DNA from: Marinobacter salinisoli | GTDB taxonomy: Bacteria; Pseudomonadota; Gammaproteobacteria; Pseudomonadales; Oleiphilaceae | NCBI RefSeq assembly: GCF_017301335.1 | Contig: NZ_CP071247.1 | Location: 2,790,001-2,854,000, forward strand | Reading direction: 5' to 3' | Length of the DNA stretch: 64,000 bases | Shown here: positions 1 through 64,000 of the stretch, piece by piece | How positions within the stretch are numbered: the stretch's first letter is position 1 | Layout of the letters: every line of letters starts with the position of its first letter | Translations under genes and position numbers: made by a program | The notes under the pieces: model-generated | Told to the model about the DNA's origin: nothing | Databases searched by the model: none | The model's input: only the letters and a program-made list of their open reading frames with translations

Positions 1-864
1 CAGGCGCACCAGGACTGGAGCAGCGCCTCAAACGTAATTACTCGCCTGACCCAGCGTCTGAGTACGACGCTTGCGCTGGAAGAACAACTGGGAATCCTGG
101 CCGAGGAACTGTCTGACATCGTACCGTTCGATACTCTCACCTACCGCCACCGTATCGCGCGTCAAGAATTCGTCTATTCCACCGGGCTCGGTGGACAGCA
201 CCGGTGTGAGTATCGCCTGAATCTGGAGGGGGATTTCTACGGCACGCTCACCATATGCCGACGCCAACGCTTTTCCGAGGAAGAATTACAGGGTATTGAA
301 ACACTGATCGGCGCGGCGATTTACTCGGTCCGAAATGCCTGTCGCTATATCGCGATTGAGCAGGCTGCCCTGACCGACTCGCTGACCGGCATCCCCAATA
401 AGCGCGCGCTGGACGACAATCTGTTGCGCGCCAGCAGTCTGTCCGATCGCCACGGACAGGCGTATTCGCTGATCCTCGTCGACCTCGATCACTTTAAACA
501 GGTCAACGATACCTACGGCCATGTCGCAGGGGATCATCTGCTGCGTCGGGTTGGAGAGTGTCTTGAGCGTGCCCTACGAACTTCCGATAGCGTTTACCGG
601 TTTGGCGGGGAAGAGTTCGCAGTACTGCTGCCTCATACCGGCGAGCAGGACGCCCGGGACGTCGCCGAACGGATTCGTCGTACGGTTTCAGAGATCACCG
701 TGGATGCAGGCGGAGAACGGATTACTGCAACAGCCAGCTTTGGCGTTGCTACCCACCTCAAGGGAGAACAGCCCGAGCAGTGGGTTGCCCGGGCTGATGA
801 GGCCCTGTATCGGGCCAAGCAGAAAGGCCGGAATCGGACCGAGGTGTTTGCGGCGATTGCCTAA
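1..864 (+). CDS. Diguanylate cyclase (GGDEF), 5' end outside window
   Basis: The frame is open from base 1 to the TAA at 862-864, so the true start lies upstream. The visible 287 codons hold a GAF-like sensory stretch (about codons 40-115) followed by a GGDEF domain beginning at ALTDSLTGIPNKRAL. The active-site loop is GGEEF (604-618), and an RTSD sequence five residues before it fits the RxxD inhibitory I-site, so the enzyme should make c-di-GMP from two GTP and be product-inhibited. LVDLDHFKQVNDTYGH is the usual metal/GTP-binding strand. The gene converges on rluB and overlaps it by 2 bases. The signal sensed cannot be told from this part. Confidence 0.9.
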   Translation, partial: QAHQDWSSASNVITRLTQRLSTTLALEEQLGILAEELSDIVPFDTLTYRHRIARQEFVYSTGLGGQHRCEYRLNLEGDFYGTLTICRRQRFSEEELQGIETLIGAAIYSVRNACRYIAIEQAALTDSLTGIPNKRALDDNLLRASSLSDRHGQAYSLILVDLDHFKQVNDTYGHVAGDHLLRRVGECLERALRTSDSVYRFGGEEFAVLLPHTGEQDARDVAERIRRTVSEITVDAGGERITATASFGVATHLKGEQPEQWVARADEALYRAKQKGRNRTEVFAAIA

Positions 865-1847
865 CCGGGCTTGCGGGACGTACGCCCTTTCCCGCGCGGA
901 CTCGGACTCTGGCGCCTCGATTTCTCCGGGGCCGAATCGCTGACGTCCCAGCGACCACCTTTTGCCTTCTGACTTTTGAGCCCCGGGCTCTTGCGGCGCT
1001 GACGATCTTGAGCCGCTTTTTCGTTTGGTGTTTTCTTGGGAATGGCCACCGGCGTCAAACCTACAGCCCGGCTGAGCGCATCCACACCCTTCTGATCCAG
1101 TTCTTCCCACTTCCCGAGGGTCAGACGGCTGGGCAGGAACACTGGCCCGTAACGCACACGTTTCAGACGGCTAACCCGAACCCCCTGGGACTCCCACAGG
1201 CGGCGAACCTCTCGATTACGGCCCTCCAGCAAGGTGACATGGAACCAGCGATTGATGCCGCTGCCACCGGCCGGAGAAATGTCGCTGAATTTCGCCATGC
1301 CGTCATCAAGCAGCACACCTTCAAGCAGTCGTTCAATCATGGCGTCGTCCACCTCGCCAAAAATCCGAACCGCGTATTCCCGGTCGATTTCGTTCGAAGG
1401 GTGCATCAGACGGTTCGCCAATTCGCCGTCGGTGGTAAACAGGACCAGACCGGTCGTATTGATGTCCAACCGGCCAATTGAGATCCAGCGCTGTTCTTTC
1501 AGTCGGGGCAAGCGATCGAACACCGTTCGACGACCTTCCGGATCCTTTCGGCTGGTAACCTCACCTTCGGGCTTGTTGTAAATCAGCACGCGCCGGACGA
1601 GATCAGCAGCGGCAGCGACTTCCAGGCGCTTGCCATCCAGTTCGAAGCGGTCTGCAACCGTCGCTTTCTGCCCCGGAGACACAGGCTGCCCGTTGACGAC
1701 AAGCCGGCCTTCAGTCATCCAGGCTTCGATTTCCCTGCGCGACCCGACACCCGCACGGGCAAGAAGCTTCTGGATGCGCTCCGGGCCACCCTCGCCAGGT
1801 GCATTGGCGGCCGCGTGTTTGCCGTGCTTCGGGTGTTCTGATGACAT
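861..1847 (-). CDS. rluB: 23S rRNA pseudouridine synthase RluB
   Basis: Makes pseudouridine 2605 in 23S rRNA (E. coli numbering). An S4 RNA-binding domain (IQKLLARAGVGSRREIEAW, about residues 24-70) precedes the RsuA/RluB-type catalytic domain with the catalytic-Asp motif GRLDINTTGLVLFTTDGE. The C-terminal 70 residues are a lysine/arginine/serine-rich tail, common in RluB and probably disordered RNA contacts. At 328 aa it is within the family range. It is the last gene of trpS-scpA-scpB-rluB, 41 bases after scpB, an order conserved in many gammaproteobacteria. RluB rather than RluE/F is inferred from the S4 domain, the long tail and this context. Confidence 0.92.
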   Translation of the reverse strand: MSSEHPKHGKHAAANAPGEGGPERIQKLLARAGVGSRREIEAWMTEGRLVVNGQPVSPGQKATVADRFELDGKRLEVAAAADLVRRVLIYNKPEGEVTSRKDPEGRRTVFDRLPRLKEQRWISIGRLDINTTGLVLFTTDGELANRLMHPSNEIDREYAVRIFGEVDDAMIERLLEGVLLDDGMAKFSDISPAGGSGINRWFHVTLLEGRNREVRRLWESQGVRVSRLKRVRYGPVFLPSRLTLGKWEELDQKGVDALSRAVGLTPVAIPKKTPNEKAAQDRQRRKSPGLKSQKAKGGRWDVSDSAPEKSRRQSPSPRGKGRTSRKPG

Positions 1848-1888
1848 AGTGTATCCTTCAAGCCTGCCTGAACTCCGAATGATCGGAG

Positions 1889-2518
1889 TTAATGAATAGT
1901 TTGGTCTTCCGACTCGGTGTTGGAGGCGGAATTAAAATCGATCTCGGCCTGTATGTTTTTCTCGATTTCCCGACCAATCTCTTCCAAGTCTCGGATTTCC
2001 GACAACGGCGGCAACTGATCCAGCCCCGTCAGGTTAAAGTAGTCGAGAAATTGTTTGGTCGTTGCGTACATCGCCGGCCTTCCGGGCACATCGCGATGCC
2101 CGACAACACGCACCCACTCTCGCTCAAGAAGCGTCCGAATGATATTGCTGCTTACCGTGACGCCACGGATATCTTCAATTTCCCCCCGGGTGATCGGTTG
2201 CCGATAAGCGATCAAGGCCAGGGTTTCCAGCAAAGCCCGGGAATAGCGCTGAGGTTTCTCCTCGAACAGGCGCCCCACCCAGGGTCCGAATTCTTCCCGA
2301 ACCTGCAGCCGATAGCCACTTGCGACCTTTTTCAGTTCAAAGCCACGACCGACACAGGCACCGTCAAGCATGACCATTACATGCTCCATGACCTGTCGAG
2401 CGGGACGCTCCGCTTCAGGAAACAACTCCCGCAGCTGCTCGAGACTCAACGGTTTGGCTGCCGCCAGCAATGCGGCTTCAGTAATGGCCTGGATTCGTAA
2501 CAGTTGTTCTTGGTTCAT
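1889..2518 (-). CDS. scpB: Segregation and condensation protein B
   Basis: Encodes 209 aa of the ScpB winged-helix (kleisin-associated) family. With ScpA it bridges the heads of SMC or MksB/MukB-like ATPases in chromosome compaction. Recognisable stretches are RYSRALLETLALIAYRQPIT, then GEIEDIRGV and the end of the second winged helix with GRPAMYATTKQFLDYF. The C-terminus is acidic and low in complexity, as is usual. It lies 51 bases after scpA and 41 before rluB. The start ATG at 2518 is the only sensible one. Confidence 0.93.
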   Translation of the reverse strand: MNQEQLLRIQAITEAALLAAAKPLSLEQLRELFPEAERPARQVMEHVMVMLDGACVGRGFELKKVASGYRLQVREEFGPWVGRLFEEKPQRYSRALLETLALIAYRQPITRGEIEDIRGVTVSSNIIRTLLEREWVRVVGHRDVPGRPAMYATTKQFLDYFNLTGLDQLPPLSEIRDLEEIGREIEKNIQAEIDFNSASNTESEDQTIH

Positions 2519-2569
2519 AAGCGATAACGCATGATCTGGTTGGGACCGGAACTGTGCCGGTTGTTATCG

Positions 2570-3406
2570 TTAACTCGCTGCGCGGGCCCGCATGTGGATA
2601 GGCCCCAGCACCTCTGCCTGAACCACTTCCACGAGCTGTTCTTTGACCAGCTCAAGGGTGGCGAGAAAGGTAACGACCACCCCCAGCCGACCCTCCTCCG
2701 GCGTGAACAAGCTCTCGAAGGTGACAAACGCATCGTCCTGCAAAATCGACAGAATCGCTGACATACGCTCCCGGGTGGAGAGTTTTTCCCGCTCAACGTG
2801 GTGACTGGTGAACAGATCAGCCCTTCGCAGCACGCCCTGCAGCGCCAGAAGCATCTCTTTCAGATCGACATCGGGATGAGGCTGACTCGAGGGAAGTTTG
2901 GGTAACGCCGCCGATACGAGGAAATTCTCCCGCTCCAGCCGGGGCATTTCGTCAATATCTTCAGCCGCCTTCTTGAACCGCTCGTACTGCTGGAGTCGGC
3001 GGATAAGCTCTGCCCGGGGATCCAGGTCGTCTTCATCCTCACTTTCCTGGCGTGGCAGTAACATCCGCGACTTAATCTCGGCGAGCGTAGCCGCCATCAC
3101 CAGATACTCGGCCGCCAATTCGAAACGCATTGCTTCAGCCGCAGTAATGTAATCCATGTACTGGCGAGTAATTTCGCTGACATCCACCTCCAGAATGTTC
3201 ATATTCTGGCGACGGATCAGGTAAAGCAGCAAATCAAGCGGCCCTTCAAACGCCTCGAGAAAAACCGCCAGCGCATCGGGCGGGATATAGAGATCCTTGG
3301 GCAGATCGACGACCGGTTTTCCCGACACACGCGCCAGTGGCTCGGCCTCTGGCGAGGCTGCTGCAGGCTCTTCTATTGCGACTGCACCGGACGTATCGTC
3401 GGTCAT
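2570..3406 (-). CDS. scpA: Segregation and condensation protein A (kleisin)
   Basis: Encodes the kleisin subunit that links SMC heads, 278 aa. An N-terminal acidic/alanine-rich extension of about 45 residues precedes the conserved N-terminal helix (FEGPLDLLLYLIRRQNMNIL), which contacts the SMC neck. A variable middle follows, and a C-terminal winged helix (FVTFESLF to HMRARAAS) would bind the SMC cap. The typical ScpA phrase PRAELIRRLQQYERFKKAAE is present. It is 49 bases downstream of trpS and read in the same direction, so the four genes are probably one operon. No smc gene is in the window. Confidence 0.93.
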   Translation of the reverse strand: MTDDTSGAVAIEEPAAASPEAEPLARVSGKPVVDLPKDLYIPPDALAVFLEAFEGPLDLLLYLIRRQNMNILEVDVSEITRQYMDYITAAEAMRFELAAEYLVMAATLAEIKSRMLLPRQESEDEDDLDPRAELIRRLQQYERFKKAAEDIDEMPRLERENFLVSAALPKLPSSQPHPDVDLKEMLLALQGVLRRADLFTSHHVEREKLSTRERMSAILSILQDDAFVTFESLFTPEEGRLGVVVTFLATLELVKEQLVEVVQAEVLGPIHMRARAAS

Positions 3407-3455
3407 GAATCTGCCCTTCAGAAAACTGGATCTGCCACCTCAGCAACAGATGCGT

Positions 3456-4670
3456 TTATCGATAATGCAGACCCATGGCTGCACGAACCTCTTCCAGAGT
3501 ATCACGGGCAGCATCCCGGGCGTGTTCCCGGCCTTCCTGAAGGATAGAGTGAACGAGGTCCGGATTGCTTTCGTATTCCCGCGCTCGCTCATGCAGTGGG
3601 CGCTGCTCCTCAACGATGGCATCCATCAGCGGCTTCTTGCAGTCCAGGCATCCGATGCCAGCACTGCGACATCCGTTCTGAACCCACTCCTGAGTATCGC
3701 CATCGGAGTAAATCTTATGCATTTCCCACACCGGGCATTTTTCTGGCTCGCCCGGATCGGTCCGGCGTACCCGCTGCGGATCCGTTTGCATGGTACGGAT
3801 TTTCTGCACGACGCTGTCAGGCTCTTCCCGCAGCCCAATCGTGTTGTTGTAGGACTTGGACATCTTCTGGCCATCAAGACCCGGCATCTTGGATTCCTGC
3901 GTCAGTAAAGGCTGAGGCTCGGGAAGAATCACTTTGCCGCCGCCCTCAATGTAGCCGTACAGGCGCTCGCGGTCGCCAAGAGATATATTCTGCTGCTCTT
4001 TCAGCAGGGCTCGGGCGGTTTCCAGCGCTTCGAGATCGCCTTCCTCCTGGTACCGTTTTTTCAGGGTGCGATAGAGCTTCCCGTTTTTCTTGCCCATCTT
4101 GACGATGGCAGCCTCGGCCTGTTCCTCAAAGCCGGGCTCACGGCCGTAGATGTGATTGAATCGGCGGGCGATCTCGCGAGTGATTTCCACGTGGGACACC
4201 TGGTCGGCACCGACCGGCACCTTTCCGGCCCGATAGATCAGAATGTCGGCCGACTGAAGCAAGGGGTACCCCAGAAAGCCATAGGTCGCCAGGTCTTTTT
4301 CACGAAGCTTTTCTTGCTGGTCTTTAAAGGTAGGAACCCGCTCCAGCCAACCCAACGGCGTAATCATTGACAAAAGCAGGTGCAATTCGGCGTGCTCGGG
4401 CACCTGCGACTGAATGAACATCGTCGACGAGCCCGGGTTAACGCCCGCAGCAAGCCAGTCAATCACCATGTCCCAGGTACTCTGCTCAATCTTGCTTGGG
4501 TCTTCATAATCCGTGGTCAATGCATGCCAATCTGCCACGAAGAAGAAACATTCAAATTCGTGCTGGAGCTTAACCCAGTTTTTCAGCACACCATGGTAGT
4601 GGCCAAGATGTAGCTTGCCGGTAGGACGCATTCCGGACAATACCCGCTGCTGGGAATCTACAGAACTCAA
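3456..4670 (-). CDS. trpS: Tryptophanyl-tRNA synthetase with a four-cysteine [4Fe-4S]-type motif
   Basis: Class I aminoacyl-tRNA synthetase charging tRNA-Trp. The HIGH-type motif is LHLGHYHG near residue 20 and the KMSKS motif is GQKMSKSYNN. At 404 aa it is longer than E. coli TrpS (334 aa). The extra C-terminal part contains C312, C334, C341 and C344 in a C-x21-C-x6-C-x2-C arrangement (GCRSAGIGCLDCKK), which closely resembles the [4Fe-4S] site reported for Thermotoga maritima TrpRS. That the protein binds a cluster is inferred from the motif. It is the first gene of the scpA-scpB-rluB run. The start ATG at 4670 gives a normal N-terminus (RVLSGMRPTGKLHLGHY). Confidence 0.95.
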   Translation of the reverse strand: MSSVDSQQRVLSGMRPTGKLHLGHYHGVLKNWVKLQHEFECFFFVADWHALTTDYEDPSKIEQSTWDMVIDWLAAGVNPGSSTMFIQSQVPEHAELHLLLSMITPLGWLERVPTFKDQQEKLREKDLATYGFLGYPLLQSADILIYRAGKVPVGADQVSHVEITREIARRFNHIYGREPGFEEQAEAAIVKMGKKNGKLYRTLKKRYQEEGDLEALETARALLKEQQNISLGDRERLYGYIEGGGKVILPEPQPLLTQESKMPGLDGQKMSKSYNNTIGLREEPDSVVQKIRTMQTDPQRVRRTDPGEPEKCPVWEMHKIYSDGDTQEWVQNGCRSAGIGCLDCKKPLMDAIVEEQRPLHERAREYESNPDLVHSILQEGREHARDAARDTLEEVRAAMGLHYR

Positions 4671-4739
4671 AGCACGAACTCCTTCATTTGTTTGGGAACG
4701 CCATGATAAATCAGGCGGTCAGGCATTATAAATAAAAAA

Positions 4740-4767
4740 CCCCCGCCCTGCAGTGCAGAAACGGGGG
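4740..4767 (-). terminator. Rho-independent terminator of the suc operon
   Basis: Read on the minus strand, the stem CCCCCG...CGGGGG (6 bp, 16-base loop that can pair further as CTGCA/TGCAG) is followed by TTTTTTATTT. It sits 19 bases after the sucD stop and upstream of trpS, so it separates the TCA operon from trpS. Confidence 0.85.
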
Positions 4768-4785
4768 CTTTTCAGAGGGGAAGGC

Positions 4786-5658
4786 TTACCAGCCCGTCGC
4801 CTCTTTCAGCGCCTTGCCAATATCGGCCAGGCTGCGAACGGTCTTGACGCCCGCCGCTTCCAGCGCAGCAAACTTGTCGTCCGCGGTGCCCTTGCCACCG
4901 GCAATGATGGCGCCAGCGTGGCCCATACGCTTGCCCGGAGGCGCCGTAACACCGGCGATGTAGGACACAACCGGTTTGGTTACGTTGTCCTTGATAAAGG
5001 CCGCGGCTTCTTCTTCAGCGGTACCACCGATTTCGCCGATCATTACGATCGCCTCGGTTTCCGGATCTTCCTGAAGCAACTTCAGGATATCGATGAAGTT
5101 GGAGCCCGGAATCGGGTCACCACCGATGCCGACACAGGTGGACTGACCGTAACCGAAATCAGTGGTCTGCTTGACCGCTTCGTAAGTCAGGGTACCGGAG
5201 CGGGAAACAATACCCACCTTACCCTTCTTGTGAATGTGGCCAGGCATGATGCCGATCTTGCACTCGTCCGGAGTAATCAGACCCGGGCAGTTCGGCCCGA
5301 TCATGCGAACGCCTTTACGATCAACGTATTCTTTGGCGTACAGCATGTCGATGGTCGGAATGCCTTCGGTGATGCAGACAATCAGCTGAATACCAGCGTC
5401 AGCGGCTTCGATGATGGCGTCTTTACAGAACGGTGCCGGAACGTAGATAACGGTGGCTTCCGCTCCGGTCTTCTCAACCGCTTCGCGAACGGTGTTGAAA
5501 ACCGGAAGTCCGAGGTGCTCGGTTCCACCCTTACCAGGGCTTACACCGCCAACCATCTGGGTACCGTACTCAATGGCCTGCTCGGAGTGGAAGGTGCCCT
5601 GAGAGCCGGTAAAGCCCTGACAGATAACCTTGGTGTCTTTATTGATCAGGATGCTCAT
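4786..5658 (-). CDS. sucD: Succinyl-CoA synthetase alpha subunit
   Basis: Alpha subunit (290 aa) of succinate-CoA ligase, which interconverts succinyl-CoA and succinate with formation of ATP or GTP. The CoA-binding Rossmann part has [20 protein letters not shown] and the ligase part has the active-site histidine stretch [25 protein letters not shown] is also typical. The start ATG overlaps the sucC stop as TAATG, implying translational coupling for 1:1 subunits. It is the last gene of the nine-gene sdh-suc cluster and is followed by a strong terminator. Confidence 0.97.
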
Positions 5659-6824
5659 TACTTACCCCCTGCGGCTTTAACGACTTGCTCTGCGGCGTTG
5701 GAGAGGCTGGTAGCGGCGATGATGTTCAAACCACTCTCTGCCAGCACTTTAGTGCCCAACTCAGCGTTGTTACCTTCCAGACGAACCACAACAGGTACTT
5801 TTACGCCAACTTCCTTAACAGCACCGATGATGCCCTCTGCGATCATGTCGCAGCGAACGATACCACCGAAGATGTTCACCAGAACGGCCTGCACATTGTC
5901 GTCAGACAGGATGATCTTGAACGCTTCAGACACGCGCTCTTTGGTCGCGCCGCCACCTACGTCCAGGAAGTTTGCCGGCTGGCCACCAGACAGCTTGATG
6001 ATGTCCATAGTGCCCATTGCAAGGCCAGCACCGTTCACCATGCAACCAATGTTACCTTCCAGAGCGACGTAGTTCAGCTCCCACTTGGCCGCTTCGGCTT
6101 CACGCGAATCTTCCTGAGACGGATCGTGCATCTCGTGAATCTTCTTCTGGCGATACAGGGCGTTGCCGTCCACGCCTACTTTCGCGTCTAGGCAGTGCAG
6201 ATCACCGGCCGGTGTAATAACCAACGGGTTGATTTCAACCAGAGCCAGGTCGCACTCTTCGAACAACTTGGCCAGGCCCATGAAGATCTTGGTGAACTGA
6301 CCGATCTGCTTACCTTCCAGACCCAGCTTGAACGCCAATTCGCGGCCCTGATATGGCTGCGCGCCAACCAGCGGATCGATTTCGGCCTTCAGGATCTTTT
6401 CGGGAGTCTCTTCCGCGACTTTTTCGATTTCCACACCGCCCTCGGTGGACGCCATGAATACGACGCGACGGCTTCCTCGGTCAACGACAGCACCCAGGTA
6501 AAGTTCCTGATCAATGTCAGTGAGGGATTCCACCAGAATCTTGCTAACCGGCTGGCCGTTTTCGTCGGTCTGGTAAGTAACCAGATTGTTGCCCAGCCAC
6601 TTTTCAGCAAACTCGCGGATTTCGTCTTTGCTCTTGACCAGCTTTACACCGCCGGCCTTACCGCGACCACCTGCGTGAACCTGGGCTTTTACCACCCAGC
6701 CGTCACCGCCGATCTCGTCCGCTGCTGCTGCAGCTTCTTTAGGGGTATCACAGGCAATGCCCTTGGATACGGGCAGGCCGTACTCAGCGAACAGCTGCTT
6801 GCCCTGATATTCGTGCAAATTCAT
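5658..6824 (-). CDS. sucC: Succinyl-CoA synthetase beta subunit
   Basis: Beta subunit (388 aa) carrying the ATP-grasp nucleotide-binding domain ([20 protein letters not shown], about residues 45-65) and the C-terminal ligase domain ([29 protein letters not shown]). Length equals the E. coli protein. It is separated from lpd by a 195-base structured spacer, unlike the short gaps elsewhere in the operon, and overlaps sucD by one base. There is no strong Shine-Dalgarno directly before ATG 6824, so leader structure may affect initiation. Confidence 0.97.
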
Positions 6825-7019
6825 AGTTAATGTCCCGCTTTCTGATGGAGGATAACCACATACGGAAAATGAACCCGCGCCGACTCCGGTCTCCGGAGCG
6901 GCTATTGCGAATTCGATGTGGCAGGCCGGGGATCACCTCAACCTGCCGTACGCAGCCGGAATCCAGCCGTTTAAAGGCAGTGGGGCGCCGTCATTGGCGC
7001 CCCTGATTCCTGTTCTGCG
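6825..7019 (-). promoter_or_regulatory. Structured sucC leader / lpd-sucC spacer
   Basis: This spacer has no gene. Read on the minus strand it can form three hairpins in series: GGGGCGCC-AATGAC-GGCGCCCC (6982-7003, perfect 8-bp stem), GGCAGG...CCTGCC (6920-6947) and CTCCGG-AGA-CCGGAG (6884-6898). A CCTCC lies between the last hairpin and the start codon and could mask a Shine-Dalgarno. The first hairpin lacks a U-run, so it is a poor terminator. Comparative genomics has described RNA motifs before sucA and sucC in gammaproteobacteria; whether this matches one was not tested. Confidence 0.4.
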
Positions 7020-8465
<1,446 letters not shown>

Positions 8466-8497
8466 TTATCCCGTTTTGTGATTCGTTAATGGTCCGT

Positions 8498-9721
8498 TCA
8501 CACGTCCAGCAGAATACGCGCCGGGTCTTCCAGCATCTCTTTAATAGCAACCAGGAACTGTACCGCTTCCTTGCCATCGATCATGCGGTGATCGTAGGAC
8601 AACGCCAGGTACATCATAGGCAGGATTTCTACCTGCCCGTTCACTGCCATCGGACGCTCTTGAATCTTGTGCATGCCAAGGATTGCGGTCTGCGGCGGAT
8701 TCAGGATCGGCGTAGAGATCAGCGAGCCAAAAATACCACCGTTGGTGATGGTAAAGGTGCCGCCAGTCATATCTTCGATGCCCAGCTTGCCATCGCGAGC
8801 CTTGGTGCCGTATTCGATGATTTTCTTCTCAATATCAGCCAGACCCAATGCATCGACGTCACGCACAACCGGAACAACCAGGCCACGATCGGTGGAAACG
8901 GCCACACCGATGTCCTGGTAACCGTGGTAAACCATGTCGTTACCATCGATGGACGCGTTCACCGCCGGGAAACGCTTGAGCGCTTCGGTAGCAGCCTTGG
9001 CGAAGAAAGACATAAAGCCCAGCTTGACACCGTGACGCTTCTCGAAGCTGTCTTTGTACTGCTTGCGCAGCTCCATGACCGGCTTCATGTTCACTTCGTT
9101 GAACGTCGTCAGCATGGCGGCGTTCTGCTGAGCGTCGACAAGGCGCTTGGCGATGCTCGCGCGCAGACGGGTCATCGGAACACGCTTTTCAGCCCGCTCA
9201 CCAGCAGCAACATTCACTTCCGGCATCGCCGCAGCTGCCGCTGCGGGCTTGGCACTGGACTTGGCGCCATCGATGTGGGCCTGAACGTCTTCTTTGGTGA
9301 CACGGCCGTCTTTGCCTGTGCCCTTGATGGCATTCGGATCAACGTTGTTTTCCTCAGCCAGTTTCCGTGCTGCCGGGCTCAGGATGGCATCACCGGACGC
9401 GGACTCAGATGAAGCTGGGGCGCTTTCAGCTTCGGGCTGCTGCGCTTCAGCTTTCGGTTCGGCCGGCTTGGCCGCGCCAGTAGCGCCTTCCTTGAACTTT
9501 CCGATTACTTCACCGCTCTCACAGGTGTCGCCTTCACCCTTGAGGATTTCCTCAATCACACCATCAGCGGGTGCAACCACCTCAAGAACCACCTTGTCGG
9601 TTTCGATATCGACAATCAGTTCGTCGCGTGAACAGGCTTCGCCCGGCTGCTTGTGCCAGGTCGCAACGGTGCCTTCTGCGACCGACTCCGGGAAAACGGG
9701 GGCTTTAATCTCAGTTGACAT
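8498..9721 (-). CDS. sucB: 2-Oxoglutarate dehydrogenase E2, dihydrolipoyl succinyltransferase
   Basis: Core acyltransferase of the 2-oxoglutarate dehydrogenase complex (407 aa). In order: one lipoyl domain with the lipoylated Lys in [19 protein letters not shown] (about residues 33-51), an Ala/Glu/Pro-rich hinge, an E3-binding domain ([20 protein letters not shown]), a second Ala-rich linker and the catalytic domain ending with the active-site histidine motif [16 protein letters not shown]. It is 25 bases after sucA and 35 before lpd. Confidence 0.97.
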
Positions 9722-9746
9722 TACGGATCCTTAGTTCGGTAGCTCG

Positions 9747-12584
9747 TCAGATTTCAAACGCATCGTTAACCAGCTTTTTCTGCTCCTCTATGTGGACAGA
9801 CATATGTCCACAGGCAGGGGCAGCAGACGCCTCACGACCGGCATACTGGAGATAGAGTTTTGGATTCAGGCGCTGAAGCGCGTTACGCATGTGATGCTGG
9901 CTCGGGTACCAGGCGCCCTGGTTCATCGGTTCCTCCTGACACCAGACCACATGCTTCAGCTTGGTGTACGGTGCCAGCAACGCATCCAGGTCGTCTGCTG
10001 GGAACGGATACAGCTGCTCGATCCGCAGAATCACGACATCGTCGCGCTCTTCGGCTTTCTTCTTTTCAAGAAGATCGAAATACACCTTGCCGCTGCACAT
10101 GATCAGGCGGGTCACCTTCTTGGGATCGGAAGGTTCCTTCTCTGGCAGAACCGTCTGGAAGGTGCCAGTGGTCAGATCATCCAGCTCTGACGTCGCCTCC
10201 TTATGGCGAAGCAGACTCTTTGGCGTGATCGCAACCAGCGGCTTGCGCAGCGGACGCTTGACCTGGCGACGCAGCATATGGAACACCTGCGACGGCGTGG
10301 TGGGCACGCACACCTGGATGTTGTGTTCCGCACACATCTGCAGAAAACGCTCCAATCGAGCAGAACTGTGCTCTGGCCCCTGACCTTCATAGCCGTGTGG
10401 CAGCAGCAGAGTCAGGCCACACAGCCGACCCCATTTATGCTCACCACTGGTCAGGAACTGATCAATAACAACCTGTGCACCGTTGGCGAAGTCACCAAAC
10501 TGGGCCTCCCAGACCACCAGTCCATCGGGTGCCGTGGTTGCGTATCCGTATTCGAAGGCCATGACTGCCTCTTCCGACAGGAAAGAGTCATAAATTTCGA
10601 ATTTCGGCTGGTCATCCGAGAGTTTCGCCAGCGCGATATGCTGGGACCCGTCTTTCTGGTTGTGCAGAACCGCGTGCCGGTGTGAGAAAGTACCCCGACC
10701 CACGTCCTGACCTGTAATGCGGATCGGATGCCCCTCATCCAGCAGCGTGGCGTACGCCATCACCTCAGCGTAACCCCAGTTCAGGGAAAGCGCGCCTGCG
10801 GTCATCTTTTCGCGGTCGCTGACAATCTTGGATACCTGGCGCTGAATTGCAAAACCTTCAGGGACCGATGTCAGTTTCTTGCCCAACGCCTGAATCTTCT
10901 TGAGTGGCACACTGCTCTTGCACTTGGCAGTCCACTCGTGCCCGAGGTAGGGAGTCCAGTCTACGTAGAGCTTTTTGTTCGGCTCCTTGACCAGCGATTT
11001 GACCACGTGGCCGCCATCGTCAAGCGCGTCACGGTAGTCGCCCTCCATCTGCTTGGCTTCTTCCTCCGCGATCACACCCTCAGCGACCAGGTACTCCGCA
11101 TACAGCGCGCGGGTCGTCTTGAGCTTTCGGATTTTCTCGTACATCTGCGGCTGCGTCGCGGCCGGCTCGTCGGCCTCGTTGTGACCTCGACGCCGGTAAC
11201 AAACCAGATCAATGACCACGTCACCCTTGAACTCGTTTCGGTAGTCCATGGCCATTTGGGTTGCGAAAACAACCGCTTCAGGATCGTCCGCGTTCACGTG
11301 CAGAATCGGCGCCTGAACCATCTTGGCAATGTCGGTGCAGTACTCTGTTGAACGCGCGTCTTCCTGCTTGCTGGTGGTAAAACCAACCTGATTGTTGACC
11401 ACGATATGAATGGTGCCGCCAACGCCGTAGCCCCGGGTCTGGGACGCCTGGAAGGTTTCCATGACCACGCCCTGGCCGGCAAACGCCGCGTCACCGTGCA
11501 TGATAATCGGCACAACCTGGCTGCCGTCATTATCATCACGCCGCGTCTGGCGGGCCCGAACGGAGCCTTCGACAACAGGAGACACAATTTCAAGGTGAGA
11601 CGGGTTAAACGCCATGGCCAAATGGACTTCGCCACCCGGCGTCATTACGTTTGACGAGAAGCCCTGGTGATACTTGACGTCGCCGGAACCGGAGTCGGCC
11701 AGCTTGCGACCCTCAAATTCATCAAACAGTTCTTTCGGGCTTTTACCCAAGGTGTTGACCAGAACGTTCAGGCGACCACGGTGCGCCATACCCAGAACAA
11801 TTTCTTTCGCACCATAAGAGCCGGCCCGCTGAATCAGTTCATCCAGGCACGGGATCAGACTCTCACCGCCCTCAAGACCAAAGCGCTTCACACCCGGATA
11901 ACGTGAGCCGAGATATTTCTCCAGGCCTTCCGCAGCCGTGAGGCGCTCAAGGATATGTTTCCGCGTGCCCGCTTCATAACCAGGACGGGAGCGCACCGGT
12001 TCCATACGATGCTGGAACCAGCGCTTGATGCGGGTATCGACCACGTGCATGTATTCGGCACCGATACTCTCGCAATACGTGGCGCGAAGCCCGTCAACGA
12101 TATCCCGGAGCTTCAGCGTTTCGGCACCAAAATTAAGTGACCCGGTCTGGAACTCCAGATCGAGATCAGAGTCGGTGAGTTCATGGAACGCTATATTGAG
12201 ATCTTCGACACGAGGCCGCTGCCACACGCCCAGCGGATCCAGCTTGGCTTCCTGGTGCCCCCGAAAGCGGTACGCATTAATAAGCTGCAGGACGCGAATT
12301 TGCTTCCGATCCGCGTGGCTGGTGGCACTGGCAGGTACGCCCTGCCCCGAAAGAAAACGCTGGTTCCGGGAAATGTGCTCAAATTGCTCGCGAATGGACG
12401 AATGAATAATGTCTCGCCCATGCTGGCCATCAACACTGGGCAGTTTGTCGAAATAATTTCGCCATTCTTCCGGAACGGCATTGGGATCAGTCAGGTAGGT
12501 CTCAAAAAGCTGTTCAACGTAGGCAAGATTTCCTCCTTGAAGATGGGAGGTCTGCCATAGCTGCTCCATGATGCTTTCGTGCAT
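9747..12584 (-). CDS. sucA: 2-Oxoglutarate dehydrogenase E1
   Basis: Thiamine-diphosphate-dependent decarboxylase (945 aa) that converts 2-oxoglutarate and passes succinyl groups to SucB. Diagnostic parts are the N-terminal LQGGNLAYVEQLFETYLTDP, the ThDP region (IVLGMAHRGRLNVLVN, then HGDAAFAGQGVV), RITGQDVGRGTFSHRHAVLH and the C-terminal VVWCQEEPMNQGAWYPSQHH. Length matches the E. coli enzyme (933 aa). The start ATG at 12584 follows AGGTGAG with a 9-base spacer. A 309-base gap separates it from sdhB, so a separate promoter is possible. Confidence 0.97.
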   Translation of the reverse strand: MHESIMEQLWQTSHLQGGNLAYVEQLFETYLTDPNAVPEEWRNYFDKLPSVDGQHGRDIIHSSIREQFEHISRNQRFLSGQGVPASATSHADRKQIRVLQLINAYRFRGHQEAKLDPLGVWQRPRVEDLNIAFHELTDSDLDLEFQTGSLNFGAETLKLRDIVDGLRATYCESIGAEYMHVVDTRIKRWFQHRMEPVRSRPGYEAGTRKHILERLTAAEGLEKYLGSRYPGVKRFGLEGGESLIPCLDELIQRAGSYGAKEIVLGMAHRGRLNVLVNTLGKSPKELFDEFEGRKLADSGSGDVKYHQGFSSNVMTPGGEVHLAMAFNPSHLEIVSPVVEGSVRARQTRRDDNDGSQVVPIIMHGDAAFAGQGVVMETFQASQTRGYGVGGTIHIVVNNQVGFTTSKQEDARSTEYCTDIAKMVQAPILHVNADDPEAVVFATQMAMDYRNEFKGDVVIDLVCYRRRGHNEADEPAATQPQMYEKIRKLKTTRALYAEYLVAEGVIAEEEAKQMEGDYRDALDDGGHVVKSLVKEPNKKLYVDWTPYLGHEWTAKCKSSVPLKKIQALGKKLTSVPEGFAIQRQVSKIVSDREKMTAGALSLNWGYAEVMAYATLLDEGHPIRITGQDVGRGTFSHRHAVLHNQKDGSQHIALAKLSDDQPKFEIYDSFLSEEAVMAFEYGYATTAPDGLVVWEAQFGDFANGAQVVIDQFLTSGEHKWGRLCGLTLLLPHGYEGQGPEHSSARLERFLQMCAEHNIQVCVPTTPSQVFHMLRRQVKRPLRKPLVAITPKSLLRHKEATSELDDLTTGTFQTVLPEKEPSDPKKVTRLIMCSGKVYFDLLEKKKAEERDDVVILRIEQLYPFPADDLDALLAPYTKLKHVVWCQEEPMNQGAWYPSQHHMRNALQRLNPKLYLQYAGREASAAPACGHMSVHIEEQKKLVNDAFEI

Positions 12585-12893
12585 TTTGAATAGCTCACCT
12601 TGGGCTGGTGTGGGGGGTGTCCGGAATGGTGGGCCAGGGGTAACTTTCAGTCAATACGGGTTTTACGGACTCAACTTTGGCCACCGACCGGACCTGGATG
12701 TTTTCCATTCCCCATCAGTTTGATACTCGTCAAGCCGAGACACAGCCTTGTAAGCTCCATCTCCGGCTCGCGTAGTGTGCACCCGAGTTCGACTTTTGAC
12801 TATAAGCCTTTGGTTGAAAGCCCTGCGTCATTGCAGGGCCTTCAGGGTGCAAATTAATCAGAACAGTATAGCGTTTGGCAAAACTTCTGCTGC
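12585..12893 (-). other. sdhB-sucA intergenic region
   Basis: No coding frame is convincing here. A hairpin GCCCTGC-AATGAC-GCAGGGC (minus strand, 12820-12839) followed by TTTC may be a weak terminator or attenuator after sdhB. A TATACT box on the minus strand (12865-12870) has no good -35 partner. I could not identify a convincing sucA promoter, nor test for the sucA leader RNA motif known from Pseudomonas. Confidence 0.4.
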
Positions 12894-13598
12894 TTATGTC
12901 GCCCGCTGCAGCAGGAGGTTACGAATGTGGCCGATAGCCCTTGTGGGGTTCAGACCTTTCGGGCAAACACTTACACAGTTCATGATACCCCGGCAGCGGA
13001 ATACACTGAACGGGTCATCCAGATTTGCCAGTCGCTCTGCCTGGGCAGTGTCTCGGCTGTCCGCGAGGAACCGGTACGCCTGAAGCAAGCCGGCCGGCCC
13101 GATAAACTTATCGGGGTTCCACCAGAAAGAAGGACAAGAGGTGGAGCAGCATGCGCAGAGAATACACTCGTACAATCCATCCAGCTTCTCGCGATCTTCC
13201 GGGCTTTGCAGGCGCTCAATGGCCGGTGCGGGCGTATTGTTCACCAGGTAAGGCATGACCTTCTCGTACTGCTGGTAGAACAGGCTCATATCAACCACGA
13301 GGTCGCGAATGACCGGCAGCCCGGGCAGCGGACGCAGAACCAGCTTATCCCCTTTCACCACCTGAGAAACCGGGGTAATACAGGCCAAGCCGTTCTTGCC
13401 GTTCATGTTCATGCCATCGGAACCGCAAACACCTTCCCGACAGGAACGGCGGTAAGACACGCTCGGGTCTTTTTCCTTGAGCAGATTCAGAACGTCCAGC
13501 ACCATCAGGTCTTTACCCTCAGGCAACTCAAGATTCACGTCCTGCATATAAGGGGCGTTATCGGTTTCCGGATTATAGCGGTACAGGCTTACCAACAT
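12894..13598 (-). CDS. sdhB: Succinate dehydrogenase iron-sulfur subunit
   Basis: Carries electrons from SdhA-FAD to quinone (234 aa). The three cluster sites are intact: [2Fe-2S] CREGVCGSDG, [4Fe-4S] CILCACCSTSCPSFWW and [3Fe-4S] CRGIMNCVSVCPKGLNP. The frame is open upstream to 13661 but that would overlap sdhA; ATG 13598 gives the normal N-terminus MLVSLYRYNPETD, follows a GGGGG stretch and lies 13 bases after the sdhA stop, so I use it. It is the last gene of sdhCDAB. Confidence 0.96.
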   Translation of the reverse strand: MLVSLYRYNPETDNAPYMQDVNLELPEGKDLMVLDVLNLLKEKDPSVSYRRSCREGVCGSDGMNMNGKNGLACITPVSQVVKGDKLVLRPLPGLPVIRDLVVDMSLFYQQYEKVMPYLVNNTPAPAIERLQSPEDREKLDGLYECILCACCSTSCPSFWWNPDKFIGPAGLLQAYRFLADSRDTAQAERLANLDDPFSVFRCRGIMNCVSVCPKGLNPTRAIGHIRNLLLQRAT

Positions 13599-13611
13599 TG
13601 TCTTTACCCCC

Positions 13612-15384
13612 TTAATAAGTCCGAATCTTCGGTTCAAAGGTATCCACGGTCTTCGGCGCAAAGTTTACATCGCGCTTGCCCACCCGTTGCTCCAGCGGGA
13701 AGTACAGCGAGTGCTTCAGCCAGTTCTCGTCGTCACGTTCGGTGAAATCATTACGGGCGTGAGCGCCACGACTTTCTTTGCGTTCAAACGCCGACTTGGC
13801 AGTCGCCACGGCAACCTCGTAGAGGTTATCCAGTTCGAGCGCTTCGATCCGCGCAGTGTTGAAGGCCTTGCTGGTGTCGGCCAACTTGGTCTTCTTCACC
13901 CGGTCGCCAATCTCTTCCAGCTTTTTCAGACCTTCTTCCATGCTGTCGCCATCACGGAATACGCCGAAATAGAGCTGCATGACGTTCTGAAGATCCTTGC
14001 GAACTTCAGCAACGCTCTCACCCTCGGACGCCGCATCCAGACGATCAAGGCGGGCCATCGCACGCTGGATATCTTCTTCGCTGGCTTCATCCACTTCGAA
14101 ACCGTTACGGAGCTGCTCTTCAATGTGAAGGCCAGCCGCACGACCAAAGACCACCAGATCCAGCAGGGAGTTGCCACCCAGACGGTTGGCACCATGAACA
14201 GATACACAGGCCGCCTCACCGCACGCGAACAGACCTGGAATCGGCTGATCGTTGCCGCTTTCATCCTGGGTCAGCGCCTGGCCGCCCACGTTCGTCGGGA
14301 TACCACCCATCATGTAGTGACAGGTCGGAACCACCGGAATCGGCTCTTTGACCGGATCTACGTGTGCAAAGGTGCGAGACAGCTCACAGATACCCGGCAG
14401 ACGCAGGTTCAGGGTTTCCTCACCCAGGTGATCCAGCTTCAGCAGTACGTGATCCTTGTCAGGTCCGCAGCCGCGACCTTCCAGAATCTCGATAACCATG
14501 GAGCGAGCAACCACATCCCGGCCCGCCAAATCTTTAGCGTTCGGGGCGTAACGCTCCATGAAACGCTCGCCTTCGGAGTTGATCAGGTAACCACCCTCAC
14601 CACGGCAACCCTCGGTCACCAGGGTACCGGCTCCGTGGATGCCGGTCGGGTGGAATTGCCACATCTCCATATCCTGCATCGGGAAGCCCGCCCGCAACGC
14701 CATTCCGATCCCGTCGCCGGTATTAATCAGGGCGTTGGTGGTGGAGGCGTAAATGCGACCGGCACCACCAGTTGCCAGTACGGTTGCCTTGGACTTGATG
14801 TAAGCCACTTCGCCGGTTTCAATTTCGATGGCGACAACACCAACCACTTCATTCTTGGAGTTTTTCACCAGATCGACGGCGTACCACTCGTTCAGGAACG
14901 TGGTGCCACCTTTCAGGTTGGCCTGATACAGAGTATGCAGCAGGGCGTGACCTGTACGGTCCGCAGCCGCGCAGGTGCGCGCAGCCTGACCGCCCTTCCC
15001 ATAGTCCTTGGACTGACCACCGAACGGACGCTGATAAATGCGCCCCTGCTCTGTCCGGGAGAATGGCAGCCCCATATGCTCGAGCTCAAACACAGCCTGA
15101 GGCCCTACCGAGCACATGTACTCGATCGCGTCCTGGTCACCGATGTAGTCAGAACCCTTGACGGTGTCATACATGTGCCAGCGCCAGTCATCATTGGGAT
15201 CTGCGCTGGCAATGGCACAGGTTATGCCACCCTGGGCCGAAACCGTGTGAGAACGGGTGGGAAATACTTTAGTGATACACGCCGTGTTGACGCCGGACTC
15301 GGTCAACTGAAGGGCGGCCCGCATACCGGCACCGCCGCCACCGATAACGATCGCGTCGTAAGACATGGTCTTGATGTTAGCCAT
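13612..15384 (-). CDS. sdhA: Succinate dehydrogenase flavoprotein subunit
   Basis: FAD subunit of complex II (590 aa) oxidising succinate to fumarate at the inner face of the membrane. It shows the FAD fold [17 protein letters not shown], the His that covalently binds FAD in [12 protein letters not shown], the substrate region [13 protein letters not shown] and [19 protein letters not shown]. Length equals E. coli SdhA (588 aa). It follows sdhD by only 3 bases and precedes sdhB by 13. Confidence 0.97.
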
Positions 15385-15387
15385 TAA

Positions 15388-15732
15388 TTAAAGCCCCCAA
15401 AGAATCTGAATACCCCAGACCAGGTACACGAACATGGTCAGGCCACACGCCGCCTGGACCAGAAAACGCGGACCCACTGCCTTGATATAGTCGGTTGTGA
15501 CCGTCCACAGCCCCACCCATGCGTGAGCGCCGATAGAAAGCAGCGCCAGGAGCGTAAAGATTCGGAACCAGGTTTGGCCGAACAAGGCAGACCAGGTTTC
15601 ATAGTTGACGTCCGTCGTAACCATGAAGCCCAGCAAAAAGATTGTATAGAGCGCCAAAACATAGGCAGTTACGCGCTGAATCAGCCAGTCGTAGACGCCG
15701 CTACGACCCAGATTGGTAACACTGTTTACCAT
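15388..15732 (-). CDS. sdhD: Succinate dehydrogenase membrane anchor subunit D
   Basis: Small three-helix membrane subunit (114 aa) that with SdhC binds heme b and ubiquinone. Typical start MVNSVTNLGRSGVYDWLIQR, then helices near residues 20-38, 50-72 and 88-112; the heme-ligand-type His lies in LSIGAHAWVGLWTV and the quinone-site Tyr/Asp in TVTTDYIK. An in-frame TTG at 15738 is possible but ATG 15732 has AGGAG seven bases upstream and is preferred. Its start overlaps the sdhC stop as ATGGTAA. Confidence 0.92.
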   Translation of the reverse strand: MVNSVTNLGRSGVYDWLIQRVTAYVLALYTIFLLGFMVTTDVNYETWSALFGQTWFRIFTLLALLSIGAHAWVGLWTVTTDYIKAVGPRFLVQAACGLTMFVYLVWGIQILWGL

Positions 15733-16100
15733 ACCCAAACTCCTGCCAGAACAATAAGAACGACGGAAACACCGATGGTGATCTTGGAGGCGAGACGACC
15801 GGTCTCAAGCTCTTCACCAATACCCACATCCATAAGCAGGTGCTTGATACCTGCAACCAAGTGGTAAAGAAGAGCAGACAAAATGCCCCAGACAATCAGC
15901 TTGGCTAGAAAACTGTCCAGCAACTCACTTACACGACTGAAGCCGGCTTCCCCGGACAGGGAAAGCTGCAGTCCGTACAACATGAAGGCGACACCGACAA
16001 AAATGATGATGCCACTGATACGATGCAGGATGGACGTTATGGCTGGCAGCGGAAAATGGAACTTGCCGAGATCGAGATTTACTGGTCGATTATTATTCAC
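15726..16100 (-). CDS. sdhC: Succinate dehydrogenase cytochrome b556 subunit
   Basis: First gene of sdhCDAB, a 124-residue three-helix anchor. NNNRPVNLDLGKFHFPLPA followed by SILHRISG is the classical SdhC N-terminus with the quinone-site Ser/Arg, and ALLYHLVAGIKHLLMD carries the heme-ligand His. The open frame runs to 16247, but homologous proteins begin at NNNRPVNLDL; GTG at 16098-16100 with GAGAG upstream is therefore taken as start. It is divergent from gltA across a 480-base region. Confidence 0.9.
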   Translation of the reverse strand: MNNNRPVNLDLGKFHFPLPAITSILHRISGIIIFVGVAFMLYGLQLSLSGEAGFSRVSELLDSFLAKLIVWGILSALLYHLVAGIKHLLMDVGIGEELETGRLASKITIGVSVVLIVLAGVWVW

Positions 16101-16580
16101 AGCGCTCTCACACTCTCTCTTAAAGTGGCCGCGTGACCGGAAAACCGGTTGCGGAGTTGGTATATAGAAACGTTTGCCGACTCGATGGGCATACGCTTGA
16201 TGCTGGAGGAAGGATGACCACAGTTGGCGCCGATGCGTCGTCGACACCTAAACGGCGTACATCCCCAATTCCGGGCTACGGATTATAAGGAGTACCCTTT
16301 CTAATTACAAACGGAGCAATTTTGTTAGGCCCCGGCAATTCAGTAGGTTAAAGAACAACCAAATATTCTGACGGCGGGCCAGGCGGTAACACAGGACCCA
16401 TCGGTGGTTTCACTGATTTACAACCAGGGCAAAAAATTATGATTTCCGGACTCTTCCATTGACAAAAAAAGCCAACGCCCTATATTTTGCCGCCAGTTTT
16501 GCGATAATACGCGCCTTCCTTAGCGCATTTTTTCATGCATAAAGAGCTGACAAGCTGACATATCCATATAGGAGAGTCCC
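16101..16580. promoter_or_regulatory. Divergent sdhC / gltA control region
   Basis: This region holds no gene. On the plus side lies a clear gltA promoter (listed separately). On the minus side TATATA at 16161-16166 could be an sdhC -10 element, but no good -35 is seen at the right spacing. A short palindrome ACCGG-AAAA-CCGGT lies near 16136-16149. The large spacing suits independent regulation of gltA and the sdh-suc operon. Confidence 0.5.
16459..16486 (+). promoter_or_regulatory. gltA sigma-70 promoter
   Basis: TTGACA (16459-16464), a 16-base spacer and TATATT (16481-16486) make a near-consensus promoter. Transcription would start near 16493, leaving an 88-base leader before the gltA ATG, with GGAG about 7 bases before it. 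Confidence 0.75.
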
Positions 16581-17852
16581 ATGACCGACAGGAAAGCCAC
16601 GCTCTCGGTGGGAGATAAGTCCATTGAGTTACCGGTGTATTCTGGCACCGTCGGCCCTGACGTAATTGACGTTCGCGCCTTGGTTCAGGAAGGTGTTTTC
16701 ACTTACGACCCAGGTTTCGTATCTACCGCAGCCTGCGAATCAGCCATCACCTATATCGATGGCGCCAATGGCGTTCTCCTTCATCGCGGCTACCCCATTG
16801 ACCAGCTGGCAGAGCACTCGGACTACCTCGAAGTGTGCTACCTGCTGCTGAAGGGACGCCTGCCGACCAAAGAAGAGAACCAGCAGTTCCACAGCACCAT
16901 TAAAAATCACACCATGCTTCACGATCAGATGCGCAACTTCTTCCACGGCTTCCGCCGTGACGCGCATCCGATGGCCATTATGTGTGGTGTTGTGGGCGCC
17001 CTGTCTGCGTTCTATCACGACCAGATGGATGTCGCCGACGAGCGCCAGCGTGAAATCACGGCGCATCGCCTGATTGCCAAGATGCCAACCATTGCCGCCT
17101 GGTGTTACAAGTACAGCATTGGTCAGCCATTTATGTATCCTCGCAACGATCTGACCTATGCCGAGAACTTCCTGTACATGATGTTTGGTGTGCCCTGCGA
17201 GGAGTACAAGCCGAATCCGGTTCTGGCCAAGGCTATGGATCGGATCTTCATTCTTCACGCCGACCACGAGCAGAACGCCTCTACCTCTACGGTTCGCTTG
17301 GCGGGCTCAACCGGTGCCAACCCATACGCCTGCATCGCTTCCGGCATTGCAGCCCTGTGGGGGCCGGCTCACGGCGGCGCGAACGAGGCCGTACTGGATA
17401 TGCTTGCCGAAATTGGCGACGAGTCCAACATTGAGACGTTCATCGCCAAGGCCAAGGACAAGAACGATCCCTTCCGCCTGATGGGCTTCGGGCACCGGGT
17501 GTACAAGAACTTTGATCCGCGCGCCAAGGTGATGCGTGAGACCGCTCATGAAGTTCTTCAGGAACTGGGCCTGGAAAACGATCCCCTGCTGAAGATCGCC
17601 CAGCGGCTTGAAAAGATTGCCCTTGAAGACGACTATTTCGTGCAGCGAAAGCTGTATCCGAACGTCGACTTCTACTCCGGCATCATCCTGAAAGCCATGG
17701 GTATCCCAACCTCGATGTTCACGGTCATCTTCGCCCTGTCCCGCACCATTGGCTGGTTCTCGCACTGGAACGAAATGGTCAGCGGCGACTACCGGATCGG
17801 GCGTCCGCGCCAGCTTTACACTGGCCCTGAAAAACAGGATTATCCGGGATAA
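16581..17852 (+). CDS. gltA: Citrate synthase (type II, hexameric)
   Basis: Condenses acetyl-CoA with oxaloacetate, the entry to the TCA cycle. The 423 residues match the large NADH-sensitive Gram-negative type. Active-site segments are the first His in [15 protein letters not shown], the second in [14 protein letters not shown], and the acidic residue in [26 protein letters not shown] is the family signature. ATG 16581 follows TAGGAGAGTCCC. A strong terminator follows, so gltA is monocistronic. Confidence 0.97.
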
Positions 17853-17874
17853 TATCGCCGGAAAACGAAGTACC

Positions 17875-17905
17875 AAAAAAGGCCGCTGATTTAGCGGCCT
17901 TTTTT
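17875..17905 (+). terminator. gltA terminator
   Basis: AAAAAAGGCCGCT-gattt-AGCGGCCTTTTTT: a 7-bp GC stem extended by A/T pairs with a run of T, 22 bases after the stop codon. It is symmetrical and could act on both strands. Confidence 0.92.
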
Positions 17906-18004
17906 GTGCCTAGCGCATTGCTTAAGGATCTTTTGATGCTAACCCGGGCCAAGCCCCCAAAGACAAACTATCCTTCAAGGTGAACCCATCAGGGAGAACA
18001 AGCC

Positions 18005-18247
18005 ATGCGCTACTTAATAGCACTAGTACTCAGCACGTTGCTCATCGGAACAGCCTCAGCCGGGCAGTGCCCTGCACTGGTCTCCGAGATCGATCAAAAA
18101 CTCGAGACCGCTCAACTCGATCCCGAAACAGAACAGAACGTTAAATCCCTGCGGGACGAGGGAGAACGACTGCATGAGCAAGGCGACCATTCCGAGTCTG
18201 TACGCACCCTTAAGGAAGCACTGGAGATGATCCGCGTAGCTTCCTGA
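18005..18247 (+). CDS. Small exported protein of unknown function
   Basis: An 80-residue protein with a clear signal peptide (MRYLIALVLSTLLIGTASAG, cleavage likely after ASA near residue 19). The mature 60 residues are acidic and helical (EIDQKLETAQLDPETEQNV, then EQGDHSESVRTLKEALEMI), resembling one or two TPR-like helical pairs, with one cysteine (C22). GGGAGAACAAGCC before the ATG is a good ribosome site. It stands alone between two hairpins. I do not recognise a characterised family; similar short periplasmic helical proteins are common in Marinobacter and Pseudomonas relatives. Confidence 0.75.
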   Translation: MRYLIALVLSTLLIGTASAGQCPALVSEIDQKLETAQLDPETEQNVKSLRDEGERLHEQGDHSESVRTLKEALEMIRVAS

Positions 18248-18262
18248 ATTCCAGTTGGATAC

Positions 18263-18283
18263 GCCAGCCCTTTTAGGGCTGGC
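18263..18283 (+). terminator. Hairpin after the small exported gene
   Basis: GCCAGCCC-TTTTA-GGGCTGGC forms a perfect 8-bp stem 15 bases after the stop. It has no following T-run, so it may be a 3'-end stabiliser rather than an intrinsic terminator. Confidence 0.5.
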
Positions 18284-18445
18284 AGCTCAGAACTGCCGGC
18301 AGCTTTGCCTTGCCCTGAGAGTCGGCGACCCTCACCGCGAAATCCCTCGACCCCGACGATCAGACAGTTATCCTCGCCCTCCTTCCTGTTGTAGTCTTGG
18401 ATGATTCATTACTCACAAAAGCAATAACTAGCCAGGGAGAATAAT

Positions 18446-19318
18446 ATGACAGTGACTGCCGCTTTTATCGGTTTGGGTGTGATGGGCTATCCGATGGCCG
18501 GCCATTTGGCAAAAGCCGGCCTGAACGTTCGGGTATGGAACCGCACCCAGCAAAAAGCCGAACAATGGGCGAAGGATTTTGACGGCAAAGCCTGCGCATC
18601 CATTGCCGAAGCTGTCGCTGACGCCGACTTCGTCATGACCTGCGTCGGTGCCGACAAAGATCTGATTGAAGTGTTTGAGGGCGACGCCGGCATCATCGCC
18701 AACGCTCCCGAAGGCGCCATCCTGATCGACCACACCACTGCTTCATCGGGCATCGCAGAGCGCCTTGCGAAAAACGCGGCCGCCCGGCATCAGGGTTTCA
18801 TCGATGCGCCCGTGTCCGGAGGACAACAGGGTGCAGAAAACGGCATGCTTACCATTATGTGTGGTGGCGATCAGGGAGGGTTCACGAAAGCTGAGCCAAT
18901 CATGAATCATTACGCCCGGGCAGTTAATCTCATGGGCCCTGCAGGAAGTGGCCAGAAGACCAAGATGGTCAACCAGATTGCCATCGCCGGTCTGGTTCAG
19001 GGTCTGTCTGAGGCTCTGCATTTTGCCGAGCAGGCCGGACTCGATGCACAGAAAGTTGTGGATGTCATCTCCAAGGGAGCCGCACAGAGCTGGCAGATGG
19101 AGAACCGCTCAGGCACCATGATTGCCGGTGAATTCGAGCACGGCTTTGCCGTGGACTGGATGCGAAAAGATCTGGGAATCTGCCTGCAAGAGGCGCGCCG
19201 AAATCATGCTCGCCTGCCCGTCACCGCATTGGTGGACCAGTTTTATGGCGACGTGCAGGAAATGGGCGGCCATCGTTGGGACACCTCCTCACTCATTCAA
19301 CGGCTTAGGAAAAAGTAA
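18446..19318 (+). CDS. Beta-hydroxyacid dehydrogenase family NAD(P)-dependent oxidoreductase
   Basis: A 290-residue member of the 3-hydroxyisobutyrate / 2-hydroxy-3-oxopropionate (tartronate semialdehyde) dehydrogenase family. The N-terminal Rossmann motif is FIGLGVMGYPMAGHLAKAG (residues 7-25). DAPVSGGQQGAENG is the substrate-binding motif, and GSGQKTKMVNQ contains the catalytic Lys. Asn-Arg right after the second strand (VWNRTQQKAE) suggests NADPH preference, which is inference. ATG 18446 follows AGGGAGAATAAT. It is apparently monocistronic, and the context does not reveal the substrate (hydroxyisobutyrate, glycerate/tartronate semialdehyde or succinic semialdehyde are possible). Confidence 0.85.
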   Translation: MTVTAAFIGLGVMGYPMAGHLAKAGLNVRVWNRTQQKAEQWAKDFDGKACASIAEAVADADFVMTCVGADKDLIEVFEGDAGIIANAPEGAILIDHTTASSGIAERLAKNAAARHQGFIDAPVSGGQQGAENGMLTIMCGGDQGGFTKAEPIMNHYARAVNLMGPAGSGQKTKMVNQIAIAGLVQGLSEALHFAEQAGLDAQKVVDVISKGAAQSWQMENRSGTMIAGEFEHGFAVDWMRKDLGICLQEARRNHARLPVTALVDQFYGDVQEMGGHRWDTSSLIQRLRKK

Positions 19319-19333
19319 CAGCCGGTTGCGCCA

Positions 19334-19358
19334 AGATAGCGCAGCTCCTGCGCTATCT
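19334..19358 (+). terminator. Perfect 11-bp hairpin downstream of the oxidoreductase gene
   Basis: AGATAGCGCAG-ctc-CTGCGCTATCT is an exact inverted repeat starting 15 bases after the stop codon. No T-run follows. It is most likely the 3' end of the upstream transcript, but it could be a protein-binding palindrome upstream of the sigma-54 promoter at 19454. Confidence 0.5.
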
Positions 19359-19453
19359 GCCCTATCCTGGGCCCAAAGCAATCCCCTTCAACCAAGCAGC
19401 CATTGCTCCAAAAAAGCTTCAGCTTACTGAAAAATATAGCTTTTATTTTAGCT

Positions 19454-19469
19454 TGGCACGGACACTGCT
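19454..19469 (+). promoter_or_regulatory. Sigma-54 (RpoN) type -24/-12 promoter
   Basis: TGGCACG (19454-19460), four bases, then CTGCT (19465-19469). GG to GC spacing is exactly 12 positions (19456 to 19468), and the match to TGGCACG-N4-TTGCT lacks only one T. Start of transcription expected near 19480. Such promoters need an AAA+ activator (for example NorR, NtrC, CbrB or DctD type); none is encoded in the window. Confidence 0.65.
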
Positions 19470-19479
19470 GTGTAAGCCT

Positions 19480-19607
19480 TACATGCCAATGATGGCAAGC
19501 CAGATGTTTCGCGGGCACAGCACAGTCTCTCCCGCAGAACTCGCAATCTCGACAACGTATCAAGGACAAAAGGGTCCAGTCCGGTTTCCGGAGTGGACCC
19601 TTTTTTG
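19480..19607 (+). ncRNA. Candidate small RNA or attenuated leader
   Basis: Between the inferred sigma-54 start and a very strong intrinsic terminator lies about 128 bases with no credible coding frame and three possible hairpins: TGCCA-atga-TGGCA (19484-19497), GCGGG...CCCGC (19511-19535) and the terminator. It may be a free-standing sRNA, as CrcZ-like or NrsZ-like sigma-54 sRNAs are, or a leader that controls entry to the electron-transfer operon starting at 19634. I see no repeated CA-rich Hfq/Crc-type motifs, so a CrcZ identity is not supported. Confidence 0.45.
19568..19606 (+). terminator. Strong terminator 27 bases before the electron-transfer operon
   Basis: GGGTCCA-g-TCCGG-ttt-CCGGA-g-TGGACCC forms a 13-position stem with a single G-G mismatch, flanked by AAAA and TTTTTTGTTTT. 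It ends at 19606 and the next gene starts at 19634, so transcription from 19454 must read through it, or be regulated by it, to reach the gene. Confidence 0.9.
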
Positions 19608-19633
19608 TTTTCAAAGGACGAGTACGCAAACGC

Positions 19634-21592
19634 ATGGGCACAAAATTTCCTGCACAGCAGGCGCTGTACGCCCCCGCTCAGTCGCTCCCAGATGAGCCAA
19701 TCATCATTGTTGGCAACGGTCCTGCTGGCGTTCATCTGTTAAAAGAGCTAAAGCGGCTCGGGGTCGATCGGCCCATCATCCAGTTCGGCAGGGAACAAAG
19801 CCAACCCTATGACCGGGTAGCACTATCCAACCTCTTACAGGGCAAAGTCACTGCCGATTCCCTGCTTGCGTCACTCGGGGACTTTTCGAACGTCAATTTT
19901 CAGTCTGGAAACGCGATCGTGTCCATTCAGACTGACTTGCGTACCGTCACAGACCAACAGGGATTGAGCTATCCCTATGGCGCCCTGGTTCTTGCTCTGG
20001 GCTCCCGGCCCCACGTGCCCGGTATACCGGGCCGTAAACTTTCTGGCGTTTTTACCTTCCGCAGCATCAACGATGTGGAACGATTGCGCTCACGGCATTT
20101 TCGCAGTCGACATTGCGTGGTTCTGGGTGGAGGACTTCTGGGGATTGAGGCGGCAAGGGGCATGCTGCGGTACGGCACGAAAGTGACCGTGATTCACCAC
20201 GCCCCTTTCCTGATGAACCGACAACTTGAACCACAAAGCGGTGACAGGCTTCGCCATGAACTGGAAGACAAAGGCCTGAAGGTCCTGCTGAATTCAACCA
20301 TCACCGACATCCTGGGTCACGACCGTGTGGAGCAAGTTCGTCTACGAGGCGGCGAAATCCTTGATTGCGACACTGTGATCTTCTCCACGGGCATCCGCCC
20401 CAACATCGAGCTGGCGCGACATGCCGGGATTGTTGTTGGGCAGGGCATTCAGATAAATGATCAACTGCAGACCTCCGCTCCTGATGTCTACGCCATTGGC
20501 GAATGCTCTGAACACAGGGGCGAAATCTACGGATTGGTATCACCGGGCCTTGAACAAGCCGCCGTACTTGCCAGCAGACTGAGCGGCGCCAACGTGTGTT
20601 ATCAGGGTTCTGCGCTTGCCAGTTCACTCAAGGTCTCCGATATCCCGGTCAACAGTGCCGGCACGGTGAGCGAATACGGCCCTGCGCTGATTGACTGTAC
20701 GCTCAGACACGCCTCCGATCAGCACTCTAGGGCTATTACGTTGTATCGGGGCAAGCTTGTCGGCGCTGCCGGAACCGGAGAATGGCCGGAATTTCACAGG
20801 TTGCAGGAGGCGATCAGCAAACAGTTGCCAGTGTACCCGTGGCAACGCCGGCGATTTGTCCGGGACGGCCGGCTGTACACGGATGATCAGATATTGCCCG
20901 ACAGTGCGATCCTGTGTAACTGCCGTCGCCTGACCGCCGGTGAGATTCGCGGCCACATGCAAGAAGGGATGACTACCCGACAACTGTGTGAGGCCTCGGG
21001 TGCGGCTCAGGTTTGTGGGAGCTGCGAGCCCCTGGTGGCCAGAGTGGCAGCCTCTCCGGTTGAAGCCAAGCCGATCAGCAGCTTCCCTCTCATTGCCGGG
21101 CTAATTGCTCTGGCTTACGCCCTGCTTTTTTACCTGGTGCCGCCATTCCCAATCCAACAAAGCGTGCTGGAGCCGGCGTGGCCCAAACTCTGGACGAGCA
21201 ACGTGGCGAGGCAATGGACCGGCTATACCCTTTTGAGCCTGATAGCGCTCGGCATGGTAGTCAGCCTTGCCAAGCGAGGACCTCAGGGGCTCTTAAAGCG
21301 ATTCAAACTGGCCCGCAACGCCCACCTCTTGCTGACCCTTTTAATGGCCTCCGTCCTGCTCGTCCATACCGGCCTCCAGCAGAGCACCAACCTCAATTTC
21401 GCCCTGCTTAGCTGCGCCATCGCTTTGATCACCCTTGGTGGAGTGACCTCTATCATGGTTGCGCTTGAGCCGCGTATTCAAAGCCTCGCGTTCAAATCTT
21501 GGAAGCGACGCCTGGCCAGCCTACACCTCTTCCTGGCGTGGCCACTTCCGGTGTTGCTTGGGTTTCACATTGTCTCGGTGTACTACTTCTAA
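19634..21592 (+). CDS. FAD/NAD(P)H oxidoreductase - BFD [2Fe-2S] - diheme membrane fusion
   Basis: A 652-residue fusion. Residues 22-330: a NirB/rubredoxin-reductase-like FAD and NAD(P)H dehydrogenase (IIIVGNGPAGVHLLKEL; HCVVLGGGLLGIEAARG; DVYAIGECSEH). Residues 428-464: a BFD-type [2Fe-2S] site, C428-x-C430 and C461-x2-C464. Residues 483-652: five hydrophobic helices, with H564/H578 and H631/H645 each spaced HX13H on two helices, as expected for two b hemes between helices in ferric-reductase or cytochrome-b-like membrane domains. The siroheme domains of NirB are absent. Electrons could thus pass from NAD(P)H to the outer side of the inner membrane. It is 8 bases before the multiheme cytochrome gene. 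The ribosome site (AAAGGACGAG) is some 14 bases before the ATG, rather far. Exact function unknown. Confidence 0.85.
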   Translation: MGTKFPAQQALYAPAQSLPDEPIIIVGNGPAGVHLLKELKRLGVDRPIIQFGREQSQPYDRVALSNLLQGKVTADSLLASLGDFSNVNFQSGNAIVSIQTDLRTVTDQQGLSYPYGALVLALGSRPHVPGIPGRKLSGVFTFRSINDVERLRSRHFRSRHCVVLGGGLLGIEAARGMLRYGTKVTVIHHAPFLMNRQLEPQSGDRLRHELEDKGLKVLLNSTITDILGHDRVEQVRLRGGEILDCDTVIFSTGIRPNIELARHAGIVVGQGIQINDQLQTSAPDVYAIGECSEHRGEIYGLVSPGLEQAAVLASRLSGANVCYQGSALASSLKVSDIPVNSAGTVSEYGPALIDCTLRHASDQHSRAITLYRGKLVGAAGTGEWPEFHRLQEAISKQLPVYPWQRRRFVRDGRLYTDDQILPDSAILCNCRRLTAGEIRGHMQEGMTTRQLCEASGAAQVCGSCEPLVARVAASPVEAKPISSFPLIAGLIALAYALLFYLVPPFPIQQSVLEPAWPKLWTSNVARQWTGYTLLSLIALGMVVSLAKRGPQGLLKRFKLARNAHLLLTLLMASVLLVHTGLQQSTNLNFALLSCAIALITLGGVTSIMVALEPRIQSLAFKSWKRRLASLHLFLAWPLPVLLGFHIVSVYYF

Positions 21593-21600
21593 GGCGCAGT

Positions 21601-22944
21601 ATGGGAAAGAAAACGATTTGGCTCCTCTGGCTTAGCTCAAGCATCGTGTTATCGAGCGTGCTCGGATACGAACTGTTCGCAAAAGACCAGAAACCCCACT
21701 TCCTTCCCGGGCAGACCACGGCCGGCCACTTCCAGATCGAGCTGGAATGCAGCACCTGCCACACCGAATCGTTCGCAGATCAGCAAGCCATCCAACAGGC
21801 CTGTATCGATTGCCACGGTGCCGAGCTTGACGCGGTCCGCGATAGCCACCCCAAAAGCAAGTTCACCGATCCGCGAAATGCCGACCGCCTTGCACAGATC
21901 GACGCCCGCTATTGTGTCAGTTGCCACAGCGAGCATACGCCAGAAATAACTCTGGCCATGGGCGTCACTCAGCCCGAGGATTTCTGCGTCCACTGTCACC
22001 AGGAGATCGCAGCGGACCGCCCCAGTCACGAGGGCATGGGCTTTGAAACCTGCGCATCAGCCGGCTGCCACAATTACCACGACAATCAGGCCTTATACGA
22101 AGATTTCCTGCTCGAACACGCCGATGAACCAGCGCTCATCGTCGCCGGAAAGCTTCCGGTAAGCAGCATGGAAGCGCTGATGGAAGTGTCGGGCCTATCC
22201 TGGGCCCCCTACGATCCTGCCAGCAACGCTTTTGACGACCAACAAGCCTGGCAGAGCGCTCACGACGAGTGGGCCGGTAGCGCCCATGGCGCGTCAGATG
22301 TGGGGTGCGAAAATTGCCACCAGCCGGAGCCGCAGACCGACTGGATTGAGCATCCCGGCACGGATACCTGCGCCCGCTGCCACGAAGCAGAATCCCAAGG
22401 CTTTATATCTGGACGGCATGGAATGCGCCTGTCTCAGGGCCTGCCGCCCATGACTCCGGGCGAGGCCCGACTTCCCATGAAGAATGATGCGGCTCACCGG
22501 CAACTCACGTGTAACAGCTGCCACGCCCCCCACGAACAAAACACCGTGACGGCGGCGGTGGAGGCTTGCCTGGGCTGCCATAACGACAACCACTCCCTGG
22601 CGTTCAAGCAGTCACCGCATCATCAGACCTGGAAACGTTTTCTTGATGGGAAGGTCGCCAGAGAGGAGGCCGTCAGCTGCGCCACCTGTCATTTGCCACG
22701 AACCGAGACCAAGCAGTTCAGCACCACCACTGTTCGAGTGGATCACAATCAGAACAACACCTTGCGCCCGAACGAAAAAATGATCCGAACCACTTGCATG
22801 CATTGCCATGGTTTGGGTTTCTCCCTCGATGCTCTGGCATCCGAGGCTCTTATTCAGTCCAATTTCACAGGCCTGCCGCCAACCCACATACCAAGCATCG
22901 ACATGGCACTGGATCGGATTGAACCAAGCACTACCACCCCGTAA
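21601..22944 (+). CDS. Undecaheme c-type cytochrome
   Basis: A 447-residue periplasmic cytochrome with an N-terminal hydrophobic signal or anchor (residues 6-26). Ten CXXCH heme sites (C50, C68, C105, C129, C236, C257, C304, C323, C360, C399) plus one unusual CX4CH (C151ASAGCH157) give eleven potential hemes. It is most like cytochrome c3/nitrite-reductase-associated multiheme families, but I do not recognise the family as characterised. The frame is open upstream to 21499 within the preceding gene; ATG 21601 is chosen because it gives the signal sequence and an 8-base gap. It probably receives electrons from the diheme membrane domain encoded just upstream. Terminal acceptor unknown. Confidence 0.88.
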   Translation: MGKKTIWLLWLSSSIVLSSVLGYELFAKDQKPHFLPGQTTAGHFQIELECSTCHTESFADQQAIQQACIDCHGAELDAVRDSHPKSKFTDPRNADRLAQIDARYCVSCHSEHTPEITLAMGVTQPEDFCVHCHQEIAADRPSHEGMGFETCASAGCHNYHDNQALYEDFLLEHADEPALIVAGKLPVSSMEALMEVSGLSWAPYDPASNAFDDQQAWQSAHDEWAGSAHGASDVGCENCHQPEPQTDWIEHPGTDTCARCHEAESQGFISGRHGMRLSQGLPPMTPGEARLPMKNDAAHRQLTCNSCHAPHEQNTVTAAVEACLGCHNDNHSLAFKQSPHHQTWKRFLDGKVAREEAVSCATCHLPRTETKQFSTTTVRVDHNQNNTLRPNEKMIRTTCMHCHGLGFSLDALASEALIQSNFTGLPPTHIPSIDMALDRIEPSTTTP

Positions 22945-22962
22945 AAACGATGGAGAGAGACC

Positions 22963-23547
22963 ATGAAAAAAGGAATCACCACCAGCGCCTTAGTTGCCAC
23001 TGCACTGCTCGCCGGTTGCGGAGGCTCGGAAGAGCCTCCGCAGACCGGCATTGAACCCAAGATATTCACCGACTCCCTGTTTGCCGTCATGAACTCGGAC
23101 CGAGCCAACTACACCAAGCTCATCGTTCAACGTCTCGGGCCGAATGGCGCAGACGCCATCAAGCCCAATGAGCACTGGGAAGACATGGAGGGCTCTGCCC
23201 CGCTCCCGGCCCAAATGTTCCGCTATGGCGCAGAAGGTGTAGCGGACGTAACCGATGCGTTCAGCTACTCACTGCAGTCGCTGTGGCCGGTCAACAAGCA
23301 AAATGCCCCGAAAACGGAAGTAGAACAAGAAGGCTTGCAGTTTATTGCCGACAACCCCGGCCAGAATTTCTATGGGGAGGAAACGCTCGGAGATACGACC
23401 TACTTTACCGCGGTTTACCCGGACGTAGCGGTGTCCCCGGCGTGCACGTCCTGTCATAACGACCACAAGGATTCCCCCAGAAGCGACTTCGAGATCGGCG
23501 AAGTCATGGGCGGCGTGGTCATTCGCCTTCCCCTGCCAAAGAGCTAA
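22963..23547 (+). CDS. DUF3365-type heme-binding lipoprotein
   Basis: A 194-residue lipoprotein: the signal ends with the lipobox LLAGC (C19). The C-terminal segment PACTSCHNDHKDSPRSDFE, followed by IGEVMGGVVIRLPL, carries a single CXXCH heme site (C161-H165) in the setting typical of the DUF3365/Tll0287-like domain, found both alone and as the sensory part of histidine kinases. Such domains are thought to sense redox state or gas ligands. It lies 18 bases after the multiheme cytochrome and 27 before the globin, so it is probably a periplasmic partner, either an electron carrier or a ligand sensor. Function is inferred from family and context. Confidence 0.82.
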   Translation: MKKGITTSALVATALLAGCGGSEEPPQTGIEPKIFTDSLFAVMNSDRANYTKLIVQRLGPNGADAIKPNEHWEDMEGSAPLPAQMFRYGAEGVADVTDAFSYSLQSLWPVNKQNAPKTEVEQEGLQFIADNPGQNFYGEETLGDTTYFTAVYPDVAVSPACTSCHNDHKDSPRSDFEIGEVMGGVVIRLPLPKS

Positions 23548-23574
23548 CTCAAAGCCCATCAGCGAGGCAATACC

Positions 23575-23988
23575 ATGAATGCACAACAAATCACCCTCGT
23601 TCAGGATTCCTTTGCCAAGGTAGTTCCTATCGCGGATCAGGCAGCGGCGATGTTTTACAGCAAGCTGTTTGAAATGGACCCGGAACTGAAGCCCCTGTTC
23701 AAAGGCGACATGAAAGAACAGGGCCAGAAGTTAATGAAAATGATCGGTATGGCCGTCAACAGCCTGGGGCGGCTTGATGAGATCGTGCCGGCAGTACAAC
23801 AGCTTGGTGTGCGACACGCCGGTTACGGCGTCAAGGACTCCGACTACGACACGGTAGGCGGTGCGCTGCTCTGGACCCTGGAACAAGGGCTTGGTGAAAA
23901 CTTCACGCCAGATTGCAAAGCTGCCTGGACTGAAACCTACACGGTGCTGGCAACCACTATGAAAGACGCCACCAAAGCACCGGCGTAA
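23575..23988 (+). CDS. Single-domain globin (bacterial hemoglobin)
   Basis: A 137-residue globin of the flavohemoglobin/Vitreoscilla hemoglobin class without a reductase domain. The B10 Tyr lies in MFYSKLF, the distal E7 Gln in EQGQKLM, and the proximal His in LGVRHAGYGV; TVGGALLWTLEQGLG is the H-helix start. The Tyr/Gln distal pair is typical of O2- and NO-reactive globins (NO dioxygenation). It has no signal peptide, so it is cytoplasmic. It is the last gene of the four-gene operon and is followed by a strong terminator. It would need a separate reductase; the flavoprotein fusion at 19634 is a possible one, by inference. Confidence 0.9.
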   Translation: MNAQQITLVQDSFAKVVPIADQAAAMFYSKLFEMDPELKPLFKGDMKEQGQKLMKMIGMAVNSLGRLDEIVPAVQQLGVRHAGYGVKDSDYDTVGGALLWTLEQGLGENFTPDCKAAWTETYTVLATTMKDATKAPA

Positions 23989-24014
23989 GATCGAAAACTG
24001 GAGATCATATCGAG

Positions 24015-24042
24015 AAAAAGGGGCAGATCTCTGCCCCTTTTT
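24015..24042. terminator. Bidirectional terminator between globin and topA
   Basis: AAAAAGGGGCAGA-tc-TCTGCCCCTTTTTT: an 8-bp stem with A and T runs on both sides, between the converging globin (stop 23988) and topA (stop 24069) genes. It should end transcripts from both directions. Confidence 0.92.
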
Positions 24043-24068
24043 TACTCAACGTCTGTGCGATGCCTCGA

Positions 24069-26702
24069 TCATTTGCTTTTCGGCACCCACTTGCCGTCGC
24101 GATAATGAGCCGTCCAGCCGGTGGCCTTGCCATCCTTTTCGGACATCACATACTGCTCTTTCATCTTCCGACTGTAACGAATCACCGTTGGATTACCCTC
24201 AGGATCCGCTGCAGGCGCCTCGAAAAGGAAGGCGTACTTCGGATCAACTTCGTTCTTGTGCGGCAGAATTTCCTTTACCAGTGGCGGACGGGTTTCCCGG
24301 TTCTTGGGAAACTTGCTCGCCGCCAGGAATAGGCCGGAAGCACCATCCCTGAGCACATAGGTATCGTCAACCTTCTGACACTGCAGTTCGGGCATTGGCA
24401 CCGGGTCCATCTTAGGCGGTGCGGGCTCGCCATTTTTGAGCAGTTTGCGCGTATTCTTGCAATCGTCGTTGGTGCAACCGAAGTATTTACCAAAGCGCCC
24501 CGTCTTGAGCTGCATCTCGGACCCACACTTATCACACTCAAGCGTGGGGCCGTCGTAGCCTTTGATCCGGAACGTACCCTTCTCCACCTCGTAACCGGAG
24601 CAGTCCGGGTTATTACCGCAAATATGTAACTTGCGGCCCTCGTCCACCAGATAGCTATCCATGGCGGTTCCGCATTTCGGGCACCGACGCTTCATGCGCA
24701 GCAGGCGAGTTTCACCCTCGCCCTCTACATCGTCGTCGGCTCCGACCACCTCGTCGCCCGACACCAGGTTGATGGTGGTCTTGCAGCGTTCTTTTGGCGG
24801 TAACGCATACCCGGAACATCCCAGGAACACACCGGTGCTGGCGACGCGAATCTGCATGTTGCGGCCGCAGCTTGGACACGGAATATCCGTTTCGGTGGGG
24901 GTGTTGGCCCGCATACTGCCTTCATCCGAGCTTTCCGCGGTTTCCAGCTGGGAACGGAATTTGCCGTAGAAGTCGTTCAGGACTTTCTTCCAGTCCACAT
25001 CGCCCTCAGCAATCTCATCCAGCTCGTCTTCCATGCGTGCCGTGAAGTCGTAATCCATGAGGTTCGGGAAGGATTCCGACAAGCGCTCGTTGACGATCTC
25101 GCCCATCTTTTCAGCATAGAAGCGCCGACTCTCTAGCCGGACATAACCGCGGTCCTGAATGGTCGAGATAATAGACGCATAGGTCGACGGCCGACCAATA
25201 CCCTGCTTCTCCAGCTCCTTGACCAGGCTCGCTTCCGTATAGCGTGGCGCGGGTTTGGTGAAATGCTGGCTCGGGTCCAGCTTTTCGAGGCCAAGAACCT
25301 CATCCACCCGAATGTCCGGAAGCGCGACGTCTTCTTCTTTCTTGGCCTGCGGAGCAGCCTTCAGGAAACCATCAAACTTGATGATCCGGCCGCGGGTACG
25401 GAGTTCGTATTCGCCGTTAGCCACCATGATGGATGTACTGAGAAACTCAGCATCGGCCATCTGGCAGGCAACGAACTGTCGCCAGATCAGCTCGTAGAGC
25501 TTCTCAGCGTCCTTTTCAAGACCACTGATATCGGAGGAGCGCCGGCTGACATCGGTCGGACGAATAGCTTCGTGAGCTTCCTGAGCTCCTTCTTTGCTGC
25601 CATAGACCCGGGGCTTTTCCGGCAGATAACGGTCACCGAACTGATCTTTGATATATTCCCGGCAGCCTGCCACCGCATCCTGACTCAGATTGGTCGAATC
25701 AGTACGCATGTAAGTGATGAAACCCGCTTCGTAAAGCCGTTGTGCCAGCATCATCGTCTTCTTGACGCTGAAGCCCATACGGTTACTGGCGGCCTGCTGC
25801 AACGTCGAGGTGATAAACGGTGCCGATGGACGGGAGCGCGTCGGCTTGTCTTCTCGCTTGGCAACCCTGAACGCCCCAGCCTTGAGCCGCTCCAGATGTT
25901 CTTTGCTCTCGGCTTCGTTGACCGGTCGGTAGGTTTTATCGGCGTACTTGGTGACTTCAAAGCGGACCGGCCGGTTTCCTTGCCCGGGCGCCAAGTCAGC
26001 ATGCATCTGCCAGAATTCTTCCGGGACGAATTTCCGGATCTCTTTTTCGCGCTCTACAATCAAGCGTACCGCCACCGACTGTACCCGGCCGGCAGACAGG
26101 CCTCGGGCTATTTTTGCCCAGAGTAGCGGCGAAACCATGTAACCAACCACCCGGTCGAGGAATCGACGGGCCTGCTGCGCATTCACCCGGTTCACATCAA
26201 CGGTTCCGGGATCCTTGAAGGCTTCCTTGATTGCGCGCTTGGTAATTTCGTTGAACACCACCCGCCGGTACTTGTCAGGTTCACCACCGATCGTTTGTTG
26301 CAGGTGCCACGCGATGGCTTCCCCCTCGCGGTCCAAATCCGTCGCGAGGTAGACGTGCTCGGCGGATTTGGCCAGACGCTTGAGCTCACTGACGACTTTT
26401 TCCTTGCCGGGAAGAATCTCGTAACGCGCCGACCAATCCTGATCAGGGTCCACACCCATGCGGGCCACCAGCTGCTCTCGGGCCTTACGCTTTTTATGGG
26501 CCGCTTTTTCTTCGGGGCTCATTTTTCGGGTCAGCGCAGCTTGCCGGGCTCGTTCCTTGGGGTCTGTCTGGGAACCACCGCCACTGACAGGAAGATCCCG
26601 AATATGGCCCACACTCGACTTAACAATGAAATCTGAGCCCAGGTACTTGTTGATGGTCTTCGCTTTCGCTGGTGACTCGACAATTACGAGACTTTTACCC
26701 AT
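24069..26702 (-). CDS. topA: DNA topoisomerase I
   Basis: Type IA topoisomerase (877 aa) that relaxes negative supercoils. In order: the TOPRIM domain ([40 protein letters not shown] with DxD-type acidic metal residues), the cleavage domain with active-site Tyr in [13 protein letters not shown], and a C-terminal part with Cys4 zinc ribbons (CPSCGRNMQ...[10 protein letters not shown]...[10 protein letters not shown]...C). Length is close to Pseudomonas TopA (868 aa). The N-terminus is canonical so the start ATG at 26702 is secure. It is apparently transcribed alone. Confidence 0.97.
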
Positions 26703-26894
26703 AGCAGAGATATGTATCCTTGGCGAAAAAACAGTCAGAAAATCAGCAGACCGTAAACTCGTTGAAAAATCAATCGGCTAGAAAACAAACAGCTTGCCAA
26801 CTCATATAGGCTCACTGTTTTACAGGGTCAAGAATAGCAAGACAACCCATTCTTTCACTTACGATCGGCTTTTTTTCGGGATTCCTAAATAAAG

Positions 26895-26919
26895 AAGGCC
26901 CGGCATAAAGCCGGGCCTT
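26895..26919 (-). terminator. fadBA operon terminator
   Basis: On the minus strand AAGGCCCGGC-TTTAT-GCCGGGCCTT forms a perfect 10-bp stem followed by CTTTATTTAG, 33 bases past the fadA stop codon. Confidence 0.85.
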
Positions 26920-26951
26920 GCTGTGACGCATCACAGATACCATCGAGAAAT

Positions 26952-28154
<1,203 letters not shown>

Positions 28155-28160
28155 TCAGGG

Positions 28161-30308
28161 TTAGCCAAAAAACTTTTTGCCAGTCTTGGCCATTTCACGC
28201 AGCTTCTCGGTCGGGTGGTACAGAGGACCCAGATCTGCATACTTGTCTGCCAGCTCGACGAACTTGTCGACACCCATGTCGTCGATGTAACGCAGGGCGC
28301 CACCACGGAACGGAGGGAATCCGATGCCGTAGATCAGACCCATATCCGCATCGGCAGGATCTTCAACAATGCCGTCTTCCAGGCAGCGTACGGTTTCCAG
28401 ACACAGAGGAATCATCATACGAGCGATGATGTCTTCTTCCTCGAAGTCCTTCTTACCCTGAACCACAGGCTCAATCAGCTTGTAGGTTTCTTCGTCGACA
28501 ACCTTCTTCGGCTTGCCGCGCTTGTCGGTTTCGTACTTGTAGAAACCAACGTTGTTCTTCTGACCGTAACGCTTGTTCTCGAACATCACGTCGATCGCGG
28601 ACTTGTTCTCGTCCTTCATGCGGTCCGGGAAGCCTTCAGCCATTACTTCGTTGGCGTGCTTGGCGGTATCCATGCCCACTACGTCGAGCAGGTACGCCGG
28701 GCCCATCGGCCAGCCAAACTTCTCCATCACCTTATCGATCTTCTGGAAGTCCGCACCGTCACGAACCAGGCCGGCAAAGCCGCCGAAGTACGGGAACAGA
28801 ACGCGGTTAACCAGGAAGCCCGGGCAGTCGTTAACCACGATCGGAGTCTTGCCCATCGCCTTGGCATAAGCCACGGTCGTGGCAATCGCACGATCGGAAG
28901 TCTTCTCGCCACGAATAACCTCAACCAGCGGCATCATGTGTACCGGGTTGAAGAAATGCATACCGCAGAAGTTTTCCGGGCGCTTCAGGTTCTTCGCCAG
29001 CAGATTGATGGAAATCGTGGAGGTGTTGGAAGTCAGGATGGCGTCTTCACGCACCGCATCTTCGGTTTCACGCAGAACCGCGTCTTTCACCTTCGGGTTC
29101 TCAACAACCGCTTCAACAACCAGATCTACGTTTTTGAAATCACCGTAGTTCAAAGTCGGCGTGATGCTGTTAAGCACGTCCGCCATCTTGTTGGCGTCCA
29201 TCTTACCCTTGGACACGCGCTTGGCCAGCAGCTTCTTGGCCTCATCCAGACCCAGCTTGATGCCGTCCTGGTTGATGTCCTTCATGATGATCGGGGTGCC
29301 CTTCAGTGCAGACTGATAAGCCACACCGCCGCCCATGATACCGGCACCGAGTACGGCAGCCAGATCAACCTTGGCAGCTTCTTTCTCCCACGCAGACGCC
29401 TTCTTTTTCAGCGCCTGATCGTTCAGGAACAGGCCTACCAGGCAAGCCGCAACATTGGTCTTGGCCATCTTGGCGAAGCCTTTGGCTTCAACTTCGATTG
29501 CCTTGTCGCGGGTCATGCTGGCGTGCTTCTGCATCACCTTGATGGCTTCAACAGGAGCCGGGTAGTTCTTGCCAGCCTTGCCACCAACAAACGCCTTGGA
29601 GATCTCGAACGCCATCATGCTTTCCATGGCATTCAGTTTGATCTTGCCCTTCTTCTCTTCACGACGAGCTTGATTGTCGAGCTTGCCTTCGTTGCACTGA
29701 TTGATAATCGCGATAGCCGCGTCAACCAGCTTGTCGGACTCAACCACGGCATCAACCGCACCGACCTTCAGGGCGGCGTCAGCACGGTTCTCAGTGCCGC
29801 CACAAATCCACTCAACCGCGTTATCAACGCCGACCAGGCGAGACAGGCGCACGGTACCGCCGAAGCCCGGGAAGATACCCAGTTTAACTTCTGGCAGACC
29901 AACCTTGGCCTTTTTGTCCATGACCCGGTAGTCGGTCGCCAGGCACATTTCAAAGCCGCCACCCAGCGCGATGCCGTTGATGGCAGTCACGGTTGGGAAT
30001 GGCAGGTCTTCAACCGCGTTGAAAACCTCGTTAGCTCGCAGGTTGTTTGCGACCAGGTCCTCTTCGGAACCGGCAAACAAATCCGTAAATTCAGTAATGT
30101 CAGCACCAACAATAAAGCTATCCTTGGAGCTGGTTACAACCAGACCCTTCAGATTCTTTTGTGCTTTCAGTGCGTCAGTCGCGGCGCCGAGCTCTTCAAT
30201 AGTGAGACGGTTGAACTTGTTCACTGACTCGCCCTGCAAGTCAAAGTTCAACTGAGCGATCCCGCCTTCGATCTCTTTAACCGTGATGGCTTTACCTTCG
30301 TAAATCAT
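28161..30308 (-). CDS. fadB: Fatty oxidation complex alpha subunit (hydratase / 3-hydroxyacyl-CoA dehydrogenase)
   Basis: Multifunctional 715-residue protein. The N-terminal crotonase domain ([33 protein letters not shown]) hydrates enoyl-CoA, and the central dehydrogenase domain ([36 protein letters not shown]) oxidises 3-hydroxyacyl-CoA with NAD+. The reading frame extends upstream to 30488, but ATG 30308 gives the standard [16 protein letters not shown] start, has GGAG 8 bases before it, and matches Pseudomonas FadB in length. It forms an operon with fadA. A CAAAC-N4-GTATG palindrome 124 bases upstream of the start may be a PsrA-type operator. Confidence 0.97.
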
Positions 30309-30775
30309 CAACTGATCTCCAGTCTGTGTTTGGAACTGCTTCCAGCTTCCCTGACTGCGGTTCCAGGTCGCAACCAAGGGGTGTCTGTGCAGCGAAACTA
30401 CCGTCACTGCCTGATTATCCGACTCAAAATTCATACAGTCGTTTGAATCGTGACGGCACACGATGAAAAAAATTCGGGCATTTGTCAATTTGTTTCTTCA
30501 GCGGAATTGGGAATTCGAGGATGTACTCATGCGCCTCAATCGCTGATTGATTCAATTCGACGCACTCCCCGGACAGGCCCGCACAAGCCGTACTCGAACA
30601 CGTCTGACAGGCCCGCGCCCGATAAAGTCCGCACAATCCGGGTTCATTTTATACTTGTTGACTATTGAAGGACTCCGGGCGGGCAAAACCGCTTGATTGG
30701 CCGCCAAAGTTACTTTAAGTTCAAGCAATGAGCTGTGATTCACAATAATAAAACCGTATTACGGAGACATATCCG
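30309..30775. other. fadB / exported-protein divergent intergenic region
   Basis: No gene is evident in these 467 bases. They include a PsrA-like palindrome (30432-30445) on the fadB side. On the plus side an imperfect promoter TTCAAG-N18-AATAAT lies about 25-50 bases before the ATG at 30776, and CGGAGA is the ribosome site. The stretch between about 30540 and 30660 repeats CCCGCAC/CCCGCGCCCG-like words but shows no clear structure. Confidence 0.4.
30432..30445 (-). promoter_or_regulatory. Possible PsrA-type fatty-acid operator
   Basis: CATAC-AGTC-GTTTG (plus strand), that is CAAAC-GACT-GTATG on the fadB strand, differs by one base from the CAAAC-N4-GTTTG palindrome bound by the TetR-type regulator PsrA upstream of fad genes in Pseudomonas. 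Its place upstream of fadBA suits derepression by long-chain acyl signals. This is a motif match by eye only. Confidence 0.35.
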
Positions 30776-31594
30776 ATGAAAGACTCTCGCCTCCAGGTCC
30801 GCTCCCTGGTTGTTGCGCTTATCCTGCTCGCCCTCACCTCGATGAGTGTCCGTGCCCAGGAAGCGTCCGGCAACTTCCTCTCCAATCTTCACGATTTCCG
30901 CATCAACAACTATATGGCGATGGACGCCTACTACCGATTCAGCGCCAGCGCTGACAACGAGACGCTCAATGAAATTGTCGCCGGCATCAATGCAGCCAAT
31001 GACGCCATGAACTCAGTTATCGAAAGCACCAGCGGCATCCTGTCGAAAGAGCAGATCGAGTCTTTGAATCAGGAGTTCGACAGCTTTAAAGATCTCATGC
31101 GCAGTAACGTGAACGATGTGCGAAAGACCGGCTACCCGGACCTTCGACTGGTGTCAGATATGGCCAACCAGGCGTTAACGATGAACGAGATCGCCACCGA
31201 ATTGTACGCCATTGCGCAGGAAAGCACACAGACGGAAACCAATCCGCGTGTCGAGGCGGCCCGTTCCGCGTCTGTGATGATGGCCCAAATGATGGCCAAG
31301 TACTCGGCTCGCTCCAACTCGTCTGTCTATCAACTGTTTCAGGGCGCGGAAACAGAAAAGCCTCTGGATGAGCAGGCCCGCGAATTTGATCAGTTGCTGT
31401 CCGCTGTCAGCCGCGGAAACACCGAAGGTGACGTGAAAAGCACCATTGAGACCGTATCGTCCAAGTGGGAGTTTATTCGCGGTTCCTACATCAATTTCAA
31501 CGAGCGCAACGTCAGCTTCATTATCGATCGTTACTCAAAAGGCATCATCGAAGGCCTTACCACAACGATTGATCTGCTCCAGAAAAACGCCTGA
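30776..31594 (+). CDS. Exported helical protein of unknown function
   Basis: 272 residues with a signal peptide (hydrophobic LVVALILLALTSMSVRAQ, cleavage likely after Ala27). The rest is predicted by eye to be almost entirely alpha-helical with heptad-like spacing, few prolines and no cysteine. It suggests a periplasmic helical bundle similar to receptor ligand-binding domains or adhesion helpers, but no domain is recognised. ATG 30776 follows CGGAGACATATCC. No operon partner: uspA starts 148 bases downstream behind its own promoter. Function unknown. Confidence 0.75.
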   Translation: MKDSRLQVRSLVVALILLALTSMSVRAQEASGNFLSNLHDFRINNYMAMDAYYRFSASADNETLNEIVAGINAANDAMNSVIESTSGILSKEQIESLNQEFDSFKDLMRSNVNDVRKTGYPDLRLVSDMANQALTMNEIATELYAIAQESTQTETNPRVEAARSASVMMAQMMAKYSARSNSSVYQLFQGAETEKPLDEQAREFDQLLSAVSRGNTEGDVKSTIETVSSKWEFIRGSYINFNERNVSFIIDRYSKGIIEGLTTTIDLLQKNA

Positions 31595-31654
31595 TCGCCT
31601 TCACGCCTGGCGGGTCTAATTGCCCGTCAGGCTTCGCATTTTCCCCTTCCTTTA

Positions 31655-31696
31655 TTGATCCGCATCAGTTTCCCGCTACACTTGCAGGATTAGACT
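31655..31696 (+). promoter_or_regulatory. ANR/FNR-dependent uspA promoter
   Basis: TTGAT-CCGC-ATCAG (31655-31668) differs from the TTGAT-N4-ATCAA FNR/ANR box at a single base. A TAGACT -10 element at 31691-31696 predicts transcription start near 31703, which puts the box centre (31661.5) at -41.5, the classical class II activator position. UspA genes are ANR-controlled in Pseudomonas, so low-oxygen induction is likely. Confidence 0.7.
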
Positions 31697-31741
31697 GGTT
31701 CACGACCCTGAGCCTATCCACGTACACGAAGGAGTGATGCG

Positions 31742-32179
31742 ATGACCACCTACAAAAACATTCTGGTAGCCATCGATCTGACAGAAGAAGCCCCGCAGGT
31801 TCTTGAGAAAGCCAAGTCGCTCGCCCAGACCCACGGCGCACAACTGACCCTGATTCATGTCGTTGAGCCTGTGGGCTACGCCTACGGCGGCGACATCCCC
31901 ATGGACCTCACCGAACTGCAGGACCAGCTTGATAAGGCTGCTCACGAACAGCTAGCGGCGTACGGGGACCAATACGGCATCAGCAAGGACCAGCAAATCG
32001 TGACGGTTGGCCGGCCCGAATCCGAAATTCACCGACTGGCGAAGGAAATGAATGGCGATCTGGTCATCGTTGGCAGCCACGGGCGAAAAGGCTTTCAACT
32101 GTTGCTGGGCTCCACAGCGAACGGTGTCCTGCACGGAAGCGAGTGCGATGTACTCGCCGTAAGGATCCAGCAGGACTGA
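31742..32179 (+). CDS. Universal stress protein (UspA family)
   Basis: A single-domain 145-residue Usp protein: NILVAIDLTEEAPQVLEKA at the start, VTVGRPESEIHRLAKEM in the middle, and the nucleotide-binding-type loop IVGSHGRKGFQLLLGSTAN near the end. The GxxG...GS residues suggest an ATP-binding (UspFG-like) rather than UspA-like protein. Such proteins dimerise and help survival under starvation or oxygen limitation. AAGGAGTGATGCG precedes the ATG. The upstream ANR/FNR box indicates anaerobic or microaerobic induction. Confidence 0.92.
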   Translation: MTTYKNILVAIDLTEEAPQVLEKAKSLAQTHGAQLTLIHVVEPVGYAYGGDIPMDLTELQDQLDKAAHEQLAAYGDQYGISKDQQIVTVGRPESEIHRLAKEMNGDLVIVGSHGRKGFQLLLGSTANGVLHGSECDVLAVRIQQD

Positions 32180-32180
32180 C

Positions 32181-32218
32181 AAAAAAGCCGGAGCACCCTC
32201 AGAGGCTCCGGCTTTTTT
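32181..32218. terminator. Bidirectional terminator
   Basis: AAAAAAGCCGGAGC...GCTCCGGCTTTTTT is a perfect 14-bp stem (8 GC-rich plus 6 A/T pairs) between the converging uspA (stop 32179) and the Cys-cluster gene (stop 32239). Confidence 0.93.
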
Positions 32219-32238
32219 CGTGGCGCTCGCGCTGATCG

Positions 32239-32907
32239 TTATGCAGGCTCCCCTTCCAGCTTGCCTTCCAGCTTTCTCAACTGAGTTTCGAGTGAAAAAC
32301 TCACACTCGACGCCATGGAGAAAAAGTTCAGCAGAGCCTTCAGGTTGCTGTCGCCCTTACACACCGAATGAATTCGCTGCCAAAGTGCCTGATTTACCAA
32401 CTGCAACCGCTGATTGCGCTCAACCAGCCCCCGCAGTTCCCAATCAGGTTCCCGATGATTGCGCTTGGCGAAATATTGCTGCAGGAGGTAGTGAGAAACA
32501 CTGCGCGCGATAAACTCATCCGAGCTCGCGAACGGCAGGTGATGAATCGCCATCGGCTTCAACTCACCCAGGACAGGGCAACCACTGGTGGCCATTTTCA
32601 ATCCCAGAAGGGAGCGAAGGGCTTCCTCCAGGGCAGTATGTTTGGAATAACTGCGACGGTCGTCGGTTACCCGGACCTCAACCTTCTCGTATGCGCTGTC
32701 GGACTGAAAGGCCTCAACCACGGGCTGGATCTGGGTGGCTGCAGGACAATACGCCGCATCTCCCGGTTTCAGCGGGCAATTGGAACACTGGCAATGTTCC
32801 AGCTTCGCCCAGGAAGGCTGCTTACCCGCCGGCACCTCGGGCTGGTCCGACACCTTGAACTCGACCGTTCGCCCATCCTGAAACTCAAAGCTGTACGCTA
32901 CATTCAT
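32239..32907 (-). CDS. Uncharacterised protein with a cysteine cluster
   Basis: 222 residues beginning MNVAYSFEFQDGRTVEFKV. Cysteines C39, C41, C44 and C54 form HCQCSNCPLK...AYCPAA, a compact Cys4 arrangement likely to bind Zn or an Fe-S cluster. The rest is a helical domain without signal peptide or membrane helix. The start is ATG 32907, coupled to the uup stop by a 4-base ATGA overlap; a frame open 30 bases further upstream would run into uup. I do not recognise a characterised family. Tight coupling to the ribosome-linked ATPase Uup hints at related work, by inference only. Confidence 0.78.
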   Translation of the reverse strand: MNVAYSFEFQDGRTVEFKVSDQPEVPAGKQPSWAKLEHCQCSNCPLKPGDAAYCPAATQIQPVVEAFQSDSAYEKVEVRVTDDRRSYSKHTALEEALRSLLGLKMATSGCPVLGELKPMAIHHLPFASSDEFIARSVSHYLLQQYFAKRNHREPDWELRGLVERNQRLQLVNQALWQRIHSVCKGDSNLKALLNFFSMASSVSFSLETQLRKLEGKLEGEPA

Positions 32908-34841
32908 TGATTTTTCTGCTCCTCGAGCTCCACCCACCGTTCAATCACTGTTTCCAGCTGAGACTGCTTTTCAGTCAGATCATCCAGAGTAGCCGACACC
33001 TGATCGGGCGGCCCTGAATAGAAATCAGACTTGGCGATTGTACGCTCCAATGTCGCGATTTCCTGTTCCAATGCCTCAATTTTGGCGGGCAATTGCTCAA
33101 GCTCTAGTTTCAGTTTGTAACTAAGTTTTCCAGACGTCGCTTTTGTGCGCTTCGCCTCAGACTCAGCCTTGACCTCAGACTTCTGAACTGGGCCACCAGC
33201 ACCCTTCCGAGAATCCTGGCGGTCTGGTCGATTGCCGGTCCGCTCGGAGGGAAACACCCCACCCTGATGACGCCAGTCACTGTATCCACCCACAAACGAC
33301 CGAACGCTACCGGAACCATCCAGAAACAGCGTTTCGGTGACCACATTGTCCAGGAATTCACGATCGTGACTGATGACGATGACGGTTCCTTTAAACTCCG
33401 CCAACTGCTCTTCCAGCAATTCGAGCGTCTCCACATCCAGATCATTGGTGGGCTCATCCAGAACCAGAACGTTGGCCGGTTTGCTAAACAGTTTCGCGAG
33501 CAGCAACCGCGCACGCTCTCCGCCGGAGAACACGCTCACCGGGGACCGTGCCCTTTCTGGCGTAAAGAGAAACTCCTGCAAATAGCCAAGGACGTGCTTG
33601 CTGCGGCCATTGATGTCAATAAACTCGCGCCCTTCTGAGAGGTTATCGAGGGCGTTGCGGGTCAGATCCAGCTCTCCCCGAAGCTGATCAAAGTAAGCCA
33701 CTTCCAGGTTGGTACCCAATCGGACGTTACCTTCGGTCGGTTCGAGCCCACCAAGCATCAAGCGAACCAACGTAGTTTTACCGGTACCATTTTCACCCAC
33801 CAGGCCAATTTTATCGCCGCGTCGCACGGTGAGATCCAGATGACGAATAATCTCGCTGCCTGGAGACCAACCAAATCCAGCGTCGCGGGTTTCGACCACC
33901 AGATTGCCGGACCGGGCCGCATCCTCAACCGCAAAACTTGCGTTGCCAGTGCGCTCCCGGCGCTGACGACGTTCGTCACGCATGGCCCGCAGCGCCCGAA
34001 CTCGCCCCATGTTCCGCGTGCGACGGGCTTTAATACCCTGCCGAATCCAGGCCTCTTCCTGCTTCAGCCGTTTATCAAACAGCGCGTTCTGGCGCTCTTC
34101 CTCCTCCAGCGCCTTCGCTTTCAGCTCCAGATACCGATCATAAGTCTCGGCAAAGCTGATCAACTGCCCCCGATCCAGTTCAACAACGCGGGTGGCCATG
34201 CGACGAATAAATGCACGATCGTGGCTTACGAACAGAATGGCACCCCGGAATTGACTCAGCGCGTCTTCCAGCCAGGCAATCGCGGGAACATCCAGATGGT
34301 TGGTAGGCTCATCTAACAAAAGAATATCCGGCTCTGATACCAGCGCCCGGGCCAGAAGCACTCTTCGCTGCCATCCTCCTGAGAGGGTGTTGAGCGTCCG
34401 GTCGGGTTCGATGCCGTACTGCGCCAGAATCGTTGTAACCCGCTGATCAAGCCGCCAGCCATCAAGCGCTTCCAGGCGCTCCTGAACCTTCATCAAACGA
34501 TCAAGGCTGGCCTCGTCAGCCTGCTGGGACAGCCGATGGAACTCGGCCAGCAGTTCACCGGTTTCCGGGAAAGCGCCAGCAACAACGTCATAGGCTGTTC
34601 GCGTGTCTTCCGACGGCAAATTTTGCGGCAGAACCGCCAGCGCAGCGCCGTCGTCCAGGCGAACCTGGCCACCGTCCGGCACCACATCACCACTGACGAT
34701 CTTCAGCAGGGTCGATTTCCCCTCACCATTGCGACCAAGCAAACAGACCCGCTCACCCGCTTCCATCGTGAGGTTTGCACCGTCCAGGAGCGGGTGCATC
34801 CCGTATGCCAGCGAAATCGATTCCAGCGTTAACAAGGGCAC
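32904..34841 (-). CDS. uup: ABC-F ATPase Uup
   Basis: 645-residue soluble ABC-F protein with two ATPase domains (Walker A GRNGEGKSTLLKI and GENGTGKTTLVRL; signatures LSGGWQRR and FSGGERAR; Walker B LLLDEPTNHLD and LVLDEPTNDLD), a linker between them, and a C-terminal coiled coil (LKLELEQLPAKIEALEQEI and on) that is the DNA/branch-binding tail of Uup. ABC-F proteins act at the ribosome; Uup also affects precise excision of transposons. It follows the MOSC gene by 14 bases and is coupled to the Cys-cluster gene. Confidence 0.93.
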   Translation of the reverse strand: MPLLTLESISLAYGMHPLLDGANLTMEAGERVCLLGRNGEGKSTLLKIVSGDVVPDGGQVRLDDGAALAVLPQNLPSEDTRTAYDVVAGAFPETGELLAEFHRLSQQADEASLDRLMKVQERLEALDGWRLDQRVTTILAQYGIEPDRTLNTLSGGWQRRVLLARALVSEPDILLLDEPTNHLDVPAIAWLEDALSQFRGAILFVSHDRAFIRRMATRVVELDRGQLISFAETYDRYLELKAKALEEEERQNALFDKRLKQEEAWIRQGIKARRTRNMGRVRALRAMRDERRQRRERTGNASFAVEDAARSGNLVVETRDAGFGWSPGSEIIRHLDLTVRRGDKIGLVGENGTGKTTLVRLMLGGLEPTEGNVRLGTNLEVAYFDQLRGELDLTRNALDNLSEGREFIDINGRSKHVLGYLQEFLFTPERARSPVSVFSGGERARLLLAKLFSKPANVLVLDEPTNDLDVETLELLEEQLAEFKGTVIVISHDREFLDNVVTETLFLDGSGSVRSFVGGYSDWRHQGGVFPSERTGNRPDRQDSRKGAGGPVQKSEVKAESEAKRTKATSGKLSYKLKLELEQLPAKIEALEQEIATLERTIAKSDFYSGPPDQVSATLDDLTEKQSQLETVIERWVELEEQKNQ

Positions 34842-34855
34842 AGGCGCCTCTCTCC

Positions 34856-35644
34856 TTAATTAGTTACCGAGACTGCATCACCGACACGAACCAATCCGTG
34901 AGACAGATGTATCGCATTCATGCCGAATATCACCCCGTCCGCTTTACGGCGATACCCGGCCAGGGTTTTCAATGGCTGACCATCAGCCGCCTTTACCCCT
35001 GCGTCCGGATCAACGGTGGTCATTACGCAACGACTGCAGGGTTTGACCAAACGAAACTCTGTTGTGCCAATAGATACCCTCCGCCAATTATCCTCGGCCC
35101 AGGGTTCGGCACCGCTGACGACCACATTGGGGCGGAACTGACGAATCTCTGCCGGGGCACCCAGACGATCATTCAACTCGTCGAGAGATGCCTGATTGGC
35201 AATCAGAAGCGGGTATCCGTCCGCAAAGCCAACTCGGCGATGCTCTGACACGTAGTCAGGATCGATCTGACGAAATGACTCAGCGGGCATAAACACGAAG
35301 CGAAGAGAACGGTTGCAGAATTTACTCACAGCGTTGTTAGCTGGCTCGCCACCCATCACTGCACTGACGCTGTCGCCCCACACCTCAACGGCCACTGACT
35401 CGCCCATTGCTTCCAGCCTGAACGCACCCTGGTGAGGGATATCGACAACGACCTCTCGCCCTTCCAGCGCGGTTGTTATACGAGCCAGTTCCGGGTGATC
35501 CCGCTGAGAAACGAAACATCCGGCGTCATCAACAAGCATCCACCGTCGATCGCCTCTCGGGCCGAACTCGTCAAGCTCAAACGCCTCAACCTCGATTCCG
35601 GCAAGGGATTTAACGGGATAGATCCAGAGGGCTTGCACATTCAT
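34856..35644 (-). CDS. MOSC-domain protein (YcbX-like)
   Basis: 262 residues: an N-terminal MOSC beta-barrel domain (ALWIYPVKSLAGIEVEAFELD with FGPRGDRRWMLVD) and a MOSC domain whose conserved Cys lies in LVKPCSRCVMTTVDPDAG. MOSC proteins bind the molybdenum cofactor and reduce N-hydroxylated bases, as YcbX and YiiM do. Unlike E. coli YcbX it lacks the C-terminal 2Fe-2S ferredoxin domain, so electrons must come from another protein. First gene of the MOSC-uup-Cys-cluster operon. Confidence 0.88.
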   Translation of the reverse strand: MNVQALWIYPVKSLAGIEVEAFELDEFGPRGDRRWMLVDDAGCFVSQRDHPELARITTALEGREVVVDIPHQGAFRLEAMGESVAVEVWGDSVSAVMGGEPANNAVSKFCNRSLRFVFMPAESFRQIDPDYVSEHRRVGFADGYPLLIANQASLDELNDRLGAPAEIRQFRPNVVVSGAEPWAEDNWRRVSIGTTEFRLVKPCSRCVMTTVDPDAGVKAADGQPLKTLAGYRRKADGVIFGMNAIHLSHGLVRVGDAVSVTN

Positions 35645-35734
35645 GGGACACGCTTCCGATCCGGAGAAATTTTACGAGGCTGATTATATCCGACCCCTGA
35701 GACCTGCATCGGTTTATTCGGCACAAAAACGAAA

Positions 35735-35762
35735 AAACCCGGCCTCCTGAGAAGCCGGGTTT
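35735..35762 (-). terminator. tRNA-Gly terminator
   Basis: On the minus strand AAACCCGGC...GCCGGGTTT followed by TTTCGTTTTT, starting 10 bases after the tRNA CCA. It separates the tRNA from the downstream MOSC gene. Confidence 0.9.
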
Positions 35763-35771
35763 CTTAAGATC

Positions 35772-35847
35772 TGGAGCGGGAAACGAGATTCGAACTCGCG
35801 ACCCCAACCTTGGCAAGGTTGTGCTCTACCAACTGAGCTATTCCCGC
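35772..35847 (-). tRNA. tRNA-Gly (anticodon GCC)
   Basis: 76 bases including an encoded CCA. The acceptor stem GCGGGAA pairs with TTCCCGC, D-arm AGCTCAGTTGGTAGAGC, anticodon stem-loop with CTTGCCAAG, and T-arm GTTCGAATC. The discriminator is T, normal for bacterial tRNA-Gly. It reads GGC and GGT codons. Confidence 0.97.
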
Positions 35848-35881
35848 AATTCGTGTCGGTTGATGCCGACAACGGAAGCGT

Positions 35882-35909
35882 ATTCTACGGATCACGGAGC
35901 GGTCGTCAA
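35882..35909 (-). promoter_or_regulatory. tRNA-Gly promoter
   Basis: On the minus strand TTGACG (35904-35909), 16 bases, TAGAAT (35882-35887). Transcription would start near 35875, so the precursor carries a leader of nearly 30 bases with a TGTCGG-catcaa-CCGACA hairpin (35854-35871) to be trimmed by RNase P. Confidence 0.75.
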
Positions 35910-35997
35910 CCACTTTTCCAGAAGTTTTTTTAACTCTTTTTCCAGGCCAGAAAATTTGATGAAAAACCGATCAGTCCGGCCATAAATCGAACAGCTT

Positions 35998-36720
35998 TCA
36001 ACCGGGATTTTCGCCAACCCCAGACAACTCCGCAACCGTGCCCGCCTTGCAGTTCAAAAACGAGGAACGCTCAACCCAGTGCTGATCCGGATAGTATTTG
36101 AACACCAACTGCCCCCCCTTCAGGCTATCAACCACTCGGCGAACCACCTGGTTGTCGACAGCCGGACAACCATGGCTGCGCCCAATTCGCCCATATTCAG
36201 CGACCCAGGCATCACTGACGTAGTCGGCCCCGTGGATGACAATAGCGCGCTGGCGGGCAAGATGATTGAAGCCCGGCTCCAAGCCGTCCAATCGGAGGGA
36301 ATAGCCGTGCTTACCGTAATAGGATTCACTGCCCCGGAACAGCCCTACACTGGATTGATGACTGCCCTCCACATTCGAGAATGAGTCAGACCGAAAGAAA
36401 CCCGAATTCTTTCCGTGTGCCACCAAATCCCGAAGAATCAGTTCACCGGTGGCCAAGTCAAAGATCCACAACCGCTCTTCACTGGAAGGCAGTGAAAAAT
36501 CGATGACAGCGAGGCGCTCCGGAACGGCCACGCCGTTAATCACAGCGCATTGGGACGCAGTCACCGCCTGCCGCAGTACCGCCTGATCAAGCCTGGGAGC
36601 TGATTGAGCCAAGTGCTCAACCAACACCTCATCGAAAGAAAAGCCATGGGAGGGGAAGGAAAAAGAAATACCAGTCACTGCCAAAGCAGAAAAACAAACC
36701 AACCGTAATGCCAATCGCAT
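35998..36720 (-). CDS. Murein L,D-transpeptidase catalytic domain family protein
   Basis: 240 residues with a signal peptide (LALRLVCFSALAVTGISFSF). The catalytic part shows AVIDFSLPSSEERLWIFDL, then an oxyanion-type AHGKNSG, IVIHGADYVS and the catalytic Cys-His motif GRSHGCPAVDN, which fits the YkuD_2 (PF13645-like) family of periplasmic L,D-transpeptidase-fold proteins. Likely acts on peptidoglycan peptides; specific reaction unknown. It stands alone, 124 bases after the TetR gene on the same strand. Confidence 0.87.
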   Translation of the reverse strand: MRLALRLVCFSALAVTGISFSFPSHGFSFDEVLVEHLAQSAPRLDQAVLRQAVTASQCAVINGVAVPERLAVIDFSLPSSEERLWIFDLATGELILRDLVAHGKNSGFFRSDSFSNVEGSHQSSVGLFRGSESYYGKHGYSLRLDGLEPGFNHLARQRAIVIHGADYVSDAWVAEYGRIGRSHGCPAVDNQVVRRVVDSLKGGQLVFKYYPDQHWVERSSFLNCKAGTVAELSGVGENPG

Positions 36721-36858
36721 TCAGAATCCCCGAGCATTTGAGGCCGGTCCGATTGGGCGCCGGCAAAGCGTTGACGCGGATTCTATCAATCGGGGAACAC
36801 AGAGAGGCCCGGCTGTACATCTTTCCTACAAAACGCAAAATAACGAAAGCGTTCCATG

Positions 36859-37587
36859 CTATTGGTAACCAACCCCAAGGACGAGGTCGACCATACGCTT
36901 GACACTTCGTTGCAGCGATGAAGCATCGCTGCCATGCAGGCCCAGCAACTGGTCATACCCCATACCAAAAGCGAGATCGACCACCAGTGCCGCATCCTGG
37001 TGGGGCTGGGGCGAATCAAGCCGCTGGAATATGCCTGTGAGACCGACAATCCACAGCTGCCGGTGTCGGCGGGCCAGTTCAGCGAGCCGGGGCTCCCTCA
37101 GTGCTTCAATCAGAAAGACCTGTTCGACCAGAATGTGGTCTCGACCCTCGACGAGATGACTCTCAAGAAAGGCATTGGCGATGACGGCCAGGCGCCTGGC
37201 AAGCAAATTCCGCCGCGGACTGTTCCGAACAAGATCTTCCGGAGGCTGGTGATCAAGGACCAGGTTGAGCGTGTCGCAAAACGACTGTATATCCTGACTG
37301 GCTCTCTCGGCGAACAGCAGGAAGGCATCGCTGATCAGCTCATTAATATCGCGAAAATAATAGGTCGTCGCGGCGAGGGGAACACCCGCTTCGCGGGCAA
37401 CGGAGCGATGCTTTACGCCCCGTATTCCCTCTCGCGCCGCAAGCCTGAGCGTAGCCTCGAGGATGGCTTTTCGGCGGGCGGCGCTTTTTGCTCTGGCGAC
37501 TTTTCGTCCCTGGTACGCCGGGAAGGTTTTAGCGAGCTCCCTCTGAGGCTTGATGCTGACGCTCGAGGCTGGTTCCATTTGTCCCAT
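36859..37587 (-). CDS. TetR-family transcriptional regulator
   Basis: 242 residues with an N-terminal extension of about 35, then the TetR helix-turn-helix (RRKAILEATLRLAAREGIRG, VKHRSVAREAGVPLAATTYY and FRDINELI, residues 39-85), and a helical ligand domain (RDHILVEQVFLIEALREP; FGMGYDQLLGLHG). A start at the nearby in-frame ATG 37578 is equally possible. The neighbours (L,D-transpeptidase-like and DUF924 genes) give no clear target. It is not of the PsrA subfamily by N-terminal sequence as I remember it, so I do not link it with fadBA. Confidence 0.85.
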   Translation of the reverse strand: MGQMEPASSVSIKPQRELAKTFPAYQGRKVARAKSAARRKAILEATLRLAAREGIRGVKHRSVAREAGVPLAATTYYFRDINELISDAFLLFAERASQDIQSFCDTLNLVLDHQPPEDLVRNSPRRNLLARRLAVIANAFLESHLVEGRDHILVEQVFLIEALREPRLAELARRHRQLWIVGLTGIFQRLDSPQPHQDAALVVDLAFGMGYDQLLGLHGSDASSLQRSVKRMVDLVLGVGYQ

Positions 37588-37700
37588 GCTGGCGCTCCTT
37601 CCCTGTTGACCATATGCCGACCAACAGTATGAAGAATGGAGCGCACGGAAACCTTGACGAAATCGTCAAAACGGGTGGGCTCGGTGCCGATTCAGCAGCC

Positions 37701-38303
37701 TTACTGGCCAAAGCGCCGCCCGGACTTCAGATACTCCAACTCTTCGGGGGTGGACGTGCGACCCAAGATGCGATTGCGATGAGGGAAGCGGCCAAAACGG
37801 CCCACGATATCCCGATGGTCGCGGGCCGACTGGGCGAAACTCTGCATAAACGTCTGAAGCATTCCCGATGTTGACGCCGCTAGTTGCTCATAGCACTCCA
37901 CCGAAACTTGCTGATCTTGCTCTCGCTCGGAGTGCTGAAGCGGCATGTAGATAAAAGCACGCTGAACCGGTGGCAGCTGCATATCGAGCCCCTCCCGCAT
38001 CGCCCGATAACACAACTTTTTCGCCTGGGCATCCTGCGCGAAAGCCAGAGCCGAGCCACGAAAGACATTCCGGGAAAACTGGTCGAGCAAGAGGATCTCT
38101 GCGAGTACGCCGCCAGCCTTGTCCCTCCAGTGGTCCAGCCCCTGCTCGGACGCGAACAGAATCATCGACATAAATCGCCGCCGAAGCTCCTGGTCAAACT
38201 TTCGATCAGAGCGGAACCAGCGGTTGCGATGGAAGTGGTCCGGCAAACCATTTTCGTCTAACTCACCAAACCAGAAATCCAGAATCTCTTTCCAATCGAA
38301 CAT
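37701..38303 (-). CDS. DUF924 family protein
   Basis: 200 residues of the DUF924 family, helical and TPR-like: FDWKEILDFWFGELDENGLP, HRNRWFRSDRKFDQELRRRF, then EILLLDQFSRNVFRGSALAF and the C-terminal FGRFPHRNRILGRTSTPEE. Highly conserved across proteobacteria with unknown function. Divergent from the cbiX-like gene across 100 bases. No cysteine pair, signal peptide or membrane helix. Confidence 0.87.
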   Translation of the reverse strand: MFDWKEILDFWFGELDENGLPDHFHRNRWFRSDRKFDQELRRRFMSMILFASEQGLDHWRDKAGGVLAEILLLDQFSRNVFRGSALAFAQDAQAKKLCYRAMREGLDMQLPPVQRAFIYMPLQHSEREQDQQVSVECYEQLAASTSGMLQTFMQSFAQSARDHRDIVGRFGRFPHRNRILGRTSTPEELEYLKSGRRFGQ

Positions 38304-38403
38304 TCACATCCACCCTGCTATGTTAGATCTCGATTCGCTCACCATGGTCGCGATCAATGGCAGTTACGACACGCACGGTAAATATGATTAACCGGGAGGT
38401 TCA

Positions 38404-38775
38404 ATGAGCAACCGCATTATTCTGTTGGCACACGGGAGTAGTGACAGGCACTGGTGCGAGACCTTCGAAAAACTCGCGACACCAACGCTGGAGGCTGTCG
38501 ACGGCTCGCGGATCGCTTACATGGAGCTCGCGTCCCCCTCACTGGAAGACGTCATAGCCGAAGGAGCCAACGCCGGGTGTACATCATTCACCATCGTTCC
38601 GCTGTTTCTCGCTGCCGGCCGTCATCTCCGTAAAGACGTTCCCGTGATGGTCAAGACATTAGAAGCGGCCCATAATGTGTCCATACAGCTCGCGCCTCCG
38701 ATCGGAGAAAGTCCCCAGCTGGGCCACGCTATCCGCGATGCCGTTGTCACGGAGCTGCAGGCTGATACACAGTAA
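38404..38775 (+). CDS. CbiX/SirB-type sirohydrochlorin chelatase-like protein
   Basis: 123 residues of the small CbiX family: the chelatase His lies in IILLAHGSSDRHWCE, and the second conserved segment is CTSFTIVPLFLAAGRHLRKDVP with its metal-site His. Small CbiX proteins insert Co or Fe into sirohydrochlorin (siroheme or cobalamin synthesis) as dimers. No cob or cys genes lie nearby, so substrate is unproved. The downstream gene begins 57 bases later and could be co-transcribed. ATG 38404 follows GGGAGGTTCA. Confidence 0.87.
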   Translation: MSNRIILLAHGSSDRHWCETFEKLATPTLEAVDGSRIAYMELASPSLEDVIAEGANAGCTSFTIVPLFLAAGRHLRKDVPVMVKTLEAAHNVSIQLAPPIGESPQLGHAIRDAVVTELQADTQ

Positions 38776-38832
38776 GATACTGTAAAAGGACCAGCAACCT
38801 CCCACACGGATTGTCATCTGGAGGATTGAACC

Positions 38833-39744
38833 ATGCCTCAGCGCATACTCTTGACGGGCGGTACCGGCTTCATCGGCCAGGAACTCTGCCCAGTGCTTAT
38901 TAACCGAGGCTACGAGCTCACGGTACTCAGCCGCCAGCCAGCCAGCACGGTCATGTCACTGTGCGGCCCAGTCGAAACGACTCGAGATCTGTCGCAGTTG
39001 CGATCCCACCCTGGCTTTGACGCCATTATCAATCTCGCCGGAGAAGGCATTGCTGACCAGCGCTGGAGCAATGCCAGGAAGAAGGCACTGAGGGATAGCC
39101 GCATAGGACTGACCCAAACACTGGTCGAGGTGGTCCGCAGCTGGGAAGCACCTCCCCAGGTTCTGGTTTCCGGCTCGGCAGTCGGCTACTACGGCGACCA
39201 GGGAGACATGGACGTAACAGAGACCACTGCGCCCCACGACGAATTCACCCACCAGCTGTGCCGGGACTGGGAGAACGCTGCGCTCGCGCTGACGGCCGAC
39301 AATGTGCGGGTTTGCCTGTCACGAACAGGCATCGTAGCTGGCCCCGATGGCGGATTTCTGAAGCGGATGAGTCTTCCCTTCAAGCTTGGGCTGGGCGGCA
39401 GACTCGGCAGCGGACAGCAGTACATGCCCTGGATACACCGCACTGACGTGGTTGGCGCTCTGACCTGGATGCTCGAGAACGCCGACGCCAATGGCCCCTA
39501 CAATGTGGTGAGTCCGAATCCCGTCTCTAACAGCGAATTTACCCGGTGCCTTGGGGACGTTCTTCATCGACCCACCCTATTGCCGGCGCCGGAGACCGCA
39601 CTCAAAGTGGCGCTGGGTGATATGTCCCGGCTGCTGCTCACCGGGCAAAAGGCACGCCCAGAAAAACTCCTGCAAGAGGGATTCACTTTCCAGTTTCCGG
39701 ACCTGCGCACAGCACTTGAAGATATTTTTCAGAAAGGGCATTGA
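38833..39744 (+). CDS. TIGR01777-type SDR/epimerase family oxidoreductase (YfcH-like)
   Basis: 303 residues of the atypical extended SDR family TIGR01777. The N-terminal ILLTGGTGFIGQELCPVL is the dinucleotide-binding motif, AIINLAGEGIADQRWSNARK and VLVSGSAVGYYGDQGD carry the family residues, and GLGGRLGSGQQYMPWIHRTD is the family signature near residue 200. Function of the family is unclear; some members act at cell division or sugar nucleotides. It is separated by just 1 base from the next gene, so they are probably co-translated. Confidence 0.88.
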   Translation: MPQRILLTGGTGFIGQELCPVLINRGYELTVLSRQPASTVMSLCGPVETTRDLSQLRSHPGFDAIINLAGEGIADQRWSNARKKALRDSRIGLTQTLVEVVRSWEAPPQVLVSGSAVGYYGDQGDMDVTETTAPHDEFTHQLCRDWENAALALTADNVRVCLSRTGIVAGPDGGFLKRMSLPFKLGLGGRLGSGQQYMPWIHRTDVVGALTWMLENADANGPYNVVSPNPVSNSEFTRCLGDVLHRPTLLPAPETALKVALGDMSRLLLTGQKARPEKLLQEGFTFQFPDLRTALEDIFQKGH

Positions 39745-39745
39745 A

Positions 39746-40336
39746 ATGGCCAGGCACAATGCTTCAAAGATGTGCAGGCTGGGCATCTTGACACTCTTTA
39801 TGGCCAATTTGGCCAGTGGCGCCCAGTCTGACGAAGCGAATGCCCTCCAGAGTTACGAGTCTTGCAGCCTCATAACCAGTGAATACCTGACTATCCTTCA
39901 GCTGGCCGACCGGGGTTTGGATATGGAAACCCTCAAGGCGTCCCTGCCTGACTTGACCGATCCGGGCGCTCGCCGCCTCGAAGCCTTGCTGAGCTTTGCC
40001 GACAGCGAGGGCATCGTCGAAGCCCATTCCACGGTTCACTCGCAGTATGCTCAGTGCGCAAAGGGCGTGTTCGACAGACGGGGCGTGCCTGAACCAGGTA
40101 CTCGTGAAAATTACTTTCACCAGTGTGCCGGGGAAAGCAAATTGCGTTATGAGTTCAGCCTTGCAGCGACCCTGAACACCGACGTGAGCGACGTCGTAGC
40201 GCAGGTACCACCCCAGCACCATGCCACGGCGGCGAGAATCTTTGAAATTCATCATAACCAGGGCACCTCAGCCCTGTTTGACGTTCTGGCATCCGAGCTT
40301 AAGCAGTGCCTGAAACAGGCCGGACAATTTTTCTGA
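39746..40336 (+). CDS. Exported protein of unknown function
   Basis: 196 residues from ATG 39746, 1 base after the previous stop (a longer frame reaching back inside the SDR gene is rejected as overlap). A signal peptide (MCRLGILTLFMANLASGAQS) is likely, with about eight N-terminal residues before it. The mature part is mostly helical with five cysteines (ESCSLIT, YAQCAKG, HQCAGES, LKQCLKQ and one in the signal region), an even number that could form disulfides. I recognise no domain. AGAAAGGGCATTGAA provides the ribosome site. Confidence 0.72.
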   Translation: MARHNASKMCRLGILTLFMANLASGAQSDEANALQSYESCSLITSEYLTILQLADRGLDMETLKASLPDLTDPGARRLEALLSFADSEGIVEAHSTVHSQYAQCAKGVFDRRGVPEPGTRENYFHQCAGESKLRYEFSLAATLNTDVSDVVAQVPPQHHATAARIFEIHHNQGTSALFDVLASELKQCLKQAGQFF

Positions 40337-40344
40337 AAAAAGCG

Positions 40345-40373
40345 TTGACACACCAAATGGGCTTCACTAATAT
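40345..40373 (+). promoter_or_regulatory. tRNA-Glu promoter
   Basis: TTGACA (40345-40350), 17-base spacer, TAATAT (40368-40373), with a GC-rich discriminator (ACGCGCC), typical of stringently controlled stable-RNA promoters. Transcription start near 40380, 33 bases before the tRNA. Confidence 0.85.
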
Positions 40374-40412
40374 ACGCGCCACCTCGACGAGGCAAGGTTA
40401 AAGAAACGTTGC

Positions 40413-40488
40413 GTCCCCTTCGTCTAGTGGCCTAGGACTCCGCCCTTTCACGGCGGCAACAGGGGTTCGAACCCCCTAGGGGACGCCA
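40413..40488 (+). tRNA. tRNA-Glu (anticodon TTC)
   Basis: 76 bases including encoded CCA. Acceptor GTCCCCT pairs with AGGGGAC, D-arm TCGTCTAGTGGCCTAGGA, anticodon arm CCGCCCTTTCACGGCGG with anticodon TTC, T-arm GGGGTTCGAACCCC, discriminator G. The T-run (TTTTTTT) directly after CCA can act as the terminator with the acceptor/T stem. It reads GAA and GAG. Confidence 0.97.
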
Positions 40489-40554
40489 TTTTTTTCTCCT
40501 GCTCTTGCTCGCAGACTATCCCGCTTTTGCTTACTGAAAGCCTTCCAGTCAGAC

Positions 40555-40707
40555 CTAGAGTTTATGCCCGGCATGATCTGACTTGGCACTGGCCCCCGGC
40601 CCATGTTGCTTCTGGTCTTTAGCCACAAACACAGCAACACCGCCAAAGAAACCAACCACCAGCAAAACCACAACCAACCCGGCAATTACAACCGCGTCCA
40701 TATACAT
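40555..40707 (-). CDS. ccoM: Small single-helix membrane protein, likely CcoM of cbb3 oxidase
   Basis: A 50-codon gene from ATG 40707 to TAG 40555-40557. It begins MYMDAVVIAGLVVVLLVVGF, forms one transmembrane helix (residues 5-29), then KDQKQHGPGASAKSDHAGHK. The start has an ideal GGAGG with a 6-base spacer. The beginning and helix resemble, from memory, the Pseudomonas stutzeri cbb3-oxidase subunit CcoM (MFVDNVVLAGVV... and FxxKD after the helix), though this protein has a longer, His-rich C-terminal tail. An ANR/FNR box at -41.5 upstream supports a microaerobic oxidase link. No search was run; it could be another small membrane protein. It faces tRNA-Glu. Confidence 0.7.
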   Translation of the reverse strand: MYMDAVVIAGLVVVLLVVGFFGGVAVFVAKDQKQHGPGASAKSDHAGHKL

Positions 40708-40745
40708 AAGTCACCTCCACAGGCACATTGATATCCGATAGGTCT

Positions 40746-40787
40746 AACCTACGCCCGCTTGCCCTGCGAGTTATTGACCCATATCAA
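40746..40787 (-). promoter_or_regulatory. ANR/FNR-dependent promoter of the ccoM-like gene
   Basis: TTGAC-CCAT-ATCAA (40774-40787) is one base off the TTGAT-N4-ATCAA box. On the minus strand a TAGGTT -10 element (40746-40751) predicts a start near 40739, placing the box centre exactly at -41.5, with a 31-base leader to the ATG at 40707. Confidence 0.7.
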
Positions 40788-40942
40788 ACCCGCCTTCCCT
40801 GCCCACGGAAAAATCCTGACCACCGGTACATTTCTTTCCAGATATCCAATATTTGCGGGACATAGGCAAAACACTACTGCTATATTCGGTCCATCGGATC
40901 ATAACTATTCCCGACATTGACTGGACTTCAGAAGTAACAGGC

Positions 40943-43357
40943 ATGCCAACACTGTCGAACCGACTCCAACGATTCCGCCAGAGCTCGCCACTTTCATTCC
41001 GACTCCTCGCATGGATACTGCTGTTCAGCTCTGTCTTTTCGCTCGTTGCCTCTGCCATACAGATCTATTCCGACTATCGGGAAGACCTCCATCAGATTGA
41101 GTATCACCTGGAAGTAGTGGAATCGGGCTACGGGTCGAGTTTGTCGAAAAGCCTCTGGTCCCTGGACGGCGCCCTGCTCAGAACCCAGATGGAGGGTATT
41201 CTGAGCCTGCCAGACATCGTGCAATTGCGACTCCGCCAGCCCGACTCCGAGGTGGTCATGGGGGAACTCTCCCAAGGCGCCAAAACGCGGTCCCACCGTT
41301 TCGAGCTCACTCATGAAAGCGACCGCTCTATCAAGCTCGGAGAACTGACGGTAACCGCCGATCTAACCCGGCTTTACGATGATCTTGAGCGCAAGGTCTG
41401 GGTCATTCTGGCGACCCAATTCCTGAAGACGTTCTTTGTCTCCATACTCGTTATCTGGATTTTCAGATACCTGGTGACCCGTCATCTTTCCCATATGGCG
41501 AATTACACCCAGAATTTTTCTCTCAGTAACCTGTCTCGGCCGCTTGAACTTGATCGGCCCAATACCTCCGCCAACCAGCGGGATGAGCTCGGCCAGGTCA
41601 CCGACGCGATCAATCAGATGCGCGAGCGGTTGAACGAAGATCTGCAGCGCCAGGAACGAGACGCTGCGGAAATACGCAAGTTCTCGAAGGTCATCGAACA
41701 AAGCCCTTCGTCGGTACTGATTTGCGACCGTCAGTGGCGTATTGAGTTCGCCAACCACAAGTTCACCCAGTTAACCGGTTACGCGCCCGAGACAATTGTC
41801 GGCAAACATCCCGGCAACCTGGACCCAAGCGCGTTTAACAGTCGTGAAAATCAGCAGCTTTGGCAATCCATTCGGCTCCAGGTTCAGCGCGTCGGGGTAT
41901 GGCAAGGCGAAGTGAACAGCGCACGGAAAAATGGCGAACGCTTCTGGGAACAGCTGATCGTCACCCCCATCAAGGACAACGCCGGCGATACATCCGGGTA
42001 CCTGATCCTTGGTGAAGATATCAGTATCCGCAAGCGGTACGAGCAACAATTGCTGCGGCAGGCCAATTACGACGTTCTTACGGGGCTGCCCAACCGGATG
42101 CTCGCACTGGATCGCCTGAAACTGGCACTGGCCCAGGCGCACCGGGAAGCGTCGATGGTCGGTGTAATGTTCCTTGATCTCGACAACTTCAAACACATCA
42201 ATGACACCCTGGGGCATGACGCTGGCGACAACCTCCTGGTGGAAGCGGCCCGGCGTATTTCCAGCTGCCTGCGCGGCACCAGCACAGTGGCCCGCTTGGG
42301 CGGCGACGAGTTCCTGGTCATTCTGCCGGGATTGCCGGAAAAGGAGTCGGCGGACCAGGTTGCTGAACGTATCCTTCAGACGTTTATACCGCCCTACGTG
42401 TTGAGCGGGCAGGAGGTGTTTGTCACCACCAGTATCGGGATCGCTACCTTTCCAGAGGATTCAAATAACAGCGGCACCCTGCTCCAGCACGCAGATGCCG
42501 CCATGTACCAGGCCAAGAGCAAAGGCAAGAGCGCCTATGCCCATTTCACACCCGAGATGACCGAGGTTTCCCAGGACCGCCTGCAGATGGAATCTCGCTT
42601 GCGTCGCGCCCTGGAGCTGAAAGAGCTGGAGTTGAATTTCCAGCCCATCGTTCATACCGATTCGGGCAACTTGTGCGCCGTGGAAGCGCTGTTACGCTGG
42701 CGCAATCCGGCCATGGGCCTTGTGATGCCGGACCGGTTTATCCCGTTGGCGGAAGATACCGGGTTGATCATCCCCATCGGAGAGTGGGTACTTGAGCAAG
42801 CCTGCCAGGCTGCCGTTCGCTGGAAAGCAGTCACCGGGCGGGACATTGGCATATCGGTCAATGTATCGCCACGGCAGTTCCGTGATCCCGGCTTCCCCGA
42901 CGCTGTAATGCGCACGCTTGCAGACTGTGGCCTGGCTCCGGCACTGCTTGAACTTGAGGTCACCGAACGACTCATTCTGGATAACTCCATCGAGACCGCC
43001 GAAATCCTGCGCCGCCTGGATCGGGCTGGCGTCCGACTGTCCGTAGATGACTTTGGCACCGGCTATTCCGCGCTGAGCTACCTGAAGAGTTATCCCTTCG
43101 ACACACTCAAGATCGACAAATCCTTCGTTCAGGATGTGATGAAGGAGCCTGAAGACGCTTCGCTGGTCAAAGCCATTATCAATATGGCTCATAGCCTCGG
43201 CCTGCGCGTGATAGCGGAGGGCGTTGAAGAGGAAGCCCAGACCCACTTCCTCAAGCAGGAGGGCTGTGATTTTTCGCAGGGTTACTTCTACAGCCGCCCT
43301 CTTCCCCACCAGAAATTCGAGGAATGGCTCGAATCTAACGAGCGCGTTCAGGCCTGA
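40943..43357 (+). CDS. Membrane sensor GGDEF-EAL protein (PAS-containing)
   Basis: 804 residues from ATG 40943; a TTG at 40853 is in frame but upstream sequence looks like promoter (TATATT at 40881). Domains: TM helix 21-41, periplasmic sensor of about 110 residues, TM 151-178, HAMP-like linker, PAS (246-365), GGDEF (380-540) with intact GGDEF but I-site RGTS instead of RxxD, and EAL (560-800). EAL residues are intact: EALLRW, NVSPRQF, LELEVTERL, DDFGTG, LKIDKSFV, AEGVEEE. It likely breaks down c-di-GMP and may also make it, without I-site feedback. It is 20 bases before ackA, suggesting co-transcription with acetate genes. Confidence 0.93.
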   Translation: MPTLSNRLQRFRQSSPLSFRLLAWILLFSSVFSLVASAIQIYSDYREDLHQIEYHLEVVESGYGSSLSKSLWSLDGALLRTQMEGILSLPDIVQLRLRQPDSEVVMGELSQGAKTRSHRFELTHESDRSIKLGELTVTADLTRLYDDLERKVWVILATQFLKTFFVSILVIWIFRYLVTRHLSHMANYTQNFSLSNLSRPLELDRPNTSANQRDELGQVTDAINQMRERLNEDLQRQERDAAEIRKFSKVIEQSPSSVLICDRQWRIEFANHKFTQLTGYAPETIVGKHPGNLDPSAFNSRENQQLWQSIRLQVQRVGVWQGEVNSARKNGERFWEQLIVTPIKDNAGDTSGYLILGEDISIRKRYEQQLLRQANYDVLTGLPNRMLALDRLKLALAQAHREASMVGVMFLDLDNFKHINDTLGHDAGDNLLVEAARRISSCLRGTSTVARLGGDEFLVILPGLPEKESADQVAERILQTFIPPYVLSGQEVFVTTSIGIATFPEDSNNSGTLLQHADAAMYQAKSKGKSAYAHFTPEMTEVSQDRLQMESRLRRALELKELELNFQPIVHTDSGNLCAVEALLRWRNPAMGLVMPDRFIPLAEDTGLIIPIGEWVLEQACQAAVRWKAVTGRDIGISVNVSPRQFRDPGFPDAVMRTLADCGLAPALLELEVTERLILDNSIETAEILRRLDRAGVRLSVDDFGTGYSALSYLKSYPFDTLKIDKSFVQDVMKEPEDASLVKAIINMAHSLGLRVIAEGVEEEAQTHFLKQEGCDFSQGYFYSRPLPHQKFEEWLESNERVQA

Positions 43358-43377
43358 TACTCAGGAAACAAACAGTT

Positions 43378-44586
43378 ATGGAACCAACCACTCTCGTCGT
43401 GAATTGCGGCAGCTCATCCCTCAAGCTTGCCCTGTTCGATCGCAAGGACCAGAAGCTTGCCACGGTTCTTGTTGAACGCCTGAATACGCCGCATGCGGTT
43501 GCCCGCATTCAGGGCCTGGAAACCCAGATCACCATCCCCGCCGAGGGCGGCTACGAGGCTGCCCTGCAAGCTGTGCTCGCAGCCCTGAAAGAAGAGGGTC
43601 TGATGACATCCGACCCAACCGCGGTCGGCCATCGGGTCGTGCACGGTGGCGAAACCTTTCGGGAAGCGGTTCTGGTCGATGATGACGTGCTTGAAAGTAT
43701 TCAGGCGTGCTCGGGGCTGGCGCCGCTGCACAACCCTGTTAACCTCGCCGGCATTGAGGCCATGCGCAAGCTCTACCCGACGGTGCCCCAGATTGCGGTT
43801 TTCGATACCGCATTTCACCAGACACTCCCGCCCAGAGCCTATCGGTATGCCTTGCCCGACCACTATTACCGCCAGTGGGCCGTGCGACGGTATGGCTTTC
43901 ATGGCACCAGTCATTACTACATGACGAGGGAAGCCGCCCGCCGGCTTGATCGCACCCCAGCCACCACCTCCCTGATTTCCGCTCACCTGGGCAACGGCTG
44001 CAGCATTACTGCCATTCGGGATGGCAACAGTGTCGACACCAGCATGGGGCTGACGCCACTGGAAGGTCTGGTAATGGGCACCCGTAGTGGTGATGTCGAC
44101 CCCGGGCTATTCGATTACCTGAGTACCAAAGGCATCACCGCCAACCAACTGAGCAAGGTGCTCAATCAGGAAAGCGGTTTGCTGGGGCTGTCCGGCCAGA
44201 CCAACGACATGCGCACGCTGTGTGACCTGGCGGATCATGGCCACGAACCCTCCCGTCTCGCCGTTGACGTTTTCTGTTTCAGGCTGGCCAAGTACATTGG
44301 CGCCATGATGGCATCGCTGAGCCAGCTTGATGCCCTGGTGTTTACCGGCGGCATTGGCGAAAACAGCAGCCGGATCCGCCAGCAGACCTGTAGCCACCTC
44401 GGCCTCCTCGGGTTTGATCTGGATGCTGAACTGAACCACGCCCACGGCGGATTCAGCGACGGCATTATCAGCAACCCCGATTCCCGGTTTCCAGTGATAG
44501 TAATCCCCACCAACGAAGAACTGGTCATCGCCAATGAAGCCACACGCCTGGCGGGAAGCCCTATGGCTCGCGACGGCGCCCAATAA
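43378..44586 (+). CDS. ackA: Acetate kinase
   Basis: 402 residues, ASKHA fold. Catalyses acetate + ATP to acetyl phosphate and ADP, and the reverse. Signatures: LVVNCGSSSLKLALF, VGHRVVHGGETF, FDTAFHQTLPPRAYRYALP, GFHGTSHYYMTREAARRL, and FTGGIGENSSRIRQQTCSHL. Next to pta (14-base gap) and 20 bases after the GGDEF-EAL gene. Together with Pta it disposes of excess acetyl-CoA as acetate or recovers acetate. Confidence 0.97.
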   Translation: MEPTTLVVNCGSSSLKLALFDRKDQKLATVLVERLNTPHAVARIQGLETQITIPAEGGYEAALQAVLAALKEEGLMTSDPTAVGHRVVHGGETFREAVLVDDDVLESIQACSGLAPLHNPVNLAGIEAMRKLYPTVPQIAVFDTAFHQTLPPRAYRYALPDHYYRQWAVRRYGFHGTSHYYMTREAARRLDRTPATTSLISAHLGNGCSITAIRDGNSVDTSMGLTPLEGLVMGTRSGDVDPGLFDYLSTKGITANQLSKVLNQESGLLGLSGQTNDMRTLCDLADHGHEPSRLAVDVFCFRLAKYIGAMMASLSQLDALVFTGGIGENSSRIRQQTCSHLGLLGFDLDAELNHAHGGFSDGIISNPDSRFPVIVIPTNEELVIANEATRLAGSPMARDGAQ

Positions 44587-44600
44587 CAAGGATTCGTGTT

Positions 44601-46754
44601 ATGGCAAAAAGTCTCTTTATTGCCCCCACCTCTATGCACTCCGGCCTGACCTCGGTGTGCCTTGGCCTTCATCGTGCGCTGGAACGTGTGGGGGTCAGTG
44701 TCGGCTTTTACAAGCCTTTCCAGCAAGCTGTCCACCATGGTGAATCCGTTCACAACGAAGGCAAGGACGCATCGGTGGAATTTGTCCGGCAACACAGCAG
44801 GGTCGAGACACCGGAACCGGTCAGCCTGAAAAAAGCGCAGCAACTGCTCAACAGGGGCAAGTCCGACTACCTGATGGAACTGATTGTCGGTGAATACCAG
44901 AAAGTGGCCGAACAGGTGGATGTGGTGGTTATTGAAGGCCTGGTGCCGGACCGGAGCGAGGCCTATATTGCCCGCCTCAACGTTGAGGTAGCCCGCAACC
45001 TCGGCTCTGAAGTGATCCTGGTTGCAGCGCCGGAAGACGCTGAGCCGGCCGCACTGGATGAGGAACTCGATTTTTCCGCACGCCTCTACGCCGACCCATC
45101 AGACCCGGATGTGATTGCGGTTATCCTCAACAAGGTGGGCCAGCCCGTAAACTCCAGACTGTCGCTGAAAGGCGCTCCGGAGAAGCCGCCGGAAGACAAT
45201 GATTACCAAAGCGCCTGCAAGGTGTTCAGCGAAAATCGCTTCAGACTGCTGGCGCAGATTCCGTGGCAGCCGGAACTGCTGGCACCGCGAGTCTCGGACA
45301 TTGCCCGGGAGCTGGACATTCATGTGCTCAACGACGGCCAGATGCACACGCGCAGAATCCAGAAAGTGGCGGTGGTTGCCCAGAGCCTGCGCAATGTGGT
45401 CGATACTCTGACCGCGGGCACCCTGCTGGTCACGCCCGGGGATCGGGAAGACATCATTGTGGCCACTGCCGTGGCCGCCCTCAACGGCGTTCCGCTGGCT
45501 GGCCTGATGCTCACCGGTGGACTGATGCCCCACGACCGGGTCATTGATCTGTGCCGGAGGGCGGTTGAGACTGGCCTTCCCGTGCTCTCGGCCGAGAGTA
45601 ACACCTATGAAACTGCGCATCGGCTGGCCAACTTGTCAGCCGCTATACCGGTGGATGACAGGGAGCGAATCGAGCTGGCCATGGAAGCTGTCGCCACGCG
45701 AATCGACACCGACTGGCTGCAACGGCATCTGAAAGTTGAGCGTCAGCGCCGCCTGTCTCCGCCAGCATTTCGACACCAGCTTTCCGAACGCGCCAGAGCC
45801 GCCCAGAAACGGATTGTTCTGCCTGAAGGTAGCGAGCCCAGAACCGTGCAGGCCGCGATTATCTGCCACCAACGCCATCTGGCTCACTGCGTGCTTATCG
45901 GCCACCGGGCGGACATTGAGGACGTGGCTCGATCACAGGGGCTTGAGTTACCAGCCGACATCGAGGTTATCGAACCTTCAGAGGTTCGCCACAACTACAT
46001 CCATGCCATGGTGGAGCTGCGAAAACACAAGGGTCTGGCCCCGGATATGGCCGAAGCGATGCTCGAAGACAACGTAGTTCTTGGCACTATGATGGTGGCG
46101 CTGGATGAAGCTGACGGGTTGGTTTCGGGCGCAATCCACACCACTGCAAACACGGTCCGTCCTGCCCTGCAGCTGATCAAGACCCATGAACACGCCAAGG
46201 TGGTGTCGTCTGTCTTTTTCATGCTGCTGCCGGAGCAGGTGCTGGTGTACGGCGACTGCGCGATCAATCCAGACCCGAACGCCGAAGAACTCGCTGACAT
46301 CGCGATTCAGAGCGCCGAATCCGCAGAGGCCTTCGGCATCGAGCCGGTGGTTGCCATGATCAGCTACAGCACCGGCGAATCCGGCAGCGGCCAGGACGTC
46401 GACAAGGTTCGTGAGGCCACACGCATTGCCCGCGACCGGCGGCCTGACTTGCTTATTGACGGTCCTTTGCAGTACGACGCTGCGGCCATCGAAAGCGTGG
46501 CTAAGAGCAAGGCGCCGGGCAGTCAGGTGGCCGGAAAGGCCACAGTGTTTGTATTTCCGGATCTGAACACGGGCAATACTACCTACAAGGCCGTTCAGCG
46601 CAGTGCCAACGTGGTGAGTATTGGCCCGATGCTTCAGGGCCTGAGAAAGCCGGTGAATGATCTGTCTCGGGGAGCGTTGGTTGAAGACATTGTCTTTACT
46701 ATTGCCCTGACCGCGGTACAGGCCAAGCAGGCAGAAGACGCTAAACGGGGCTAA
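44601..46754 (+). CDS. pta: Phosphate acetyltransferase (long form)
   Basis: 717 residues: an N-terminal BioD/CobB-like P-loop-fold domain (SLFIAPTSMHSGLTSVCLGL, 1-200), a DRTGG domain (about 220-330) and the C-terminal catalytic PTA/PTB domain (RIVLPEGSEPRTVQAA to NDLSRGALVEDIVFTIALTA). Interconverts acetyl-CoA and acetyl phosphate. The Walker-A-like site in the N-terminal domain reads APTSMHSGLTS, without the canonical GxxGK; this is usual for this family. Start ATG 44601, shortly after the ackA stop. Confidence 0.96.
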   Translation: MAKSLFIAPTSMHSGLTSVCLGLHRALERVGVSVGFYKPFQQAVHHGESVHNEGKDASVEFVRQHSRVETPEPVSLKKAQQLLNRGKSDYLMELIVGEYQKVAEQVDVVVIEGLVPDRSEAYIARLNVEVARNLGSEVILVAAPEDAEPAALDEELDFSARLYADPSDPDVIAVILNKVGQPVNSRLSLKGAPEKPPEDNDYQSACKVFSENRFRLLAQIPWQPELLAPRVSDIARELDIHVLNDGQMHTRRIQKVAVVAQSLRNVVDTLTAGTLLVTPGDREDIIVATAVAALNGVPLAGLMLTGGLMPHDRVIDLCRRAVETGLPVLSAESNTYETAHRLANLSAAIPVDDRERIELAMEAVATRIDTDWLQRHLKVERQRRLSPPAFRHQLSERARAAQKRIVLPEGSEPRTVQAAIICHQRHLAHCVLIGHRADIEDVARSQGLELPADIEVIEPSEVRHNYIHAMVELRKHKGLAPDMAEAMLEDNVVLGTMMVALDEADGLVSGAIHTTANTVRPALQLIKTHEHAKVVSSVFFMLLPEQVLVYGDCAINPDPNAEELADIAIQSAESAEAFGIEPVVAMISYSTGESGSGQDVDKVREATRIARDRRPDLLIDGPLQYDAAAIESVAKSKAPGSQVAGKATVFVFPDLNTGNTTYKAVQRSANVVSIGPMLQGLRKPVNDLSRGALVEDIVFTIALTAVQAKQAEDAKRG

Positions 46755-46760
46755 GCCCCG
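46746..46760 (+). terminator. Weak hairpin at the pta stop
   Basis: CGGGGC-taa-GCCCCG includes the pta stop codon in its loop and is followed by GTCGCGGCTTTCTTT. It could end pta transcription before the converging der gene. Confidence 0.4.
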
Positions 46761-46779
46761 TCGCGGCTTTCTTTCATAA

Positions 46780-48201
46780 TCAGCGCTTTACACTCTTCTG
46801 ACGTGTCTTCTTGACCTGGCGTCCCTTCTTCAGGTCATTGTCCTTTTTAACCCGCTGCCGCGGCGTCATACGCTCGACTTTGTTGGCGTAAGGGTTTTCG
46901 CCGGATTTGAACTCGAAACGAATGGGCGAGCCGGTCACATCCAGAACTTTTCGAAAGGTGTTTTCAAGAAACCGTTTGTAGGAACCTGGCAAAGCATCCA
47001 CCTGATTCCCGTGCACCACAATGCGGGGAGGATTCGATCCACCCTGGTGAGCAAAACGCAACTTAATGCGCCGGCCCTGCACCATCGGGGGTTGGTGTTG
47101 AGATACGGCATCCTGCAGGATCGCGGTGAGTCGATTGGTTGGCCACTTGGCCATGGCCGAGTCGTAGCAAGCCTGGACAGATTCATACATGACGCCAACA
47201 CCGGAGCCGTGCAGAGCGGAAATATAGTGTTTGTCCGCATAATCGAGGAAATCCAGACGGCGCCGCACCTGCTCTTTCACTCGCGCGCGCTCCTCCGGGT
47301 CCATGCCATCCCACTTGTTGACAGCAATGACCAGCGAACGACCGGCATCAAGGACAAACCCGATGAGGTGCAAATCCTGATCCACGAGCCCTTCACGGGC
47401 ATCGATGACCAAAATCACAACGTGAGCGTCCTCGATAGCCTGAAGCGTCTTGATGATGGAAAACTTCTCGACGGTTTCACGGACATTCTTCCGTCGACGA
47501 ACGCCCGCGGTATCAATCAAAGTGTACTCTTTGCCGTGCCGCTCATAGGGTATATAAACGCTGTCACGTGTGGTTCCCGGCATGTCATAAACCACCACCC
47601 GGTCCTCACCCAACATTCGGTTGACAAGAGTCGACTTGCCAACGTTCGGACGACCGACAACGCCAATACGAATACCCGGGTACTTGCTGGCACTATCCTG
47701 CTCCGCAGTTTCCTCAGGCGTTGGCAGCAGTTCTTCCAGCAACGACCGTATGCCCCGGTTATGGGATGCCGCAATCAGGAAGGTCGACTCGAATCCAAGA
47801 CTGTAGAAATCTGCCGCCGCAATGTCGGGGTCCTGACCGTCGGTCTTGTTCACCACCAAATGGGCCTGTTTCCCGGAACGACGCAGATGGTTGGCGATGG
47901 TTTCGTCTCCGGCGGTCAGGCCTGCCCGGCCATCCACCAGGAACAGAACGATGTCCGCCTCTTCCACCGCTTGCAGGGATTGCCGCGCCATTTCGGCATC
48001 CAGACCCTCTTCATCTCCGGTCAGACCGCCGGTATCAATAACGATGAAACGCTGCCCCTCGTAGTTGCCATCACCGTATTTCCTGTCACGTGTCAGACCG
48101 GGAAAGTCCGCAACCAGGGCGTCACGGGACCGGGTCATTTGGTTGAACAGGGTCGACTTACCAACGTTGGGACGGCCGACAAGTGCAATTACTGGGGTCA
48201 T
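46780..48201 (-). CDS. der: Ribosome-assembly GTPase Der (EngA)
   Basis: Tandem GTPase (473 aa) needed for 50S subunit maturation. G1 motifs [13 protein letters not shown] (domain 1) and [13 protein letters not shown] (domain 2), switch DTGG/DTAG, NKxD as VNKTDG and VNKWDG, then a C-terminal KH-like domain ([17 protein letters not shown]) and a basic tail. The frame is open to 48306, but ATG 48201 gives the standard MTPVIALVG start. Last gene of the trmJ-to-der run, 55 bases after bamB with a terminator between. Confidence 0.97.
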
Positions 48202-48227
48202 ATGTTTCGCTACTTGAAAAAGAAAAA

Positions 48228-48251
48228 CAGCCCGGACTGGGAGCCGGGCTG
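48228..48251 (-). terminator. bamB terminator upstream of der
   Basis: On the minus strand CAGCCCGG-CTCCCAGT-CCGGGCTG followed by TTTTTCTTTTT, directly after the bamB stop (48257). It separates bamB and der, so der needs read-through or its own promoter. Confidence 0.85.
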
Positions 48252-48256
48252 CGGGT

Positions 48257-49426
48257 TTATTCGCTGGGCTGTATTTGCAGGACTGACATCCTGCCGCCGT
48301 TACCATAGATCAACAGGTTACCATTCTCCAGCCGCTGTGCCGGTACGCGGATACCGTCATCATCGAAATCCAACTGGCCCTGCAGGCTGCCATCCTCACG
48401 GGAAAACACGTGCAGGTAGCCTTCGTAATCTCCTGCCACGAGATAGTCACCGGAAATCACAGGCTGGGTCAGCTGACGCCAGGCCAGGCGATCTTGAGTC
48501 CAGAGTTCACGCCGGTCCGAGCCACGAAGCGCAACCACGTTCCCGTTGGCCGACGCCAGGTAGATGTTTCCACCGCCAATCGTGGGGGAATAGAGACTGG
48601 AAGCCTTGCGATTCCAGATTTCCTGTCCGGTGCGCACATCCACCAACGCCAGCTTGCCCTGATACCCAACCGCCATGATGGCGGTATCCACTACAATGGG
48701 TTGTCCGGAGATATCAACGAGTCGCTCGAGTTCGGTTCTGCCCTGAGGCTCGCCCACCGCGTATTGCCAAAGCGGCTGGCCGCTATCCGCTGACAACGCA
48801 ATCAGCTTGCCGTTGGAGAACGATGCAATGACCACATCCCCGCCAACCAGCGGTGCGGCAGCGGCTCGCATCGACAGGACCGGAACCACTCCGTCGTAAC
48901 GCCAGAGTTTGTCACCGGTGGCGGCATCAAAGGCGAGCACACGCCCATCGGTCGTCTGGGCAACAACCATTCGGCCATTGGATTGAGGCGCCGAGAGTAC
49001 CTCAGTGGGTAGCTCAACCCGCCAGGCTTCCGCACCATCTTCCCGCGAAAGCGCAACAAGATCCGCCTCCTGAGTGGTCAGGTAAAGACGTTCAGCGTCT
49101 CCTCCTACACCGGAGAAAATCCGATCCTTCAGTGTTTTTTTCCAAACCACCTTGCCCTGGTCCGCACCAACGGCATACACCGTGCCATCGGCCGACGCGG
49201 CATACAGTACATCACCGGTATTGAGCGGCGAGAGGTACAGATACTCATCATCATGGCCGTCGCCGACCGACATGCTCCAGACCGGCTCCAGCTCGACAGA
49301 GGCTTCGATGTCGGGTACCGGCCGCGGCTGTTCGAACGTATCCGTGGTGCTGCAACCAGCCGCGCCAAGCAGGACGGCGAGCCCCAGTAATCCGGGCGCT
49401 GATAGTCTGTTGCGAGAGCGCCGCAT
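48257..49426 (-). CDS. bamB: Outer membrane assembly lipoprotein BamB
   Basis: 389-residue beta-propeller lipoprotein of the BAM complex that folds outer-membrane proteins. The signal ends at the lipobox LLGAAGC (C25). Eight-bladed PQQ-like repeats are visible as [54 protein letters not shown] and similar. Its start overlaps the stop of the upstream TPR gene (TGATG), indicating coupling. Confidence 0.95.
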
Positions 49427-50079
49427 CAGGCCCCCTCTCCAACGCCGAGGTCAGACAGCTTCAGCTCCAGGATGCCGGTTCGGCCAGCGTCACTTTGTTC
49501 GCGCGCAGCCAGATAGGCTTCCTTCGCCCCCGCTTCGTCGCCCTTGGCCAGCAGGATGTCGCCTCGCAATTCGGAGAAGATCGGCGCAAAGGGGCCAGCG
49601 TCGCTCGCCCCGTCAATCGTGGCAAGCGCTTCGTCGTGAAGGCCGGCATCAAACTGGGCCCGGGCGAGGCGATTCTGGATCACAAGCTTAAGTGCCTGAT
49701 GGTCGCCGGCCTGATCCTGAGCCCACTTCAGCGCTTCGATGGCGGCTTCCGCCTCACCGTCCACCAGATGCTGCTTTGCCAGAATCAGATTGCCGTATAC
49801 CGCGTAGGCACTGTCACCATGATCTTCCCGCAGCGCCTTGGCAACGAAATCGACGGTTTCGCCAGTGGTTTCATCAGACTGGTTGCCGAAAGCATTCAGA
49901 AGGTTGGCAAACTGGGCCGCGGCTTCAGCACGTTGCTGCGTCTCATGGTTCTGCCAAGCCTGCCAGCCAAAGACAATCGCCAGGGCAGCACCGATACCAA
50001 TCAGCAAAGAACTACCGTTTTTCTTCCACCAGTCCTTAATTGCCTGGATCTGTTCTTCTTCGGTGCGCAATTCAGCCAT
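49426..50079 (-). CDS. yfgM: YfgM-type membrane-anchored TPR protein
   Basis: 217 residues of the YfgM/UPF0070 family: a single N-terminal transmembrane helix (SSLLIGIGAALAIVFGWQAW, residues 23-42) followed by tetratricopeptide-like helices in the periplasm. YfgM is linked to the Sec translocon and periplasmic chaperones via PpiD in E. coli. TEEEQIQAIKDWWKKNG at the start is characteristic. It lies between hisS (44-base gap) and bamB, the conserved order. Confidence 0.93.
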   Translation of the reverse strand: MAELRTEEEQIQAIKDWWKKNGSSLLIGIGAALAIVFGWQAWQNHETQQRAEAAAQFANLLNAFGNQSDETTGETVDFVAKALREDHGDSAYAVYGNLILAKQHLVDGEAEAAIEALKWAQDQAGDHQALKLVIQNRLARAQFDAGLHDEALATIDGASDAGPFAPIFSELRGDILLAKGDEAGAKEAYLAAREQSDAGRTGILELKLSDLGVGEGA

Positions 50080-50123
50080 TGTGACTCCTGTAAATCAGTT
50101 TTACGTTGTTGTTCGAGGTAATT

Positions 50124-51404
50124 TCAGTGATTAAAAACGTTGCTCAGCGTGGTGGCCAGTTTCGCCTGCTCGATTTCCTGCTGGCCTTCATCGGAACGCA
50201 ACGGCTTCAGTGCAACGGTGCCATTTGCAAGTTCGTTTTCGCCGATGATCAGAGCATAACGGGCCCCGCTTTTGTCAGCCTTTTTCATCTGGCTCTTGAA
50301 GCTGCCCCCCCCACAATGGGACACAATGGTCAGCCCGGGTAACGCGCTGCGAAGCGATTCAGCCAGAACCATGGCCTGCGGGACTGCCGCCTCGCCCATC
50401 GCGGTGACATAGATATCGGCATTACTGGTGACGTGCGCCGGGATGAGATCAAGGGTTTCAAGCAACAAAATCAGGCGCTCCAATCCCATTGCGAAACCGA
50501 CCGCGGGCGTGGCCTTGCCGCCGAGCTGCTCAACCAGTCCGTCGTAACGACCTCCCGCACAGACGGTGCCTTGGGCGCCAAGGCTGTCAGTGACCCACTC
50601 AAAAACCGTCTTCCCGTAGTAATCGAGGCCACGTACCAGTGCCGGGTTTACGGTGTAAGCCACATCCGCCGCGTCCAGCAATGCCTTCAGCTGCTCAAAG
50701 TGAGCACGAGATTCATCGTCAAGGTAATCGTCGAAGCTCGGCGCGCCTTCAAGAATCGCCCGGGTAGACGCATCCTTGCTGTCCAGGATCCGCAAGGGAT
50801 TAGTTTCCAGACGGCGCTTGCTGTCCTCGTCCAGCTGATCTTTGTACTGGCCCAGGTAAGCCACCAGCGCTTCGCGGTAGACCTTTCGAGCCTGCGAGGT
50901 GCCGAGGGAGTTGATTTCCAGACGAGTGTGGCCGCCGAGCCCCAACGACTTCCAGAGTCTCGCGGTAAGAATCAGCAGTTCGGCATCGATATCCGGGCCG
51001 GTCATGCCGAAGCACTCCACGCCGATTTGATGGAACTGACGGTATCGACCTTTCTGAGGGCGTTCGTGGCGAAACATCGGCCCGATGTACCAGAGCCGGC
51101 GGGTCTGATTGAACAGCAGTCCATGTTCCTCAGCAGCACGCACACACCCGGCAGTGCCCTCTGGGCGAAGCGTCAGGCTGTCGCCATTGCGGTCTTCAAA
51201 GGTGTACATTTCCTTTTCAACGATATCGGTCACTTCACCGATGGAGCGCTTGAAAAGGTCAGTCTGCTCGACGATCGGCATACGGATTTCCTGATAGCCG
51301 TATTGCCCGAGCACGTTACGAACGGTGTCCTCGACAAACTGCCACACCGGTGACTGCTCCGGCAGGATGTCGTTCATGCCTCGAATTGCCTGAATCTTAG
51401 CCAA
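50124..51404 (-). CDS. hisS: Histidyl-tRNA synthetase
   Basis: Class II synthetase (426 aa) charging tRNA-His. Motif 1 includes [19 protein letters not shown], motif 2 [20 protein letters not shown], the histidine-A site [16 protein letters not shown] and motif 3 [17 protein letters not shown]-terminal anticodon-binding domain present. It is 58 bases after ispG and precedes yfgM. Length equals E. coli (424 aa). Confidence 0.97.
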
Positions 51405-51462
51405 GTGAAACCCTTAAACCTATTGCTATCAACTGGAATCAATGAACCGAACGGGCTCAACC

Positions 51463-52575
51463 CTAGGAACGGGCGATGATCGCTTCGTCCTGCTCCTGCC
51501 GCCGCGCTACTTCGTCACGTATCAGACGCTCAAGATCGTCGGTTAGCGTGGCATTATCCAGCTTTTGGTTGGGCTTGCCAGACAGATAAAACAGGTTTTT
51601 CGGACTGCCCCCGGTCAGGCCGATATCGGCCTCTTTCGCTTCACCCGGGCCGTTGACAATACAGCCAATGATGGCCACGTCCATTGCGGTATTAACGTCC
51701 TCAAGGCGAGCCTCGAGGTCGTTCATGGTCTGGATAACATCGAAGTTCTGACGCGAACAACTCGGGCAGGCAATAAAGTTGATGCCACGGCTGCGCAATC
51801 TAAGGCTTTTCAGGATGTCGTAACCAACCTTGATCTCCTGTACCGGATCCGCCGCGAGGGATACCCGGATGGTGTCACCAATGCCGTCCATCAGCAGCAT
51901 GCCCAGCCCGATCGAGGACTTGACGGTACCGGAGCGGAACCCGCCAGCCTCGGTGATCCCCAAATGCAGCGGCTGTTCAATCTGGCTGGCAATATTGCGG
52001 TAGGCAGCGACGGTCATGAATACTTCGGAAGCCTTGAGGCTCACCTTGAAGTTCTGGAAATCGTGACGATCGAGGATGTCGATGTGGCGCATGGCCGACT
52101 CCACCAATGCCTCGGGAGTCGGTTCACCGTACTTGCGCTGGAGCTCTTTTTCCAGAGACCCGGCATTCACACCGATGCGGATCGGAATGTTTCGATCCCG
52201 CGCAGCACTGATCACCGCACTGACCCGATCCTCACGCCCGATGTTGCCCGGGTTGATGCGCAGGCAATCAACGCCCAGCTCAGCAACACGGAGGGCGATT
52301 TTGTAGTCAAAATGAATATCTGCAACCAGTGGCAGGTTGACCTTATCGCGAATCTGGCCGAACGCTTCCGCTGCTTCCATCGTTGGAACGGAAACACGGA
52401 CGATGTCGGCGCCGGCCTCTTCAAGCGCCTTGACCTGTTGAACCGTTGCCTCGACGTCGCAGGTATTGGTGTTGGTCATACTCTGCACCGCAATCGGCGC
52501 ATCACCACCAACGGGAACATTGCCCACCATGATTTGACGGGATTTGCGTCTTACGATCGGGGATTCCTGTTTCAT
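51463..52575 (-). CDS. ispG: 4-Hydroxy-3-methylbut-2-enyl diphosphate synthase (flavodoxin/ferredoxin)
   Basis: [4Fe-4S] enzyme (370 aa) of the MEP isoprenoid pathway converting MEcPP to HMBPP. TIM-barrel part: [54 protein letters not shown]. Cluster ligands: C in [14 protein letters not shown] and in [20 protein letters not shown]. Normal length. It follows rodZ by 34 bases. Confidence 0.97.
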
Positions 52576-52609
52576 AGGGTATTGACCGATAACTCTTGGT
52601 TTATGGTGT

Positions 52610-53848
52610 TCACAACGACAGAGTGAACTCCGAACGATTGTTTACAACGCGGAAATTGCTGAGGTCCACGGGCTGGCCGGCAAACTGGATGGCACTAACC
52701 GCATCGACGGCACCAACAACTACGCTCAACGGCGCCGTTCCGGAAACTTCAAGGCGGTCGCCGCTGCGGCGAAGCGCGCTCACCAGCCGGTCACCGTCCG
52801 CATCGGTAACCTGAATCCAGCAATCGCCGATAAAACTGATCTCCAGGCTTACGGTGGTACCGGCGGAGTCCTCGGTTGCCTGAACCGGCGCCGCTTCCGT
52901 TAACTCCGGGGCCGCTGAGTCTGTCTCTGACTCCAGCCCCGGTTCGCCGACCACCGGCTCCTGAGTCATGGTTTCCGAGACCTCGCCGTCGCCGACTGCC
53001 GCCTGTTGTTGCGTGCTGGTTTCTGTAGCTACCGATTCGGACTCTGTGATATCAGCCACACTTTCAGACAGCAATGGCTCCTCAACTGAGGCCTCGTCCG
53101 AGGCATCCGATACCGGCACTTCAGAACTCGTGTCAGCAACTCTGTCGTCAAGTGGTCGCTCATCCTGCTCAGCTGTCCCACCAGCGGCTTGCTCCCGGGC
53201 GGCGGAATCGAGCTCAGGCGCACCACCTGCCTCAGACACCGTTGCTGTCGCCGGGCTTTCTTCCGCGCTGCCGGTTCCTTCTGGAGAAGTCAGTTCCGGT
53301 TCCAGCGTTTGCTGCTCCAGAGTGCTTTCGCTGTCCGGTCCTGCGCTCGTTTCGGGATCTTCCAGAGCCCCTTCGGTATCACCCGGGGCGGAGGCGTTAA
53401 ACAGCTCTGACGGGAATTCAAAATCGGTTTTCGGCAAAATGAACGCAAACGCCAGGTAGCCGGCCAACACCAGAATCCCGGTAAAAAAGAGACCACGAGC
53501 CACACGGCGTTTCTTTTCACGACGCCGCTCAATATTGATCAGCGGGTTTGCCTCAACCGCCTCCTGTTTGGCCGCCCGCAGAGGCTCGAGTTCCTCATCC
53601 AGGTCGCTGATGATCTCATCTGCGCCCAGGCCGACCATGCGAGCGTAGGCCCTGACGTAGCCTTTCAAGAAGAGCTCGCTGTCGATTTTCTTGAATTCAC
53701 CAGCCTCAATAGCCTGAATAACGCCGGTTCTCAGGTGCTGGGCATTGGCAACGTCGGTCTCGCTCAAGCCAAGTTGCTCACGCGCCCTTTTCAACTTTTG
53801 CCCAACCGACTCCCTGGGTTCCGGCTGAGATACTTCATCATTGGCCAT
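52610..53848 (-). CDS. rodZ: Cytoskeleton protein RodZ
   Basis: 412 residues. N-terminal helix-turn-helix (about 15-85, [19 protein letters not shown]) that binds MreB, a transmembrane helix ([20 protein letters not shown], 118-137), an unusually long acidic Ser/Thr/Glu/Ala-rich linker (about 145-320), and a C-terminal DUF4115 beta domain ([20 protein letters not shown]). Supports rod shape with MreBCD. Its start overlaps the pilF stop by 11 bases, implying coupling. The linker is the odd part compared with E. coli RodZ (337 aa). Confidence 0.93.
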
Positions 53849-54644
53849 TGGAAATCAGCACCTTATATTGTTGGTATTCGACTGACTCTGGGTAGTTATT
53901 CTTCAGCTGCAGCGCAAGACTGGCCGCCTGGTCATGGTCGTTCATGTTATGTGCGATACGAATCCCCGTGAGCAGACTCTCCGGAGAATGGCGCAGTCGC
54001 TGGTTTCTCTGCATCACTGAGGTAAGACGTGAGTAGTATCTAGAGGCATTGCTGTAGTCGCCCTGATCGGCTAACACACGAGACAGTGCCAACAATGAAC
54101 GGGCGTCCCCGCGGGACAGCTCAACCGCCCTTCGGTACGCGGCTTCGGCCTGTTCTGACTGGTCAAGCTGCTCTTCGGTCATCCCCAGGTTATAGAACAC
54201 CGAGCCCCGCTCCTTGTAATCGGTATCCCGTGAGGCGGCCCTGAACTGGTCACGCGCCTCTTCCATCCGGTTCTGTCCGAACAGAAACGCGCCGTAATAA
54301 ACCCTGCCCCGGGTGTAGTCCGGATCTGCATCGATGGCTCGCTCAAAACTGGATTCTGCCAGTTCGGTCTCGCCCTCCGTGTTGTAGACCAGGCCCATAG
54401 CGGCCCTGGCGGAGGCACTGTCGGCATCAAGCTCCAGCGCCCGATCAAGGTGGTGACGGGCGCGCTCAAGGTTGCCCTGTCCGATATAGGCGGTTGCCAG
54501 CTGAACGTAATCCTCGATGGCTTCCTGGCGATCAGCCTCCCGGGAAAAACGGCTATCTACCGTGGTCACGCAACCTGTGACAAACAAAGCAGCCAGCAGC
54601 ATGGCTACAGCCTCTAAACGCCAATTTGCCTTTCCGGATGTCAC
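53838..54644 (-). CDS. pilF: Type IV pilus biogenesis/stability lipoprotein PilF (PilW)
   Basis: 268 residues: lipobox LFVTGC (C25) and six TPR-like repeats (QLATAYIGQGNLERARHHLD; AAMGLVYNTEGETELAESSF; SVFYNLGMTEEQLDQSEQAE; DARSLLALSRVLADQGDYSN). PilF pilots the PilQ secretin to the outer membrane for twitching pili. Its place between rlmN and rodZ is conserved in Pseudomonas. Confidence 0.93.
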   Translation of the reverse strand: MTSGKANWRLEAVAMLLAALFVTGCVTTVDSRFSREADRQEAIEDYVQLATAYIGQGNLERARHHLDRALELDADSASARAAMGLVYNTEGETELAESSFERAIDADPDYTRGRVYYGAFLFGQNRMEEARDQFRAASRDTDYKERGSVFYNLGMTEEQLDQSEQAEAAYRRAVELSRGDARSLLALSRVLADQGDYSNASRYYSRLTSVMQRNQRLRHSPESLLTGIRIAHNMNDHDQAASLALQLKNNYPESVEYQQYKVLISNGQ

Positions 54645-54685
54645 AGTGTCACCTACCTCATACAGGCTTGTTGCTGGTTATCGGA

Positions 54686-55798
54686 TCAGGGATTAACCTG
54701 CTGAACATCAATATATCGCTGACTTCGCCGAGTCCTGTCCTCTACGCGCCCGACCAACTGACCGCACGCGGCATCAATGTCGTCGCCGCGAGTGGTACGA
54801 ATCGTCGTCACATAACCCGCCTCATTCAGTACCGCCTGGAACCGGCGGGTTGCATTCATGCTCGGGCGTTTGAAATCGCTCTCCGGGAAAGGATTGAACG
54901 GAATCAGATTGATCTTGCACGGCAGCCCCCTCAGCAGGCTAACCAGCTGCGTGGCGTGTTCGGGCTGATCATTCATTCCTTCGATAACCGTGTACTCGAT
55001 CGTTGCCTTTCGCTTGTCAGGGAGGCGGGCAAGATACCGGCGCGTGGCAGCCAGAAGCTCGGAGATCGGGTACTTCTTGTTCAACGGCACAAGCTTGTTA
55101 CGCAGTTCGTCGTTCGGCGCATGCAGTGAGATGGCCAGAGACACATCAGTCACCTCGCCCAGGCGATCAATAGCGGGAACAACACCCGAGGTACTGAGCG
55201 TCACGCGACGCTTGGAAAGACCATACGCCAGGTCTTCCATCATCAGGTTCATGGCGTCGACAACGTTATCGAAGTTCAGCAGCGGTTCGCCCATTCCCAT
55301 CATCACCACATTGGTGATGGGGCGGTCCGAGCCGTTTTCAAACGGCATGAATGATTTGCGCGCTACCCAGACCTGCCCGATAATCTCGGCGGCGGTGAGG
55401 TTGCGGTTGAAGCCCCGCTTTCCCGTAGAGCAGAACGTGCAATCCAGGCTGCAACCGATCTGCGAAGACACACACAAGGTGCCACGTTCGCCATCCGGAA
55501 TCAGAACAGTCTCAACGCTGTTGCCGTTGTCCATCCGCATAACCCACTTGCGGGTCCCGTCCTTCGAGGTTTCGTCATACACCACCTCTGGACCACGAAT
55601 TTCGGCAATCTCTTTCAGTTTTTCACGCAATGCCTTACTGACATTGGTCATTTGATCGAAGTCATCCACACCAGACTGGTGCATCCACTTCAGGATCTGA
55701 GTGGCACGAAAACGTTTTTCCCCCAGGGATTCGAAAAAAGCCTCCAGCTTCGTCTTTGGCATCCCTAGCAGATTCGTTTTTTCAGCGGCCGCCGTCAT
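54686..55798 (-). CDS. rlmN: Dual-specificity RNA methyltransferase RlmN
   Basis: Radical SAM enzyme (370 aa) making 2-methyladenosine at A2503 of 23S rRNA and A37 of some tRNAs. The [4Fe-4S] motif is [11 protein letters not shown], with [17 protein letters not shown] and the SAM region; the methyl-carrying C-terminal Cys is in DIDAACGQL. The frame extends to 55855, but ATG 55798 preceded by GAGG starts the usual [13 protein letters not shown]. It is 41 bases before pilF. Confidence 0.95.
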
Positions 55799-55826
55799 TA
55801 CATAACCTCGATCAAATAACCAATGC

Positions 55827-55849
55827 GGAGGCGGCTTATCGCCGCCTCC
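55827..55849 (-). terminator. Hairpin between ndk and rlmN
   Basis: On the minus strand GGAGGCGGC-gataa-GCCGCCTCC is a perfect 9-bp stem 11 bases after the ndk stop, followed by a weak T-rich stretch (GCATTGGTTATTTG). Probably a partial terminator. Confidence 0.55.
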
Positions 55850-55860
55850 AGACAAACCAA

Positions 55861-56289
55861 TCAGCCGCGCGGGCAGATCTCGTTGTCATTGAAGAAGTAA
55901 GCTACTTCGCGCTCAGCAGATGCTGCGGAGTCCGAACCGTGAACAGCGTTCGCATCGATAGAAGAGGCAAAGTCCGCACGGATAGTGCCGGCCTCAGCTT
56001 CTTTCGGGTTGGTTGCACCCATCAGATCACGGTTCTTCAGGATGGCACCCTCGCCTTCCAGTACCTGAACCACAACCGGGCCAGAGGTCATAAAGGCAAC
56101 CAGGTCGTTGAAGAACGGACGCTCTTTGTGCTCAGCGTAAAAGCCTTCGGCCTGCTCCTGAGTCAGGTGCATCATTTTGGCAGCAACAATTTTCAGGTCA
56201 GCTTTTTCAAAGCGGCTGTAGATTTCGCCGATCACGTTCTTTGCTACCGCGTCGGGCTTGATAATAGAGAGCGTACGCTCAGTTGCCAT
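55861..56289 (-). CDS. ndk: Nucleoside diphosphate kinase
   Basis: 142 residues; transfers gamma-phosphate between nucleoside triphosphates and diphosphates through a phospho-histidine. [20 protein letters not shown] at the start, and [16 protein letters not shown] at the end; the active-site His is in NAVHGSDS. It lies directly between iscS and rlmN. Confidence 0.97.
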
Positions 56290-56331
56290 GGTGTTTCTCC
56301 ATTAAGTTCAGGGTTAAAATTCAGGCCTGCG

Positions 56332-56360
56332 ATTATACGCAGTCCTAAGCCGGCTGCCTA
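56332..56360 (-). promoter_or_regulatory. ndk promoter overlapping the iscS stop
   Basis: On the minus strand TAGGCA (56355-56360), 17 bases, TATAAT (56332-56337) with an extended TGCG immediately upstream of the -10. Start near 56325, 36 bases before the ndk ATG. Four of six -35 bases match. Confidence 0.6.
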
Positions 56361-57506
56361 CCGCACCGCGCGCAGGCGAGATACAACGTCAATAATATGT
56401 TTGCTGGCGAACTTCACATCATCAGAGGACGTGAAACGACCAAACGAAAAGCGCAGGGCCCGGTGAGCCTGCTCGTCGTTCAGCCCTATGCCTCGCAGCA
56501 CAAAAGAGGGCTCCATAGTCGCCGAGGCGCAGGCAGAACCAGAGGACACCGCCAGCTCTCGCAACCCCAACATCAGGGATTCCGCTTCCACCCTGTCAAA
56601 CGAAAGGTTTACGATACCCGGCACACGATGCTGCGCACTGCCATTGAGCGTGACCCCGTCAAGGTCAGCAAGCTGCGCAAGAAAGTCCGCCCGCAGCTGC
56701 TCTAGGCTGCCCATTTCTTCCTCAAGAAGGTCCCCGGCCAGCGCGAAGGCTTTCCCCATGCCCACAATCTGATGAGTGGGCAGCGTGCCCGAACGCATGC
56801 CCCGCTCATGACCGCCACCATGAATCTGCGCCTCAATCCGAACGTCCGGAGATCGGCGAACGTAGAGTGCGCCCACCCCCTTGGGGCCGTATACCTTGTG
56901 GCCAGACAGTGACATCAGGTCAACCGACAACTCGGCCACATTCAGCGGCAGCTTGCCGGCGGCCTGAGCCGCGTCAACATGAAACAGAACCCCTCGATCG
57001 CGAAGTAATGCGCCGATGGCTGCCACATCGGTGACACAGCCCAGCTCGTTGTTCACCAACATCAGGCTCACCAGCACGGTGTTGCCCTGGAGGGCATTCT
57101 CAACCTGATCCGGAAGAATCCGCCCATCTCCCTGCGGCTGCAACCAGGTCACCTCAACGCCACGCTGCTCCAGCCATTTGCAGGTATCCAACACCGCCTT
57201 ATGTTCGATAAGCGAAGTAATGATGTGAGGCCGCTCCCAGCCGCCAACGGCACCCTTGATGGCCAGGTTGTCGGATTCGGTGGCGCCGGAGGTCCAGACG
57301 ATTTCCCGCGGATCGGCCCCGATCAGCTGGGCGACCTGCCGCCGGGCTTGCTCAACGGCAGCCTCAGCCTGCCAGCCATACATGTGCGAACGTGACGCAG
57401 GATTGCCGAACACGCCATCCAGGGTCAGGTATTTGGTCATTTCTTCTGCAACAGAAGGATCAACGGGCGTCGTCGCCGCGTAATCCAGGTAGACGGGCTT
57501 ATTCAT
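56358..57506 (-). CDS. iscS: Cysteine desulfurase IscS lacking the C-terminal IscU-binding tail
   Basis: PLP enzyme (382 aa) that takes sulfur from cysteine. Catalytic parts are intact: [31 protein letters not shown], the PLP Lys in [17 protein letters not shown], and the mobile-loop Cys in [19 protein letters not shown]. The protein stops at VVSRLRAVR, where E. coli IscS (404 aa) goes on for about 21 residues (SPLWEM...) that contact IscU. iscU-iscA-hscB-hscA-fdx are not found downstream; ndk follows after 68 bases. It is 20 bases downstream of iscR. Still most likely IscS, but its partner scaffold is not local. Confidence 0.9.
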
Positions 57507-57526
57507 GGTGTTTCTGGGCTTGGAGT

Positions 57527-58024
57527 TCAGGCCGGCGCCTGACTCGACAGGCGGTCGGTATTGATCGTATCAGAAGCACCGTCCGACTGACGGCGATTCT
57601 GCCGGTCCGCAACCTGGCGGATTTCATGCTTCTTCATCAGATCGCCCAGGCTGATTTCGCTCAGGAACTGATGAATCTGATCACTGAGATCGGACCACAG
57701 GTGATGAGTCAGGCACTTTTCGCCTTTCTGGCAATCACCTTTGTTACCGCAACGCGTAGTATCGAGCGATTCGCTCACCGCATCGACCACCTCGGCGATA
57801 TACACGTCATCGGGTGTTCGGCTCAGGCGGTAGCCGCCCCCCGGTCCGCGAATACTGATTACCAGATTCTCCCGGCGCAGCCGGGCAAATAGCTGCTCAA
57901 GGTAAGACAGCGAGATCTCCTGCCGGGAGGAAATGTCGGCAAGACTCACCGGCCCCTGGTCTCCATGCAGAGCCAGATCCAGCATCGCCGTAACGGCATA
58001 GCGGCCTTTCGTCGTGAGTTTCAT
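57527..58024 (-). CDS. iscR: Iron-sulfur cluster regulator IscR
   Basis: 165-residue Rrf2-family regulator. N-terminal winged helix ([38 protein letters not shown]). The [2Fe-2S] ligands are all present: [17 protein letters not shown] (Cys-x5-Cys-x5-Cys plus His). Holo-IscR represses isc genes at type 1 sites; a matching site covers its own promoter (58077-58101). The C-terminal tail is longer and Gln/Arg/Asp-rich. Confidence 0.96.
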
Positions 58025-58068
58025 AACCTCTGCCCGAGCGTGGATATCAATCCGGTAAAGCAGGAGCG

Positions 58069-58101
58069 AGTATGAATTGACCTACTAAAACAGTCAAGTA
58101 T
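58069..58101 (-). promoter_or_regulatory. iscR promoter with type 1 IscR site
   Basis: On the minus strand TTGACT (58092-58097), 17 bases, CATACT (58069-58074). The sequence ATACTTGACTG-TTTT-AGTAGGTCA (58078-58101) matches most of the published type 1 IscR consensus (ATASYYGACTRwwwYAGTCRRSTAT) and covers the -35 element, so IscR autorepression is likely. Start near 58062. Confidence 0.7.
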
Positions 58102-58889
58102 TAGCCCTGGCGCTGGCTAGGCTCGTCCCGCACACAGTCAAAGTCCTCTTCGGCCAGCGGCGGCAACTCTCCGTTCGGATAATCGGCATTCAATTTCTTC
58201 AGTGCCTGGCACATGTTTTCGATGCGATCATCCACCGCATGCATGTGATCAAGCAAGGCTCGAACCGAACGCGCCACCGGGTCAGGCATTTCTTCCGTAA
58301 CGCCGTAGGCGTCGAAGCCCATGCGTTGTTCCATTTCCTTACGCCGAACTTCTTCTCCGCCCTCTTCAGGACGCTTGACGATGACACGACCGGGAATGCC
58401 AACCACCGTCGCTCCGGCCGGCACCTCTTTGGTGACCACCGAATTGGAGCCCACTTTGGCGCCCTCGCCAACTTCAAACGGCCCGAGAATCTTCGCGCCG
58501 GCACCGACCACCACCCCATTGCCTATGGTGGGATGCCGCTTGCCCTTGTTCCAGCTGGTACCACCCAGTGTGACGCCCTGATAAAGGGTTACGTCATCGC
58601 CAATGATCGTGGTCTCGCCAATGACCACACCCATGCCATGATCGATAAAGAACCGACGCCCAATGGTTGCCCCCGGATGAATCTCAACCCCGGTAAACCA
58701 GCGGGCAAGCGTGGAAAGGGTTCGAGCTACCCACTTGAGGCCGTGACACCACAGCCAATGAGCCATGCGATGAAACAGAAGCGCATGCAGCCCCGGGTAG
58801 TTGGTCAGAACCTCGAAGGTATTCCGGGCTGCCGGGTCTCGGTGAAAAACGCTATTAATGTCTTCCCTTAATCGCTCGAACATCGCCAT
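58101..58889 (-). CDS. cysE: Serine O-acetyltransferase
   Basis: 262 residues with the left-handed beta-helix hexapeptide repeat acyltransferase fold: [60 protein letters not shown], with the catalytic His in the first and second. Makes O-acetylserine for cysteine synthesis. CysE beside iscR-iscS couples cysteine supply with its use, as in Azotobacter and Pseudomonas relatives. 2 bases after trmJ. Confidence 0.94.
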
Positions 58890-58891
58890 CT

Positions 58892-59758
58892 CTATTCCTT
58901 ATCCGGGGCCCCGGTTTTTGCCGAAGCCGGCGTCACAGAGCCCTTGGTACCGACTGCTTTCTGAACGGAGGACAGAATGCCCCGCAGGATATTAACTTCC
59001 ATCTGGTCCAGCTTGGCCCGCTGAAACAGTCGACGCAAACGGGTCATCAACTGACGAGGATTCTCCCGCCGATGGAACGAGACGTCCACCAACACCTGTT
59101 CCAGGTGACTGAAAAATCCTTCCACATCCTTTACTGACGCCAGATCCACGTCCCAACCCTCGTCACCGGGCATGGTCATGGGTTTAAGATTGGGGTTAGC
59201 GTCACCACCTTCAAGGCCTCGCAGGTAATGCATCCGCAACTCATAGCATATCACCTGCACGGCCATCGCCAGATTCAGCGAGCTGTAATCAGGGTTCGAG
59301 GGGATATGAATGTGGTAATGGCAGCGCTGAAGCTCTTCGTTGTTCAGCCCGGAACTCTCGCGACCGAACACCAGAGCTACCGAGCCTTTGGCCGCATGTA
59401 CGCCTGCCGTCGCGGCGGCCTCAGGCGGTGCGATAACCGGCCAGGGAACCTTGCGTCCGCGGGCACTGGTGCCCATCACCAGCACACAGTCCTCCAGCGC
59501 CTCATCGAGTGAGGCCACAACCTGCGCCCGATCAAGTACATCTGAAGCACCCGATGAGCGCGCGTACGAAGCCTCATCCGGAAACGAGCCGGGATTCACC
59601 AACCAAAGGTTGCCCAGCCCCATATTCTTCATGGCACGGGCCACCGCACCGATATTGCCCGAGTGGGATGTTTCCACCAGAACAATACGGATCTGGTTCT
59701 GAAAAGTGTCAGTGCCTTCCTGGGGAAGCGCCGGTTTATGCATCGCTACGAAATCCAC
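58892..59758 (-). CDS. trmJ: tRNA (cytidine/uridine-2'-O-)-methyltransferase TrmJ
   Basis: 288-residue SPOUT (SpoU) methyltransferase modifying position 32 of tRNAs. Motif 1 [20 protein letters not shown], motif 2 [20 protein letters not shown], motif 3 [20 protein letters not shown], and a C-terminal coiled region. The start may be ATG 59758 or the in-frame ATG 59743 (MHKPALPQ). It opens the cysE-iscR side of the block, divergent from suhB. Confidence 0.93.
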
Positions 59759-59926
59759 GCCAGATTAAGAAAGCGGCAATAGTACCAGAAAACTGAGTAG
59801 CTTCGAGGCTTCGAAGTTGCCGCAACCCGTTGCTATCCGTGCTATTGCTGAGTCAAAAAACGTACAAGCAGCAGTAACTTTTGCTATGATAGCCGGCCTT
59901 CACACACTCGGACATTGAACACTCAG

Positions 59927-60730
59927 ATGCAACCAGCGATTAAAATGGCCCTGCGCGTTGCGCGCCAGGGTTCTGACTATCTGAAAGCCCACTTCGAGCG
60001 TCAGGAACCCAACAGCACGGAGGATGGCGAGCGCCGCCGGCAGCTGGATCGGGTCGAACAGTCGATTTATGACAACTTCAGCGAACAATTGGAAAAGGCC
60101 TACAAGGACCACACCATCGCACCGCTGAACGAAACTGACGCAGGCACCGCCGAGCGAAGCTGGCACATTTACCCACTGCTAGGAAGCGAAAATTTTCTCC
60201 GGGGCATTCCTGACTTTGTCATCGCCCTGGCACAGAAGAAAAACAACCGCACCGAAAACCTGCTGATCATCAACCCGATTACAGGTGAGGAATACTCTGC
60301 CAGCCGCGGCCACGGCGCCGCCCTGAACAGTCGTCGCGTTCGTACGTCTCAGGTAAAGGGCATCAATCAGGCAGCGATTGCATCCAACCTGCTTCAGCAG
60401 GCCCGCAAAAGCGAAGACGCCCAGCTTTGGGGCGAGATGACGGCCGTTCTGGCCAGCGAAGCGGCCATGATGCGCACCTCCGGCTGCCCGGTACTGGACA
60501 TTGCCCGGGTTTCTGCCGGCCATCTCGATTCTGCCATCTTCTTCCGCCCGCAAGCAGTGGAGCTGGAGCTTGGCGGCACGCTGGCCATGGAGTCCGGCGC
60601 ACTGGTCGGCGATTTCTCCGGTAACCCGTCGACCGGCAGCAATGCCCGCCAACTGGTTGTCGCCAACCCCAAGCTGTTCCGCGAAGTACTCAAGGCGCTG
60701 CATCCGTTCCGGGGCCGCCTGCCCCGCTGA
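59927..60730 (+). CDS. suhB: SuhB-like inositol monophosphatase family protein with degenerate active site
   Basis: 267 residues from ATG 59927 (a TTG 12 bases earlier is in frame), aligned by eye with E. coli SuhB (MHPMLNIAVRAARK vs MQPAIKMALRVARQ). The fold is evident (YSASRGHGAALNSRRVR; GALVGDFSG). But metal-binding residues are lost: WVIDPLDGTTNF reads WHIYPLLGSENF (D to Y82, D to L85), RPWDFAAGE reads RPQAVELEL (D to A210), and the EES motif is absent (NETDAG). Phosphatase activity is therefore unlikely. SuhB's Nus-factor role in rRNA transcription does not need catalysis and might be retained. Position next to trmJ and secF is that of suhB in Pseudomonas. A TATGAT -10 sits at 59885-59890. 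Confidence 0.85.
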   Translation: MQPAIKMALRVARQGSDYLKAHFERQEPNSTEDGERRRQLDRVEQSIYDNFSEQLEKAYKDHTIAPLNETDAGTAERSWHIYPLLGSENFLRGIPDFVIALAQKKNNRTENLLIINPITGEEYSASRGHGAALNSRRVRTSQVKGINQAAIASNLLQQARKSEDAQLWGEMTAVLASEAAMMRTSGCPVLDIARVSAGHLDSAIFFRPQAVELELGGTLAMESGALVGDFSGNPSTGSNARQLVVANPKLFREVLKALHPFRGRLPR

Positions 60731-60749
60731 TTGAAAATCAGCCACAAAA

Positions 60750-60780
60750 AAAACCGCCATCCCTCGGGAGTGGCGGTTTT
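60750..60780. terminator. Bidirectional terminator between suhB and secF
   Basis: AAAACCGCCA...TGGCGGTTTT with inner TCCC/GGGA pairs and flanking A and T runs lies between the converging suhB (stop 60730) and secF (stop 60805). Confidence 0.92.
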
Positions 60781-60804
60781 TTTGTGCGCCTTGAAACAGC
60801 TCAA

Positions 60805-61758
60805 TCACATACGATTGAGCCACTCGGGCGGCTCCTCTTCTTCCGGAGCTTCACCGACACCCTCTTTGGCAGGCAACTGAAGGTCCTCACGAGACACGTT
60901 CAGTGCCAGCAACATATTCGCCGCGACGTAAATCGACGAATACGTACCCACAACCACACCGATGATCAGCGCCAGCGAGAAGTTATTAATCGCCTCACCG
61001 CCGAACAGATACAGCGCGATCAGCACCACCAAGGTGGTACCGGAGGTATTAATGGTCCGGCGAATCGTCTGATGAATCGAGGTGTTGATGATGTGCCAGG
61101 AGTCGCCTTCGCGCATTACCCGGAAATTCTCCCGGATACGGTCCGCCACAACGATGGTGTCATTCAGCGAGTAGCCGATAACCGCCAGCAACGCCGCCAG
61201 CACCGACAGGTCGAAAGTCCACTGGAACAGCGCAAACATGCCCAGCACGATGATGACATCGTGGGCCAGAGGCACAACCGAAGCGATACCGAATTTGAAC
61301 TGGAAGCGCATGCCGACGTAGATCAACACGACCGCCAGCGCCAACAACATGCCCAGACCGCCATCCTCGCGCAACTCTTCACCCACCTGGGAACCGATAA
61401 ACTCGGAACTGATAAGTTCGAGACGATCGCCATCAGCCTTCAGCGCATCCGCCACTTCCTGACCAAGCTTGTCGTTATCGGCCGCTGCAAGACGCACCAG
61501 TACCGTGGTGTCGGAACCAAAGTTCTGCACCACGAACTGCTCGTATCCTGCCTCAGTCAGCGTGGTCCGAACATCCTCCAGAACAGGCGCCTGCTCGTAT
61601 TCGAATTCCACCGAGGTACCCCCGGTGAAATCGAGCCCAAGGTTCAGGCCGCGAACCGCCAGCAAAACGATGGAGACAATCACCAGACCAATCGAGAGCA
61701 TGGAAGCAAGCTTCCGAAGCCCCATAAAATCAAATGGCTTTTTCTCTTGATCAGACAT
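60805..61758 (-). CDS. secF: Protein-export membrane protein SecF
   Basis: 317 residues from ATG 61758. RND-type six-helix protein that with SecD and YajC uses proton flow to pull preproteins across the inner membrane. GLNLGLDFTGGTSVEFEYE is the first-loop signature; the conserved VADRIRENFRVMREG is near helix 4, and TSGTTLVVLIALYLFGGEAI near helix 5. The frame is open upstream to 61806, inside secD; ATG 61758 gives the usual MSDQEKKPFDF start and overlaps secD by 8 bases. Confidence 0.95.
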   Translation of the reverse strand: MSDQEKKPFDFMGLRKLASMLSIGLVIVSIVLLAVRGLNLGLDFTGGTSVEFEYEQAPVLEDVRTTLTEAGYEQFVVQNFGSDTTVLVRLAAADNDKLGQEVADALKADGDRLELISSEFIGSQVGEELREDGGLGMLLALAVVLIYVGMRFQFKFGIASVVPLAHDVIIVLGMFALFQWTFDLSVLAALLAVIGYSLNDTIVVADRIRENFRVMREGDSWHIINTSIHQTIRRTINTSGTTLVVLIALYLFGGEAINNFSLALIIGVVVGTYSSIYVAANMLLALNVSREDLQLPAKEGVGEAPEEEEPPEWLNRM

Positions 61759-63625
61759 TTGCGAGCTTTCCTCCGATCGACAACTTTTCGACCTTTCGAC
61801 CGCCATACACGAAGTTCACAATGGCCCGACTGACCATCAGTCCCGAGAACATGGACGTCAGAATCCCCAGACAAAGAGTCACGGCAAAGCCTTTCACCGG
61901 ACCGGAACCCATAGCGAACAGAATGACCGCCACCAGCAAGGTGGTGATGTTTGCGTCGAAGATAGACACAAAGGCCCGGGAATAACCTGCGTTAATGGCT
62001 GACTGAGGCGGCGCACCGCTCTTCAATTCTTCCCGGATGCGCTCAAATATCAGGACGTTTGCATCCACCGCCATACCGACAGTCAACACGATACCGGCGA
62101 TACCGGGCAGCGTCAGCGTAGCCGACAAAATGGACATACACGCCATCAACAGCATCAGGTTCAGCGTCAGCGCCACGTTGGCGATCAGGCCAAAGCCGCG
62201 GTAGTAAACCAGCATGTACAGCAGCACCAGGCCAAAACCGAGCGCAACGGACATCACGCCGGCATCAATGTTTTTCTGCCCCAGGCTTGGCCCAATCGTG
62301 CGCTCTTGCACGAAGTACATTGGCGCCGCCAACGCACCGGCCCTGAGCAGCAACGCCAGTTCCGCGGCTTCCGGAATGGAATCCAGGCCAGTGATACGGA
62401 AACTGCTGCCGAGCGCAGACTGAATGGTTGCCAGGCTGATAATACTCTTCTCTACCACGCGCTTATCAACGGCCGTCATCTCGCCGTCAACCATGCGGTT
62501 TTCAGTCTCGGTACGGAACTCGATGAAAAGTACTGCCATCCGACGACCAACCGCGGTGCGAGTGGCACGATGCATCTGATCACCACCGATGGAGTCCATG
62601 GTGATGTTGACCTGCGGCTGGCCATTTTCATCGAACGCCTGCTGGGCATTCGACACATTATTACCGGTGGTAATCACCTCGCGCTCGAGGCGAGCGGTAC
62701 GACGTGGATTATCCCGGAAACCGAATTCCTCGACTTCACTGGCGCTGGTGTCAGACCTGGCTTCGAGACGGAACTCCAGGTTTGCGGTGGCACCCAGAAC
62801 CCGCTTGGCCTGCGCCGTATCCTGAACACCGGGCAACTCGACGATGATTCGGTCGGAACCCTGACGCTGAACCAGCGGCTCGGCTACACCCAGCTCATTG
62901 ACCCGGTTACGGATGGTGGTCAGGTTCTGCTCCAGGGCATATTCCTGAATGGATTTCACCTCAAGCTCAGAAAGCGACAGCACAATCTGACGCTCGCCAT
63001 CCACAGTGCGCTCATCCATCAGGAACTGGTTGTAGCGATCACGAATCAGGTCAAAGGCTTCGGAGCGCTGCTCCTCGTCGCGGAAGCTCAGCACGATCTG
63101 GCGCTGACCTTCTACATCACCGCCGCGGTAGCGGATACGTTCTTCGCGCAGCTCGCGCTTGATTTCGCCGGACATCGCCTCGAGGCGCTGGTTGACAGCG
63201 GTATCCATATCCACTTCCAGCAGGAAGTGAACACCACCGCGCAAGTCCAGGCCCAGTTTCATCGGGCCCGCACCCAGGCTTCTCAACCAGTCAGGTGTTG
63301 ACGGGGCCATATTCAGAGCCACCAGGTAGTCGCCGCCCAGTGCAGACTGGACCACAGGACGCGCCTGCAACTGGTCTTCGGCACCGTTCAGGCGAATCAG
63401 GGCATCCCGATCCTGAAGCGAACTGCTTTTAACCTCTATACCTTCAGATTCCAGCGCCTTCACCGCACGCTCCAGTACCGAGGCGTCTACCTCCGTGCTG
63501 CTGCGCGAGCCGGTGATCTGGACAGCGTAATCGTCCGGGAAGAGGTTGGGTAATGCGTAGACAAACCCGATCACAAGCGCGATCAGGATTATCAGGTTTT
63601 TCCAGAGGGGGTACTTGTTCAGCAT
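61751..63625 (-). CDS. secD: Protein-export membrane protein SecD
   Basis: 624 residues, partner of SecF. N-terminal helix (NLIILIALVIGFVYALPNLF), the conserved D1 region LGLDLRGGVHFLLEVD, a large periplasmic P1 domain, and six membrane helices with VDANVLIFERIREELKSG and the Asp residues used for proton transfer. Length close to E. coli SecD (615 aa). The stop overlaps the secF start. 76 bases downstream of yajC. Confidence 0.96.
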   Translation of the reverse strand: MLNKYPLWKNLIILIALVIGFVYALPNLFPDDYAVQITGSRSSTEVDASVLERAVKALESEGIEVKSSSLQDRDALIRLNGAEDQLQARPVVQSALGGDYLVALNMAPSTPDWLRSLGAGPMKLGLDLRGGVHFLLEVDMDTAVNQRLEAMSGEIKRELREERIRYRGGDVEGQRQIVLSFRDEEQRSEAFDLIRDRYNQFLMDERTVDGERQIVLSLSELEVKSIQEYALEQNLTTIRNRVNELGVAEPLVQRQGSDRIIVELPGVQDTAQAKRVLGATANLEFRLEARSDTSASEVEEFGFRDNPRRTARLEREVITTGNNVSNAQQAFDENGQPQVNITMDSIGGDQMHRATRTAVGRRMAVLFIEFRTETENRMVDGEMTAVDKRVVEKSIISLATIQSALGSSFRITGLDSIPEAAELALLLRAGALAAPMYFVQERTIGPSLGQKNIDAGVMSVALGFGLVLLYMLVYYRGFGLIANVALTLNLMLLMACMSILSATLTLPGIAGIVLTVGMAVDANVLIFERIREELKSGAPPQSAINAGYSRAFVSIFDANITTLLVAVILFAMGSGPVKGFAVTLCLGILTSMFSGLMVSRAIVNFVYGGRKVEKLSIGGKLANV

Positions 63626-63701
63626 GGGATCCCTTTAAGCCGGCCCGCAGGCCGGCCGTGGTGTTTCTGCCAGTTGATCTTGTTCTGCGGTAGGACCTGG
63701 C

Positions 63702-64000
63702 TTAGATGTCCTTCAGGGTACCTTTCGGCAAGGCAGCGGCTACAGCCACTTTCTGAACCTTGATCTCAACGTTGTCGGCAATTTCAACCACGATAAAATC
63801 ATCCGTCACCTTGGTGATCTTGCCAGCCACGCCACCAGAAGTGACTACTTCGTCGCCCTTGTTCAGGCCAGCCATCAGAGCCTTATGCTCCTTCGCGCGC
63901 TTGGACTGCGGGCGCCAGATCAGGAAGTAGAAAATCAGGATGAAACCGGCGAAAAAGATGATCTGGCCCATCGCGCCCATACCCTGAGGAGCAGGCTCCT
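63702..64000 (-). CDS. yajC: Preprotein translocase subunit YajC, 5' end outside window
   Basis: The frame continues past the last base in the form EPAPQGMGAMGQIIFF, so the true start lies beyond the window. The visible part has one membrane helix (IIFFAGFILIFYFLIWRPQ) and the conserved RAKEHKALMAGLNKGDEVVT then SGGVAGKITKVTDDFIVVE, followed by a short C-terminal tail. YajC associates with SecDF. Usual length is about 110 residues, so only around 10-15 residues are missing. Confidence 0.95.
   Translation of the reverse strand, partial: EPAPQGMGAMGQIIFFAGFILIFYFLIWRPQSKRAKEHKALMAGLNKGDEVVTSGGVAGKITKVTDDFIVVEIADNVEIKVQKVAVAAALPKGTLKDI

Follow-up and report, generated by a model that had tools for sequence, protein, structure and literature searches.

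Within the window, that is, the whole 64,000-nucleotide stretch of Marinobacter salinisoli DNA analysed here, four consecutive genes form a conserved set that seems not to have been described before and that looks capable of passing electrons from the cell interior to heme proteins beyond the inner membrane. Its reading as a transmembrane electron conduit is well supported, and the order proposed in a preliminary description, from NAD(P)H through FAD, [2Fe-2S] and two b hemes to c hemes, is upheld by invariant ligands. A probability of just under one half (about 0.48) is given to the fuller reading, drawn from the sequence, that this NAD(P)H-driven conduit would operate within a nitrate-assimilation and nitric-oxide (NO) programme. 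The conduit order, the operon and the novelty stand from the preliminary description, whereas the status of the globin, the picture of promoter and terminator and the suggested use of TMAO, metal or oxygen do not. As to novelty, no pathway with such a layout was found among the listings of an open-access library with few subscription journals, in line with what had been claimed.

Operon layout and leader

All features described here lie on the + strand. The four open reading frames occupy positions 19634-21592, 21601-22944, 22963-23547 and 23575-23988 with spacers of 8, 18 and 27 bases, the same four-gene operon layout as originally reported, and an intrinsic terminator read directly in the sequence (24020-24043) marks the operon end. 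Ahead of gene 1 stands a sigma-54 type promoter of the form TGGCAC-N5-CTGCT (TGGCACGGACACTGCT, 19454-19469). It is the single match to the motif in the window, 0.21 being expected, and is spanned by the P11 model match described below; since 19 of 100 shuffles hold at least one match, the site is weak when taken alone. The earlier promoter-to-terminator picture named this site and the end terminator, which are both retained, but missed an intrinsic terminator 5′ of gene 1 (attenuator, 19572-19606; fold z -3.4, script). A terminator scan of the window listed neither 19572-19606 nor 24020-24043 on the + strand, and its 6 matches are close to the 5.3 due to chance.

The leader contains an ANTAR-type hairpin, P1 (19484-19497), read in the sequence and recovered by script, whose hexaloop AATGAT carries A1 and G4 as in the rule given for such hairpins in PMC3369931. 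A putative hairpin P2 (19564-19577; GGAC-AAAAGG-GTCC), placed by the sequence and the P11 match, has its 3′ arm within the 5′ arm of the leader terminator, and its loop has A1 and lacks G4. The Rfam model RF00625 (P11) matches at 19442-19601 with 30.4 bits and E 3e-5, below the gathering score of 70. This is the top P11 match in the whole genome, the runner-up reaching 11.8 bits; at E up to 10, matches occur also in 9 of 14 control genomes, none of them over the cut-off. We take P11 to be NalA, a nitrate-assimilation leader. P11-like leaders were also seen in L063 and, 5′ of nrtA, in L096.

A strict pattern of two A1/G4 hexaloops, the second overlapping a terminator, was set after the first leader results. 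Of 70 leaders, 6 show it, four of them ahead of the fusion gene and two ahead of nrtA; 1400 shuffles and 421 other genes gave none. The window leader is not one of the six because its P2 loop lacks G4, while P1 conforms. ANTAR proteins are not enriched in genomes with the operon, 14 of 30 being over the cut-off as compared to 15 of 30 controls. General ANTAR control of the operon is thus not supported, and antitermination cannot be general.

The four proteins

The first gene (19634-21592) encodes a fusion of a NirB-like FAD/NAD(P)H half, a BFD-type [2Fe-2S] cluster and a five-segment diheme membrane domain, and the profiles, conserved residues and topology confirm this architecture as it had been proposed. 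The NirB model TIGR02374 aligns with residues 23-472 only (345 bits; the whole-protein cut-off is 578), the Pyr_redox_2 domain scores 191.9 bits, and Fer2_BFD matches residues 426-471 with 22.6 bits, under its cut-off of 26. The cluster ligands C428, C430, C461 and C464 are found in 56 of 56 homologues with the NirB half. The membrane part has five hydrophobic segments, positive loops at 547-558 and 610-631, and exactly four His (564, 578, 631 and 645), which make up two HX13H pairs and are present in the same 56 of 56. A weak resemblance of this domain to cytochrome b561 and DUF4405 is observed. At E up to 0.1, PF01292 recognises 5 of 17 members and PF14358 recognises 4 (best 3.6e-5); the window domain scores 17.4 against the cytochrome b561 model PF01292, whose cut-off is 30.1, and its profile matched no solved structure up to E 10. 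In some relatives a GPP34 domain replaces the flavin half, and one homologue (Crenothrix; L075) carries an H-NOX domain (E 6e-34).

The second gene (21601-22944) encodes an undecaheme cytochrome c with an N-terminal hydrophobic segment and a C-terminal half related, by profiles and alignment, to NrfA and octaheme nitrite reductases. The eleven c-heme sites counted earlier are indeed there, as ten CXXCH motifs and one CX4CH, all conserved without exception across 42 sequences; the further His for the eleven hemes are invariant in ten cases and 98% conserved in one. Scores for NrfA PF02335 (16.6 bits) and for the DmsE/MtrA decaheme model TIGR03508 (44 bits) lie below the cut-offs of 24.1 and 192. 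Against the structure library, the nine best of 29 matches are nitrite reductases (TvNiR E 5e-9, NrfA 1e-8), and hhalign sets hemes 6, 7, 8, 10 and 11 opposite NrfA hemes 1 to 5. Both results would favour a reductase role for the cytochrome itself, acting in the periplasm on nitrite (or hydroxylamine or NO) with electrons from NAD(P)H, as a second assimilatory route beside NirBD. The catalytic Lys, Tyr and His of NrfA are presumably residues 126, 216 and 264 of the E. coli protein. In the hhalign register, Lys126 faces His240, Tyr216 faces His311 and His264 falls in a gap, which counts against a reductase, while the invariant His340 two positions away counts for it; the HMMER register differs, with hemes 6-7 opposite NrfA hemes 4-5. 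Judged from the hhalign register, two nitrite-reductase catalytic residues appear to be replaced. A further point against catalysis is that the eleven conserved further His would fit bis-His ligation of all hemes. A PF02335 search of 143 genomes gave 18 places in 16 genomes, of which 6 are the cytochrome itself by coordinates, one is strong (L169), and the remainder are weak and, where looked at, mostly eight-heme frames.

The third gene (22963-23547) encodes a c-heme Cache (Tll0287-like, DUF3365) lipoprotein. PF11845 matches with 61.3 bits, above the cut-off of 24.1, and the one CXXCH previously noted is conserved in 66 of 66 sequences, as is Met85; from the lipoprotein signal to the CXXCH these 66 sequences have no Cys. 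A profile search returned Tll0287 as the sole match (E 0.57). In a preprint (PMC12889525), tight NO binding is described for a family member that joins PF11845 to a HAMP domain. A stand-alone c-heme Cache protein studied there releases NO fast, also after replacement of its axial Cys by Ala, and stand-alone members are judged to be of redox type. Because the Cys-to-Ala protein still freed NO fast, the missing axial Cys is by itself no argument for NO binding. The tight NO binder and the H-NOX fusion in Crenothrix would suit a sensing device, in which the lipoprotein and the conduit would register redox or NO conditions in the periplasm, to be relayed by the flavin half. This is considered very improbable: a dehydrogenase with eleven hemes suggests flux, and no kinase, cyclase or receptor was found among the scanned clusters common to at least four loci.

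The fourth gene (23575-23988) encodes a single-domain globin (PF00042, 69.9 bits, above the cut-off) with Tyr28, Gln49 and His81 in 33 of 33 sequences. We take these to be B10, E7 and F8, the last being the proximal His, so that the Tyr B10 and Gln E7 reported earlier hold on this helix numbering.

Conservation and genomic context

Among 67 distinct loci, window included, 65 have the fusion next to the cytochrome and 66 contain the lipoprotein gene. The globin occurs in 33, with a truncated globin or a hemerythrin-like gene in 10 others (43 together) and neither kind in 24, some of them on cut contigs. The four-part set first proposed, and the joint conservation of all four genes, are therefore sustained for the first three, which are strongly conserved, but not for the globin, which is optional; since it is found in only 33 of 67 loci, the core consists of three genes. 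The cut contigs L108, L146, L147 and L162 were retained, an absent gene being scored as a miss. Exclusions comprised L085, L087 and L097 (contigs shared with L065, L071 and L066), L138, L139 and L150 (cytochrome ends identical to L067, L070 and L079), L163 (cytochrome unplaced), L080 (partial 21% match) and G315 (weak); the set does not extend to L187. The four proteins have correlated distance matrices (r 0.49-0.70; none of these values was reached in 2000 permutations), for which shared species history could suffice.

Of the genomes sampled, 30 out of 293 in the order (E 2e-11 or better) and 27 out of 369 in the class carry the operon, its own genome included in both counts. Metagenome assemblies with Dadabacteria and Planctomycetales in their titles carry it too, though binning errors are possible there. 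Within the genus the fusion is not common, 1 of the 61 genomes sampled having it: the other 22 matches in that sample reach 20-25 bits, mostly over the [2Fe-2S] stretch of long frames. Two further Marinobacter records contain the operon. In plasmids, a single place covering 80% of the fusion was found in 0 of 4019 matching records.

Clusters of nrtA/nrtB, ANTAR or NarK lie in the stretch around 22 of the 67 loci, on the basis of one or two representatives identified per cluster, and the other 45, window included, have none in the stretch covered. That majority would fit a general dump of NAD(P)H electrons to periplasmic c hemes (oxidases, peroxidases, extracellular acceptors) that is not specifically linked to nitrogen oxides, as would the monoheme cytochrome c in 25 of 67 loci, the b561/DUF4405 likeness of the membrane domain and the GPP34 relatives, in which the donor can differ because the flavin half is replaced. 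We consider it quite unlikely in view of the nitrate leader and neighbours and of the associations with globin, truncated globin, hemerythrin-like and H-NOX proteins. Moreover, no MtrB-type porin turned up among the scanned recurrent neighbours, and the recurring Alginate_exp-like porin (14 of 67 loci) is accompanied by nrtA/nrtB at 12 of its loci.

NirD was found in 27 of 30 operon genomes versus 19 of 30 operon-free controls (p 0.03) at E < 1e-20, a threshold chosen after viewing the table, with controls taken mostly by listing order and a fragment in G173 standing at 1.7e-16. Substitution of the operon for NirBD is thereby rejected. The company of NirD and nitrate uptake genes would suit a reductase role of the cytochrome, but the presence of NirBD itself speaks against it, and with the apparently replaced residues we hold such a role to be unlikely.

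Proposed role and comparison with known systems

The gene layout, the invariant ligands, the conserved gene set and the leader are plain from the sequence; for the preferred conduit within nitrate assimilation and NO handling, we infer location, direction of flow, substrate and reaction site as follows. In the cytoplasm, the NirB-like half would take electrons from NAD(P)H via FAD to [2Fe-2S], and the two b hemes of the fused membrane domain would pass them on to the periplasmic side. The membrane-anchored eleven-heme cytochrome would be the next taker, followed by the c-heme lipoprotein and, in many relatives, probably the monoheme cytochrome. The purpose would most likely be removal of nitrogen oxides, NO first and nitrite second, arising from nitrate uptake and reduction. 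Inside the cell the globin may take on this task, for which Bjgb of Bradyrhizobium is a precedent. The nitrate link is drawn because of the P11-like leader, the six strict leaders among 70 and the nitrate clusters at 22 of 67 loci. The link to NO is drawn because 43 of 67 loci have a globin, truncated or not, or a hemerythrin-like gene, and because of the H-NOX fusion and the NO-binding lipoprotein relative described in the preprint. Speaking against the preferred reading are the 45 loci with no nitrate gene in the stretch covered, the 24 with no globin or hemerythrin-like gene, the lack of ANTAR enrichment, the low P11 score and variant P2 loop of the window, and the fast NO release from the stand-alone Cache protein. 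Use of nitrite, NO, TMAO, metal or oxygen had been suggested for testing in a knock-out; both the leader and the neighbouring genes speak for nitrate assimilation rather than for TMAO, metal or oxygen as substrates.

The chain could in principle be bidirectional, and periplasmic donors might reduce NAD(P)+ through it. Such reverse flow is extremely unlikely, as the nitrate context requires outward electrons, NirB-type flavoproteins oxidise NAD(P)H, and inward electron movement opposes the membrane potential. A bolder picture, which we find rather doubtful, is that of a flavohemoglobin reaching from one side of the inner membrane to the other: NAD(P)H electrons would run via FAD, [2Fe-2S], two b hemes and eleven c hemes to the heme of the Cache lipoprotein, which lacks the axial Cys and would destroy periplasmic NO (as a dioxygenase with O2, as a reductase without), the globin would do likewise inside, and the whole would be switched on with nitrate assimilation.

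If the preferred reading is true, half a nitrite reductase would form part of a direct NAD(P)H-to-periplasm conduit serving nitrate assimilation, not respiration. Testable roles would follow for a stand-alone c-heme Cache protein, for a nitrite-reductase-related cytochrome and for a globin of a kind often without known electron source.

Several known systems share parts of this design. The NalA (P11) leader of Pseudomonas nirBD likewise has a sigma-54 promoter, hairpin and terminator ahead of gene 1, whereas the window leader precedes this operon, scores below gathering and has a variant P2 loop. NrfA and the octaheme nitrite reductases align with the C-terminal half of the cytochrome across five hemes; the cytochrome differs in having eleven hemes and no CXXCK and, in the hhalign register, in its His opposite the catalytic Lys and Tyr of NrfA and the gap at the catalytic His. 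The lipoprotein has the PF11845 domain and CXXCH of the Tll0287/sCache_heme family, but the axial Cys of Tll0287 and of the P. putida protein is missing from its 66 sequences. The Uet pathway of Tenderiales, compared by description, also has an eleven-heme cytochrome, UetJ; its porin-cytochrome set includes tetraheme, triheme and NHL proteins, and its accessible description mentions no flavoprotein. NirB (TIGR02374) shares with the fusion the FAD/NAD(P)H part and the BFD-type [2Fe-2S] Cys, the remainder of NirB being replaced by the five-segment diheme membrane domain. Finally, in the accessible part of PMC4724949, the narK-bjgb-flp-nasC genes of Bradyrhizobium japonicum are controlled by NasS-NasT, and Bjgb-Flp pairs a single-domain globin with a flavoprotein of the FAD/NAD(P)H kind; their operon serves nitrate assimilation, is controlled by NasT and protects against NO. 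Likened by that description, Bjgb-Flp differs in being described as cytoplasmic, and the account mentions neither a diheme membrane domain nor a multiheme cytochrome nor a lipoprotein with a c heme.

Conservation of the operon, its globin and other neighbors

The operon is a real and conserved system. Re-reading of the open reading frames and profile searches bear out what the preliminary description says of the four genes, the spacing between them and the motifs they encode. Relatives were collected through a cytochrome search of genome contigs (17 used of 18), a membrane-domain search in the order (31/293 genomes, 30 at E 2e-11 or better), and cytochrome-profile searches in the class (27/369 genomes) and the phylum (3/349), the own genome being counted in each of the last three samples. 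After removal of duplicates, 67 loci were compared, the window included. The fusion stands immediately upstream of the cytochrome in 65 of them, namely in 17/17 and 21/23 loci found through the cytochrome and in 26/26 found through the fusion, every one of which holds the cytochrome. The lipoprotein is present in 66 loci and lies on the same strand, <1 kb downstream, in 64. The survey upholds co-occurrence for these three genes, whereas the single-domain globin is found in 33/67 loci. Distance patterns correlate between gene pairs (r 0.49-0.70, 0/2000 permutations), as shared species history would likewise produce. A monoheme cytochrome occurs within the fetched stretch of 25/67 loci.

Gene 4 (23575-23988) encodes a single-domain globin whose nearest solved structures are 3wfw, 3s1i and 3ubc ("Hemoglobin-like flavoprotein"). 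Five of the 67 loci carry a truncated globin without the single-domain one (PF01152 in the one scanned), followed in L083, L089 and L153 by a ferredoxin-reductase type gene. In five others that lack a globin (L095, L099, L105, L156, L157), a hemerythrin-like gene, PF01814 in the one scanned, precedes the fusion, either immediately or with one frame in between.

Six loci, the window (16581-17852), L063, L064, L077, L095 and L099, have a gene that by eye is citrate-synthase-like and that precedes the operon by a few frames. Marinobacter and Microbulbifer-like genomes share this chromosomal location; despite this, the fusion occurs in 1/61 sampled genomes of the genus. In L091 (genome G230), the fusion and the cytochrome are each broken into several frames, through damage to the copy or sequencing errors.

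The diheme membrane domain and its possible electron donors

Residues 23-472 of gene 1 (19634-21592) correspond to the NADH half of NirB (TIGR02374), with a BFD-type [2Fe-2S] site, and the remainder of NirB is replaced by five hydrophobic segments (484-502, 528-546, 563-581, 591-609 and 632-650, after overlapping windows had been merged by eye). Only four His (564, 578, 631, 645) occur in this membrane part; they are invariant in 17 membrane domains, GPP34-type and stand-alone forms included. Five Lys/Arg are found in each of two loops, 547-558 and 610-631, from which the positive-inside rule would predict that these loops and the flavin part are cytoplasmic and that the C-terminus is outside. 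One His pair would thus lie close to each membrane face, fitting the need of a two-heme wire.

The Crenothrix fusion (L075:4338-6920) bears an N-terminal H-NOX (HNOB) domain (PF07700, E 6e-34). A GPP34 (Golgi phosphoprotein 3 type) domain takes the place of the NirB half in L062 (identical to L109; 1495-2667), L076 (4871-6982) and L078 (5776-6969) by profile scan and, judged by eye, in the near-identical L079 (5720-6970); the same cytochrome and then the lipoprotein follow in all four. The membrane domain stands alone in L073. These variants point to a common core of diheme membrane domain, undecaheme cytochrome and lipoprotein, and their sequences suggest that the cytoplasmic electron donor can be exchanged between relatives.

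The undecaheme cytochrome and the lipoprotein

Gene 2 (21601-22944) has ten CXXCH motifs and one CX4CH. All eleven, together with ten further His, are invariant across 42 homologues, and an eleventh further His, His311, is 98% conserved. Searched against solved structures, the cytochrome profile gave octaheme and pentaheme nitrite reductases as the nine best of 29 matches, and gene 2 fails the NrfA and DmsE models in the profile scan. In an hhalign alignment with E. coli NrfA, hemes 6, 7, 8, 10 and 11 stand opposite NrfA hemes 1-5, His240 opposite Lys126 and His311 opposite Tyr216, while NrfA His264 falls in a gap beside Ser338, two positions from the invariant His340. HMMER gives a different register, setting hemes 6-7 against NrfA hemes 4-5, which makes either register tentative. 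The conserved extra His and the NrfA alignment favor an electron-transfer role, although gene 2 may be a catalytic enzyme.

PF02335 also weakly matches eight-heme proteins with long C-terminal tails in L171, L179, L180 and L184. L161 (G625:C3:336284-337528) holds a lone relative of the cytochrome, with neither of the usual partners, the fusion and the lipoprotein, within the fetched stretch.

Gene 3 (22963-23547) is a Tll0287-like lipoprotein. The operon lipoproteins are stand-alone, and in 66/66 sequences the axial Cys is absent and Met85 invariant. The heme may be a His/Met carrier, or it may instead be NO-reactive. A preprint (PMC12889525) shows PF11845 domains to be c-heme Cache domains; the one signaling-type member tested there, without axial Cys, bound NO tightly, and the stand-alone member tested bound it weakly, with Cys or with Ala replacing it, the Ala variant counting against NO reactivity here.

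The proposed nitrate link and comparison with known systems

Clusters of nrtA/nrtB, ANTAR or NarK genes occur in 22/67 loci (fetched stretch, up to ~10 kb each side). Clusters were formed by BLAST and named from one or two members apiece: NrtA-like (PF13379, 333 bits), NrtB-like (TIGR01183, 166 bits, under the cut-off of 209), and NrtC-like (TIGR01184), NarK (TIGR00886) and ANTAR, all over their cut-offs. No such nrtA/nrtB, ANTAR or NarK gene lies close to the operon in the window, yet its leader supports the nitrate link. On the + strand, a sigma-54 site (19454) is followed by a hexaloop hairpin (19484-19497) and a terminator (19572-19606) ahead of the gene 1 ATG (19634); this terminator is not listed by the terminator scan. 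Positions 19442-19601 score 30.4 bits (E 3e-5) with Rfam P11, which we take to be NalA. This falls short of the gathering score of 70 and is the top P11 match of the whole genome (runner-up 11.8 bits); at E up to 10, P11 had matches in 9/14 control genomes, none over cut-off. P11 also matches L063 ahead of the fusion (33.0 bits) and L096 ahead of nrtA (34.8 bits), but at E up to 0.5 the same search gave no match in L064 or in the nirBD region of the own genome (L165). NalA is described as a sigma-54 controlled leader of a nitrate/nitrite assimilation operon (PMC12830290, PMC3973561), and NtrC and NasT are named with it (PMC12830290).

A strict leader pattern, two A1/G4 hexaloops with the second overlapping a terminator, follows a rule given in PMC3369931. 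Its criteria were chosen after a first look at leaders and are thus post hoc; it was found in 6/70 leaders (63 loci) against 0/1400 shuffles and 0/421 other genes of the same loci, ahead of the fusion in L064, L142, L149 and L158 and of nrtA in L106 and L107. Two hexaloops alone, equally post hoc, occur in 11/70 leaders against 8/1400 shuffles and 5/421 other genes. With AAAAGG as its second loop, the window leader fails the strict pattern. A single ANTAR protein is encoded in the own genome, next to nirBD and a gene that resembles a nitrate permease but scores below the cut-off; the N-terminus of this ANTAR protein presumably resembles a NIT domain. ANTAR genes over the cut-off occur in 14/30 operon genomes and in 15/30 others, and this lack of enrichment counts against a general ANTAR rule.

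The function we infer is an outward flow of electrons, assisted by the membrane potential, that would run from NAD(P)H through FAD, [2Fe-2S], two b hemes and eleven c hemes to the lipoprotein and would serve nitrogen-oxide removal during nitrate use. Within searches of open-access PubMed Central, the operon is undescribed as a system, and no described counterpart of its periplasmic arm was found. The nearest described system pairs the globin Bjgb with the NAD(P)H flavoprotein Flp; their operon is controlled by NasT, and they guard against NO formed during nitrate assimilation (PMC4724949).
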